A DNA stretch of 64,000 nucleotides from Isoetes taiwanensis. Taxonomy: Eukaryota; Streptophyta; Lycopodiopsida; Isoetales; Isoetaceae. Shown piece by piece: positions 1 to 64,000 of this stretch (position 1 is its first letter; each line of letters begins with the position of its first letter). The notes beneath the pieces were generated by a model that saw only the letters and a program-made list of their open reading frames with translations, searched no databases and was not told the DNA's origin. The translations under genes and the position numbers were made by a program. The stretch lies in NCBI GenBank assembly GCA_021234155.1, contig JAJEKV010000008.1, positions 10,160,740-10,224,739 on the forward strand. The letters are read 5' to 3'.

Positions 1-3000
1 ACTAACTGGTTTCATCATCTGCATTGTGAGTTTTTTTGAATATTACAGCAGCAACATCTACGGAGATTAATACTCTTCTTTCTCCTGAAAAAGGCATGAG
101 TAGACCCACATTTGATCACCTTGCAAGCGCTGGAACAAGGATGATGGAAACACCATGCCAGTGGACGTGGAAGCTGCAACCATTTAAATGCAGTAACGGG
201 TTTGAATCTCTCAAATCTAAGCTTGAGCGGCACAATATCTCCAGATATTGGCTCATTAACAGAACTAATATATCTCAATCTGAGCTCCAATTCCTTCTCA
301 GGTATCCTTCCCCAGGCATCAGCAATCTGACAAATCCTGGGTGAATCTGGTTGGGTTTGCAACGATTTATTGGGTTTACTTCCATCTGATTTATCAAGCT
401 CGAATCTCTGCAATTTTTGTCAGCCCGACAATAATTTCACAGGCCGTTGCCCAAAGAGCTAAGCCAGTTAACGGAGCTTCAGGTTTTAGACCCACAGCGG
501 GGAGTTATTTCGAAGGTGCAATTCCAGTGGAATATTCTATCTTACCAAGCTCAACGTTCTCAAGCTGTCGGGAAATCTACAACCGGAAGCATCCTTACCA
601 GCTTGGAAATCTAACCCAGCTCAAGCATTTAGAGCTGGGCTACACATTTACTCGGTGGTATTCCCCTACTTTTTTGGGAATCTAATAAAACCTGGAGTAT
701 CTAGACCTTTAACAGGCTAATCTTTCCGGCAGGATACCTGCAGAATTTGGAAAGCTAACAAAAATGCAACACAGTGTTTATGTACAAAATTTTTTATCAG
801 GTTCCTTGCCGGATGAGATGGGAAATATGTCTGGTCTAATGTCGTTGGATTTATCAGACAACATGCTTGAGGGTACGATTCCTGATAGTTTTAGGAGGGA
901 TGCACAGTCTTACTCTATTGCATCTAATGGTAAACAGGTTAAATGGAAGCATTCCAAGCTTCATGGGGAGAGTTTAATCTTGCAGACTTTTTCAGTTTGG
1001 AACAACCGCATCACCGGAAGTCTTCTGATCTCTTGGGCAGTACTTCAAGCATTAGTTGGATTGACGTATCTTCGGAATTTTATCTCAGGCCAATTCCATC
1101 AGGTATTTGCAAAGGAGGTTCTCTTTTTCAAGCTGGAGCTTTTTTTCCAACAATCTGACCGGCCCCAGTCTGATCTTTCAAACTGCAAGGCTCTGTTTCG
1201 AGTAAAGAATGCACGATGACAGACTCTCTCTGGCTCCATACCCAAAAGCTTTCGGATCAATGCAATCTGACCAGGCTTGAGCTCTCCAGAAATAGCCAGC
1301 GGTTCCATTCCTGCAGAACTGGTGCAGCCCCTCGCCTTTCTTTTCATTGATATTTCTTCCAAATTTTATTCAAGATAGCATTCCTCCTCAGATTTGGAGT
1401 CTTCCCAACATTCAAGAATTCCATGCTTCCAACAACAGATTGTCTGGTTCCATCCCAGATCCAGATTATGATACTTCAATGCTTTCAGTGCTTGATCTTT
1501 CAAACAACTTCTTGATTGGAGGGATACCCAGTTCCATCAGACGCATGCCAGAGACTGGTGTCACTGAATTTAAAGGCAAACAATCCTAACAGGCACCCCT
1601 CTCAACTGATCTTGCAACATTACCAGTGCTGTCAATACTGATCTTTCGTCTAATAATTTCACAGGAGTGGTGCCATCTGAGTTTGAAAAATCTACCACAC
1701 TGGAGGCGTTTAATATTTCATTTAATCATCTATATGGGCAGCTGCCGGAGGGAGGATTTTTCAGGACTGCTAGCGAGGATCTTTCATGGGAAATGAAGGG
1801 CTATGTGGAGGAGTATTGGGTTCATGTTCTTGAAAAAAAGCCAGAGATGCTTCAGAGCAGGGAGGGAGGCACAAGCCAACAAGCCAGTGGTTGCTTTGGC
1901 TGGCTTTTTCTGCTGGCCTTGGTTGTTCTTTTAGCTGGTTGAATGTTTCTACAAGCAATACAAATGGTACCTGTGTGTTGGAGATGTGGAGGAGGAAGAA
2001 AAAGCTCCAACAGAATGGCCCTGGAAAATGACTGCCTTCCAAAGACTAGGCTTCACAATGGAAGATGTTCTGGACTGCCTCAAGGATACCAACATCATTG
2101 GAAGGGAGGTGCTGGAACTGTGTACAAGGCTCATATGGCCAGTGGAGAGGTTGTGGCTGTCAAATTGCTCAGAAAACCTCAGCATGATAGCTTCAACAGA
2201 GACCAGGGTTTCATGGCAGAGGTGAACTTGCTGGGTGGTAGGCATAGAAATATTGTTAGGTTGCTGGTTTTTGCTCCAACCATGAAAACCATTTGCTCTT
2301 GTATGAATACATGCCTAATGGCAACCTAGGGGAGGTTCTTCTTCATGTTAAGGGTGGCCCTAGTGTGTTTGGCAGATTGGGTTACAAGGTATAACATTTA
2401 TGTTGAGTGGCTCAAAGGGTCTGTCTTATTTGCACCATGATTGCTTTCCCAGATCATACATAGAGATGTGAAATCATGCAATATTTTGCTTGATTCTAAT
2501 ATGGAGGCGCGCGTCGCAGACTTCGGCGTGGCTAAACTCTTTGAGACAAGAGAATCAATGTCTGTCATTGCTGGATCTTATGGTTACATTGCTCCTGGTA
2601 TGTATGTCATGTGCTTTTTCTAAGTAACTTAGGGCTAAATCTTAAATTTGAGTTTGCATTTTTTTTCTGATCTGATTTTTCTTGATTTGCAGAATATGCC
2701 TTCACAAATGAAAGTAGACGAGAAGGCAGATATTTACAGCTATGGCGTGGTTCTTTTGGAACTCTGACAGGGGAAGAGACCTATTGAACCTGAATTTGGT
2801 GAATCAACTAACATAGTTGATAGGTTCATGTAAACTTGGGCGAGGTATAAATCAAGTGCTAGATCAAAGCATAGCATCTGCAGCTCTGTTGAAAGAGGAA
2901 ATGGTAATGGTTCTTCAGTTGCGCTACTCTGCACAAGCAGAATGCCAAAAGACAGGCCATCAATGAGATGTTGTGACAATGCTCTCTGGAAGCTCAACCC

Positions 3001-3069
3001 AGGAGAAAGCAGATTGGGGAGGCAGCTCAGAGTCCAGCAATCAAGTATTTGAAGCAGGTTACTGTTTAA
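1..3069 (+). pseudogene. Broken duplicate of the LRR receptor kinase gene
   Basis: This stretch follows 21219-24286 collinearly from just after the start codon to the stop codon, including the intron in the kinase domain. Runs of 30-70 identical bases are broken by one- to three-base insertions and deletions, many in homopolymers, so no reading frame survives for more than about 150 codons. LRR, transmembrane and kinase fragments (the HRD and DFG stretch near 2455-2530) can be read in different frames. The window begins inside the gene, so promoter and start are not visible. The intron and the 3' flank carry the same kind of small indels as the exons. The copy may be a real decayed duplicate, or a poorly polished second copy of the same locus in the assembly; the indel-rich pattern favours the second. 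Confidence 0.85.
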
Positions 3070-5540
3070 AGCAAAACAAATAAATTATATACTGTCTGTG
3101 CTCATTGGTTTCAGGACTAAGATTTGAGCGTATTTATGCTGCTTTGCTACATCAATTGAATATTATGTGGTGGCAAAAGCTCATACAGGACATACTTACT
3201 GTTGGTCTTACAGGCTTGGAGAAATACAACCAAGTTATGAGATTCCAGAAATGGCTTCATTTAGGAAACGTTACTACCTGCAACACAAGTTTCCTGATTC
3301 AATATACAAGCATATGGTTAGATAATCTTATTCCAACACAGTTAGATGCATGGTAATTTGTCAAATAATATCTAAATTATTAAAATGCCCTGCTTTTCTT
3401 GAAATTACCAAAATGCTTCTTCTGCTTCTTCAAAACGAAGAGATTATAAAGATGCCTCTGCTTTTCGCTAAATTTGCCAACATGTCTTTCAAATGAAAGG
3501 CATTTTGGTAGACATAGTAATATGGTTTTTACGGCTCATCAAAAATTAGGCGTTGTCTTCAAGAACATGTAGATCAAGAATAAGATCTTCCCATTGAGAA
3601 TAAATTCGTCTAAATCGTGGTTGGAAAATTTACAAGCTATGCTCTTTTTAAAGTTGTTATCTAAAGACACTTTTCTAAAGGATTAAAAATTGAAGGTTCC
3701 AACTCCATTCTAGATGATTTTTCATGCATTTGAAAAGTTCTTATTCTGTTCTATAAAGTATTTTGACTAGTCATATACTTTATTGTTCTAAAACCTATTA
3801 CATATATACTTAATTCCAAAATGTAGCATATAGGCCACCACATGTCTCAAGATAAAAATTACCTTGGTTTGAGATCCCGGAGGTGGTGATCCCATTCTCA
3901 GGGATCACCATAGAAAAGATCCCATCCTCGGGGATCCACCCGCGGTCAAGCTGCGTAGTTAATGGGTTATGCGAGTTTAGAACTGATTTTGACCCGGATT
4001 AGGCTTCGTTGATTACGGTGGCTCACTCGATTCCTCCTTCGACTTCTACGTCTCAGTCAGCCCATTGACCATCCAGCCCATTCGATTTGGTTCGGATCGA
4101 CGAAATAAGGGCATCCTTGAACGTGCGGTAAGGGGATCTCGTCCTCGAGATTGCGATTTTCGGGGATCCCCAATGGATCCAAGGGATTCAAAAATGCATT
4201 CATGATACCTTGGGATAACATAGCAAGGGAAAAAAATGTTATTAGATAATAGCATGCAAATGCGTTCACAAGGGGGACATTCTTTGAAATTGAGGTGTTT
4301 TGAATTTACATACTCCCAGATCAAACATTTTGTATTTACCCCAATCAAGTCCAACTAATTTTGCGTGTACAAATGTAGCAACTAACTATGAATGTCAATG
4401 GGTTGATTATGTTATCCCCCAATGCATGTTTTTGAATCTCAATGTGCTAATTAAGTCCTCACTCGACAAAACAAGAAAAATTCCATATCCCCATTGAGAT
4501 ATTTTGTTTGATAAAAAAAGGATGAAACCATTCATGACGTTATTTTTGGGGGTTATCTCTTTTTAAATGGGTACTAGCACCGACGAAGGCCAAATCTTCG
4601 AAATGAGCAAGTAATATCAATAATAGCATGATGAAAATGCACGCTTGGATCTAAACAAGGGAATTGTGGACCTTGCCTATATTCCTTTCTGTTACATAGA
4701 TTTAGGAACAATTCTTGCTTTTTGGATGTTTTAGATTTTACTATAAATGGGACGACATAAGGATATTGAGGTTTCTCCAAACAATTTGGGACCTAGTTGT
4801 ATGCTTTTAGTAACATTCACATGAAATTTTTACAATGTCCAAGTTAATTTGCGTGTTCTAATTATGTCGCATTAAGTACTCCCTTCAACATGGAATGGAA
4901 GTTATCATCAATTTTGTTGATTAGGATATCCCATTGAGGTATCAGGTGTGAATGCATGTTTTCCCGGGAGGGAATCCCCTCAATGTGCTAACCCTTAAGT
5001 CCTTTCTTGCTCGACCAAAAACCAGAAAAAAGGATGGGGTATCCACTGCCCGGCGATCCCCAAATTGAGCTGCTATGATAGCCTTTGTTTGATAAAAGTC
5101 TGGGGATCATCGTTAGGATCAGGGAAACCAATCCCTTAATCTAGGGCAGCCGTCAAGAGAACCTTATTTGAATTTTTGCAACAAAAAAAAAATCGTTGAT
5201 TCAACGGCTCTCATCTCTTTTAAATGGTAGCCCTACCACAGCAATAATCTGACCAGGGCAATGGGCCAAATCTTCTATAATGATTAGTAATATCAACCTA
5301 CACAAACAATGACAAGATGAAAACATGACAAACTAGCTGGTTTAGATCTAAACATGGTGTGGATTTTGCCTATATTCCTTGGTTTTTGTTACATATATTT
5401 AGGAACAATTCTTGTTTTGTGATGTCAGGAATTGAGACATTAGTACTTATAAATGGGATGACATATGTAGGATATTGAGGTAGGTTTCTACATTTAAATG
5501 TCAGCAATGTAGGACCTAGTTGTAGCCTTTTAGTAAGCTC
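3070..5540. repeat. Duplicated 3' flank of the broken kinase copy
   Basis: Non-coding. It matches 24287-27190, the flank of the intact kinase gene, but is shorter and scrambled in places. It contains the counterparts of the GGGATC-rich MITE (near 3880-4170 here) and of the 47-bp inverted-repeat element (near 4180-4440). Two related units, about 4560-4830 and 5230-5540, correspond to the tandem units at 25890-26205 and 26895-27205. Similarity to the other copy stops near 5540. Confidence 0.75.
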
Positions 5541-8500
5541 AATAGGAAGGCTAAATTTCTTGATGCAAGGCTTCACACAATGCAATCAAGTATCATACAC
5601 ATCTATATTTTCGTGAAGATTGATTGACCTTGTAAAGTCTAGATTTCTTGGATCAAGTAGATTAGGTATTAACACATTTGCATCCTTATCATTTCCATTT
5701 TTATAGTAAAGATTGACCTTGTCTAACTAGATTTCGGTCAAACATTTTTTAGTAAATACAACATGATATCTACTATTCAAAGGACTTAGGGCATTTTGGA
5801 AGCATGTTGCGTAAGAGGGCAGGGGATCTTAATCTTTAGCGTAGATACATTCTTGGAAGGCTTTGCACAAAGCGGATCTGTTCGGATCATCCAAATCAAA
5901 AAATAGTGCTTACATTTGTGGGCTTTGAGCTTTGATGCATAGATATGCGAAGTGAGATAGGATACAAAACTATTTGGATCCACTTTGCCTTTGAATGCTT
6001 GGACTTGTGGATGCAATCTTTGTTGCGTAGCCCTCCATTATGAAGGAGTTTTGTGTTACAAGGTCCCTCTAATGCACCTAAATTGGTTCAGTATGTAGAA
6101 CATCATTTGCTTGTTGTTGAATGTAACACTCATGATGTTTGGGAACGGCAACCTAGAGTAGGGGCGTGATTTTTTTCTAATTCTACACATCAAAATATCA
6201 AGTGCATGTGGAAAAACTTTGCGACATGATGTACTCGATGGTTATATATTTGCCCATGAACTTTCTTTAAATGAGAGAACTTAACTTTGAATGAGATAAT
6301 GTAACTTGAATGAGATAAATATAACCCGGCGCTTTTCAGGCGGAGTTATACTTGTCCATGAACTTCTTTTAAACAGAAACGAAGAGATAATATAACATTG
6401 ACACTCTAATGCTTTTAAAACTGTCACTTCAAATTCAATTAGAACAGAAGAGATGACACTTCAGGGACTTTGTTTACAGGCCTGACCAAAGTAGTAACAA
6501 TCACCATGTGAAACAAGACAAGAAAGTGAAGATGCCAAGTTCTTAGTGTTTTGATGACTGTACTATAGAGGACCAATTTCTTAAATTTACTGCCACACGG
6601 GGCCAACCATGCAGATTGGCAACTTGACTTATTCCAGTCCCTTCATCCGACTATTATCAATATGGGGAACTTGTATGGCACAAGACCAGCAGATTGTTAA
6701 TTTCAGAATCAATCGGAAGATGAAGTTCAAACCATCAACTATGTTGCAGATCCCTTTCTTTTCTCTAGTCTACTCAGTCCTCATCTCATCGTATCTAATG
6801 AAGGATTCAATTTGTGGTTTGATGTTTATTTACAAACACATAAAAAGGTGAACAAAATCAAAGAACAAACGTAATATACCTGCAATGGCAGCTCGGAGAT
6901 ACAACCTCTTGTTTGCAAATTCCCAATAAAACATGTGCATAAAGATGATAATGAAAAGGTTTATGGCTGTTTTCTAGTTTTAACTGTGCAAAAAAGACAA
7001 GTCTATTTTGCACTCTTCACCATTTTCTACATATTCCTCTTTCTATGGTACTAAAACTGTTGCAATGACAAGATTGAATTTGATTTATAGATAGATAACA
7101 TGGCCAATATGGTCAATATTGCATTGATTTTTTTGTCTCAAATAACAAAATTGATAGACTTACAAATTCAGGAACACATTGATCAATCTCTGGGAACTCG
7201 AGCTCAGACAATAGGGCTCGAAATTTATTTTATTTGCCAATGCCTTCTTGTTTGCACGGTTAGTCTTCTGAAGAAGTAAAGGCACAACTTGCAGTATGAA
7301 TGCCATGGCCCCAACCAGACTATGACCTATGGTTTCATATCGAATAATTCCATGTCTGTCTTAAATCCTAGTTTTTGTTTTCGACGGTGGGAAACATTGA
7401 CTGACGACAATTTGTCTAAAAGTAGGTCCTTAGAGAGAAGACTCCTCTAATTGCTACTTTGAGTGTTATAAACTACCCAATCGCCCATCAATTAGGAAGT
7501 CATAGTTTTGCCATAGAGCATGGTATGCGATTCTGGCGCTATTTTGTGATTTATCAATCTTTGTGTTTATGTAAGTTTGATTTGGATGCATTATTGCATC
7601 CAAGACATGCTTTTTATTTTGGGCAAATATTTTTTTAGGCGACATGTTTTTTATTTTGGGCAAAACTTTCTTATGGGCAGGACATGCTTTTGATTTGGGG
7701 CTAAACTTTCAAACTGTTTTATCGAAACACCTATGGACTTGTTTATAGTAGAGACATCTCCAATACGGAAAAATATAAGCCTTTTTAGATTTGCATTTAC
7801 ATCATTTGTTGGCCTTCGACTCAAATGTTTTTCTTATTTTAATGCCTTTGCAAATGCAACTATTAGCTACTGAGTTTAAATGTTTAAATGTATATGCTCT
7901 TTATTGAAGACTCTTGCCCTATAACTTTGAATGAGGAATTCACGTGTTGATCTTGTAATATTATTTATCCGTTCGGTGAAGACTATCTAAAACTTCTTGC
8001 TATATAATTCATCTAATTTCCATGCTTAATACTGCAAGTTTTGTTACAAAACAATAAGCAAAGCTGGAAAATATCTTGGAATCATGTGCTTTGAGAGCAC
8101 AATAAACATATGGGTTTCACTAAACTAGTCAAATAGTTTTGACAGAAGAATTTGGATAAGCCAACCCAATCATCTTATGTATACCTAACAATAGAGAATC
8201 CTCACAACCAATGGCAGCTCAAGGAAGCAACCTAAACACAGTGTCCATAGGTCATGGAGGATAGACCTTCAATTTACTATCAATCTTCTATTCTATTCGA
8301 GCATATTGTTTCTAGTCGCAATTCATTTCATGTGTCATAATTGCAAATGATATTGTTAGATAAACAATTGAAACAAAACTCGAAATGTTCAATTAGGCAC
8401 ACGCCAAAAAGAACATAAATGTACAGACGTGCAGACCAACGAGCAAAACATGCAAACTAACTCTGAAGAAGTATATAGGCCAAATGAGAAACTTAAGGCA

Positions 8501-8674
8501 AAGGATTTACCAACACTATTCAAACATCAAAATCACCAAGCCATCCAACATGTCTACAACCACCTCAACTCAACTCCTAGCAAGTCTAAGAAATCTTGGT
8601 ACCTTTCTGAAAGGGAAGTCAAAATAAAACCTAACAAGCCTTACCTTGCTAAAGCCTTTGGTGTGCTTCTTGCT

Positions 8675-8711
<37 letters not shown>

Positions 8712-9140
8712 GATATGGTTTTAACATGTTAAAGACTCGGATATACCCATGGTTCAAATGTGATGGTATCCAATATTTACGGGGCTCCTCAAACTACTGG
8801 TAACACATTATTACCCCATTGTTTGTGAACAATCACATGGAATGATCACAAAATGTAAACAATCACATGTAAAGCCCACCGACGGTGGGTAATTTACTAG
8901 TTCCTCTATATTCCCTAAGATTCCTCTAGATTAGTTTCTTCACGATTCTAAGAAATTCCTTTATATTCTCAAAAATCTATGAAGATTCCCCTAGACTCTC
9001 TTTGATTAGTCACATATTGCTTTCCCCTAGATTTGATGGTATAATGGTGCTTATAAAATTGGTCATAAAAAAACTTAAGAGATCACACCACTTAAAAAAC
9101 CACACTTCCTCCCGAAAAACTCCTCTTCATATGAAGTATA
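5541..9140. other. Non-coding stretch with no gene seen
   Basis: AT-rich sequence with only short chance reading frames. The longest, about 8429-8803, reads through a run of 30 T at 8677-8706 and has no recognisable domain. No tRNA, transposon end or conserved protein could be seen. Confidence 0.6.
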
Positions 9141-9147
9141 ATCACAA

Positions 9148-9330
9148 GCAAAAAAAATAAGCGAGTTAGCTCGTTGATTGCATTGGTTAAAGCATTAGGA
9201 TATTGGATTATTTTGGTACAGATTCGAGTCTCTGCATTTCATATTCTAAACCCTTAGGTGAATCCGTATAGAGATGAGTCCCCATATTTCATATTCCAAA
9301 ATCTTAGGCGAACCTGTATGACGTACCTTT
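9148..9330 (+). repeat. SINE-like tRNA-derived sequence
   Basis: Positions 9160-9236 resemble an RNA polymerase III promoter: an A-box-like TTAGCTCGTTGATTGCATTGG region and, about 45 bases on, a B-box-like GATTCGAGTCT. A short unit containing GAGTCTCTGCATTTCAT is then repeated imperfectly about 60 bases downstream. The cloverleaf is too degenerate for a working tRNA, so a SINE head or a tRNA pseudogene is more likely. The LINE fragment that follows could be the partner element. Confidence 0.4.
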
Positions 9331-10240
9331 GGTCATGGCGTCTGAAGTTAAAACTTTTTGAGTTTCTTATACAAAGTGTGATTTTATATGGATGTAAGAT
9401 TTGGGGGCCAAATCTGCCCCAATGCTTGTGGGATGATTTTGAATAGGTCATGACGAAATTCTTTCGATTAGAATTTGGGGTAAAAGCCCAAACACCATAT
9501 CCGATGATGCTGGCAGAATCTGGTCTTATGCCACTTGAAGGAGAGGTTATCTTCAAATGCATCAGATACCTCACTAAAGTACGAGGGATGGATGAGTCTC
9601 GACTCCCTCACATTGCATTTGTATTTAGTCGTGACAAGGTCTGGTTTGCTGATGTTAAGTCATGGCTTGCCAAATGGGATATCACTTGGGAAGAGGCTGT
9701 TAAAGTAAAAGAGTTAAGACCATGGATTTTTGAGAAGGTCAAAAGGAAAGTTTGGCAAAACCCTAAAACCTAGATGCTTCTCTACAAGCAAAATATGAAT
9801 CCTGCTTTGAGCATTGTTGTACATCTGACTGAGAATATCTCAATAAAAAACCGTCATAATATCAGTAGATTGAGGCTCATTTCACATCACCTTGGCGTTG
9901 AGGTTGGGTGATGCGGACTCCTTCCCAGATCTATGAGATGTTGTAAAGTCTGTGGCGAAGATGAAGTTGAAGATGAAGAACATGTGGTGATTAAATGTCC
10001 TGCATATAATAACCTATTGCGTGACAGATTTGGGATCTACACCACTGATCTACATACTTTTTTTACACTTCCAGGGACAGGATTGGATCCTATCTTATAG
10101 AAGACTTGCACTAAAAATTTAAATGTCATATTGGATGAGATGGAGGATTTAAGTGAGAGTGAGGAAGTAGATGAGGATGGGCAAAGTATCTTTGGTGGGG
10201 TGCAAAAGCAGCGTGCCCCGGACAAGATGCTTTTAGCACC
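9258..10240 (+). pseudogene. LINE fragment: reverse transcriptase C-terminus and zinc finger
   Basis: A 5'-truncated non-LTR retrotransposon. The first frame ends in the thumb signature VILYGCKIWGP, and the next (9450-9773) continues the post-thumb region with the TPYPMML...GLMPLEGE pattern also seen in the LINE at 11844. Near 9930-10010 a CCxxC...EEHVVIKCPAYN stretch gives the C-terminal zinc-finger motif common after plant LINE reverse transcriptases. Frame changes and stops separate the pieces, and the YADD core is missing. An acidic tail follows at about 10130-10190. It is inactive. Confidence 0.8.
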
Positions 10241-10509
10241 CCCCACTCCCTTTTTTGGGTCTTTGGTGGGTTCGTTTTTTTACACCCTTCATTTGTTAAG
10301 AGGATTCTTCAACCAAGAATCATTCCACATTGCTCGAATTTTCCATCAGATTAGCATCGATTTCATTAGATTGGAGTCTGACTAGTGCGCAGAAATGACC
10401 CAAACTCCAAATTGGCATGTGAATCTCCAATTAGTTCCTCAATCCATCATATATTTTCATAAAACTTATCCACCAAGGTAGGATTGTCATTTCGACCATA
10501 TTCAGCCTA

Positions 10510-11010
10510 AAAGCCCCATCTAATTTTGCTTAAATTGGGCTGACTTAAGAGATTTCTCACTGTTTTACAAAAAACCTGTTGCAAGAATGGTTTTTCTTTA
10601 ATTTTTCACTCAATATCCCAAATTAGGTTCTGAAATTTTGCACGTAGGATATGGATGCATGGCCGATTATGAAAATCTGAAAAGCCCCGGTGATTTAGCT
10701 TAATTTGGGCTGAATTAAAAATTCTTCACCTGTACCAAAGCTAGCTGCAGAAATGGTTTTTCTCTAATTGCTCACACAATATCCCAAATTAGGTTCTGAA
10801 ATTTTGCACGTGGGATATGGGTGCATGGCCGATTATGAAAATCACGAAAAGCCCCATCGACTTAGCTTAATTTGGGCTGAATTAAGAAATTTTGTTCTGT
10901 TTTACCAAAATTGCTGCAGAAATGGGTTTTCTCTAATTGCTCACTCAATATCCCAAAGTAGGCCCTGAAATTTTGCATGTATGATCGAATTGCATGCCCG
11001 ATTATAAAAA
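10510..11010 (+). repeat. Tandem repeat, about 168-bp period, three units
   Basis: The phrase ATATCCCAAA.TAGG..CTGAAATTTTGCA recurs at 10612, 10779 and 10948, giving unit lengths near 167 and 169 bases. Each unit also contains a GGCCGATTATGAAAA block and TTAGCTTAATTTGGGCTGA. Copies differ by several substitutions and small indels, so the array is not young. It is non-coding. Confidence 0.75.
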
Positions 11011-11183
11011 ACAAAAAAAGGTCTTTGGAAAGTCTTTGGGTCTTTGATCGCGTTTATTTGTACCCCAACAGCATACTTTGCCCGGGATCTTTGAAACCCA
11101 TCTTTTTTTTAAGATATTTTGTACAAAACTATCGCCTAATAGGCATGTCTTTGACCTTCTATGGATGTAATATATTTCATTTC

Positions 11184-11186
<3 letters not shown>

Positions 11187-11269
<83 letters not shown>
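11187..11269. repeat. (TC)n microsatellite
   Basis: About 40 TC dinucleotides directly follow an ATATATTTCATTTCATTTC stretch that matches the 3' tail of the LINE ending near 12700. The repeat abuts the 5' break point of that LINE. Reading frames on both strands through it are artefacts. Confidence 0.9.
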
Positions 11270-11272
<3 letters not shown>

Positions 11273-12700
11273 GTAGAGAGTAATATGGGAGTTAAACAGG
11301 GGTGTCCTTTGTCGCCTACCTTGTTTGGATTGTTCATAGATCAGCTGGAGGGGTGGATAAGAGCACATGGAGGGGATGGTACACCCTTGAATGGGTATGT
11401 ACTTATGTTGTTGCTATATGCTGATGATATTGTGTTGCTATCTCGGAGCATACAGGGGATGCAAAGACATGTGGATGTGCTTGCTGGTTTTTGTGATGCT
11501 AAAAGTATGCAGGTAAATCTGGAAAAAGACTAAAGCTGTTGTTTTTTGAGCGAATAAAACAGATCATGTGAGGCTACTTTACAAGGGTAAGCAAGTTGAG
11601 GTCATTGAAAGCTATAAGTATCTGGGTTTGACTGTAGACAAAAGTCTGAATTGGAATCAGGCAGTCGAACATAGAGTGAGTGCGGGCTTAAAGGCACTAT
11701 ATACAATGCAGAGAAGGTGTGTGAATGCTGACATTTGGAACTTTGAAATGAAACACATGCTCTTTAAAGTATTGGTACAAACGGTTATATTGTATGGTTG
11801 TGAAGCCTGAGGGCAAGGCCTCGCTAATAATGGGTGGAAAAAGGTGGAAAAAATACGAAAGAAATTTTTTCACACGGAACTGGGCACCAAAATGCAAACG
11901 CCATATGATATGATGTTAGGAGAGTGCGGGATGATACCCCTTGAAGCTGAAGCTCTTTGCAAAACCTTACGTTATCTGCATCAGGTTTTATATGATATGC
12001 CCAGGAATAGCTTGCCAAGAATTGTTTGTAGAGTAGTGACAAAGGTTGGTATGCGGATATTAGTAGATGGCTGGTGAAATGGGGATGGATATTCACGAAT
12101 TGCGGATGAATCGGGGAAGATATTGAGGGATGGGTTGGAAGAGTGTTCTCACTAAGACATGGAGACGCCAAACCGTGAAGAAAGAGTACTATCGGACTCG
12201 GATGAATCCCACATTGAAGGCAAGCTAAAGATCTTAGTGAACCCATATCTATGAAGCATAGGCAAGCAATTGCGAGGATCCGGTTAAGCTCGCACCATCT
12301 TGGTGTGGAGGTAGGGAGATGGGCAGACATCGCTCATGATCTTAGACACTGTAACTTGTGTAGTGATGGTGTGGTGGAGGATGCGGCTCATATCTTACTT
12401 TGTTGCCGTGCTTATTCAGACTTAAGAGTCATACATGGGATCAGTGCTACCTCCCTTGAGGAGTTCTTTCGGTACCCAGGGGCATCCATTGGGGGATATA
12501 TTGTTGACATTCTTAAACATAGAGATGCTTGTTTGAAAAATCAAAAGGTACGAGAGATTGAGATAGAGGAGCCCAGTGTGTTACTCTCAGAAGACGCACT
12601 GGATGACTTGTTTTATAATTTTGAATGTAACTTGTAAACGTCTCATAGACCTGGTGGTCTCGAAGATGGAATAATATATTTCATTTCATTTCATTTCTCT
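11270..12700 (+). pseudogene. 5'-truncated LINE: reverse transcriptase through 3' tail
   Basis: Non-LTR retrotransposon sense copy. The first frame starts in the reverse transcriptase with GVKQGCPLSPTLFGLFIDQL and contains the catalytic LLLYADDIVLLS. The frame at 11568 gives the YKYLGLTVD and thumb region ending VILYGCEA. The frame at 11844 continues the connecting domain, and 12251-12637 carries the C-terminal zinc finger (CNLCSDG...EDAAHILLCC). The frames are separated by stops or small frameshifts, and the endonuclease and first ORF are missing. The 3' end near 12660-12697 is an ATTTC repeat, the same tail seen before the (TC)n tract. Confidence 0.88.
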
Positions 12701-12772
12701 CGTATTTGGGACGCTAGGGATTTGGAGGTGAAGGTTCGACAGGCCATAACTCTCTCCCAGAGTGTCAGATTG

Positions 12773-12917
12773 TGTAACGGACCCATGGGAGACTGTTTGA
12801 GTAAATCTGGGTGTCGCATTCCCGAGACACTGGCATAAATGGGTAGAAGCGACTACTTATAAACATCTAGACGGTTTTGCCCAGTTAGTTAAGGGCATGT
12901 CGATTATGAACGTCACA
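12773..12917 (+). repeat. 5' LTR (145 bp) of the relic
   Basis: Starts TGTAACGGACCC and ends GAACGTCACA, with the primer binding site two bases later at 12920-12931 (TGGTATCAGAGC, complementary to initiator Met-tRNA). Confidence 0.8.
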
Positions 12918-13002
12918 ATTGGTATCAGAGCAATGTTGGATCCTTAGGTGTTGACATTATGATTTGTGGATTGCATAGAGATCTAAAAATGCTATCCTTA
13001 GA

Positions 13003-13061
13003 AGGAGGAGGAGGAGGAGGAGGAGGAGGAGGAGGAGTATTATTATTATTATTATTATTAT
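13003..13061 (+). repeat. (GGA)n followed by (ATT)n microsatellite
   Basis: About eleven GGA units run directly into about eight ATT units, inside the LTR relic and just before the 3' end of the antisense LINE. Confidence 0.9.
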
Positions 13062-13069
13062 TTAGAGGC

Positions 13070-13945
13070 TTCGTGGTTACCATAGAATAGAATAGATTTT
13101 TTATCGTCCACGGAGACCAATTGGCCTATGGAACCCAAACAAAAGAGAGCAAAGCGTATGACATCGTCCGGGATTAAAAACCCCGCCCCAAAGGGTTTTC
13201 GAAAAAAAAACCTTAGCAGTAATAAGTATCTTTGGTACATCGCATACAATTGTAAAGGACAATTCAATATTGTCCGGAGGACACAACCGAAGTCTCGGCA
13301 TCCATAACCTCCTGGAGGTATGACCCCAACAAGCCCACGGGTGCCTTATTCAATAACTCATGCAACGGTTGGCTAGTCACTAGTAACCGAACATACTGCG
13401 CTCGAATATGGGCAGATGCTGGGCAGATCTGGAGGGCATGCCATTCATCTTCAATGGCGCCCTGGTGGCAACACTGACAAAGCCTCTCCTCCCGTGCTTC
13501 CCGAGTCCAACGCCTTGTCTCAATGCGGAGACGATGTGCACCCGTGCGAACGGAAGCTATAAGTCTGCGCTTCTTCATGGGCAAATGGGTGTACAAGTAC
13601 TGGTGTGGGCCTCTCGTGAGCCTAGGATTGACTTGCTGCTTATAGTGTGCCGCCTTTAACGTCGCGCCGAGCATTTGCATCCCGAGCTTATGAAGGAAAA
13701 TAGCATCTAGGTACAGCTTTAGTGCATTGTGATCCTTCTTTGTCCGTACATGTACGTATCTGTTTGCTAATACATCCCAACGTGAGAACCACTGAGCTTG
13801 CTTGTCCTTCCAGAGGCTTTGAGGCATCGGAGACCCATTGCTACGGCCAAAGCAAGGTTGGGCAAACATGTATCACCCATAGCGACCACCTTCTCGAAGT
13901 AAATAATATGGCATTCCAATGCAGCCCGTTGAAGGGGTAAAACCC
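13070..13945 (-). pseudogene. Antisense LINE fragment: C-terminal domain and 3' tail
   Basis: The minus-strand frame 13869-13264 encodes the LINE C-terminal domain: KKRRLIASVRTGAHRLRIE, then the zinc finger CQCCHQG...EDEWHALQICP. The homologous frame in the copy at 30305-30000 shows the same KKRRHIVSIRISAHRLRIE block. The 3' end is the conserved GGTCTCCGTGGACGATAAAA followed by a short (TCTAT)n tail (13085-13097 on the plus strand). Residues resembling the thumb region can be read up to about 13945. Truncated and inactive. Confidence 0.82.
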
Positions 13946-15868
13946 GCCTCTCCGGAGTAGGATCCGTATTAAATCAGATAGAAGTATGTCCCTCGAGAAG
14001 TCTCCATATAAGCAACGAGAGCAACTCTTGATGATATTGAGGTATGGATTAGTAAATAAGTTGGCATTGCATATTGATTTTATAAGTTGTTGGAGGATTG
14101 TTTCACCAAATCAATGATCGGCCCATGAGGACATGGGTTAAATTTTAGAAGGGAAGACTGTTAACGGTCCTGGCCACCTGATGGGTCAATATATGTATTT
14201 ATGTATGTATATACATACTCATGGCATGTATGCAGCATGAGGCCAGGGTTTTGTCTTTTTGAAGAAAGGATTGTTGTAGAGCATGAAGGCAGGGAGCAAT
14301 TCTGGATAGTTTTGAAGCCCAAAATTTGAAGCATCATATCTAGGCAACCCAAAATCCTTTTCAGATGATTTTTCTTTTTCTGGAAAGACCTTCAAGTAAG
14401 CTTTTCGGAATGGGTCTGATCAGGCCAAAACATGTCTGTATGCGAAAGTTATGATAGAAATGGTAAGAATTGATGGCACTATGTATGTTCTTCTGCAGTT
14501 TGATTCTTGGAGCTAGAAGGCGATCTTTTGAGGCACAAGCAAGTGCAAAGGGTCCAAGGTCTATGCATGAAGAAATTCTCAAGTGGAGTTTTGTTGTTGA
14601 TCAATTGAAATGCTATGAGCTGTCGTAATTAGTCTGTACATGATTTTTTGGATGCGAATATGATAAATTATGAATTTGTTGGAGACTCATAAGGCTGTAG
14701 AAGGTAATCAGTGATTGGAAACATCTCTAGAAGGGCTGATTCTGAGTTAGGAATGGCCAAAAATTGCTTGAGAAGCACCGATTCGACATGAAAAAATTAG
14801 AAAAGGCAGATTGAACTGGATTTGGTTGGCATCGAGCTCTCCAACGCCATTTTGTGTTCGCGTTATGTTTTTGTCCTTTTGCGTTTTGTGTTTTATCTTG
14901 CTGGACTTGTATTTGTTACTTTTGTGACCCAGGGATGGAATTGGGTTGCACCTGAGCTTAACAACAGAAGAGATTGGAGCATGAAGAGCTAGGCATAATG
15001 ATAACGAGCAATAAGATCTTGGATTCTATGAATGGTTGAAGTCATGTCTAACTAAGAGAATACATGATATAATTATAAGAATAATGAGCTAATTGTAAAT
15101 TTGGCTCCCGAAGGTGTCCTGAAGATAAAGCCTGAGCCTCTAATCACTTGGCATGGGGTAGAAGCAATTACGGTCATGAGACCTTATGGATTTTTAAGTT
15201 GGGCGATGGCTTTGAGGTTTCACATTAGTTGTGCCAATTGAATTCATAAGCTAAGGATGTGGATTTTAAATATAAAACATGAGTAACCATAGCTACGTAA
15301 TTTACTGTCAATATGGGGACTTGACAGAATGTGAGGAATTTGGATGAGATTCACGTTACTAGGGTGAAGAGTATCTGAATATAAAGCTCATGAGGCTTTT
15401 ACAATGTGGTTATGGCAAGGAGTCCTACGTTGGCAATAAGAAACACTTGTTAATATAACTAGTGAGTGACGATGATATGAGTATATTTGCAGTCCTTATA
15501 GGGGAAATGATTCGAAGGTAAGCTTTGCATATTGAAGAATGCTTACATCTCTATTTTGTTCAACAAAGTGCATGACGTTGGGTTTACAACAATGTGGTAA
15601 CATGACTTGATATTTCTTCATCTTTGAATCGTTATTCTGGTGTTCATCGCTGAGCTCGCTTCAACATGAGTAGGTTGTATGGGCAACATCGGCAAGGGTA
15701 AAATGTAGGAACACATATAGTATATATCTAATGAACTTCACATGTCTTGGTCTTTGCATTGTTCTATTGTTGTCTTGGTATTTGTTATCTTTTGGATCTT
15801 CCGGGGTCGGGCTTCTAGTTTCTGAGGCCCAAGTTGCTCAGGCATGCTCATGTTCATCTCTTGTGCTC
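13946..15868. other. Interior of the LTR relic, no gene seen
   Basis: No reading frame with a recognisable domain. The sequence has the look of heavily decayed retroelement interior, but no protease, reverse transcriptase or integrase motif could be read. Confidence 0.5.
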
Positions 15869-16648
15869 TGTGACACCGGGCGTTAGTTCTCTGGCGGGGA
15901 TGCTATGTCACCTACGCGTGACTCCATGGTAAGAGGTCCTCCATTGCTAGGCATGGGGCGGGGAGGGTATGCACACGAGGTTCACCCCCGCCAACGGGGC
16001 TCAGAATGTGAGCTGGCTTGGCATTATTCTGCTAACAGGGCCTGCATGTAGGCTGGCTGAGCTTCCCATTGTCCCGAAGCTTGTTTATATGTTTTGGTAC
16101 TTTGGCTTCGTGTTCTTTGTTCCTGATGCTTATGATGTTTCTTTTGTTGTTATTGTCTAGCACTGCACCATAATGTCTTGTGTTTTGAGTTTTTCATGTT
16201 CTTGTTATTCAAGATGTCAGAGTGTTTCCATGTATGCAGCAGCAGCTATGGTATCCCCACTTAGTCACGAGGACTAACCCCATTGAGTACATGTGCAGTG
16301 AATCCACAAGGCAGCGGTCAAGTTGATGGTGGCAATGTAGCCGGGAATCATGCTTGAGTTCTAAAGCTAGAAGTTTCTGTTTGATTTGCTCAGCTTGATG
16401 TTGTATACATATTGGTAATACATTGGGAATATTTGAGCTATTTGGTTTGCTCAATTAGAGATTGAAATATATTAAGTTTGTGAATATGTTGAATGCATAA
16501 GCAGAGTTGTCTGTTGAGTTTAGACTGTGGATTTCAATTGCGAAGGAAGATTTAATTCTTCACCTAAATTCACACCAATATAAATCTAGCCTTCAGTTTT
16601 GACAAGTTCCCGAGTTGCCAGGATGGTCAACTCGGCAGGCTCGTCACA
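15869..16648 (+). repeat. Probable LTR (about 780 bp) with its own primer binding site
   Basis: The block starts TGTGACACC and ends GGCTCGTCACA, giving the TGTGAC/GTCACA inverted termini of an LTR. Positions 16651-16662 then read TGGTATCAGAGC, the Met-tRNA primer binding site. No second copy is visible in the window, so it could be a solo LTR or the start of an element deleted down to a stub. Its ends resemble those of the giant element's LTR at 46715-48326, which also runs TGTGACG to GCGTCACA. Confidence 0.5.
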
Positions 16649-16834
16649 GTTGGTATCAGAGCAGGGCTCAAGTTCGAGTCTCCATGGGGGCAAGTATGAC
16701 CCGGAATAACATTGGGCGGTAGGTCATGACTTGGTCTTTGATGCTCGAGGACGAGCATAGTTCTAGTGGGAGAGATTGTAACAGACCCATGGGAGATCGT
16801 TCGAGTAGATCTGGGTGTCGCGTTCCTAAGACAC

Positions 16835-18968
16835 TGATAAGACCCGCAAGGCAGATGATCGAAACGATCAGTCTTGAGACGGGAAGGAATTGTTACGGCA
16901 CAAGCTCGGGGGAGTGGCTCAGAGGATTTGCAGAGATGAACACAGAGGCAAAGGTGTTAGTCATCATCTTGAAATCTAGATGTGTTGCGGAGTTAAAGGC
17001 AAGGAGATATTTTGAGAAAAAAAGGCCATGCCTGCTAAAAAGGGCTAAAGTCGCAGAGAGAGATCTATAAATAGAACCTCAATTTCAGTTGGACATATCT
17101 CGGCAACCAGAGGTCGGATTGTGACGATCTTTACCTCGTTGGAACCGGCTCGGAGTCTAGTTTCCGAATTGGTATGGTACATTCCGTAGTTCATCCGGAT
17201 GAGGGAGTAATGGCTAAAAAGGTGACATGGGGTCACAAATTACTGCGGCAGCGACATTAGAGTTTTGTAACCAAATCTTTATGATCCACAATTGATCCCA
17301 GAGAAGTTATTCAGTTGAATAACAGAATTCTCAGTTTTGGGAAGAGCCACAAAGATCTTTTGAAGTGTTCGCAAATCTGAGCCTGGTTGGGTGGTGAATT
17401 TGTGCCAGAAGATCCTGTTCCCGGGTTTTAAAGTTGTTTTGATTAACCGTGTTTGACAGTTTTGCAGACAGGAAAGACCGGTTCGTACCAAGTGGTATCA
17501 GAGCGTAAGTTGATCTTGTTAAAAAAAAATCCTGTGTTAGGCCTTTAACACGTTTCGAGATTTCGTTTTAGCCAATCCGATGTTATATGATGACTAAAAA
17601 GTTCCAGAGAGGTTAACCAGTTGGTTTAACAGACTCTCAGAGATGGAAGGAAGAAATTGTTGTTGTTCTTGATGCAGGGAAGTAAGAAAGGACAGGAGAC
17701 GAAAAGGATAAAGGATTGTCCTGAGCAGTTGGAGTTTAAAAGATATGGAGCAAGAAAAGCATGTTTGGCAAATGATCAAAAAGATCCATCCCCAAGTTGA
17801 CAAAGAGAAGGCAGAAGCCTAAGAGATAAAGGGCAAATTCAGATCGGTCATCTGAAAGATAAGTAAACTAAACAAGTTTGTGTATGATTGTGTGTGATGA
17901 CTAGTTAACTGAGCATAGTTTTGATTTGAGTTAAGAAAGGAGTTTCTTTTTCAAATGAATGTTGCTCTAGAGTTTAGAAGGGGGTAACTGTGACTGCAGC
18001 ACAGAAGCCAGACCCTTAAAATTGTCAGGCAGATAGTAAGTTTACCAGCCTAGAGAAATCCTTTCAAAGCAGATAGTCAGGTGACTAGCTTAGAAAGAAA
18101 GGTGGTTATTCCAGCAAAGCGGATAGTCAGTAGACTAGCTTTGGGAAAGATTATTATTCCAGCAAAGCGGATAGTCAGGTGACTAGCTTTGGGAAAAGGT
18201 GGACCTTCCTGCAAGGCAGATGATCGAGTTCGATCAGTCTTGATACAGGAGGAAAAAAAATTATTTCCGCAAGACAGATGATCGAGAACGATCAGTCTTG
18301 AGACGAGAAGGAATTGATAAGACCCGCAAGGCAGATGATCGAAAACGATCAGACTTGAGACGGGAAGGAATTGTTATGGCACAAGCTCGGGGGAGTGGCT
18401 CAGAGGATTTGCAGAGATGAACACAGAGGCAATGGTGTTAGTCATCATCTTGAAATCTAGATGTGTTGCGGAGTTAAAGGCAAGGAGATATTTTGAGAAA
18501 AAAAGGTCGTGCCTGCTAAAAAAGGCTAAAGTCGCAGAGAGAGATCTATAAATAGAACCTCAATTTCAGTTGGACATATCGCGGCAACCAGAGGTCGGAT
18601 TGTGACAATCTTTACCTCGTTAGAACCGGCTCGGAGTCTAGTTTCCAAATTGGTATGGCACATTCCGTAGTTCATCCGGATGAGGGAGTAATAGCCAAAA
18701 AGGTGACAGGGGGTCACAAATTACTGCGACAGCGACATCAGAGTTTTGTAACCAAATCTTTATGATCCACAATTGATCCTAGAGAAGTTATTCAGTTGAA
18801 TAACAGAATTCTCAGTTTTGGGAAGAGCCACAAAGATCCTTTGCAGTTGCAAATCTGAGCCCGGTTGGGTGGTGAATTTGTGCCAGAAGATCCTGTTCCC
18901 GGGTTTTAAAGTTCTTTTGATTAACCGTGTTTGACAATTTTGCAGACAGGAAAGACCGGTTCGTATCA
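16835..18968 (+). mobile_element. Non-coding LTR retrotransposon (TRIM/LARD-like), 2134 bp, nested in an LTR
   Basis: A complete small LTR element. The LTRs are 16835-17490 (656 bp) and 18315-18968 (654 bp), both starting TGATAAGACC and ending CA; they differ at roughly 25-30 positions by eye. The primer binding site TGGTATCAGAGC is at 17493-17504, and a purine-rich GACGAGAAGGAAT tract precedes the 3' LTR. The target duplication GACAC is exact (16830-16834 and 18969-18973). The 824-bp interior has no coding frame, so it must have been moved by another element's enzymes. The insertion lies inside the 145-bp 3' LTR of the surrounding relic. Confidence 0.92.
18010..18314 (+). repeat. Short tandem repeats with internal dyads leading into the 3' LTR
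   Basis: Units of roughly 50 bases containing GCAAAGCGGATAGTCAG and ACTAGCTTTGGGAAA repeat three to four times. They grade into units with GGCAGATGATCGA..CGATCAGTCTTGA, which is also how the LTR itself begins. GATGATCG and CGATCA form an imperfect dyad. Confidence 0.75.
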
Positions 18969-19060
18969 GACACCGGCATACATGGGTAGAAGCGACTACT
19001 CATAAATGTCTAGACAGTTTTGCCCAGTTGGTTAAGGGCATGTCGGTTAGGAACGTTACA

Positions 19061-21204
19061 AATTGGAATACCATTCCATTGTCCCTTGTGGTCTTAGTAG
19101 ATGTTAAAATAATTATGTTATCTTACTCTATCTCTTTGCTAAGTCATATATTTATTTGAGGCATCACTATTTATGAGTTTTATTTCATGACTTTTGTAGT
19201 AAAATTTCCTTTATAAGTCCTTTTTAATTTGCGTGGTTCGCGATGGTTCATTGGATAAACATCAAAAGGCATCTATTATACTATGTCCTTTGTAGAGGTG
19301 CCATCTCCTATGTTAAAGCATCAAGTTTTGAACTTCCTCTGTTTTGCTCCAAAATCGTTTTCACTGTAGTTAATGCAAATGCAGGGGCTGTAATTCAAGC
19401 AAAATGCTGGAGGAAAGTTCATTGTGAATATATACATATGTGGACTTCCATTTTTAAATAGGAACTTTGACGATCTAGAACTGTGAGACAATCAAGTTAA
19501 GCTCCTGGCTTGTTTGCAATGCAAATTGGGCTCTGAATTATGGAATGTTCTGCAATTTGACATATTCAATATGGTAATCATTTTTCTCTGTGCAGCCTGT
19601 TTGATTGTATTTCAAGTATGCTATAAATGCATATGATAATCATTAGTGGCTTGCATATAAAGTCAATCGAGTTCATCTTTGTTGTTATTAGGCATCTCCA
19701 AGAGAGAAAGGGGCAGACACATGGGCTTGATAATGGCGACACAAGGCCCTATATAAAATAATTTACTAATAGGCAAGATACATGAAGCGAGCATGCCGTG
19801 GAATCCGACTCGTGATGAATGCCCTACAGTTTGAACTGGAGAGTAGGTGATGCAAAGTGCAGTAATCGTGTCGAGAGAGTGGAATGACATCATCATGGAT
19901 CGAGAACAGGAATTCCAGGATTAGGGTTGCAGTTCCAACAATGGCAGCATATGACCAGAAGAGACTAGACACATTCTGAACTCATATTAAATCAATAGCT
20001 TAGCGCGAGCATCATATGACCACAAGAGACTGGGCAGAGTCCGAACTCATATTAAATCAGTAGTTTAGCGCGAAGAGAGGGAAAGGAAGGTCAAGGTATC
20101 TTTTTGAATGGGAGAAGTGGTAAGGACCAACATCATAGTTGGATAATTTAGTGTTGTATAACATTAAAATGAGAGTGATGTTGAAAAGAAGTGTTCCCCT
20201 TGTCTCATATATATCCAACGTGATACGCCCTTCATTTTTTCTTGGGCCAATGCAAAGGCCAGCCCATAGCAAAAATACACCATGATTTTCTCCTCATTTT
20301 AAAATCCTAGTTTAATTTATCTTTTGGGTGCAGAATTGTTTTTTTGGTTTCCCTCCATTTTTTAAATGCTCGAGAACTGGGAGAAAATAATTGCAGTCTT
20401 TTTCCGAGCCCTTTGTACTTGTGCCCAATTTGATCCTCTGGATCGCAAGGCTGACACCGGACTTGAGAAAACTGGGTTGCCCATTTCTTCCCATCATCGC
20501 ATTAACAGGCCTGCACATGCATTCTGAATATGCCGCGATGGCTATGGATCAATTTTTCTATTCTTTTTCAGGAGCTTCATCTGTCTTACAATAAGAATTG
20601 GGTCAGATTTTCTGCCTACAATACGAATTATCTATTGCTTGATCGTAGAAAAGATGCACGTTGCGACAAGGAGTGGCTGCAGGTCTTGTTACAGAGTTTT
20701 TTGGACCGAATTAAGCTTTTGAATCCGGCCACGGGTAGAAGAAAAGTTTGCTCTGCAAGAGGATAAAGATACGCCCCAGATCTGGGCATCTGACTATTTC
20801 TCAGAGTCGGATTAAAACCAAGATTATAGCTATGGCAGCACGATTTAATAAGCGAAGTAAAGTAAGATCTTTGGGTTAGTTATTACCTCTTTCTTCTGTT
20901 CTCCATATCCACAGCTCCTCTGCCATCTGATTATGTACGAAGAAGTCAGGCATATTTTTATTCTTCCATCCGAGCAGGTGTGTTTTCTTTACTTTTCGTT
21001 GATTACAAGCAAATGTAACAGTGATTTGGGCCAATAGGATGAAAAAGGATGTGTGGATTGAATCTTGCGTAATAAAAAAGCCTGGAACGCCGATGAAGAT
21101 CAGATCAGCATGCACGGATGGGTTTGAGCATCTGATTTGTGGGTAATGTTTGATATGTGAAACAAACCAGAGCAGAGCGGCGTTTTAAGGAATATCATAT
21201 CAGA
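19061..21204. other. Upstream region of the kinase gene
   Basis: No gene could be supported. A segment of about 65 bases containing CATATGACCA.AAGAGACT and TTAGCGCGA is tandemly duplicated at about 19945-20075. The region next to the start codon should hold the promoter and 5' UTR, but no TATA box or other element stands out well enough to call. Confidence 0.5.
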
Positions 21205-24200
21205 ATGGGATCAATTTTACTAACTGGTTTCATCATCTGCATTGTGAGTTTTTTGAATAATGCAGCAGCAACATCTACGGAGATTAATACTCTTCTTTCT
21301 CTGAAAAAAGGCATGGTAGACCCATTTGATCACCTTGCAAACTGGAACAAGGATGATCAAACACCATGCCAGTGGACGGGAATAAGCTGCAACCATTTAA
21401 ATGCAGTAACGGGTTTGAATCTCTCAAATCTAAACTTGAGCGGCACAATATCTCCAGATATTGGCTCATTAACAGAGCTAATATATCTCAATCTGAGCTC
21501 CAATTCCTTCTCAGGTATCCTTCCCCCAGGCATCAGCAATCTGACAAATCTGGTGAATCTGGATTTGGGTTGCAACGAATTTGTGGGTTTACTTCCATCT
21601 GATTTATCCAAGCTCGAATCTCTGCAATTTTTGTCAGCCCACGACAATAATTTCACAGGCCGTTTGCCCAAAGAGCTAAGCCAGTTAACGGAGCTTCAGG
21701 TTTTAGACCTGGCAGGGAGTTATTTCGAAGGTGCAATTCCAGTGGAATATTCTGATCTTACCAAGCTCAACGTTCTCAAGCTGTCGGGAAATCTGCTAAC
21801 CGGAAGCATCCCTTACCAGCTTGGAAATCTAACCCAGCTCAAGCATTTAGAGCTGGGCTACAATATTTACTCCGGTGGTATTCCCCCTACTTTTGGGAAT
21901 CTAATAAACCTGGAGTATCTAGACCTTTGCTGGGCTAATCTTTCCGGCAGGATACCTGCAGAATTTGGAAAGCTAACAAAATGCAACACAGTGTTTATGT
22001 ACAAGAATTTTTTATCAGGTTCCTTGCCGGATGAGATGGGAAACATGTCTGGTCTAATGTCGTTGGATTTATCAGACAACATGCTTGAGGGTACGATTCC
22101 TGATGGCTTTAGGAGGATGCACAGTCTTACTCTATTGCATCTAATGGTAAACAGGTTAAATGGAAGCATTCCAAGCTTCATAGGAGAGCTTTCTAATCTG
22201 CAGACTTTTTCAGTTTGGAACAACCGCATCACCGGAAGTCTTCCTGATCTCCTGGGCAGTACTTCAAGCATTAGTTGGATTGACGTATCTTCGAATTTTA
22301 TCTCAGGGCCAATTCCATCAGGTATTTGCAAAGGAGGTTCTCTTTTCAAGCTGGAGCTTTTTTCCAACAATCTGACCGGCCCTGTGCCTGATCTTTCAAA
22401 CTGCAAGGCTCTGTTTCGAGTAAGAATGCACGATAACAGACTCTCTGGCTCCATACCTAAAGCTTTCGGATCAATGCACAATCTGACCAGGCTTGAGCTC
22501 TCCAGAAATAGCTTCAGCGGTTCCATTCCTGCAGAACTTGGTGCAGCCCCTCGCCTTTCTTTCATTGATATTTCTTCAAATTTTATTCAAGATAGCATTC
22601 CTCCTCAGATTTGGAGTCTTCCCAACATTCAAGAATTCCATGCTTCCAACAACAGATTGTCTGGTTCCATCCCAGATCAGATTGGTGATGCTTCAATGCT
22701 TTCAGTGCTTGATCTTTCAAACAACTTCTTGATTGGAGGGATACCCAGTTCCATCAGACATTGCCAGAGACTGGTGTCACTGAATTTAAGGCAAAACAAT
22801 CTAACAGGCACCCTCTCAACTGATCTTGCAGCATTGCCAGTGCTGTCAATACTCGATCTTTCGTCTAATAATTTCACAGGAGTGGTGCCATCTGAGTTTG
22901 AAAAATCTACCACACTGGAGGCGTTTAATATTTCATTTAATCATCTATATGGGCAGCTGCCGGAGGGAGGATTTTTCAGGACTGCTAGCGAGGGATCTTT
23001 CATGGGAAATGAAGGGCTATGTGGAGGAGTATTGGGTTCATGTTCTTCTGAAAAAGCCAGAGATGCTTCAGAGCAGGGAGGGAGGCACAAGCCAGCAAGC
23101 CAGTGGCTACTTTGGCTGGCTTTTCTGCTGGCCTTGGTTGTTCTTTTAGCTGGGTTGAGATGTTTCTACAAGCAATACAAATGGTACCTGTGTTGGAGAT
23201 GTGGAGAAGAGGAAGAAAAAGCTCCAACAGAATGGCCCTGGAAAATGACTGCCTTCCAAAGACTAGGCTTCACAATGGAAGATGTTCTGGACTGCCTCAA
23301 GGATACCAACATCATTGGAAAGGGAGGTGCTGGAACTGTGTACAAGGCTCATATGGCCAGTGGAGAGGTTGTGGCTGTCAAATTGCTCAGAAAACCTCAG
23401 CATGATAGCTTCAACAGAGACCAGGGTTTCATGGCAGAGGTGAACTTGCTGGGTGGTATTAGGCATAGAAATATTGTTAGGTTGCTTGGTTTTTGCTCCA
23501 ACCATGAAAGCCATTTGCTCTTGTATGAATACATGCCTAATGGCAACCTAGGGGAGGTTCTTCATGTTAAGGGTGGCCCTAGTGTGTTGGCAGATTGGGT
23601 TACAAGGTATAACATTGCTGTTGGAGTGGCTCAAGGTCTGTCTTATTTGCACCATGATTGCTTTCCCCAGATCATACATAGAGATGTGAAATCATGCAAT
23701 ATTTTGCTTGATTCTAATATGGAGGCGCGCGTCGCAGACTTCGGCGTGGCTAAACTCTTTGAGACAAGAGAATCAATGTCTGTCATTGCTGGATCTTATG
23801 GTTACATTGCTCCTGGTATGTATGTCATGTGCTTTTTCTAAGTAACTTAGGCTAAATCTTAAATTTGAGTTTGCATTTTTCTGATCTGATTTTTCTTGAT
23901 TTGCAGAATATGCCTTCACAATGAAAGTAGACGAGAAGGCAGATATTTACAGCTATGGCGTGGTTCTTTTGGAACTCCTGACAGGGAAGAGACCTATTGA
24001 ACCTGAATTTGGTGAATCAACTAACATAGTTGAATGGGTTCATGTAAAGCTTGGGCGAGGTATAAATCAAGTGCTAGATCAAAGCATAGCATCTTGCAGC
24101 TCTGTTGAAGAGGAAATGGTAATGGTTCTTCGGATTGCGCTGCTCTGCACAAGCAGAATGCCAAAAGACAGGCCATCAATGAGAGATGTTGTGACAATGC

Positions 24201-24286
24201 TCTCTGAAGCTCAACCCAGGAGAAAGCAGATTGGGGAGGCAGCTCAGAGTCCAGCAATCAAGTATTTGAAGCAGGTTACTGTTTAA
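21205..24286 (+). CDS. LRR receptor-like kinase, PXY/TDR-like (subfamily XI)
   Basis: The coding sequence is 21205-23815 joined to 23907-24286 (996 residues). The 91-bp intron has GT-AG ends and restores the conserved SYGYIAPEYAF motif. The start at 21205 gives a signal peptide ([17 protein letters not shown]); an in-frame ATG 48 bases upstream would add a charged extension and is less likely. Next come an N-terminal cap with PCQWTGISC, about twenty LRRs, a transmembrane segment near residues 633-653 and a kinase domain. The kinase has a glycine loop ([11 protein letters not shown], near 702), VAVK lysine (near 725), HRD ([13 protein letters not shown], near 824) and DFG, so it is an active-type RD kinase. 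The C-lobe, with [20 protein letters not shown] and [19 protein letters not shown], is closest from memory to Arabidopsis PXY/TDR, the CLE41/44 peptide receptor of vascular stem cells. Ligand and exact orthology are inference. Confidence 0.93.
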
Positions 24287-25051
24287 AGCAAACAAATAAA
24301 TTATATACTGTCTGTGCTCATTGGTTTCAGGACTAAGATTTGAGCGTATTTATGCTGCTTTGCTACATCAATTGAATATTATGTGGTGGCAAAAGCTCAT
24401 ACAGGACATACTTGCTGGTCTTACAGGCTTGGAGAAATACAACCAAGTTATGAGATTCCAGAAATGGCTTCATTTAGGAAACACGTTACTTACCTGCAAC
24501 ACAAGTTTCCTGATTCAATATACAAGTATATGGTTAGATAATCTTATTCAACACAGTTAGATGCATGGTACTTGTCAAATAATATCTAAATTATTAAAAT
24601 GCCCCTGCTTTTTCTTGAAATTACCAAAATGCTTCTTCTGCTTCTTCAAAACGAAGAGATTATAAAGATGCCTCTGCTTTTCGCTAAATTTGCCAACATG
24701 TCTTTCAAATGAAAGGCATTTTGGTAGACATGGTAATATGGTTTTTACGGCTCATCAAAATTAGGCGTTGTCTTCAAGAACATGTAGATCAGAATAAGAT
24801 CTTCCCATTGAGCTCAAATTCGTCTAAATCGTGGTTGAAATTTACAAGCTATGCTCTTTTATAAGTTGTTATCTAAGACACTTTTCTAAAGGATTAAAAA
24901 TTGAAGGTTCCAACTCCATTCTAGATGATTTTCATGCATTTGAAAAGTTCTTATTCTGTTCTATAAAGTATTTGACTAGTCATATACTTTATTGTTCTAA
25001 AACCTATTACATATATACTTAATTCCAAATGTAGCATATAGGCCACCACAT
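24287..25051. other. 3' flank of the kinase gene
   Basis: Non-coding and probably partly 3' UTR. It is collinear with the flank of the broken copy (3070-3850). A possible polyadenylation context, AACAAATAAATTATA, follows the stop codon at about 24289. Confidence 0.5.
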
Positions 25052-25468
25052 GTCTCAAGATAAAAGTACCTTGGTTTGGAGATCCCAGAGGTGGTGATCC
25101 CATTCTCCGGGATCACCATAGAAAAGATCCCATCCTCCAGGATCACACAGTCAACTGCGTAGTTAATGGGTTACTGCGCAGTTTAGGGCTGATTTTCAGC
25201 CGGATTGAAGCTCGTTGATTACAGTGGCGCTCACTTCGATTCCTCCTTCGCTTCTACTTGCGTCTCTGATCCAGCCCATTCTGACCATCCTTGAACTGAC
25301 CCCATTCGATTTGGTTGCGGATCAAGGGAGAAAATCCCACACGAAATAAGGGCAAAAAAATCTGCGCAGTTACTGTGCGGTAAGGGGGATCTCGTCCTCC
25401 GAGATCACACGTCCTCAGGGATCCTGTCCTCCGGGATCCCCCAATCCAGGGTAAGATTATCCTAAGCC
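25052..25468. mobile_element. Degenerate MITE with GGGATC-rich inverted ends
   Basis: The left end (CTCAAGATAAAAGTACCTTG...GGAGATCCC) pairs, with mismatches, with the reverse complement of the right end (GGGATCCCCCAATCCAGGG...CCTAAGCC). The ends carry alternating GATCCC and GTCCTCCGGGATC blocks, as in the cleaner element at 26319. No convincing target duplication. Its right end touches the next element. Confidence 0.55.
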
Positions 25469-25759
25469 CATTGAGATTCAAAAACATGCATTCATGATAC
25501 CTTGGGATAACATAAGCAAGGATCGAAAATGAATGTTATTAGATAATAGCATGCAAATGCACGTTCACAAGGGAAGGACATTCTTTGAAGTGAGGTGTTT
25601 TAATTTACATACACAACACAAGTCCAAACATTTTGTATTTACACACACAATACAAGTCCAACTAATTTGCGTGTACAAATGTAGCAACTAACTATGAATG
25701 TCAATGGGTTGATTATGTTATCCCAAGGTATCATGAATGCATGTTTTTGAATCTCAATG
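25469..25759. mobile_element. 291-bp element with perfect 47-bp inverted repeats
   Basis: Positions 25469-25515 and 25713-25759 are exact reverse complements (47 of 47), starting CATTGAGATTCAAAAACATG. The 197-bp centre has no coding potential. No clear target-site duplication is visible, so the transposon superfamily is unknown. It directly abuts the MITE at 25052-25468. Confidence 0.8.
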
Positions 25760-25889
25760 TGCTAATTAAGTCCTCACTCGACCAAAACCAGAAAAATTCC
25801 ATATCCCCATTGATGATATTTTGTTTGATAAAAATTATTTAGGATGAAACCAATTTACTTAGGGCACGTTATTTGTTGGGAGATTGTTA

Positions 25890-27205
25890 TCTCTTTTAAA
25901 TGGTACTAGCACCCGACGAATGGGCCAAATCTTCTATAATGATTAGTAATATCAACTACACATACATGACATGATGAAACATGACAAGCTAGCTTGGATC
26001 TAAACATGGTGTGGACCTTGCCTATATTCCTTGGTCTGTTACATAGATTTAGGAACAATTCTTGCTTTTGGATGTTAGGAATTGAGATATTAGTACTATA
26101 AATAGGACGACATATGTAGGATATTGAGGTTTCTACATTTAAATGTCAGCAATGTAGGACCTAGTTGTAGCCTTTTAGTAACATTCACATGAAATTTTTT
26201 ATTTTGAATGAATAGCAGGATAGTTGAGTTGCTCGGAATGCTTCTAATTATGTCACGTGCCTACTCCCTTCAACATGGAATGGAAGTTATCATCGAGATT
26301 TTGTTGCGAGTCAAGAAGGGCTCAGGATACTCCTACCCTGGATTGAGGGATCCCGGAGGTGTGATCCCGGAGGACGGCATTCCGGGAGGACGTGTGATCC
26401 CGGAGGACGGGATCCCCCTTACTGCGCAGTAACTGCGCAAAAAACTGAACCCTTATAGGGAAAATCAGGGAAGTTTTTGTGTGGCTTTTTCTTGCTCGAT
26501 TCTCCTCCAAATCGGGTAGCGTCTGTGCTAGGGTGGTCGGAATCAGTGGGAGGATAGGATCAGGTATCAGCAGAGGAGGAAGGAGGGCGAGCGCCGCAGC
26601 GATGGCGCTGCCCCAATCTTGCCAAAAAATGGCCTACGAACTGCGCAGTAGCCTTTAACTGTGCAGTTAACGGCGGGATCCCGTCCTCCGGGATCATACG
26701 TCCTCCCGGGATGTCGTCCTCCGGGATCACACCTCCGGGATCCCTCAATCTAGGGTAAGAGTATCCTGAGCCGTCAAGAAGAACCTATAACGGTGGAGAA
26801 CTTGAATTTTTTGCAACAAAAAAAATCGTTGATTCCAACGGCTCTCTACTTCTCTCTTGTAGGGGAATGGAAGTTACGGCCCCGCCACAGCAATAGTACT
26901 AGCACCGGGGCAATGGGCCAAATCTTCTATAATGATTAGTAATATCAACCTACACAAACAATACCACAAGAAACATGACAAGCTAGCTAGTTTAGATCTA
27001 AACATGGTGTGGATTTTGCCTATATTCCCTGGTTTGTTACATATATCTAGGAACAATTCTTGTTTTGTGATGTCAGGAATTGAGACATTAGTACTTATAA
27101 ATAGGATGACATGTGTGGGATATTGACGGCATAGTAGGTTTCTACATTCAAATGTCAGCAATGTAGGACCTAGTTGTGCCCTTTAGAAACATTCACATGA
27201 ATTTT
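25890..27205. repeat. Two diverged direct copies of a 310-bp unit
   Basis: The unit 25890-26205 recurs at about 26895-27205. Both include GGGCCAAATCTTCTATAATG and GTCAGCAATGTAGGACCTAG. The copies differ at many positions and flank the MULE-like MITE. The same pair occurs in the flank of the broken kinase copy. Confidence 0.75.
26319..26772. mobile_element. MULE-type MITE, 454 bp, with 9-bp target duplication
   Basis: Inverted repeats of about 120-130 bases begin GGCTCAGGATACTC at the left; the right end is its reverse complement, GAGTATCCTGAGCC. Both arms contain the same series of GGGATCCCGGAGG and GATCCCGGAGGACG blocks and a CTGCGCAGT motif. The exact 9-bp duplication GTCAAGAAG sits at 26310-26318 and 26773-26781. 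Long inverted repeats plus a 9-bp duplication are the marks of Mutator-like elements. No transposase is encoded, so it is non-autonomous. Confidence 0.92.
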
Positions 27206-27531
27206 TTTTATATTGATGAACAAATGGATATTTAAAACAAGAGATATGATAGAAAGTGGACATTTAAAACATGAGATGTGACAAAAAGTCCTCATAATTT
27301 GGTTTACATTCAAGAAGAGCATGTTAGGTTCTTTTTTTAATTTGGCTGACATGTGCATGTTGTGATACATATTTATGCATAGTGTCAAACATTAAAGGTA
27401 TAATATCTTTGGTGATACTTGTTTAGAAGCAACCTTGCAAAATCGAGGAAGATGAAAATCAATTGCTACAAATATCCTCATTTATTCACTGCCATGTTTA
27501 AAGCGATCAGCCATGTTTTAGATTAGAAGAG
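27206..27531. other. Non-coding gap
   Basis: AT-rich sequence with no recognisable feature. Confidence 0.5.
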
Positions 27532-27735
27532 AATAGAACATATTTTTTAACATCTACGAAGACCAAGAGATCATGGGACCATACAATGGACTAGTACAAC
27601 CATTACTACTAGGATTAAAAAACCCCTGCTTCGAAAGTTTTTCAAGGGAAAAACCTTTGCAATAATGATGGTACTAGACAGTAAAAAAAACAAAAAAGTA
27701 GCCATGATGACCGTTGAGGGCCTCATGTATGTATA
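27532..27735 (-). repeat. Antisense LINE 3' end (no coding part)
   Basis: Matches the 3' UTR at 31606-31760: the ACATCTACGAAGACC terminus, GTACAACCATTACTACTAGG and TTCAAGGGAAAAACCTTTGCA occur in the same order. Only the last 200 bases of the LINE are present. The tail is a degenerate AATAG repeat. Confidence 0.7.
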
Positions 27736-27837
27736 ATGCCAAGTCATGCATAGATGGTGCTCTGAGAAGTTGTGGGAGTATGAAATGAAATGCTTAGTTC
27801 AATAATGATTCCTGACCATCTCAAATGCAAGCCATCT

Positions 27838-29590
27838 TAGAAGATAAGATAAGATAAGATAAGATAAGATGAATTTTTACGTCCACGGGAACCCAACGGG
27901 TTATGGGACGGCACATGCAAGGGCAACAACCCATCTAAAACCTGGGGACTAGGCCCCATCACCAAACACAATAACCAAATATTAAAAGGCTACCAAGAAT
28001 AAGATAAGAGAATGCTAATGCTAGTGGTAAATTTATGCTTCTCACCTTGCAGAGCTCCTCCTTACGGTTACACAATTGAAGAGGGGAGAGGTCCTCCTGT
28101 ACTGAGAAACTAGTCCCTCTGAGAAGAGTATGATTCTCATCTTCAATAACTTGTAACTAGCAACATGTACATATTCTCGCTTCACGCGACAATTGCGACC
28201 GCTTCTATCTACTTGTGACAATCCATAGCTTATGGGACCCTATGAGAATTGATACAACAGCTACAAGATTTTTCTTGAACAAGGAAGCAAGCAAATAAGC
28301 TTGTAGTTCTGGTGTCAAAGTGGGGTTTATATATGCATGTTAATGACCAGCTTTAACTTGGGCCAAGGCAATTGCAGCCCATATCGTTTGAGAAAAACAA
28401 CCTTTGAGATATCGTTGCAAAAGCTTGGGATTAGAACTAGCAAGCACCATGCAGTGTTCTGGTTGCACAGATCGGCGGGCAAACCATGCATCAGTGCTCC
28501 ATTTCAAACGGTGAGGAGGTACAGCCATGGCAAGTGCGAAAAGAGGGTACATATTATCATCCCACCTTGCTGATATAGTAGAGATGGCGCTTCATGGCAG
28601 AATATTGAAGAGGCCAAAAACTTGGCTCTTGTAAAAGAATATTATAGGGCACCATAGTTTTGACTCTTATGATGTAAGTGAGAAAGAACTTTGGCACCCG
28701 TCCAAGCTCTCCAAGCACTTGCACTAATGGCAGGCCCCCACACTTCAAAACCATATAGTAAAACAAGCTCTACCAAAGCCTGAAACATGTGGGCTTTTCT
28801 TGACCAAAGATTGATCTCTGCATGAAAATAATTGTATTGCAAGCTAGCAGTCACATGCTTGGTAATACATTGTTCCCAAAGTGTCTTATAGAATTCTATA
28901 CCAAGATACTTGTTGCTATCTACAACTTCGTGGCTATCATAGTGCAAAGTTAGAACAGTATGCAGAGACGATTGAACTACCAAGAGTTTGGTCTTTTGGA
29001 GATGCAAGCCAGCATTCTCACAAAAACTCTGCAGAGAGCATGTAAGTGTTGTTGCATACTAGCAGTTATATGTGCTATAAGCAAAACATCATCAGCATAC
29101 ATAAGTTGTTTGATGATACAATGTGCCAGATGTGGGCCTTTGCCACCATAATGATCAAGCCATTATTCTAATTGATCAATGTACAAGCCAAAGAGTCCAG
29201 GAGATAGAGGGAAACCCTGACGTACTTTAATATTGCTAGTGATTTGGGTACCTGATGCTGGAAACTTAGCAAAGACCCTTTCATAGAGCCGATAAACTGC
29301 ATTTTGAAGATCTTGTGGAACAACAAGTGCTTGTAGGCACTGTCAAATAAGCTCATGAGATACTATATCAAAAGTAGAAGTAAAATTTACCAAGCATATA
29401 TAGAGGTCTTGTTTTAAGCTTCGACTATGTTCAATATACATGCGCAATGCGAAAATACGATCCATCATAGAATGGCATGGACGAAAGCATGTCTGTCCTA
29501 CAACATGTACACCAGTATGTTCTATCTATGATGTCAATTAATTCTCAATAATATTGGCTAAGAGCATAGTTGCTTTTGTGAAACAATTGA
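27838..29590 (-). pseudogene. Antisense LINE copy: reverse transcriptase to 3' tail
   Basis: Read on the minus strand from 29590 downwards. Near 29230-29165 a frame gives VRQGFPLSPGLFGLYID; near 29110-29060 it gives LMYADDVLLIAH, the catalytic core. At 29007-28642 come NKYLGIEF and the thumb VLLYGFEVWGPA. A further frame (28552-28340) belongs to the C-terminal region. Stops and frameshifts separate the pieces. The 3' terminus (TCCCGTGGACGTAAAAATTC) is followed by six (TCTTA) units, seen as AAGAT repeats on the plus strand at 27838-27870. The 5' half with the endonuclease is absent. Confidence 0.83.
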
Positions 29591-29631
29591 TAGAAAACTT
29601 CTAAATCAAAATCATCGAATTGATAAAACTT

Positions 29632-30660
29632 GAATCGAATTGAATTTTCTTTTATCATCCATGGAGGCCAATAAGCCTATGGGACCCAGATAAAGAGAGA
29701 ATGCACTGCCTAAGATTAAAAACTCCCCGCCCTGAAGGGTTTTCGAGAGGAAAATCTTAGTAGTAATAAGCCTGCTGACAAACTGTACAATGATATATTA
29801 ATGAAGTGTTGGAGGACATAATAAGGTGCGCATATCCATCACCTCCTGAAGAAATGATCCCAGTATCCCCACTTAAGCTATGCGTAGCATCACATGGAGT
29901 TGGCTGGTCAGGCAGAATCAACTCATCATCGTGAGCCCTAATAGGTCCAAATGTTGGGTAGCACTGAAGAGTGTGGCACTTGTCCTCAATAACTCCCAGC
30001 TAGCAATACTGACATAGCATGTCCTCTCGTGCTTCTCGGATCCATCTATCTATCTCAATGCGAAGGCGGTGAGCACTTATGCGAATAGACACAATGTGTC
30101 TACGCTTCTTCAGAGGTAAATGTATTCGCAGGTACTCTTGTATACCCCATTTTAGCGTGGAATTGATCTGGCTTTTGTAGTGCACAGTTTTTATCTGTTT
30201 CAAACCCCCAGCATAAAGCTTCTCGAGGAAGCATATATCAAGATACTGCCTCAAGTGATTATCTTCCTCCTCAGTTTCTACTCGTATACATATGTGCTTC
30301 TGCACATTTCATCTGGAGAGCCAATTAGCTTGCTTCTCCCCCCAGCAAGCTTTGAGGCATTGTGGACTCATTGCCGTGGCATAAGCAAGGTGTGGGAGGC
30401 GAGGCATTGCCTATACTAACCACCTTCTGAAAGTATATGAGGTGACGATCTAGCGCGCCCTTATGCAATGGCAAGAAATTGGTCTCCTACAGAAGTATCT
30501 GATATGGCACCACAGAGTTGACTCCAAGTGCCCGGGCCAGAAAAACCTTCTGAACCCCAAGTCATTCCAGGTGGTAAGTGATACCACTAGTCCCCACACC
30601 TCTACCCCATATAGAAGAATAGTCTCTACGAAGACTCTGGACTATCGAGATATTTGATAT
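29632..30660 (-). pseudogene. Second antisense LINE copy: thumb, C-terminal domain and tail
   Basis: Near 30630 the minus strand encodes TILLYGVEVWG (thumb). Around 30390-30330 the frame resembles the MPQSLW region of the copy at 13869. The frame 30305-30000 carries PLKKRRHIVSIRISAHRLRIE and the start of the zinc finger (MLCQYC), where a stop interrupts. The 3' terminus is GGCCTCCATGGATGATAAAA with a degenerate GATTC-type tail. It lies head to tail with the copy at 27838-29590, so these are two insertions, not one element. Confidence 0.78.
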
Positions 30661-30913
30661 CGAGATCACCATCTTGTTGCTAAACATGTTGAAGCAAGAC
30701 TCAGCACTCAGCACAGTGGTGCTAAGAAAGTATTGAACTGGACAGAGTCAACATCTTATCAGCACTGAGAACCGACCTAACTAAGTAACGACCGCTATTA
30801 GTGGGTAGTGGTGAACGGCCAATATTATTCTTAGTATCACTGTTATGTCTATATCATTGTACTTCATGTATTCATATACGATATTGAATATAATTCATTT
30901 TTGCCTTTGTTTA
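30661..30913. other. Non-coding gap
   Basis: No feature recognised. Confidence 0.5.
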
Positions 30914-31377
30914 GACCCATATGATTGGGCACTTGTATGCAGAGGTGTCAAATATATGATGGGACGAGACTGCTGAAAGTCTTGACTGGTTCTTGGATCA
31001 CATGAAGCACACCTCAATGAAAGCATCATGAACATTAAATCTCATAGTCAACTATTTTTCCTGCTCAGGTCACTACCTAATGCATTTGATTCTTTGTGCA
31101 GCAGCTTCATGCAAGACAAAGATATGGACTTCCATCAAGCAATCACTTCTATGAAGGAGGAGATCATGATGAGGCAAGACATAGGTGAGGATGATCACGT
31201 CATTCCCTTTGCAGTAGGACATTCAAAGACTCAATCTACTATGAATGGGGATGAGCATGATGAGAAGGAAAAGCGCATTGGTAGCAGATTACCTCTTTCT
31301 AGTAAGCATAAAGTAGCAGACTTGGATCTTTCTATTTCATGGATATTAGATGATACACAGCATCCAATAAACTGATG
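30914..31377 (+). pseudogene. gag-like retrotransposon fragment, copy 1
   Basis: The frame 31028-31375 encodes FFLLRSLPNAFDSLCSSF and TSMKEEIMMRQD, which fit the LLRSLP...L..EE pattern of copia-type gag proteins. Near its end, ISWILDDTQHP resembles a decayed copia protease start (usually WILDSGA). The same sequence recurs at 31797-32160. It is a short isolated relic; no reverse transcriptase or LTR could be assigned to it. Confidence 0.6.
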
Positions 31378-31529
31378 CTGATTTCTCATACTCTAGCACC
31401 TTCAAAGGACGGATTAATAGATGTCTCAACCATTGAGCTAGGATATCTTGATGTGGCCTTCATCCCCCCATTTTCAGACAATGTAGCAACACTTCATCAT
31501 AGTCACGATTTGTGGTATGCTCTCATTGA

Positions 31530-31760
31530 GAATAGAATAGAATAGAATAGAATAGAATAGAATAGAATAGAATAGAATAGAATAGAATAGAATAGAATAG
31601 AATAGTTTTTTTAACGTCCACGGAGACCAATAGGTCATGGGACCCATACAATGGGCTAGTACAATCATTACTACTAGGATTAAAAAACCCCTGCCTTGAA
31701 AGGTTTTCAAGGGAAAAACCTTTGCAGTAATGATGATACTAGACAAGCGGAGATAATGAC
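31530..31760 (-). repeat. LINE 3' end with fifteen (CTATT) units
   Basis: On the minus strand the LINE 3' UTR ends GGTCTCCGTGGACGTTAAAA followed by fifteen pentamers, seen as GAATA repeats on the plus strand at 31530-31605. This insertion separates the two gag-like copies. Confidence 0.85.
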
Positions 31761-31796
31761 TACTGAGGGCTCAGTAATTGAGAAGCATGACCAAAA

Positions 31797-32160
31797 GACC
31801 CATATGGTTGGGCACTTGTATGTAGAGGTGTCAAATATGTGCTACATCACAAGAAGCACACCTTCCAGCAAATTGAAGCTTTTGGAGAAGAGCATCAAAT
31901 CTCATATTCGATGCAACTATTTTTCCTCCTCCGGTCACTATCTAATGCATTTGATTCTTTGTGCAGCAGCTTTATGCAAGACAAAGATATGGACTTCCAT
32001 CAAGCAATCACTTTTATTAAGGAGGAGATCATGATGAGGCAAGATGTACGTAAAGATGATCACACCACTCTCTTTGCAGTAGGACATCCAAAGACTCAAT
32101 CTACTGTGAATGGGAATGAGCATGATGAGGAGGAAAAGCACATTGGCAGCATAGTTTAAG
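31797..32160 (+). pseudogene. gag-like retrotransposon fragment, copy 2
   Basis: Direct repeat of 30914-31290, starting at GACCCATATGGTTGGGCACT. The frame 31839-32159 encodes FFLLRSLSNAFDSLCSSF and FIKEEIMMRQDV. It differs from copy 1 by scattered substitutions and a small insertion, so the duplication is not recent. It ends in a stop. Confidence 0.6.
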
Positions 32161-32559
32161 TGCAACTATAATGGTGTGAGCGTTTCGACATAGTTTGAGT
32201 GCAGCCATAATGGTGTATGTTTTAAACATAGTTCGAGTGCAATTTTAGAACTACAATGGTTTGTTTTCTTCTACCGTGGTATACTTTTGAGAGTTTCTTT
32301 GCATGCTAACACATATATTCTTACAGATGCAATTATACGGACAGTTCAAAGAGGAATGCCATGAAGTTTAGTAGCAAGATCTTTTCAAAAGTTAAGACCA
32401 TGGTCTGTGGTGAAGCTAAAAGACTATACATGATGTTGTATTCATCATGTTAGGCTTGGAATGCTGCTTGATGGATTCAAAACAATGAGAACGAAGCATT
32501 ATATGAACCTCACTATAGATGCACTTATAATGCTCACGCGTTAATAATCTCTTCAATAA
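32161..32559. other. Spacer with short degenerate repeats
   Basis: A CATAGTTTGAGTGCA...ATAATGGTGT unit of about 50 bases repeats about three times at 32150-32265. Nothing else is recognised. Confidence 0.5.
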
Positions 32560-34115
32560 ATGAGTTATGGAGGTGCATTGTTTTGTCCAAAAGAAGCTGA
32601 TGATGAGTTCCATAGGAAGGAGTGCCTTTATGGTACTTGTGAGAATTGTGGCATCTCCAAGTTGCATATATATCCTCTTGAATTGAGTGATGCAGAGCTA
32701 AATTCGGAGTATTTAGACTATGAGGATGTGGGAGTGGGCAAGAATGGAAACCAAGGAAGATTTTGAAGCATCAATACAAAAAGACCACTTCTAAGGAATC
32801 TGTAAAGAAGTTAGGTGATAGATTAAAGAGATTTCTTTTGCATAACTTTAGATACAAATGGCAAGCCAAGCAATTTCGTGAGCTGTTGGAAAATCTACCC
32901 TCAGATGCGATGGTCTCAATGGTAGAATTTGTGGAGAACTACGCTTTTAAATAATGGGTTGAAGTGCAATCTCAATATTGATGCAGCGTTCAGGTAACAA
33001 TACTTGTTCACATTAACTTATCATGCGGATGAAAGCAGGCAAGTTGTAAAAGAAACACACTTCTATATCTCTAATGACAAGAAGCATGATATTCTATTTG
33101 TACAACATTTTTTAAGATGCATTTCAGATACATGGAGGCCAAAGGGCTAAAACCCAAAATGCCTTTGGTCTGATAGAGCTGTGTCACAATTTAAGGCAGG
33201 TCGCCCAATGTATTTTTGTTCTTCGGTGCTCAGTTGAAACACATGTACATATGATGTGTTTTTTTTGGTGCAAACCATAGCAAGGGCGAGCATGATGGCA
33301 AGGCTATAGAACTGAAGAGGTAAATTAGAATGATGCAACTTTTATTTCCTAAGATAAAGCTTGAAAATGCACATGACATTGTGGAGGCAGCTACAAAAAA
33401 AAATTCTCCCATGGAATTTCTTCACTTATTCAAAGCAAGATACTATAAGAAGATATTTCTGGGAAGTTAAAGGTGTTGGTAGTTCTAAGGCATGGGGGGC
33501 AAACACTATAAAGGATACGAGAAACATTCATTGTGTTCATGTCTTCAATCTTCAGTCGAACACAATGTTGCATACTCGCAAGTTAGTTGCTGCTTGGATG
33601 GACATTGGGATAGATGGGAGAACAAGGCCTATGGTGATGATTGGGAGTTAATGGTAATAAAGCCTATCAATTTAGCTGAATCTGATGTGGTGGAGAGCCA
33701 GAAATCTCAAAGAGCTCTATTCTCTACGAAGTTAGATGCCTTAGCTAGTGCATTTAAAATGAGTGATAACTTTGCAGCTGTTGCACCCAAAGATAATGAT
33801 GAAGGATCTGATTTTTGGATGGTGAAATGTACAAAAGAGATGCATCCTATTGAGTCAGGTTTTGAAAAGAATGGTGTATGGTTTTTAAAAGGTGAAAATG
33901 TCCTAGAAGACATAATTATAGGAAGCTTCAAGGAACCTGCTCATCATACAAGCTTTGTAGGAATGAAGAAAAAAGCCAGAGTGTTTTCAACACAAGTCTA
34001 CGCTACTCGAGTTTCCATGGTACGAGCTAAGCATCATGTCAAAGGGAGTTCTAGGTATTCACACTTGATGAGAATGATGCAGAGAAAATCAGAGCTAATC
34101 TACCTGATGTTTTAA
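32560..34115 (+). pseudogene. Transposase-like gene of an unnamed family, C-terminal part, frameshifted
   Basis: Several frames follow one another. At 32560: FHRKECLYGTCENCGI (a Cys cluster). At 32763: RLKRFLLHNFRYKWQAKQF...ENLPSDAMVSMVEFVENY. At 32960: EVQSQY, a TGA, then CSVQVTI. At 33060: ISNDKKHDILFVQHFL. At 33170: WSDRAVSQFKAGRPMYF. At 33615: WENKAYGDDWELM. At 33820: DFWMVKC. These blocks, in this order, recall a widespread set of unannotated eukaryotic proteins with a conserved WSDG..SQFK stretch, which I take to be an RNase-H-fold (DDE-like) transposase. That assignment is memory plus inference. At least three frameshifts and two stops make this copy inactive. No inverted repeats were identified. 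Confidence 0.55.
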
Positions 34116-35905
34116 GTGATGAAGAATGAGTTAATAAGTATTTTGCAAAGGTATTGTGCTGGCCCTGCAACTGGCAATCCAGCCATGGAAGTCTGAGAAT
34201 GCACAACAGGGACATGGCTCTCTACATATCTAATGTAAAGTCAACAATTTACGCAGTTGAAATGTCAAGTACCAGTTTACCACGTGTACTTTTTGCCTTT
34301 GCATATTTATATCTACACCTTTGCAGGATTTCATTGATTTAGACTCCTCATTTGCCCTTTGGATTGTGTAAAAAGTTTGCTGTCGTATTGTATTGACCTC
34401 TACTGCTTGATTTGCAGTGATGCAAAAATTATATGTCTTTAAGTTCTATGCTTGAACAAATACTACATCGTATGCAAGACCAAATGACAGATTTGTAACC
34501 ACAATCTAACTAAAACCTTACAAAAAATTGCAAATCAATGGAACATAGGCAGATCTTAAAAGATTTTGATTCATATAAATACACTGCAAATAAAGTAGTG
34601 CTCTGAAAGCACAGTTTCAAAACTTCCTGATACAAAACATGAACAATATTAGCCAGCAACCACAAAGGGGTTTCAAGTCCATATTAGCCGAGATTTTTTT
34701 GTCAAAAGGGTTAGCTATTTCTAAAAGTGGATCTTCTGCTTCTAACAGAATTTCCATGCATAAGAAGGGCTCAACACTTCATACATGCACCAGGAATCCC
34801 CATGTCTCACAAAGGTTACTTCCACATGCATCATTTGGCGCAGTGGTGCTGCCTCAGCCCAAGCTAGAGTATGATCCTCGATTTTTATGCCCATCTCAAA
34901 ATATGCCATCATGACCCTCTGGGATATATTCTAGTGGTATTGATATCCATACCTCAGACTCACAATAGCATCAGATTCTTGACTATCCATATGTCTCTCT
35001 TAGAAGCTTTAACAGAGTAAATTATTGGTGACAGATTCGGATCACCTTTCAGGATCGGATCAATGGACCTACAGATTCGGATCACTTTCAAGGATTGGAT
35101 TAATGAACCCTAAACCCTAAAAATGTTATCTGCCTGTATATATCCCACATGCTCGAGTAAAAAAAAAGGACATCTATATGTAAGCACTTCCACAAAAAAT
35201 TTGGTTGGGTTGGGTGTCCATGGCGGAAGAAACCCCTTCGCCATGAAGATCCATTCCTTTTGCCAAAAATTCCGTTGAATCTACATTGTCTACATTGTTT
35301 TTATGGGCAAAGCCATTAGATGCATGATTCAAAGCAAGAATCACATGCAAATTCAAAGTAAGAATTCAACCATGGGATGTTAAATCAAAGCAAGAAATTC
35401 ATACCATGGTATTCTAACCATGGAATTTATGTGGTTAATACTCATATGGTTGATATTCATAAGAAATTATTTCATTCTATATTAATAGACCTAGGTGCAC
35501 CTTGTTTGACATTGTCTACATTGTTTCTTGTTAATTTCATTAGTGAATTATGGGCATGGCCATAATAATTCAACACATGGGCCGTTAAATCAAAGCAAGA
35601 AAATTCATACCATGGTATTCTAACCATGGAATTGGGTAAAAGCACGCTGTGGTGTTCCAATTCGGCTGTCCCCCCTGTCCCCCCAAAATGTGGCATTGCA
35701 TCCACCACTTTTGTGGTATGAAAGTATAATTATGGCACCGCTCAGCTGCCGTTATTTAAGAATAGAGTCCCAATTTGTGGGGGAAATTCTAATTTCAAAA
35801 ACTAAAATTCAAATTCAAATTCCTATTCTTTGGCCCCTTCCTGTTCTTTGCCTACGTCCTGTTCTTTGGCTCCCTCCCTGTTGCAAGCTCCAATCCATTG
35901 TGGAT
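34116..35905. other. Spacer with direct repeats
   Basis: Two copies of a block of about 63 bases with TTAAATCAAAGCAAGAAA and ACCATGGTATTCTAACCATG lie at about 35379-35440 and 35585-35640. A shorter pair with ACAGATTCGGATCAC occurs at 35028-35110. No gene is recognised. Confidence 0.5.
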
Positions 35906-36649
35906 ATGGATGTCAATGAGGTAATATGTCCACAAACCGGCATTTCAGACAGGAGAAAACGAAGAAGAACCAACGAACACGAAATGTTGAAGAAAAGACG
36001 CCAGAGAAAAAGAAGAAGAGAAGAAAAATTGGAGCTTGCAGAATTGGCAGAAGGATCCGGTTCATCAAGAAGTGAAAGCAGTAAACGCCGTATTGTCCTT
36101 AATTTGCTAACGTCTTTCCATAAACAGACCAAAAGAATGGAGGATAGCATGAAGAAAGAAATTTTACTTGAGTTTTTGAGGGATAAAACATTGGAAAAAT
36201 TCATAGGTGAAGAATTAAAGGATTTGGAAGCCAAGAGCATCGTTATAAGGAGCCTCTGGGACTCCATGCGGACTGTTAAACTCTCTACCAGCAATGACTG
36301 CCTAGCAACCAAGAATAGCTGCCTTGCAATGTCTGTACCACGCCGTGCAAATTCTGAAACAAGTGATAAAATCAGCCAGCGAGATCTTGGAAAGATATTA
36401 GGTGTTCACCCAAGAAACCTGCAAAAGGCAAAGAAAAAGAGGGAAGAGATCGATTACAATGGTGAGAAATGGGTTTCTTATAAGAGGGCTAAAAGATTCG
36501 ATGCAATTTCAGATGAACATATAGAAAAGATTCAAAAATTTTGGATTGAGAACACCAGAGTGTCTCCTAACACAAAGGATGTTAGAACTAGAAGATTGGA
36601 GAGAAATGTAAGAGAAGAACATGCTGCCCACTATCTGGAGGAATCACAG
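35906..36649 (+). CDS. Exon-like ORF: probable N-terminal part of the same transposase-like family
   Basis: An uninterrupted frame of 248 codons from ATG 35906. An upstream in-frame ATG at 35690 adds 72 hydrophobic, poorly conserved-looking residues and is less likely. The start is very basic (RRKRRRTNEHEMLKKRRQRK, a plausible nuclear localisation signal). The C-terminal third includes KISQRDLGKILGVHPRNLQK (helix-turn-helix-like) and FWIENTRVSPNTKDVRTRR...HAAHYLEESQ. From memory the latter resembles the N-terminal half of the proteins matched by 32560-34115. The frame ends at GAATCACAG followed by GTTAGT, a good splice donor. No matching second exon could be read downstream. It may be a partial copy. 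Confidence 0.5.
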
Positions 36650-37054
36650 GTTAGTTTATTTCTGTTATTCATGTTTTCTTAGTTATGGTGCTTAGTGTGG
36701 TGGTGCATGTGGTGGTTATTGTGTTGTACAGTGATTGTGGTGTACTGTATGCAGCATGTGAATTGTGTGTAGTTGACTCTAGTCTGAAATGCAATATTTA
36801 ATGTTTGGAATATTAGAACATGACAAATTGATCCTTTACTGGGTATGTGTACAGTCTAAAAATATTTGAGAATGATAACTAACTGATCCTAAGATACAAA
36901 TTTTTGTTGAATAAAGACAATTTTTTGTCAGGTTCAAGCACAACTCTGTTGGAAAGTATAATATATTAAAAAAAGGATCTTACAAAATTTGGCTTTACAA
37001 AATTTGGCTTTCCATTGAAAGCTCTATACCCGAGAACTAAATTACATGCATTTC
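36650..37054. other. Non-coding gap
   Basis: TGTGGTG-rich sequence at 36680-36760 and a short AAAATTTGGCTTTAC repeat near 36975-37010. No gene recognised. Confidence 0.45.
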
Positions 37055-37585
37055 CTAAGCAACAGGAAATGCTGGTATGACTGGCTCGAGAACTGGTGCA
37101 TCCAAAATTATTGTTTTCTGCACTAAAGCATCTAAGCTTTCCGCAGTCATCCCAGAATTTAACAGGATGAGGTTTGCCAGTGCTTCCTGCATCCCCTGGT
37201 GGTTGGAACGCAACCCTGCCAGTAATTCCCGTTGTTGCAGAGTCAAAGCGAACAAGTGACAGAGAACAAATAAATCAGCTGCCCTTGCAGCAGCACGTAA
37301 CATAAGCTCATGGACCTTGTCTAAGAGCTCACTTCCTGTCAATCTGACCCCAAGCATAGCCATTCAAGGCCCAGCATCTAGTCTGTTGTATGCCTTTAGG
37401 TTGGATTCGAAATCAGCAAAGAAGATGGATTTACACATTTCCACCTTCAGACATTGGTCACGAGCCCTATTTAACATGTGTCGAATGCCCTCCTCGCTAA
37501 CCCTACAATAGCCGTAGTGATCTTTGAACATCCTTTCTACCATGTTGCCGGACTGAACTTGTTCGAATTGAGAATGAAACGCCAA
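37055..37585 (-). pseudogene. Unrecognised ORF with one in-frame stop
   Basis: On the minus strand, one frame runs from 37585 to 37055 and is broken by a single TGA at 37366-37364. The product is mostly helical by composition: HMLNRARDQCLKVEMCKSIF before the stop, and LMLRAAARAADLFVLCHLFA and LTLQQRELLAGLRSNHQGM after it. I recognise no family. The even amino acid composition on both sides of the stop suggests a former gene. It lies just outside the Helitron's 3' end. Confidence 0.35.
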
Positions 37586-37731
37586 AAATCAGACGCAGGA
37601 ACAGGATTTAGGACCCAGATCCTTTTCTAATGATTAGAAGAGGAATGTAATTATTATCAGGGTGTACGAATTTCAGAAATGTTTATGAGCAGGCTAGGCA
37701 GATTTCTTATGTCAGACGAAATAGGATAAAA

Positions 37732-38005
37732 GTGATGTGATGTGATGTGATGTGTGGTGTCATGATGGTGTGGTGTGGTGTGGTGTGGTGTGGTGTGGTG
37801 TGGTGTGGTGTGGTGTGGTGTGGTGTGGTGTGGTGTGGTGTGGTGTGGTGTGGGGTATGCAATTTGAGAAATGTTTATGAGAGAAGGCTAAGCGATTTCT
37901 TATATCGAGACGAAATAGGATAAAAGTGATGTGATGTGATGTGTGGTGTCATGATGGTGTGGTGTGGTGTCGTGATGGTGTGGTGTGGTGTGGTGTGGGG
38001 TGTGT
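37732..38005 (+). repeat. (GTGAT)n / (GGTGT)n minisatellite, duplicated
   Basis: GTGAT units, then GGTGTCATGAT, then about 20 GGTGT units reach 37855. The lead-in (GAAATGTTTATGAG, TTTCTTAT, GACGAAATAGGATAAAAGTG) and a shorter version of the array repeat at 37864-38005, so the whole block was duplicated in tandem. Confidence 0.85.
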
Positions 38006-38561
38006 TATGTCCATGGTGTCATGTGGGTGTGTGCATGTTAATGTATGACTAGTAAACGTGTGCCCGGCCCCGCCTTGTGTTTTTACTCGGCCTTTGACGT
38101 CCATATGTCCAACTTTGAGGTGGGTTATTTTCCATAACCCACTTGAGGGGGAGGTTAACCTCCCCTTCTCAGCAGCCGTTAAGATTTTATGATGAATGAA
38201 TTTAATGATCTACCCGGTGTTGTCGGGCTAATGTCTTAGGCACGTGCTTTTCCTTGGCCTTTAACACCCTAGTAAATATGTGCCTCAAACGTCTATATGT
38301 GAAATTTGACGTTATTTGCTTTTGTAAAAAATTTTGCTATTTGAAATAATATAATGCCAGTACCATTTGCTTTCATGGATTTCAATAGAGAAAACATTAA
38401 GAGATAGTTTAATCTACCATTGAAGGCAAAAAATCTGGAAAGACAAATCCAAAATTGATGTTGAAAATGTCACTCTTAGAAGTAGTTAAGTACATCAATA
38501 AGAAATAAGTACAAAAATATATAAAACACAAAATATTGTCTTGGCTCATTGATGTTTTAGT

Positions 38562-39312
38562 TCACGATGGAACTCTAAATATACATCTCCACATGGCGCA
38601 CATCACCAAAGGCTTAATGTTGTACTTCGTTGGATGCTCCCGTGATATCTTCACTTCTCCGACAGATAACATCTTAGCCGGGATAAAAGTGAAACGTACA
38701 GGCGAGTCATTGATTCGAACTGCCCACGATGTCTCACGACTATCAAGCACATGAGACAACTCATCCCGAAGGTAGGCTCGTATAATGGAATCAGATACTG
38801 CATCAGGAAGAAATGATTTGTAGACCCTAAAAAGTTATTCCAATGCAAGTGAGTTCTTTTGCCACCAAAACACCAACTCGCCAGTGCATGGTGTCGTTTC
38901 TCATCTGATAAGAAAAAAATAAACAATCGAAGGTTAGTCAAAGCACTACGTTACCCAATGAATAGATACATGTACTCTAATCTCCACCTACCTCTCTCAC
39001 AGCACATCCGCGTAAACAACGTTCCCTCGGATAAACTTGAGCAAACAGGAAGTCATCAATTAGTTGGATAAAGCGCTCCAACTTGATAACCTCGTCAGTG
39101 CTAAATATTTCTTTGAGCTTTGCAATGAGCTCCTCAATTTCCATGCTCGCTACCCCATGTACATGAGCATGGTATTTTCGTTCCCAGTCATACCATGATC
39201 CAAGAGCACGTATGACATAAGTAACACGGGAGATGTGGTACCTCCTGTCACCCTCTAGGCAAGACGCAACATGGTGACCGAAGACATACCACGGGACCAA
39301 AATACGCACCAT
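38562..39312 (-). pseudogene. Helitron cargo gene of unknown function, two exon-like parts
   Basis: Part 1 (39312 to about 38990, minus strand) follows an AG acceptor-like CATGTAG and encodes VRILVPWYVFGHHVASCL and FSTDEVIKLERFIQLIDDFL, then a GTGAG donor-like end. Part 2 (about 38915-38562) follows TTTTTTTCTTATCAG. Its main frame reads VYKSFLPDAVSDSIIRAYL, then SWAVRINDSPVRFTFIPAKM to a stop; a TAA sits upstream of VYKS. I do not recognise the protein. Part 1 is weakly similar to the exon at 45405-45866 outside the Helitron. It could be a captured host gene or an accessory gene of the element. Confidence 0.45.
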
Positions 39313-39430
39313 CTACATGGTTGAAGATGTAAGTAAGTAAGATAAAAATAAAAGGAAGAAAGAAAGCAGAAGATATCAATGAGAACAAAGAGAAATTAGA
39401 AGTTGTAATTTTTAAGTATTAAATTCACAC

Positions 39431-42400
39431 CTAGAGGAGTTCTTTGTATACGATATTTGTTGTATATCGTGATCTGTCGGCATCTGCAGAAGCATCTCCA
39501 TCCTTCGATAGAATGAGTACCTTTATGCCTTGGATTCCTTGAGCCCTCGAGAGTGCCACGTAGAGTTGTCCGTGACTGAATACTGGATTTGGCAAATACA
39601 AACCCACCATTTTCATTGTTTGGCCTTGGGACTTGTTGATTGTCATACCAAAAGCTGGACGCAATGGAAATTGTATGCGCTCAAACTGAAATGGGAGTTC
39701 TACGTTATTGGGCACCAAAAGTATTCTAAATATGAACACTCTACTTCCAATATTCCTTCCAGTGACAATCTCGGCATCTATAGCGCGTCTTCCCAATGAA
39801 CGTATAATGAGGCGAGTACCATTATAGAGTCCCTTACGTGTAGAAACAGACCTCAATAACATGACAATCATGCCAACCTTCAAAGTTAATTGATGAGGAG
39901 GCATCCCACTCGGAGTTTGTGCATTCAAAAATCCGATAGGATAGACCCCTGCGTCATTCTCATTAACAGCTCGATCAGCACTGTAATAATCAATAGGTGC
40001 AGCATGCAACCACTCTGTCATCCTCTTGTTTACTTCATCTACATCATCATTCAGTGGCGTAAGTATACCCCTTTGCACCCAATAGGACACACTTCCATAA
40101 TTCGTTGAAACATCAGGGAATGTCACGGCTAGCAAGTCATTTAAGTCTTGCGACTTCACACAAATCTCTTCTGGAAGGCGTATCACGTCCGATCCAATAT
40201 TGGGAAACGTGGTCTCAAGTCCATCTCCAACTCGTAAAAGATACTCTGCAAATGCCTTTTGCTCTTCCGCGTCTCTTCCCACACTGTTCATTACTCGCAT
40301 ATTTACATTCAGCTTATGTTCCTCGACATGATCCCATATATAAGAGCATTTCAAGGAAGCATGCACAATTTGGGGGTGATTTCCTCGTGGAACCACAGGT
40401 GGAAGCTGGCGAAAATCTCCTCCCAAAACAACAATGAGTCCCCCAAATAATTTGTCACATGACATCACGTCACGGAGCGTTCTATCCAACGCTTCATAAA
40501 CATATTTATGCATCATTGGGGCCTCATCCCATATAATCATGCGGGTCGCTCTTATCAATTTTGCCAGCTCCGACTGCTTTGGAATGTTGCATGTTGATGT
40601 CTCATCTATGTTTATCGGTATCTTGAACCTTGAATGGGCAGTGCGCCCACCCTTCAATAAAGTGGATGCAATTCCTGAAGAAGCAACTGCAAATGCAATG
40701 ATACCTTTGGCACGAACATAAGACAACATGGTGTTAAAAAGAAAACTCTTTCCCGAGCCGCCTGCACCATGAACGAAAAACACTCGTCCTTTTTCCAACA
40801 TCACGTGCTCATCGATCACACGGTCGAAGATAACACGCTGGTCGTGATATAGGCGATCCACATGTTCTTGCACCTCTACCATGTCTTCTTGAAACACCTC
40901 ATCCCGAAATATCATATATGGATCTATTGCACGCTCAGGAAGACTGAACTCAAACTCCCTTAAGGATCGTCCAACAGAGTCCATATGATCTTCAACGTCT
41001 AAAAGTGCCATGTCAAAAAATTGATCACACACATTTACACTTTGATCCTCTGCAACCCTTTGTGCCTCATGCAGGAAGTCATCGATCATAGAAAGCTTGA
41101 CTTCTTCCCATAGTTGCAGTGGGTTCGATGGTTCGCAATTTATAAGGATCATGGCGAACATGTGTCGCAATTGTGGTGGCATGTCCCATGCTGCTGCTTC
41201 CTGAAGAGACTCGAGCCATTCTGTGTCATCTCGAAGCAACCCACGACGAATGCAAGCTTCTTTATATGTTGCACACAACTCCCCATCAAAAGAGCGTAAA
41301 TCTTCAAAGCTAATTGCACCTGTCACGCGGGTCAACAGGAGTCGTAAATAGTATCGCTCTCCTTCCGAAGGATTAACAAAGTACATTCGTCCAATAGTGG
41401 GAAACTTCTGGGTTTTCTCTCTGACCTTCCATTTTCGACTAGATTTATCATAGGTAAACTTTTTAGGAAAATCATGGTAGAGCAATTGTGTAGCCTCTCT
41501 CTTTCCAGATGCATTCATCTCAAAAAAAGCTGTCAATGTTGTTCCATTATTCTTGCTTCTTATACTGTCCACGCTCATACCTTCTCGATAGTATACATCT
41601 TGCTGCATTGGGAGATGCACAGCCAATCTAGTAACATGAGGAAACTGCTTTTGTATTTCATATGAGAGGATTCTCCATGATGCCTCAGAAGCTGAGAAAT
41701 AGCGTGCATTCAGGAATTGCTCAACCTCATCATGGTTTATGGTGGGTGCTCTGCTAGAAGATGCATCATCAATCGATGCTTCTAAGTTCACATTGATCAT
41801 ATCAGGCCCTTTATAGACATACTTGTATAAATATTTAACAGCCTTTACAGCAGCACATACCTCAACATTGATATGGCACTTGAAGTATGATGTCAACCAG
41901 GGATTATATGGCACGACCCATCTATTGTCTAGATCTATACTCCCTTTCTTCACCTTTCGGCCATCATCCCTTCTTCTATATAATGGATATCCGTCAACAA
42001 CTGTCGTCACATCTGAAAATGCACGCGGATAACGTTTTGTACACTTACCATCCTGCATGCACGGACTGTTCGGATATCCAGTACCACATGGCCCATGCAT
42101 CATGTTACGGGTGACTATATCATACAATTCAGGATATGCGTCCTTGTCTGGTATTTCAGCACAAATAATTTGATCAATCTCTTCGGCCGTGAAGGGCTTG
42201 TCTGCCTGATCCAACATTGTCAACAAATGTACATGCGGCAAACCTCTCTTCTGAAACTCAATAACATAGACTTTTGCGATTATGCGACCGAATATACCAT
42301 GATTAGTTATCAAATCTACCAGCTCTTTTACTTTCATATGAAATACTCTAGCCACTAACTCTGGTCGATCACTTGGCGATTGGCCATATAATAATTCCCT

Positions 42401-44871
42401 CCGAATCTCTTCCCAATTTGCATTGGCAGTCATGGTTATAAAAAGGTCCGGCCTGCCATGTTCGCGAACAATAGACATGGCATCCTGATACCGTTGGGTC
42501 ATGTATCTTGGACCTCCCACATGCGAGGATGGTAATACAATTTTTCGGCCAATAGCGCTTGCATCATCTCCTTCAAAATCCATAATACCTTGCAACATGT
42601 CTTTTCGAATGGTGTGTTGATTCAACACAATAAATTGTAGCCTTTCCTGTTCCATCTTTGCAAACATATCACAAATGTATTCTTGAAACAACCGGCCAGC
42701 CATATGAAGGGGAGATGCATGTCCATGACGCGTGAATAGATGATATTTGTAATATTCCATTATAGTTATTTCCTTTGCACCAATGAGGTATTTTAAAATG
42801 CCACCCATCTGTACCATAGGGAAGAAGTAACACAAAATGCAATGGATCGTAGGCTGAGTGATATGCATCTATAAACTTCACACCACCATCCTTAGAGTGT
42901 ATAATAATGTCCCTCTGACCATCTTTAGGCTTATCTTCAATAGGCATATTTGTAGTTGGAGCATTATATTGCCTCCTCACAGGATTCTGCACGTTGCAAG
43001 AAGGTATACGCAAACGGATATCCATGGTTGGATGAATACGCATAATGTGTGCCGCACTCAAGAATATGCTAACAAATGGATTGTGCTCTGTCATAAGGAC
43101 CTGCAACTGAACCACTATTTCTTGCTTCAATCCATCAAAAATAGACATCCTACGTTCAATTTGCATGTCATCACCATCCAAGATGTATATCTGTGCGAAT
43201 TTTGCATGCTCTTGATGCCCTTGCGGTGGCAATAGCGTTCCCATCTTATGGCACATGCGGCCATTGACCCTAAAAGTATAGGCCCCACCAACAGCATTTG
43301 CCAGTGCCTCATCAATTTTCACGCCCACTGAGGCAAATGAGAATATATTATTATACTTTCTAATGTTCGTGCGAAAATGATCACCCAAACTATCTGTTCT
43401 TGTATATAGGTCAAACAATGCCTGTGGTGGTTCTGGAATCAATGGCAGCTGAATATTTCCATCTGCACATGCGCGACATTTACCTTTAACTGTGAGTTCT
43501 TCTTTCCATTGCATAGCCCCACAATACGAACATCTATGGTCCATGTTACCAAGGTCATGAGTAGGAGGCAAACTCCATGTCCATGCTATCTTATTGAAAC
43601 CTGTTCTACCAATAGGTCGTTCCACTGGACCTGCAATCCTGTCTTCTAGTCTTAAAGCTCGAGCTCTTGCTTTTGCTCTACGATTCAGACGTCTCTTTCT
43701 CTGCGACATGCTTTCAGCTACCGGGGTATCATACGAATCTATCACCTGATTACTTGTATACTCATCAACATTTTGTTGGTCAGCTACAGTTGCTACTGGA
43801 GTGGTTGGGTGACCAGCATCAATACCATACACATTGTCAGACCGCAATCTCAAACTCATCCTTCTATTACGCAAGTGTTTCCTTCTTTGAAGATTGCTCT
43901 CCATTTCAGGCATCTGATAAGAGGGGTTACATGATACCGTATGTGGTGTTTGTTGAGGGGACATCCCAATGTGCTCTGTAGGAGGTTGTGAACTAAACCC
44001 TTCATCATTCATACACACCACTTGATTAGGTATTTGTTCATCAACATTTTGACATTCTCCTGCACTTGGTACGCCTTCAGGTAAGTGATCAAAATTTGTC
44101 GCATCTACATCATCACAAACATCATTATATTGTAACCTCAAGGCTCTAGTCTTTGCTTTGCATCTGCGCTTCAGACGTTTCCTTCTCTGAGTGTTGGTTT
44201 CATGGTCAGGTGTCTTGTAAGAGGGATTACTCGCCACTACAGGTGGCGTTCTTTGACGGGATCTTCCAATGGTTTTTTTTTTTTAGATGATGTACCAGAT
44301 TCATGCACATTCATGTCCATAGACTGCAACAATGTCAACGGATTATTTGTTTGCTCTACTCTGGCTCCCATTGTTGGGGGAAATAATTGGACTCTACTTT
44401 CATCAATGTCTGGCGTGTTGGAATGCGGAATGGCTGTTGCACATCTCCTGTGCGCAATAGATCCTTCCACTACCGACTCATTGAATACATTTGAACTTTC
44501 TACAACCATGGCATTCAAGCGTCGACGCCTTGCTGGCTGTATCTCCACTTGACCAGAAGGAGAGTGCATAGAATTTGCAAATACAACATGCGACGTACTT
44601 GGCGTAGCAACAGAAAAAGTTTGAGCAGGTTCAATATCAATTGCTAATGGATTGGATGTCTGGCCAATGTGAACTCTATCCGTATTTTCCATATTGTACT
44701 CCAACCTTAGGGCTTTAGTCTTTGCTGCCCGCCTACGTGCTAACCGTCTTTTTCTTGCTGACTTAGTTTCAGTAATAGGTTGGCCACAGCAGGTGGTGTT
44801 TTCTGGTGGGACCTCCCCATATGAGCCCTGGCAAGTCGCAATGTATCTTTATTTAGATGTTTGGAAGTCAT
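39431..44871 (-). pseudogene. Helitron Rep/helicase (RepHel) gene, frameshifted
   Basis: The start ATG at 44871 (MTSKHLNKDTLRLARAHMGR) opens an N-terminal region with repeated basic modules. The frames break at a small deletion near 44766, at an A13 homopolymer near 44270-44283 and near 42790. The 42669-44237 frame has a zinc-finger-like CSYCG...CRAC and the typical KIDEALANAVGGAYTFRVNG. The 39431-42868 frame (1145 residues) carries the HUH motif GLPHVHL (near residue 212), the two-tyrosine motif VKYLYKYVYKG (near 346-350), Walker A GAGGSGKS (near 701), Walker B IIWDEAP, and the C-terminal INKSQGQTM and YVALSRA helicase motifs. Rep would nick and ligate, and the Pif1-type helicase would unwind, during rolling-circle transposition. 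Catalytic residues are intact but the frames are not. Confidence 0.93.
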
Positions 44872-45404
44872 AGCTTTCTATTGTACCGTATAGCCATAAG
44901 GTACTTTCAAGAAGACCACGGAGGTTCACAGACAATAAAGCTAAACCTTTAATTCTAAGCTTTATACGTATATGCAAGATTATGACGATTTATGCACATG
45001 TAATGTAAATGAATCTACCTTAACAAAGAATGTGACTCACCTTCAATGGTTCTCAGACTTTGTTGTCTCCGTGAAAGTGGAAGTGGAAGGTTGTCCTGTA
45101 CAAAAAGCAGAAAGAGAGGCGCATTATTTGATAATCCACCTTCATAGGCGGAATTATAATAGAGATAAAATTTTACATCTACTTACACTATGTCGAGTTT
45201 GCAAACGGATATATTGGATATATATATATTCCAATACGGGGACACATGGGTTCGATCATATTGTTGTAGTGTATAGACACGTGCGTCAAGATATACATGC
45301 TTATTATGAGTGACACATTTTTATTAGTGGAGATAGTGCAAAACATAGAGTACTATAGATGAGGAGCACGTTTAACAATGCTTAAAGTTTGGCATTTCAA
45401 CATG

Positions 45405-45866
45405 CTACACATCTAAACCATTTTGTACCATGTACTCTGTGTACAAAATAGCATCCATGGCATTTATGAACTTTTGAACACGGACATATACGTGTTTATG
45501 GAACACACTATGCAAGAGATTGATGAACTTATCGATGTCTAATTGAATTTTAGACGTTTGAGATAGCGGAAACCCAAGCGACTCCTGAACTCCATACCAT
45601 TCTGCAAAAATTCTTGCGACCCATAGTAAGCCCTTAATTTTAATCTGCTTTGGAACTATCTCTTGATTTGGTGATGTTGCAGATTCAGCCTCAATCTCTA
45701 ACATAATTTCCTCAAGGTCCTCATAGTCATTCAAGTATTGAACGTATTTTTCTAGGTCGTCATCAAGGTCATCATCAAACGTTGGGACCTCATGCCCATC
45801 CTCAATGAATTTGGCTACCAGCCTTGGGTAAGAATCCCACTCAACATTGATCACTACCATCTGCAT
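45405..45866 (-). CDS. Unrecognised exon-like ORF, paralogue of the Helitron cargo
   Basis: The minus-strand frame from 45866 to a stop at 45405 follows an acceptor-like CACCAATGCAG. It starts VVINVEWDSYPRLVAKFIED, has an acidic stretch (FDDDLDDDLEKYVQYL), then VARIFAEWYG and KFINAMDAILYTEYM. The second half lines up weakly with the cargo exon at 39312-38990: I..V.R....WY, S....+++.+I..L...F, and +FI..+D.+L. It lies 46 bases outside the Helitron's 5' end, perhaps inside an older, broken element. Function unknown. Confidence 0.4.
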   Translation of the reverse strand: MQMVVINVEWDSYPRLVAKFIEDGHEVPTFDDDLDDDLEKYVQYLNDYEDLEEIMLEIEAESATSPNQEIVPKQIKIKGLLWVARIFAEWYGVQESLGFPLSQTSKIQLDIDKFINLLHSVFHKHVYVRVQKFINAMDAILYTEYMVQNGLDV

Positions 45867-46520
45867 TGGTGTTGAATAACGTGATTAGTTTATGTGATAT
45901 TACTATTTATGTTATATCGTCTTAAAAAATAGACCCTTAAACACATGTTGGGGTAAAGACATGTTGGGGTATATATAATTTGACGAATTTGAATGATTTA
46001 ATGTGATCAAATGAATTTGATGGTTGAATGAATTTGATACGAAATGTTCAAGGATCTTTCTAGAATTGTTTTTCGGATTGTCATTTTCTTCTTTTTACCT
46101 TGTATTTGTTCTTTTAATTGCAACGTTGCCTCACAATCTTAACTTTTGCAAAAATGCCTGCACAACATGAGACGGAACACGTTTATCAGCAACAAATAAA
46201 CTCAACAAATAAACAGCAAATGTACTAACAAAGCTATGGTAAATTTTCAAATAATCAACACGGTCTAGAATTTAGAATTTTGAGTTCAGCAAGGAAACTA
46301 TGCTATAATTATAACCTGGCACTATTTGCCGACTTGCCCATGAATATCCAAGGAAGGTAAGGTGCAGATTCTTTCAACTCTAACAGTCACCAAGACAAAA
46401 TGCGGCATGAGTTCCTACTGCTAAGCTCTGACCCCAAAATTATGCTATGAGAAACCATCCATAAAAACGGCATTTCTGAAGAGATCAAGCCGGCGGGAAG
46501 CACACGACGCCATTTTTTAT
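45867..46520. other. Non-coding gap
   Basis: AT-rich; no feature recognised. Confidence 0.45.
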
Positions 46521-46523
46521 AGA

Positions 46524-46650
46524 ATGACTCACTCAGGCAATCACACAGCATCAGCATATGTGCTCTTATCAAATATGTACGCAGGTGCTCAAAGGAATGA
46601 GCATCTTAATGATTTTAAGAATGTGTCAAGTGGGGAGCCATGGAAAAAAC
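46524..46650 (+). pseudogene. PPR protein fragment
   Basis: The frame contains HTASAYVLLSNMYAGAQR, the E-motif region typical near the C-terminus of plant pentatricopeptide repeat proteins, followed by a loosely similar GEPWKKL. Only about 30 codons match. The 1.6-kb LTR begins shortly downstream. A broken gene scrap, not a functional gene. Confidence 0.5.
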
Positions 46651-46714
46651 TTGTGATGGATGAGAAAATTGGTAATGTCTGTTCTGAAAGCAAACTCGAG
46701 ATGCAGGATGACGG

Positions 46715-48326
46715 TGTGACGTTCCAAGTATTTATACGGTATACGTCTAGATATGTTGACACGTCACCCAGTATAGATACGCTACCATGGGGCATGGTAA
46801 CCTAGGGGGTTGACTTAAAAAGGATTAAATTAGCTATGCTAATTTAATTGTTAAAGATAATAACCTACATTTAAGGGATCATTATTTATAAAGGATAATT
46901 AAACTAATTATCCTTTGGGAACGCGCCACCTGGCCAAACCTGATTGGCCAGCATGGTGAATGCTATTTTAGACCCATAAGGTGGATCAGCACCCCCGTAT
47001 CCACCATAATCGACTGGAAATGCCTACCTTGGGATTGGTGAGCCACCTTGCCCAAGTACTTTGTGTGATCGGTGAGCATCGAGTTTTGAAGGATGGAGGC
47101 ACCAAAGCGATAGCGGTCGGCAGAATACAGGTGGGTGGCTAGTATAGGCTGATATTCTAGGGTAGCGCCCCTTTTGGGCACTTGTGTGTTGTCTTGTATG
47201 TTTCTCTGTGCTTTTATTCGTAGGAACTAACCCTTGGTTGAAAAGGTAAGTTCTCTTTATATTTTGATTCGGGTTTTGCTCTCAAAGGATGAATTGATAG
47301 TTCTTTGCTTAGTTAGCACTCCCGAGATGGGGGATTACGGGGGGGGTAGAGACCTCGAGCCCATATATTGTAGTATACTCTAGATAAAAGCCTGTATTAT
47401 TCCAATAATGCGGCCTATGCACAAGAACCCACCCGGGTCATAGATGCTATGGTACCGGGCTTACACCGGACAAAGGAACAGTGGTGGTGAAGTGGAGGTG
47501 GGGTCTTGCACCTAACATAAAGGCTCACGGGACTCCTATAGCGAGCTAGACCTGATAGCCGGTCACGTAGAGGGCCGGGTATGGGTCTGACACTCCCTGG
47601 GTGGGAAGGTGTGACCCGTATGGGGCACCTTGCACTTTGAGTAGATTTAGGGCGAGTAAGTCGGGTACGGATGCGGGGGTCGCTGATGCGGCACGTATTC
47701 TCTAGCTCGCCCATGGAGCCACTGTGATTCCGGAAGGGGCGCTTACGACCTGCCTCATCGGACCCGGGGCTTCATGAACCACGGAGTAGGCTCGGCGGGG
47801 TGATGCCTCGAGCTGCGTCTCAGGAAGGCTATAGCGGCGCCATAAGCGTGAATTGACCCATCCGCAAAGTGTGCACGGGAGGGCGGATGGAGTGGACAAC
47901 CCTAGCCAATGTTCTATGCCCGATAACGCCATGTCAAGATTGCGTCTGCGCACGATCTCTTGAGGCCTAGCCGTCAGTCGATCCTCATTGGAGTCTGAAC
48001 CGGGGTAGAACCATGGGTTTGGGGTGTTTTCTTAGGTTTAGATGCATATTCTTTGCCGTTGGTATTTGGATGGATATGCCACCCTTCGTGGTGGTTATTT
48101 ATATGTGATTTATCTTTGTGTGCTAACCCTTGTATTCACGCTTCATGACGTAGGGGAGCCCCATTGGCGTGGGCCGAATGACCCCTTCGTGTCCTTCTTC
48201 GGGCATCGTATTATAGATGGCCCGAAATAGACGGAGGGCCCTGCTCATGGCGAGTTGGTCGCCATGGGAGGGGAAAGTCCCCGTATGTATACGTCCGAGG
48301 GTCGTATATGTTCAGGGAGCGTCACA
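46715..48326 (+). repeat. 5' LTR (1612 bp) of a giant Ty3/gypsy element
   Basis: Starts TGTGACGTTCC and ends GGGAGCGTCACA, so the termini are inverted copies. A Met-tRNA primer binding site follows at once. Inside the LTR, AAGGATAATTA and TAATTATCCTT form a hairpin at about 46897-46921. The 3' LTR should lie beyond the right edge of the window; pairing with the polyprotein from about 59.7 kb is inferred from orientation and order. Confidence 0.75.
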
Positions 48327-48327
48327 G

Positions 48328-48339
48328 TGGTATCAGAGC
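48328..48339 (+). other. Primer binding site for initiator Met-tRNA
   Basis: TGGTATCAGAGC, one base after the LTR end. Confidence 0.85.
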
Positions 48340-48496
48340 ATGGTTCTGGGAAGCCAAACTATTGCACTGGCCACATACTAACTCGATAGATCGTTAGCTA
48401 GAGAGTGAGGATTTTGGAGTAGTATGAGTTTTTTGGGTGGTGTAATGGATGCGTCATGCTTGCTTTAAGCGTGGTCTAATTGTAATTAAGAGGGGT

Positions 48497-48712
48497 GTAC
48501 CGGTACCCCCCTAACCCTAAGTGGCGGGCGGGGGTACAGGGTGTCGGCGCCGTAAGTAGAAACCTCGGGGTAGGGGGTGCCCGCCACCTCGTAACAAAAA
48601 AAAAAAAAAAAAAAAAAAAAACCCTAACCCTAAGTGGCGGGCAGGGGGTACCGGACGTATTTGGCGCCCGGCAGCGGGCGACGTCGAGGAGTAGGGGGTG
48701 CCGCCACCTCAG
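48497..48712. repeat. Tandem pair of a 100-bp GC-rich unit split by an A-tract
   Basis: CCCTAACCCTAAGTGGCGGGC begins both units (near 48508 and 48621), and GTAGGGGGTGCC.GCCACCTC ends both. Between them lies a run of 24 or more A at about 48596-48620. Confidence 0.7.
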
Positions 48713-48987
48713 CGGCGCCCGATCACTTTTTTCATAAAAAGTTTTTAGGGTTAAAATTTTAAAAGTGACTTTTTCTTTCACTTTTCTTAAACACCTAGCG
48801 CCCTTTTGAGCTCCGCATGGCCGCCATAGCCGCCGGAACTAGAAGCTTCCCTCTGCCATAGCCAAACCTCGCCCCTTACCTTTCTCCCCCCCCAAGCCCA
48901 CCTAGCCTACTCTATAAGGATGGAGACACCCAAGCAAGTTTATCTGGCGTAAAGCCTCGCTATTCCAAAACCCCTATAGAGCTTATA

Positions 48988-49464
48988 ATGGCTGAATTGC
49001 TGCCACAACGAGAGACCGCCAGGTTTAAGACTGAAGAAATACTGGAGTATTTCGTGAAGCGCTTCTACGAAGGGGTCAGAATCCCATACCCGCTCTTTTG
49101 CTATAATGAGCGCTTTGTGTTCAAGCTCAACGCTATTCGGGAGACCTGCATAGTAGTGGAACAGGAAGATGGCGTCCAGAAGTATGCCCGGTTCTTTCCG
49201 CCAGCTAGGGATGATCAAGCAGAGGAGGAGGCCTTACAAACGCAGGCCCAGAACAGTTTGCAAATGGCCCAAGAGGCGGATCTGCAGTGGTTAGCATTGG
49301 ATGATCCGGCTTCAGGATACCGCTACCTAGGAAACGGCATGTGCCTCTTTGATGGGGGAGCCTATACTCTTCCATCGTTTTCATATGAAGAGGAGACCAA
49401 CCGTATCCTCTGGGAAGCCGGATCACCCTCGATTTCACGTGATCACTTCCAGCCGGGTCGTTGA
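48988..49464 (+). CDS. Unrecognised leader ORF of the giant gypsy element
   Basis: A 158-residue frame from ATG 48988, starting MAELLPQRETARFKTEEILE, with aromatic-rich middle segments (RFYEGVRIPYPLFCYNERF) and a glutamine/glutamate-rich stretch. No family is recognised. It is in the leader between the primer binding site and gag and is followed by the coiled-coil and histone-fold frames, so it may be the first part of one broken protein. Confidence 0.4.
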   Translation: MAELLPQRETARFKTEEILEYFVKRFYEGVRIPYPLFCYNERFVFKLNAIRETCIVVEQEDGVQKYARFFPPARDDQAEEEALQTQAQNSLQMAQEADLQWLALDDPASGYRYLGNGMCLFDGGAYTLPSFSYEEETNRILWEAGSPSISRDHFQPGR

Positions 49465-49531
49465 ACGAGACATGCAAGCTAATCCCCACGCTACTTCATA
49501 GAGCTTACAAGAAGAACTGAGATTAGAATAG

Positions 49532-49777
49532 CCAAAGAGAAGCAAAAGAGGAGCAAGCCACACCGGGCAAGTACGTAAGGCAACACAGCTTGATCTGAGG
49601 AGGTCGCTAAGCTTCGTGGAGGATACTATTCATCGCGAATGTGTAGAACAAGAGCAAAATCTGAAGAGAATGCAGGAAGAAGCAGAGGAAAGAGCAAGAG
49701 AGGCAACCGAAGCCGTGAAGGAGCGACTGAGGAAGGAAGAGGAAGAAAGGCATCGGCAAGAGCAACCACCGCTGTAA
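49532..49777 (+). pseudogene. Coiled-coil segment of the leader protein
   Basis: One open frame without an ATG near its start. It runs VRKATQLDLRRSLSFVEDTI, then a long charged helix (LKRMQEEAEERAREATEAVK...RLRKEEEERHRQEQ) and a stop. The composition is typical of a coiled coil. Frameshifts separate it from the frames on both sides. Confidence 0.45.
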
Positions 49778-49914
49778 GCCCGCCGGTTCCTCGCCAAGAC
49801 AAAAGAAGAGACACCCCAAAGATCCGGTGCTCAAAGATAAGGATCAGCTTTAGGGCTCGAGGAGGGGATCGCTAAGGTCTGCAGGGATAACCTAGGGACA
49901 ATATCATCCGGTGA

Positions 49915-50274
49915 AGCCCTAAGATCCCGAACAAAGCGGGGAAGACTCTACCCGAGCCGCACCCCAACCTAGGAGGAGGCATCGTTACAAGCCCCGGTAC
50001 CAGGTGGCACCGAGAGATAAGGAAGTACCGAAATCTAATCGAAGTTTACATTACGAAAACTTCCTTTCCAAATACCGTCCGAGAAATTGCCCAAGAATTT
50101 AAGACGGACCTTCGTTTTCAAACTCATGCCATCCTAGCACTTCAGGAGGCGGCCGAGGCTTACTTGGTGGCCCTCTTTGGCGATGCAAACCTATGTGCCA
50201 TCCATGCCAAGCGAGTAACCATCATGACAAAAGACCTACAGTTAGCACGCCGGATCCGTGGGGAACGGTCATAA
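49915..50274 (+). pseudogene. Histone H3-fold domain in the leader of the giant gypsy element
   Basis: A frame with no ATG in its first 100 codons runs from 49915 to a TAA at 50272-50274. From about 49996 it is histone H3: [23 protein letters not shown] (alpha-1/loop), [16 protein letters not shown] (alpha-2), and [20 protein letters not shown] plus RRIRGERS (alpha-3 and C-terminus). About 90 codons are uninterrupted, with no intron. In the neighbouring frame, RRRHRYK just upstream matches the segment before the usual PGT, so one indel separates tail and core. The alpha-N part ([15 protein letters not shown]) differs strongly from H3, which suggests a variant. The K4/K9 tail is not recognisable. 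It could be a retroposed host H3, or a domain the element has adopted. Confidence 0.85.
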
Positions 50275-51074
50275 TTATGTACATCACAATTTTGTATCTA
50301 TGTAAATCGGTATATATATTAATACAAAACTGTTTTGACTTCTTATTTTGAATTAACAAAGTTTAAAATGAAACGCACTTATTTGCTGCAAACGCACTTC
50401 AAAAGGAATCTTTGAAAGATTCCCTAAAATTCCCTTAAAAAATGCCCTTTTCTTGGTATATTTGTGACAAGTGTGACAATTTGAATATTTTAGGCACCAT
50501 TTTTGGAGGGGAATTTGAACTCAGCTTCCATTCAAAATTGTTTGGTACCATTTTTTGGCCCCCTAGTTTGGTTTGAGAAATAGTAATATTTTTAAGGACA
50601 AAACAAAATAGACATTGAAAAAAAAAGCGAAAAGCTAAGAGTGCCCAAAAACGTATTTAGTTCAAAGTTTATAAATTCAGTACAAAATTATGAACAAAAT
50701 TGCAAAAAATGCAACACATTTTGATATTGCCTCAATGAAGCAAATATTGTCACCTTAAAGTATGCCTCACACGCGAGGTGAAGTCGAAGATGCTTGCGCT
50801 TTGCTTTATACACTTGCTCTTATTTGCTCCTCCAGCTTGCTATAGACTTCTGTATACCGCGATGTCGACGTATGTATCCAATCTGGACTTTTTTAAACTT
50901 TGTAATTTATTTGTTCTCTGTAGTCTTTAGTTTCTTCCAAATAAATTTCAAGATGAAGCACAATTTCATTATATATGGACTTTCCTCAAGTCCATATATA
51001 TCTCAAATGGTAGCTACTGTCTAGAATACGGGGTTCTTATGAGCAAAACAATGGAATATGGTAGACTAATTCCA

Positions 51075-51172
51075 TTCAGAGGCATCAAAAGTAGGCGAAC
51101 CCAGAGCCTTCAAATGCTACGGTTTGTGAAAAGTAGGCGAACCCAGAGCCTTCAAATGCTACGATTTGTGAT
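51075..51172 (+). repeat. 49-bp tandem duplication
   Basis: AAAGTAGGCGAACCCAGAGC and CTTCAAATGCTACG.TTTGTG occur twice in a row with one substitution. Confidence 0.85.
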
Positions 51173-52300
51173 ATGAGCATATCCACGACATTGTGTTTTG
51201 TGCATAATATAATGAAGTACAACATTAGGATAGTAAAACTTTATACAAATTCATTGAGACACCATATAGTTTTCAAAGATCACATATAGCAATTGAAAGT
51301 AAAGCAAATCATTTGACAATATTAAAGCTTCAAATATCTAGTCGCGCATCATCTGACTGCGATTCCTCATCAGCTGGAACAATTTTTTGGGCGGGCTTTT
51401 CGCATCTGGGCTTTTTCTGGGATTAATGATCCTGTAATTATCCATGTAAATGTTAATGTCAAAGGAGATTATCAGTCAAAAGAAAAGAAAAGGGACGAGC
51501 AATAACGAAATTAGGTCACCGCCCTATTAACGACTAGCATCATATTTGATGACATTCAATGGTGTTATGGAAGTGTGATCTTAACGGGGCAATATGCATA
51601 TTTGCAAAACATTTTATTTAGCTAAGAAAAAACTCTTGCATAATTCAACGTCCAAGATTGATTAAGAAATTATCCAATGGCTAAACTCCTTAACAGGTAA
51701 AACCCTAATAGTAAATCACAGGTTCGAGCTATGGCGGCCGAGCATCACGATGTGGCGGCAGACTCAGGTATGGCGGTCAAGCTTCAAGCTTCAGGGGCGG
51801 GCCGAGCAAGCAAGCTTCAAGCTGCAGGGGCGGGCCGATCCTCAGGGGCTCTGCAAACAGGAAGAAGAAGTTCGCACAGAAGGAGGAGGATATAATCGTG
51901 GAGGTGCACTGTTAAGCTAGGATTCAAAGCTAGAGCAACGAAGTTTCTTCTTTTGGTTTGATCACAGGACAGAGTGCCGGATCTAGTCTTTGGAGCACAC
52001 ATCCTAATCAGTTTTCATGTTTAAAATAGCTGAATCTAAATGTTTAAAGCTAAGGCCGTGACTCTAAAGGCTACTGCGGTTTGAGCTTGATTAGTTTGTT
52101 TCTAAAGACATGTTCATTCCATAAAGCAAAACAGTCGGATCTAGGAGTTCCCGGTAGGATCCCACCAAGCTATTTGCAAGCTCCACCCGGATCCAACCCT
52201 TCGTCTTCGGCACGCATCGGGACCATCTGCTCTTGCTATAGTTGGTGAAAGCAGAAAAAACTTGAAGAAATCCTCCAGATTTTGCTAGAGATTCATTTGT
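51173..52300. other. Part of the inverted-repeat segment, no gene seen
   Basis: Non-coding apart from chance frames. A CAAGCTTCAAGCT..AGGGGCGGGCCGA unit is duplicated at about 51785-51840. Confidence 0.45.
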
Positions 52301-53324
52301 CTTCCTCAAGAGGATGTAAAGAAATAGATAAGAAGTTGCTCGAGCAAATCCGGACCACGACAAATTGAAGGCGCCCGCCCGATTTGTGTGCTCCACAAAC
52401 AAATCCGGAATTGCATTTGTGTGCTCCAAAGCAAATCCGACCCCTGACAAATTGGGCTCGCCAGATTTGTGTGCTCGAAGCAAATTCGCATTATTGTGAA
52501 ATTTGGCCGCCCGATTTTGTGTACTGAGCAAATCCAGACACAACAAATTGGCGCCTTGATTTGTGTGTACTGAGCAAATCCGCATAAAGACATAGGAGGA
52601 ATCAATTCAGTCACAATGGCCAAAAAAGAAATGGTACTGGAAATTAGGCTTAGATCTCTAATAGAAGGAAAAGTGCGCATGGACTGGAAATTGGGCGCCC
52701 GCCCAATTTAGATCTGTAATAGAAGGAAAAATGGGAAAAGTGCGCATGGACTGGAAATTGGGCGCCCGCCCAATTTAGATCTGTAAGAAAAATGCCCATG
52801 GAATTGTACTATAAATTGGGCGCCCGCCCAATTTAGATCTGTAATAGAAGAAAAATGCCCATGGAATTGTTCATAGTACAGGGAAAAACGTGCATGGAAT
52901 ATTGGGGGAATATTGGGGAAAGACCAATGGCAAAGACGAAATTGGGCGCCCGCCAGAAAGAAAAAAATATGCATGGAATATTGGGGCGGGCAAAGACAAA
53001 TGGGGTGGGCTCGAGTAGAACTCTTAAAAAAAAAGAAGAAAATATAATGAATAAGACAAGGCAATGGTCGTGTTGAAGGCAAAACAGAAGTTAGGAGGGC
53101 ATCAAATTGGGGCACCCCCTTCTAATGACAACCCAAAACAATGGAAGTTAAAGAGGGTTCCAAATTAGGCAACCCCCTTTCACTGATAGCCCAACCAATG
53201 CAATATTAAGTGAAAACTATACAACAGGAGTAAAAACACTAACAAAGGAGATATGTGCGCATATAAAGCAAGCAGAGGGAACAAAAACAGTAATATGGAG
53301 GATATGCTAACCTTTGATGGCATT

Positions 53325-53430
53325 GAACATGCAAAAACACCTCAAAAAGTCCTCTAGGAGATGGGCGCCTTCATGGGACATGCAAAAGCACCTCAAAAGT
53401 CCTCTAGAAGATGGGCGCCTTCATGGAGGA
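53325..53430 (+). repeat. Tandem duplication of about 53 bp
   Basis: ACATGCAAAA.CACCTCAAAA and GATGGGCGCCTTCATGG occur twice in succession. Confidence 0.8.
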
Positions 53431-53544
53431 GCAGATGAGGAGGAGCACGAGGAGGTCGCATGCATGAAGGACAAGTGGCATGCTCATAAGAAAAGGTCCA
53501 AGTTGGTGGGCCCATAATGCATGACATAGTAAACCTTAAAATTC

Positions 53545-53670
53545 GAAATAAAGTTGCCACATGGACCATTCACGTGGTTCTTGAGATTCAAAATTCAAAT
53601 TCAAATTTCCCCCCCTCAACTCAATAATGCGACGTGGACCATTCACGTGGTTTTTGAGATTCAAATCTCC
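53545..53670 (+). repeat. Tandem repeat with CGTGGACCATTCACGTGGTT
   Basis: Two units of about 75 bases each carry a (G/C)ATGGACCATTCACGTGGTT block with the dyad CACGTG, followed by TTGAGATTCAAA. Confidence 0.7.
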
Positions 53671-55099
53671 CCCTTCGTTCAATATTGCCAAGCACGAGCT
53701 ACTATTTTTTAGCATCTCGCCACCCGTCATTGCCGCTCTCGACCAAACTCTTTGCCTCTAAGGTATATTTTGATTTTCTTATTAACATGTCGGATGCGCT
53801 AGTGTAATGCGCTTTCATGATTTGCAATTCTAGAGTATGTAATGTCTAATAGAGCATTGATGTCCTTTCGTACCCATTTTTCTCTTTGGTTGAGTATTGC
53901 AGCATGCATTACCACACTGATGATGAGGTGATCAGACATACGCTTAGGCTTCAAGATGAGGTATGAGCTTTGTTGTTAAAATCACATAGTTAGTTCTAGT
54001 AGGGTCTAGATTAAGGATGTGTAATGCATGTATATCAATGATTTGTCATGCTACTAGCTTGGCTCAGACATAGAGCTTGTCAATGAGTAGGTAGACTTAA
54101 GCATAGAGGTAATCATGCTGCATGAGAAGTCCCCAGTTTTCCTTGTACAATGTGGCGGGGGCCCAATCTAGTGCGACCAAAAGGGGTGGGCCTTAGTCTG
54201 GAGCAATTAAATAGGGCGAGCCTAATTTGCAGGCCAAAAAGGGGCATCAAATTGGGCGCCCAATTTGAGCATGCAGGCCAACTCGAGCGGCATTTGTTTT
54301 TTTTTTTTTAAACCACAAATTGGGCGGGCGCCCAATTTGAAAAGCAGTTTTTTTTTTTTTTTTTTTTTTTTTTAAACCAAGTTTTGATATAATTTTTGGA
54401 TGTGTTTTGTGCTTGGAAATGAGGCGGACGCCCAATTTGATATGATATATCTTTCACTATTTTGCAGATACCGAGCTTATTGAAAAATGGACGTCTGATT
54501 TTAAATGGGTTTCTTACTAGGACAAGTCACATCCACCTCAGTAAGTCCCAACTTGCTCGTGTTGTTAAAGAGGTGTTTGAAGTCAAAGTGCGATTAACTC
54601 TAGGAGAGGCTAATTGCTCATTTATCCTCTGGAACTAAGATGATATCGTGAAATAGGTTGAGCAGGCACCCTCGAACCACAACCAAAGGCGGGTAGAAGA
54701 TAGTAACGGGCCACCAACATTAATCAGGTATAGTTTAATTCATCTAGAATGTGAAATATGGCATCTTGAGACACTGTACCTGCAGGAAGAGTGTCATATA
54801 CTTTACGGACTCGGATGTGTGACTAGTTTTTAGGATTGAAGACACGTAAGTGAAGGGTGCTTGACTATTTCATTATATATGGACTATTGCAATGCGAAAG
54901 CCATATGTGCCACCTTGGGCTATTGCACTTTGCGATGGGAAGGTACTTTTATTGAAGTTGGCCCCATCTATTCTTAGTATGCTGGCGAACTTGTGGTAAT
55001 ACCTTCATGGATGATGTTTATAATGGTGTGCCCTAATGATGTCTTTGCGCCCGGGCGTGGGTAGGATACGCTCTTGAAGAGCCCCAAATCCATGGATGA

Positions 55100-55327
55100 T
55101 AGAAAAGAGAACTTCGAGACTATCCAAGTGTTTGGGAGTTTGTCCTTATGAGCAACCAGGTGTACCCATCCAATTATGTCAACTGTTGAAATAAGAGATG
55201 GAGGCCAACGACTGCTAGTGACTGCATTGCAATAGAGACTATCGATTATGCTTGGGCTCCTTCCAATAAGAGGAAGCTCCTCAACACCGTGGAAGCATAT
55301 AAAGACTCATTTGGGGATGTCTCTTAG
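55100..55327 (+). other. Exon-like ORF inside the inverted-repeat segment
   Basis: A frame reads KRELRDYPSVWEFVLMSNQ, VYPSNYVNC, a TGA, then NKRWRPTTASDCIAIETIDY and AWAPSNKRKLLNTVEAYKD, ending close to a GTATG donor-like site. Only one stop interrupts about 75 codons. No family recognised. Confidence 0.3.
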
Positions 55328-55412
55328 GTATGAAAACTGTCATTGAAGCAAGATTTCCAAAAAAAGTCCATAAATTCAGGTATTGTCCAAAAATAATGAA
55401 ATTGTGCTTGAT

Positions 55413-55648
55413 GGTATAAATTTATACCTTAATAGATAGTAATATGTGGACATAGTATGCTAGAGAGTTCGCACGGTATAAATTTATACCGCAAGAAGAC
55501 TTGAGCGGTATAAATTTATACAACAAAAGAACTCGAGCGGTATAAATTTATACAGCAAAAGGACTCGAGCGGTATAAATTTATACCAATAAAGAGGACCA
55601 AGCGGTATAAATTTATACATAAAGAGTTTTCTCGGTATAAATTTATAC

Positions 55649-55712
<64 letters not shown>

Positions 55713-56595
55713 ATTATATAAATATATAATATATATATAACATATATATTTACATATATATATCCGAAAAAAAGAGAAGTCTTGCGGTATAAATCTATAC
55801 CGCGAGACTTCCTGCGGTATAAATTTATACCGTTTTTTTTTTTTATATATACAAATATGTGAACGTATATATATTGAATATATATATATATTAACATGTA
55901 TAAGTTTTTTATAGATATATATATACACAAAATATGTAGTCCAGGAGTATAAGTTTATATCGTGCAAAATCTTGTGGGGTCTTTCTTGCTCCCAAAGGTT
56001 TTGCAACTTAAATCTTGTTGAAATAACACACTCAAGGGATAATTTTATGCGTTTTTTCTTAGTTTTTTAGTTCAAAAAGTTCTAAAATAGTTCTAAATTC
56101 TCGACCTTGTAATGCAATGTTAGAGCATAAATTAGTCGAATCCGTTGTTATTTTTACTTTTTTTCTCTACACACATGCTAACTTCACTTTAGGCGACTCA
56201 AAAGCGCTTCTAAAGGCAAAGGACCCCAAAATGTTATGGATACACATGTGTTCAACGAGAAGGAAACTTCGTGGTTTGTCCATAGGGGTGCGAGGGTAGC
56301 AACCCCTCAAAAGTTTACCTATTTCTTTGCAAAGGACAAAAAAAGCAAGATAGACAAATACTTCTCTGTGGAGAAATGTGCGATGGCATGCCAATCGCTA
56401 CGAGATGATGGATTGTCTTTGAAGACTCTCAACATTGACAAGGAGCTTGACTATCTTCTCAACATCACTATATTGTGGATTGGTATTGTGCAAGCCCAAA
56501 GACATGATGAATACATCTCCGAGAACAACAAAGAAGGCCATGTAATCACAGAGCTTCACTACTTCAACTACTGTTTCCTCGGTATAAATTTATAC
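55413..56595. repeat. Eleven copies of the palindrome GGTATAAATTTATACC
   Basis: Copies start at 55413, 55475, 55507, 55539, 55571, 55604, 55634, 55786, 55816, 55945 (degenerate) and 56581. Five are full perfect 16-bp dyads; several extend to CGGTATAAATTTATACCG. Copies two to seven are spaced 30-33 bases apart with related spacers (GCAAAAGGACTCGAGC type). An (AT)n tract lies at 55652-55707. The last copy sits inside the exon-like frame at 56192-56622. Confidence 0.95.
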
Positions 56596-56622
56596 GACAT
56601 CGTCAGTTGGAACTTCAACTAA
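56192..56622 (+). other. Exon-like ORF inside the inverted-repeat segment
   Basis: After an acceptor-like TTCACTTTAG, a frame runs to a stop at 56622 and contains NVMDTHVFNEKETSWFVHRG, KIDKYFSVEKCAMACQSLRD and LDYLLNITILWIGIVQAQRH. Composition looks like a real protein C-terminus, but no family is recognised. The palindrome copy at 56581 encodes its GINLY. Confidence 0.35.
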
Positions 56623-57275
56623 CTGCATGATTTCGTGGATGTATTATCATTTGTAATACCATATGATGCAAAAACAATAATTTTTCATTCAAGCAGTTTG
56701 TTCAACTGTCTCCCAATGTCTTTTAAGGTCAATTAGGATGTTTAGCCAAAATGGTTGTGAAATAACAAATTTTTTGTCTTCTATAACAGCCAATATAAAC
56801 GTTCTAAGGGATAAGATACAAAAGCGTCTAATTTTTTCATATGAGTTTGCCCCATAATAAATCTTTGGCTTTCGTAGTGGTCCTTTTCCCCTCTAAAATG
56901 AGATATTTTTCTTTGTTGTTCTTCTCCTTAATGTTAAGTCTTCCTAAAATGTCTGTTTTCATGAGCAGTTTTATAAATCTTTAGACACGAGATAGTAAAA
57001 GAGTCCTTTTTAGGGGTATTTTAGAATTTTGTAAATTTTTAGAAGGAATCTTTCAAACGCACTTCTTAAATAAGTGCGTTTCATTTTAAACCTTGTTAAT
57101 TGTGAATTTTCCTACAATTAAAAAATAAAAATAAAAATAACTGAAAAAAAAAAGAGAGATGATGAGCTGGCGCCTCGAACGCCGTGCCCAGCAAGTTAAA
57201 TACTCAGATTCATTTTTAGGGTTTCATCATTTCTTACTCCTGTTTCCTTCTTCCTCCCATCTTCCGCCTGCAGTG

Positions 57276-57764
57276 ATGGACTACGTTGGCCGACTAGCAT
57301 GGTACATGGGAGGCGAGCAATGGGATCCCCAGGTTCCTTACCCTCTCTTGGATCCTATGTTGCAGAGTTCAGTCGACCTCATCGATAATATGCGCGCCCA
57401 CCCTGACTATGCGACCTTTGTAGAGTTCTATGATGAGGAAATATTGCCGGAAGCGGAATTCTTTGGGGAACCGCCCCAACCTTATCTTCACAGAGATATT
57501 GTGGAGCATATGTTGGGAGATGATTGCCACAGCTATGACATCCTCAAGGGCATCATCAGACGTGCTAAGCACGCTCCCATTATCGATTGTGGCTCTAATG
57601 GGCTATACTTTGAAGCCCAGTTTGCCCTTGCTCTTATTATGGACAGGTATGTAGATGAATGCGACACCGCTTTAGAGCAAGCTAAGGCCCCACTTCCTCG
57701 AGATCGAGGAGGAGGATGGCAGATAAACTTTGCTGATTTTTATGCGATGGAAGGAGTTAGCTAA
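57276..57764 (+). CDS. Unrecognised ORF of the giant gypsy element, part 1
   Basis: Frame from ATG 57276 to the stop at 57764, directly after a CGCCTGCAG acceptor-like site. It encodes DYVGRLAWYMGGEQWDPQVP and, later, MDRYVDECDTALEQAKAPLP. Acidic, with no known domain. It lies between the inverted-repeat segment and gag, on the same strand. Confidence 0.4.
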   Translation: MDYVGRLAWYMGGEQWDPQVPYPLLDPMLQSSVDLIDNMRAHPDYATFVEFYDEEILPEAEFFGEPPQPYLHRDIVEHMLGDDCHSYDILKGIIRRAKHAPIIDCGSNGLYFEAQFALALIMDRYVDECDTALEQAKAPLPRDRGGGWQINFADFYAMEGVS

Positions 57765-58047
57765 AGAGAGGCCTTTACCTCGTAGTAAGGGCCAAGCACT
57801 TGTGGGATTGAGTTAAGCTTGCTACCATCAAGGTTGGGGATCGGGATTACTTGCTGTGGCGACATTCAATGGGCGTATCGGCATATCGCCAATAAGGGTA
57901 TGAGAGGACCGCTCACCTTACGTATGAGCTGGCGAATATTGTCGAGGTCAGCATGATTTCATTGATTACTCTCGCCCCAATTATGCGCCCGGAGATACAT
58001 CAGCTGCTCAACTATCAACCTCACGGATGTTGAGCCTATCAACACAC

Positions 58048-58452
58048 TCTTGTCCTTGCGCCCGATTAATGATTGAGGTACCCCATCTTCGGTTCACGAA
58101 TCGGCTTTCCGAACTTCTGGGGCCACATGTGCCCAACATCAACGGCGTCGTCGTCGTCAAGCTGGAAGACGACCCAACCATGGAGGATTTATGTGATGAG
58201 AGTCAGTATGCTCAGGAAGAGAAGGATTTTGCCATGGAGGAGGAGCTGCCCCGAAACTTGGAGTCCGAGTTGGCCTCTTCAACCCATCCGATGGTTCAGG
58301 GGTTGAAATGCCATATTACTCGATTCTTCCTGTCGGCTTTCACAAGCAGACAGGTTCTCTTCTTTGCTAAGGCAATTGCCCCTGAAGCGGTAATTTGTAT
58401 GGGCATTAAGGGCACTTTCCACCACAGCGGGCCACAAGAAATTAGCTCCTAA
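58048..58452 (+). CDS. Unrecognised ORF of the giant gypsy element, part 2
   Basis: A frame with VPHLRFTNRLSELLGPHVPN and the acidic DDPTMEDLCDESQYAQEEKD. No family recognised. Stops separate it from part 1; a shared ancestral gene is possible but not shown. Confidence 0.3.
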   Translation, partial: SCPCARLMIEVPHLRFTNRLSELLGPHVPNINGVVVVKLEDDPTMEDLCDESQYAQEEKDFAMEEELPRNLESELASSTHPMVQGLKCHITRFFLSAFTSRQVLFFAKAIAPEAVICMGIKGTFHHSGPQEISS

Positions 58453-58935
58453 CCTTGAGCAGATCATCCTAGTGAACCGCGACCTTGCCATTGCAGTGTT
58501 TGACCATGAGATTGGTTCTTGGATAAACATGAGTCTGCTGGTTGCGGCGCCATTGGCTACAAATGTTCCTCCAGAAATAGCTTCATCAGCTGCCTCATCA
58601 GTTAATCCTAGCATGTTACTCCTACAGCATCGACCAGAGCCCCAGTTTGATACTCAACCACAAGATGTTGACGGATCGACCTCTTAGTTTTAGGTTTCAT
58701 TGGGTCATCGTATGAAATTTTGTTAATTTTGATTGGCATTACCTCTAGTGGGCCAACACCAAAATCTATGTACTGTTTTCAATTTTATATATATTCAGGA
58801 TATCTTCTTCTGTTTCTTGCACTGTTGAAAATCATTCCATTGTTTTCTCCTTTCAATGATTAATTATTTTCCTTAAAGCTCGAGTGGAAGGAAAGTGTTT
58901 TCAATGTATATATAATTATTCCTGTCGTCTTGCAG

Positions 58936-59350
58936 AAGAAACACTTGAGGAATACCAAGACAAGATCACCGATCTGATAAGAATGGATGAACAGGGACCT
59001 CCTGAACAGGATTATGGGGAACGGTACAACGAGTATCCTGAACGGGAAGTTGACGTGGACATAGCGGAGCTTAGGGTGCCGGAACAACCTTACGATCCTG
59101 ACAAGGGCATGGAAGTAGTTACTCTTCTTCGAGAACGTGCTTACGATGATCTGAGATGGACTCTTTCCCGTACTTGGGATTATTGGAATATGACCCCACA
59201 TCAAGCTTTTGATGATGCTAATGATCATCTCTGGCAAATCTTTCACGCCTTTGCGAGGCTCTTCAACCTTCCGATTATTAGCTCCCCACTTGGGATTATC
59301 AACCCGTTATTATCGGGCTTGGGGCACGCTACAAGCTCGTCGAGAGCTGT
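58936..59350 (+). CDS. Unrecognised exon-like ORF of the giant gypsy element, part 3
   Basis: Follows a good acceptor (CGTCTTGCAG). The frame reads EETLEEYQDKITDLIRMDEQ, an acidic DVDIAELRVPEQPYDPDKG, and then RTWDYWNMTPHQAFDDANDH. A donor-like GTGAGAG lies near 59353, and an acceptor-like TTTAATATAG at 59663 leads into the frame that precedes gag. A spliced pre-gag gene is possible. Function unknown. Confidence 0.35.
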
Positions 59351-59663
59351 GCGTGAGAGTGTGCGCTATCTTAGTCATGTATCCCACGCAAAACCCTTAA
59401 GCCACAATTTCCAGTTTTGTGTGTTCCTATGCTTCACCATGGCTAGGAAATGGCTTGTATCAGGCCTCTTTATGTATTATATACCTAAAAGTTTGTAACT
59501 GTGTTCCATATAAACTTCTTTGATGTAACCGTTATCTCGCTTGTAAATTGAATCTTCCGTCCTTTTCCGTGTTCACTTTGTGTTTCTTGATACTACTCGG
59601 AATGACTTTGTTATAACACTTAGCGTTATCGTACTCTTTCTTATATCATCGTATGTTTAATAT

Positions 59664-60540
59664 AGGCGTTACGCAATGCCGCTGGCGAGACACCCTCAAA
59701 CGCCGATTCGGTTAACACCGAACAAGAATTGATCTTCGATGAAAAGACGGTTAGGCTGAATTACGGGCCCACGTCTTGCATGCTAACCCACCACGGCATG
59801 TACAACGGGGCCTTGCCGGAGTTACCTCCGTTACCACCTAGTCCACCTACACGGTAGCCGTCCCCACCACGAACTAGTCACTGTACGCGTAAAGAGGTCC
59901 CCTCTAAACGCCCGGAGCTCCTCTAGAGGCGATTGCCACCTCTTCAAAAGTCGCCCCAGTGTCAGGTCATCATCAGCATCATCCCGGTGGCCATGCAAAG
60001 CTGGGGATAAGGAATACCGCAAGGCAGTTGATCTGACCATAACTAGTATATGGAAGAATAGGAAATTGGCCGTTTTTGATGGGAAATCTAGAGGCGGCTT
60101 TGAATGCCGAATCAGGCTGACCCGAAATGAAGGAGTTCGCGGGTCCTATGGCATGACAGAGAAGGATACGAGAAAGGTTGCCACCACAAACCTTACCGGA
60201 GCTGCCCGTATTTGGTGGAAGGGCTATGCGAGCCAAACATATCGGACAGGAGTAGATGCAACTTGGAAAGTTTGCCAAGGCCTTCAAATCGCATTATGTG
60301 CCTCGTGCACATAAATGCCAGCAGATCCAGACTTTCTACGGTTGGGCGAGAAGAGTATGTCTGTATGAGGCCTACGGATGAGTTCATGCGCTGAGACCGT
60401 ATGTACCTGGTATGAATGAGAAAAGGGCGGTGGAGGGCTATATTGAGGGTTTGGCACCATCGATCAAAGCGGATGGTTAAGGCCATCGACCCAAATCGAT
60501 CGATTCTGGCGAGGCTAAAGCATTGAGCCTCGAGGAGGAC
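59664..60540 (+). pseudogene. gag of the giant Ty3/gypsy element
   Basis: The first part (59664-59860) encodes EQELIFDEKTVRLNYGPTSC and a proline-rich stretch interrupted by a TAG. From 60066 the frame gives MAVFDGKSRGGFECRIRLTR and KVATTNLTGAARIWWKGYAS, the capsid pattern of gypsy gag proteins. Frameshifts follow near 60130 and 60260. A degenerate zinc knuckle (CYRCM...AGHFMR, with an indel) lies at about 60775-60815. Gag would form the virus-like particle around the RNA. Not functional as it stands. Confidence 0.8.
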
Positions 60541-60953
60541 ATACCAAGAAATCAGTATCCACGTCCTGCTCCTTACTCGCAGCCACGGCCGTCCACACCG
60601 TACAAACCCCGCTCTCCAAGTCCGGGGCCCTCGCTTGCGTGAGAACTCTTACGGTCGCCCGGGAGAAGAAAGTCGCTTTAACACGCCGGATAAGCGGAAC
60701 AATGCGGGTAAGGAAGTTGAAACCTCTTTGATCCATTCCTAAAGAGGCCAGAGAACAATTTGCGGGATAAGGCATGTTACAGGTGTATGAGGCGGGACAC
60801 TTCATGCGAATTGCCCATATGTTACCGGGACGCCCTTGGTGGCCATGGCGACCTTTGGGGCGATATTGAGTCAACATTACTGGCGGCGAGGGCGCTCCGA
60901 AAGTACATTCACAGTGCGTCTCATATCCTTGCGGCTATAGAAACCGGCAATCT

Positions 60954-61450
60954 TTGAAAGTCAACCTCTTTGTCATTTCCACCATAGGCCAAATAGGCGG
61001 TAAGCCTTTTGTAATTCTTATGGATACGGGGAGTACACATAATTTTGCTTCTCCTAGAATGGCCCAGGTCCTCCAACCTGGAAACCCTAAGGTCACGACC
61101 AAGAGACCTGTCACTTTAGCCGATGGTAAGGTTAGACATACTCATGGTGCGTCGCATCAACCTTAAGATGCGGTTACCCCAGCGCACCGGTTGCTATGGG
61201 TGCGAATTAATGGATATTGGCAAATCGACCTCATTGTTGGAATGGAATTCTTGGCATCTGCAAAAGCCAACATAGGCTGCGAGAGAGAAGTTACCTTCAA
61301 CGCGGATAATGGAGCCGATGTAACTATAAAAGGTGAACCATTCAACCCTATCATGCGATCTATGTCCATTCGACGGTTAGATAAAGCTATACGCCAAGCA
61401 AAAGCTCCTCGCCTTATTAGACTTGCTTCCATTGAGTCAGGAGGCTAAGC
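60954..61450 (+). pseudogene. gypsy protease region
   Basis: The frame at 60954 encodes GKPFVILMDTGSTHNFASPR; the catalytic DTG codons are at 61023-61031. The following frame (61191-61448) has LIVGMEFLASAKANIGC, the second conserved protease region. A stop near 61166 and a frame change separate the two. The enzyme would cleave the gag-pol polyprotein. Confidence 0.85.
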
Positions 61451-61619
61451 AAAACCAAGTAATAAACACCTTACCACGGGGGATTGCCAGTATTCTCCAT
61501 GAATTTAGCGATCTTTTCCCGGCGAGATCGAAGCTCCCCTCCTTTTAGAGGGGTAGAATGTGAGATAGCTTTAGAGCCGGGCACTAAGCCTACCCGACAA
61601 AGGCCCCGCACCGTATGAG

Positions 61620-62826
61620 TCCCCAGAGTTGGCGAGCTTAAGAAGCAACTTCAAGAGCTGCTAAACCTAGGTTTTATTTGACCTAGCGTTTTGCCCTTTG
61701 CGCCCTATTCTTTTGTAAAGAAAAGGACGGCTCCTTGAGAATGTGTATTGATTATCGGCAACTCAACAAGCATACCATCAAAAATCGCTATGCTTTGCTG
61801 AGAGCAGATGATCTAATGGACCAGTTGCAAGGGGCCAAATATTTTTCAAAGATTGACCTTCGCTCGGGATATCATCAGATAAGGATTAAAGAGGAGGACA
61901 TCCATAAATCTGCTTTTCGCACTAGATATGGGCATTATGAGTTTACCGTTATGCCTTTCGGATTAACTAATGCCCCCCATAGCGTTTATGCGGTTAATGA
62001 GCGATGTTTTCCGACAATACTTGGATGATTTTGTTGTCATTTTCTTTGACAACATTCTCATCTGATAAGACTCTAGAAGAGCATGAGAAACATCTTAAAT
62101 TGGCCCTACAAAAGTTAAGACGTCATCAGCTATTTGCCAAGTTCTCTAAGTGCAAGTTTGCCACTCCAAAGGTTGACTATTTGGGCCATATCATTTCTGC
62201 AGAGGGAATTGCTACAGATCCAGCAAAAATAGAGGCCGTAAGGGAATGGCCTATTCCAGAAAATGTCTCCGAGGTCCGAAGTTTCTTGGGATTAGCGGGA
62301 TACTATCGAAAGTTTGTAAAGGATTTTGCAAGGATTGCAGCACCTCTTACAAACCTTACAAAGCATGAGAAGGTGAAGGATTGGATGGAGCACTGGAAGA
62401 CTAAGGTTCAGGGAAATTTCCAGCAGCTTAAAGATGCCTTAACCTCAGCACCCGTTCTCACGTTGCCCGATCCTGATAAGGATAAACTAGTGGCCACAGA
62501 TGCAAGTAAAATCGCCACTGGTGGGGTTCTAATGCAGGAGGGGAGGGTTATTGCTTATGATTCAAAGAAGATGAACGAGACGGAACAGCGATACCCTACC
62601 CATGATCAAGAGTTGTTAGCTGTTGTTCGCGCCTTGCGAATATGGAGACACTACCTCCTTGGTAGAAGATTCCAGTTGGACACGGATCACCAAAGTCTCC
62701 GTTATTTATCCACCCAACCGAACCTCAACCTCCGTCAGAGGAGATGGATGGAATTTCTTGAAGAATATGATTTTGAGATCATGTATAAGCCTGGAAAGCA
62801 CAATGTGGTTGCGGATGCATTGTCAC
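61620..62826 (+). pseudogene. gypsy reverse transcriptase and RNase H
   Basis: The frame 61735-62028 encodes [32 protein letters not shown] and [13 protein letters not shown] frameshift precedes the active site YLDDFVVIF (codons at 62018-62029). The 62004-62858 frame continues with the thumb ([30 protein letters not shown]) and RNase H ([35 protein letters not shown]). The end of RNase H (VVADALS) is cut by the hAT MITE at 62827. Small frameshifts make it inactive, but the motifs are well preserved, so the copy is fairly young. Confidence 0.93.
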
Positions 62827-63316
62827 CATGGAAAAAATTAGTGGCTAAACTTAGCTAAATGGCGAAATTTTGGCCTTGTTTGGAAAAACATTGGCTAAAC
62901 TATGGCCCTTTTTGGGCTAAAAAAAATAAAATATTAGCCAAGTCTATTTCACGCCCCACCTCCATTTCGTCCGACTTTAGCTAATCGCAAGAAAGTGTAA
63001 CTGCCAAAATTTGGAAAGTGTAGCCAAAGCTTAGAAGCTTTTATGTCAAATTTTAGTGTAATTTAGCCAAATTGTCCTATAGCCTTTATATTTATTATGG
63101 TCAGTTAATATTTAGGTCTTGAATTAGTGCAAAATAGTCAAAAGATAAAAGATTTTTGTTTTTTTTAACAAAAGTTTAGCCAAACGTAAGAAAGTACAGG
63201 TGGCAAAATTTAGAAAGTTTAGCTAAACATTAGAAGCTTTCACCTCAATTTTTGGCATACTTTAGCCAAGTCTATTTTACCACTTTGAATATAAAAGTTC
63301 CTTAATTTTTTCCCTG
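62827..63316. mobile_element. hAT-type MITE, 490 bp, with 8-bp target duplication
   Basis: The left end CATGGAAAAAATTAGTGG and the reverse complement of the right end, CAGGGAAAAAATTAAGG, form the inverted repeat. The 8-bp duplication ATTGTCAC is exact at 62819-62826 and 63317-63324. The interior is non-coding with many TTTAGCCAAA-like blocks. An 8-bp duplication and CA.GG ends fit the hAT superfamily. It interrupts the gypsy polyprotein between RNase H and integrase. Confidence 0.92.
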
Positions 63317-63317
63317 A

Positions 63318-64000
63318 TTGTCACGCCATCCCTCGGTAACCCGAACCCATTGTAACGCAATTTCTACACTCACCAGTGAGTTTGGGAAACAGATAGAACA
63401 GACTTTGGCCACGGATCCCGAGTTTTGTGAAATCTGGGCTAGTTTGAGTAAGGAGGCACGCACTGATAAAGAACGCGAAGCTTTCCGTTCATATAAGAAA
63501 GAGGGCAATTTGTTGTATCACAAGGATAAGTTATGTGTACCTCGACTTCGGTGCGTAAGTTAATCCTCCATGACACGCACAACTTGACCCTATAATTTGG
63601 ACATGCGGGTTTTATGAAGACCTATTTTAAAATCCGCTCTAGTTACTTTTGGCCTTCCATGAAGAAGGATATTGCTAGATACATTAAGCGTTGTCAAGTG
63701 TGTCGACAAACCAAAGGCGGAGCAACTAAGAGTTCGGGAGAGCTGCAGCCTTTGGATGTGCCCCACGCAAAATGGGAAGTAATAACCATGGATTTCATTG
63801 TGGGCCTTCCACGAACTCTCCGTGGCTATGATGCATTAATGGTGGTCGTCGACAAATTGTCAAAAATGGCTCACTTCTTGCCATGTCATTACCCGCAAAC
63901 GAACGCTTCGACACCGCCTTGCTTTTCGCAAAGGAGATCTTCGGTTTTACCGCGGAATGCCACGGGTTATTGTATCCGGCGGGGATCCCAAATTTGTAAG
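63318..64000 (+). pseudogene. gypsy integrase, cut by the window edge
   Basis: The frame resumes after the MITE with SRHPSVTRTHCNAISTLTSE. A frame change near 63563 precedes the zinc-binding half (GHAGFMKTYFK...RCQVCRQTKGG) and the catalytic core (VITMDFIVGLPRT, MVVVDKLSKMAHFLP). Where SDRDPKF is expected, the text reads SGGDPKF, so the second catalytic aspartate looks lost or frameshifted. The rest, and the 3' LTR, lie outside the window. Integrase would insert the cDNA into the genome. Confidence 0.88.

Follow-up and report, generated by a model that had tools for sequence, protein, structure and literature searches.

A Ty3/gypsy chromovirus of Isoetes taiwanensis carries a host-derived histone H3 fold in an additional ORF upstream of gag

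We analysed a stretch of 64,000 nucleotides of the Isoetes taiwanensis genome (hereafter the window; G000:C1089:10160740-10224739), and searched the genome it comes from (1,658,258,908 bases, 1110 contigs). The downstream part of the window holds an LTR retrotransposon that continues past the window end (Table 1). The initial annotation, made from the window sequence, had called this element giant. Its span is indeed long (~20.4 kb, from coordinates), but 6,743 bp of that span are a nested insert; the element proper measures ~13 kb. The element is a Ty3/gypsy chromovirus. An LTR pair, a 5-bp target duplication and a primer binding site (PBS) are present in the window copy and in three others, with GGAAA, ATTTG and AAAGT as the target duplications around these three, and the PBS is presumably of the initiator-Met tRNA type. 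A purine-rich stretch lies 5' of the 3' LTR in the window copy, C1018, C1025 and C1034; in the LTR comparison C928 and C952 were represented by partial LTR ends only, and the LTR pairs of C1068, C1080, C996 and C1038 were left out. Pfam Ty3_capsid, Retrotrans_gag, RVP_2, RT_RNaseH, Integrase_H2C2 and rve were matched in copies C1080 and C1068, and across copies the genes follow the order gag capsid, protease, reverse transcriptase (RT), RNase H, integrase. The integrase ends in a chromodomain (Pfam Chromo 8.2e-10, copy C1018), which tblastn recovered in the window copy and in 8/9 other copies, with stops or heavy decay at four of these nine places, and did not find in copy C996. Judged against the chromodomain consensus, some of the aromatic cage seems to be missing from this domain.

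Table 1. Features of the retrotransposon copy in the window.
Feature	Position	Strand	Basis or remark
5-bp target duplication GACGG, 5' end	46710..46714	.	Partner after the 3' LTR, beyond the window, L031:3154-3158
5' LTR, TGTGACG...CGTCACA	46715..48326	+	3' LTR at L031:1527-3153, beyond the window, 91.0% identity
Primer binding site TGGTATCAGAGCA	48328..48340	+	Sequence reading
ORF1, broken in this copy	48920..50274	+	One frame, 432-455 residues, in nine other copies
Open piece, ORF1 N-terminal domain	48862..49464	+	No Pfam family above cut-off
Open piece, coiled-coil-like ORF1 stretch, Glu/Arg/Gln-rich	49532..49777	+	ORF list, copy alignment
Open piece with H3 fold	49915..50274; fold ~49990-50271; end is the natural H3 C-terminus	+	ORF list, Pfam, structure match
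Nested 6,743-bp insert, terminal inverted repeats ~30 bp, between ORF1 and ORF2	50355..57097	.	Foreign to the element
ORF2 relic (MDYAGRLAWYMGGEQWD...)	57141..58690	+	No Pfam family; other copies have a single frame of ~460-500 residues
Gag and protease relics; protease 60870-61166	59787..61166	+	Copy C1080 has matches to capsid, zinc knuckle and protease
Reverse transcriptase and RNase H pieces	61687..62858	+	Pfam RT_RNaseH in the window copy
Integrase pieces, continuing past the window end	63318..64000	+	Chromodomain at L031:585-908

Where ORF1 is intact it forms one frame from its likely start (nine copies measured), in which an N-terminal domain of ~190 residues is followed by the coiled-coil-like stretch, a linker and an H3 fold that runs to the natural H3 C-terminus. 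The window copy is broken into three open pieces in reading frames 1, 2 and 1. An intronless frame in this copy had been read as histone H3, lying on the sense strand between PBS and gag, and both statements are borne out: the piece of 119 codons plus stop encodes an H3 fold (Pfam Histone 7e-31; best solved-structure match H3.3, 9e-39), and it lies 3' of the LTR and the PBS. It had further been placed behind a coiled-coil frame and an unknown 158-residue frame; this order stands, the latter corresponding to a piece of 200 codons, but the frames are not separate, being parts of one broken ORF1. The strongly diverged alpha-N region described at the outset proved to be decay of the window copy, as this region is nearly plain H3 in most other aligned copies. 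In C1034, ORF1 holds a complete fold from alpha-N to the C-terminus (Pfam Histone 5e-42; H3.3, 7ux9, 2e-51). The ORF1 alignment drew on 39 scanned loci, of which 37 contained an H3 frame of 110 aa or more; after five duplicates were dropped, 32 were retained.

Outside its histone part, a Pfam scan of ORF1 yielded no family above cut-off, and viral contigs scanned with the ORF1 N-terminal frame gave eight pattern matches and no confirmed relative. The AlphaFold model of the N-terminal frame of the window copy has a mean pLDDT of 38.2, too low for use. ORF1 is followed downstream by capsid, protease, RNase H and integrase, all of them separate from it. A canonical H3 tail is not detectable in the linker: when eight copies are compared with the host tail, 44 to 229 of 500 shuffled sequences reach the observed score. 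The motif TARKSG is present in the ORF1 linker of some subfamilies, where the full tail alignment is not significant.

The initial annotation left two possibilities, a family that carries H3 in general or a retroposed H3 in this copy only. In nine other copies that we fetched, picked for their long H3 frames, the order LTR-PBS-ORF1(H3)-gag-pol recurs 9/9 times (interrupted by gaps or insertions in some), gag-side similarity restarts ~110-200 bp past the H3 end, and a 3' LTR match is found in 8/9. Because these copies were chosen by H3, the coordinates of six genome searches were crossed as well. Each search scored at most the best 150 of 2,393 to 29,150 first-look candidates, making the counts lower bounds, and the crossed count excluded 15 host H3 genes, one further host place and the places listed by a separate search with an H3 from a second family of H3-bearing ORFs (family B). 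Among the matches listed, the genome contains at least 319 distinct element H3 places. An H3 place lies within 15 kb upstream on the same strand for 51 of the best 150 RT matches (median ~5.1 kb); the corresponding controls gave none downstream on the same strand, none upstream on the opposite strand and one downstream on the opposite strand. H3 is likewise found upstream of 56/89 listed ORF2 matches, rising to 72/89 when either H3 or the ORF1 N-terminus is accepted, and within 4 kb of 83 of the best 150 ORF1 N-terminal-domain matches, including 34 of the top 40. For 99 of the best 150 RT matches and 67 of the best 150 N-terminal-domain matches no H3 place is among the matches listed, which is no proof of absence; H3-less relatives of the family may exist. 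The family reading is supported. For the window copy, the lone-retrocopy reading is refuted by the 5-bp duplication, which flanks the whole element, and by the in-frame fusion of H3 to ORF1 in other copies. Many H3-bearing copies are broken; 35 of the best 150 places in one search and 50 of the best 150 in another (overlapping sets, counted by hand) lie in frames of 400 aa or more whose H3 match is free of stops.

As for the source of the fold, 15 full-length host H3 genes were found in the genome, 97-99% identical to a typed plant H3.3; the lowest of them scores 273 bits, and the element copies and similar places that follow start at 193 bits. Two of the 15 genes were read as host reference. 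Over residues 39-135, 12 family A and 2 family B element sequences share 82-90% identity with host H3.3, and 13/14 align to it free of gaps, L047 being without residues 43-46; L053 has a stop before the fold and was used neither here nor in the RT/host dN/dS comparison. V89I, G102A, T107A and I124L occur in 14/14 sequences of both families, E105G in 13/14 and S86T in 12/14, again across both. Position 87, the one residue separating the two host genes within the stretch compared, is His in 12/12 family A sequences and in host H3.3, Ser in the other host H3 and Phe in 2/2 family B sequences. This comparison indicates that the element H3 derives from canonical plant H3, either host H3.3 or a near twin. 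Given the derived residues common to families A and B, one capture is the simplest reading, and the saturation of silent sites between element and host implies that it is old; a single old capture of H3 by the element lineage would fit best. We are nearly certain that the H3 is element-encoded and was captured from the host.

What sets CENH3 apart is extra residues inserted in loop 1 and a sequence that has diverged strongly from H3. The element H3 has no loop insertion, and the centromere link that had been considered early on finds no footing in a fold so collinear with host H3.3. An origin from CENH3 was judged unlikely from this collinearity and identity, as an indirect comparison. Family B (L053-L055) is also distinguished by Ala at position 125, beside the Phe at 87, and all of its best 150 places (150/150) have 95-100% protein identity to one family B H3.

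A check of dN/dS across copies had been suggested with the first reading of the locus, and it sets the fold apart from the rest of ORF1. In ten long ORF1 copies, taken from the 32 retained, pooled pN/pS is 0.055 for H3, below the other ORF1 parts (0.18-0.29): 0.180 for the coil, 0.293 for the linker and 0.201 for the N-terminal domain, where the partly out-of-frame or unrelated N-terminal parts of L015 and L045 raise dN. The RT core, whose frame was sought in eight copies and used from five, gives 0.034 over 120 codons. Two family B copies differ by a dS of 0.79 and a dN of 0.007. The method (NG86 with path averaging) is crude here and inflates dN at the divergence of the element; the two host H3 genes differ at 1/97 residues, yet NG86 yields 16 nonsynonymous differences between them, so that all ratios are approximate and those for H3 probably overestimates. 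Among copies, silent sites are near saturation and the H3 fold is almost unchanged. These data argue that purifying selection preserved the fold as the element diversified. The element therefore seems to need its H3, and in our judgement the captured domain is very probably useful to it.

How could a retrotransposon use a histone? Mobile elements are known to read histones via chromodomains and to capture host genes, and the H3 fold functions paired with H4. The 14 element sequences retain the positions that we take to mediate the main contacts with DNA, with H4 and with the second H3, barring changes in individual copies (R40H in two, Y41F in two, and R63W, K115R and D106N in one each). Pairing with H4, the kept contacts and the undetectable tail together lead us to read ORF1 as a tail-swapped H3 that would join host H4. 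ORF1 would pair with host H4 through its H3 fold, and the kept DNA, H4 and H3-H3' contacts would allow it to be built into nucleosomes or H3-H4 tetramers. The N-terminal domain and coiled coil would then occupy the former position of the histone tail, from where they could tether the particle or integration complex of the element to chromatin. Our best overall explanation, that ORF1 enters nucleosomes or tetramers together with host H4 while its N-terminal part ties the element to chromatin, has by our estimate a probability of about 0.42. Its parts differ in strength: binding of H4 by the fold is likely, entry into nucleosomes has slightly better than even odds, and tethering as the main benefit of H3 to the element is tentative. 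Chromatin targeting by ORF1, raised as a possibility from the start, is plausible. With the integrase chromodomain the element already owns one chromatin-linked part, and the seemingly incomplete aromatic cage would leave room for another.

A bolder version of this reading, which we consider doubtful, is a selfish histone variant, in which nucleosomes with tail-swapped H3 would form the element's own chromatin, available for docking and impossible to mark via the normal H3 tail. If true, the element H3 would let a retrotransposon dock on its own chromatin and dodge host silencing marks. An H3 fold under near-histone constraint in a retrotransposon suggests an element that writes itself into nucleosomes, which makes it directly testable if selfish DNA is able to use a histone of its own to enter chromatin or to build it. 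ORF1 moreover offers a natural H3 tail swap, maintained over long evolution.

Other uses of the same protein can be envisaged. Escape from silencing might be the whole benefit: tail-swapped ORF1 nucleosomes on element or target DNA would make the usual tail marks impossible, so that heterochromatin is escaped. A nearly unchanged fold with no detectable canonical tail before it, in the first ORF of the element, would suit this idea, but TARKSG in the linker of some subfamilies resembles the H3 lysine-9 context (the alignment as a whole being not significant), and we regard it as unlikely. ORF1 might instead act outside nucleosomes, merely binding free H4 or the chaperones of H3-H4, which might help it into the nucleus or disturb host chromatin assembly. 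The residues facing H4 and chaperones are indeed kept, but so are the DNA-contact residues, which would be superfluous for a decoy, making this use improbable. Similarly improbable, in our view, is that ORF1, together with host H4, is the element's private packaging protein, coating its cDNA in a nucleosome-like manner inside particles or the nucleus. An upstream ORF of the abundant type, separate from the capsid-bearing gag and combining a coiled coil with a DNA-binding fold, would be apt for such packaging; host H4 would, however, be required inside the particle, and the fold retains surfaces that are perhaps needless for packaging alone.

The remaining alternative is that the captured H3 is useless to the element, or a retroposed H3 in the window copy only. 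The H3 frame is intronless, and captured H3 copies in fungi were often inactivated (PMC6710886). Against a mere passenger stand the same position of H3 in 9/9 other copies, the strong constraint despite near-saturated silent divergence, and the frames of at least 400 aa, stop-free within the H3 match, at 35 and 50 of the best 150 places; this alternative is hardly credible.

Host H3 was captured by hAT DNA transposons of Dothideomycete fungi (PMC3538342, PMC6710886), with 26 H3-like genes in Pyrenophora tritici-repentis (PMC3538342) and 784 copies in Pseudocercospora fijiensis, where all element copies are inactivated by RIP (PMC6710886). Within the literature covered, the fungal capture is the closest precedent for the Isoetes element, as in both a mobile element captured host H3 and then multiplied it. 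In the fungi a DNA transposon carries the H3-like gene as a separate gene, whereas the Isoetes H3 is fused to the end of ORF1 in an LTR retrotransposon; and unlike the RIP-inactivated copies of P. fijiensis, it has a replaced tail and a strongly constrained fold. A fungal-type hAT capture was considered for the Isoetes locus itself and rejected, since the H3 sits between the LTRs of a gag-pol element and no transposase match was obtained among the proteins scanned.

Orchid Ty3/Gypsy elements carry an ORF for an AlkB-type RNA demethylase whose enzyme is active in vitro (PMC9289625). There, too, a plant Gypsy lineage fixed a host-derived domain in an additional ORF; domain and host differ. Chromoviruses, the chromodomain-bearing Ty3/gypsy elements, have been surveyed in lycophytes (PMC2864245). 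The Isoetes family shares their gag, protease, RT, RNase H, integrase and integrase chromodomain, and differs by adding ORF1 with the H3 fold and ORF2 before gag. In having an extra sense ORF beside gag-pol it resembles plant LTR retrotransposons with additional ORFs (PMC7264820). Chromodomains and the histone variant H2A.Z have been described to guide integration (PMC12477314). The word "histone" is absent from the main text of the review on additional ORFs (PMC7264820), of the Isoetes genome paper (PMC8566536) and of a review on giant transposons (PMC6431247), and in the open-access literature, with subscription papers mostly outside its scope, we found no report of a histone-bearing retrotransposon.

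Several further features accompany the element. The nested insert, missing at the equivalent site in 9/9 other fetched copies, has inverted terminal repeats AACAAAGTTTAAAATGAAACGCACTTATTT with one mismatch and AATT on both flanks, and looks like a DNA transposon by these termini. Inside it, at 55464-55874, an array of units is built around the palindrome GGTATAAATTTATACC and adjoins a long AT run. The leader 5' of ORF1 (48500-48720) contains two similar stretches with CCCTAACCCTAAGTGGCGGGC and a poly-A run between them. ORF2, which matched no family in a Pfam scan, is the second extra ORF before gag and is also found at L041:3578-5080 (minus strand). Between ORF2 and gag lies a conserved short frame (RLADEGLEEYEERITDQ...), at 58860-59306 in the window and at ~6576-7172 in C996 (L045). 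A splice-acceptor-like stretch is located 5' of this frame; the frame may be an exon, in which case the upstream ORFs may be spliced.
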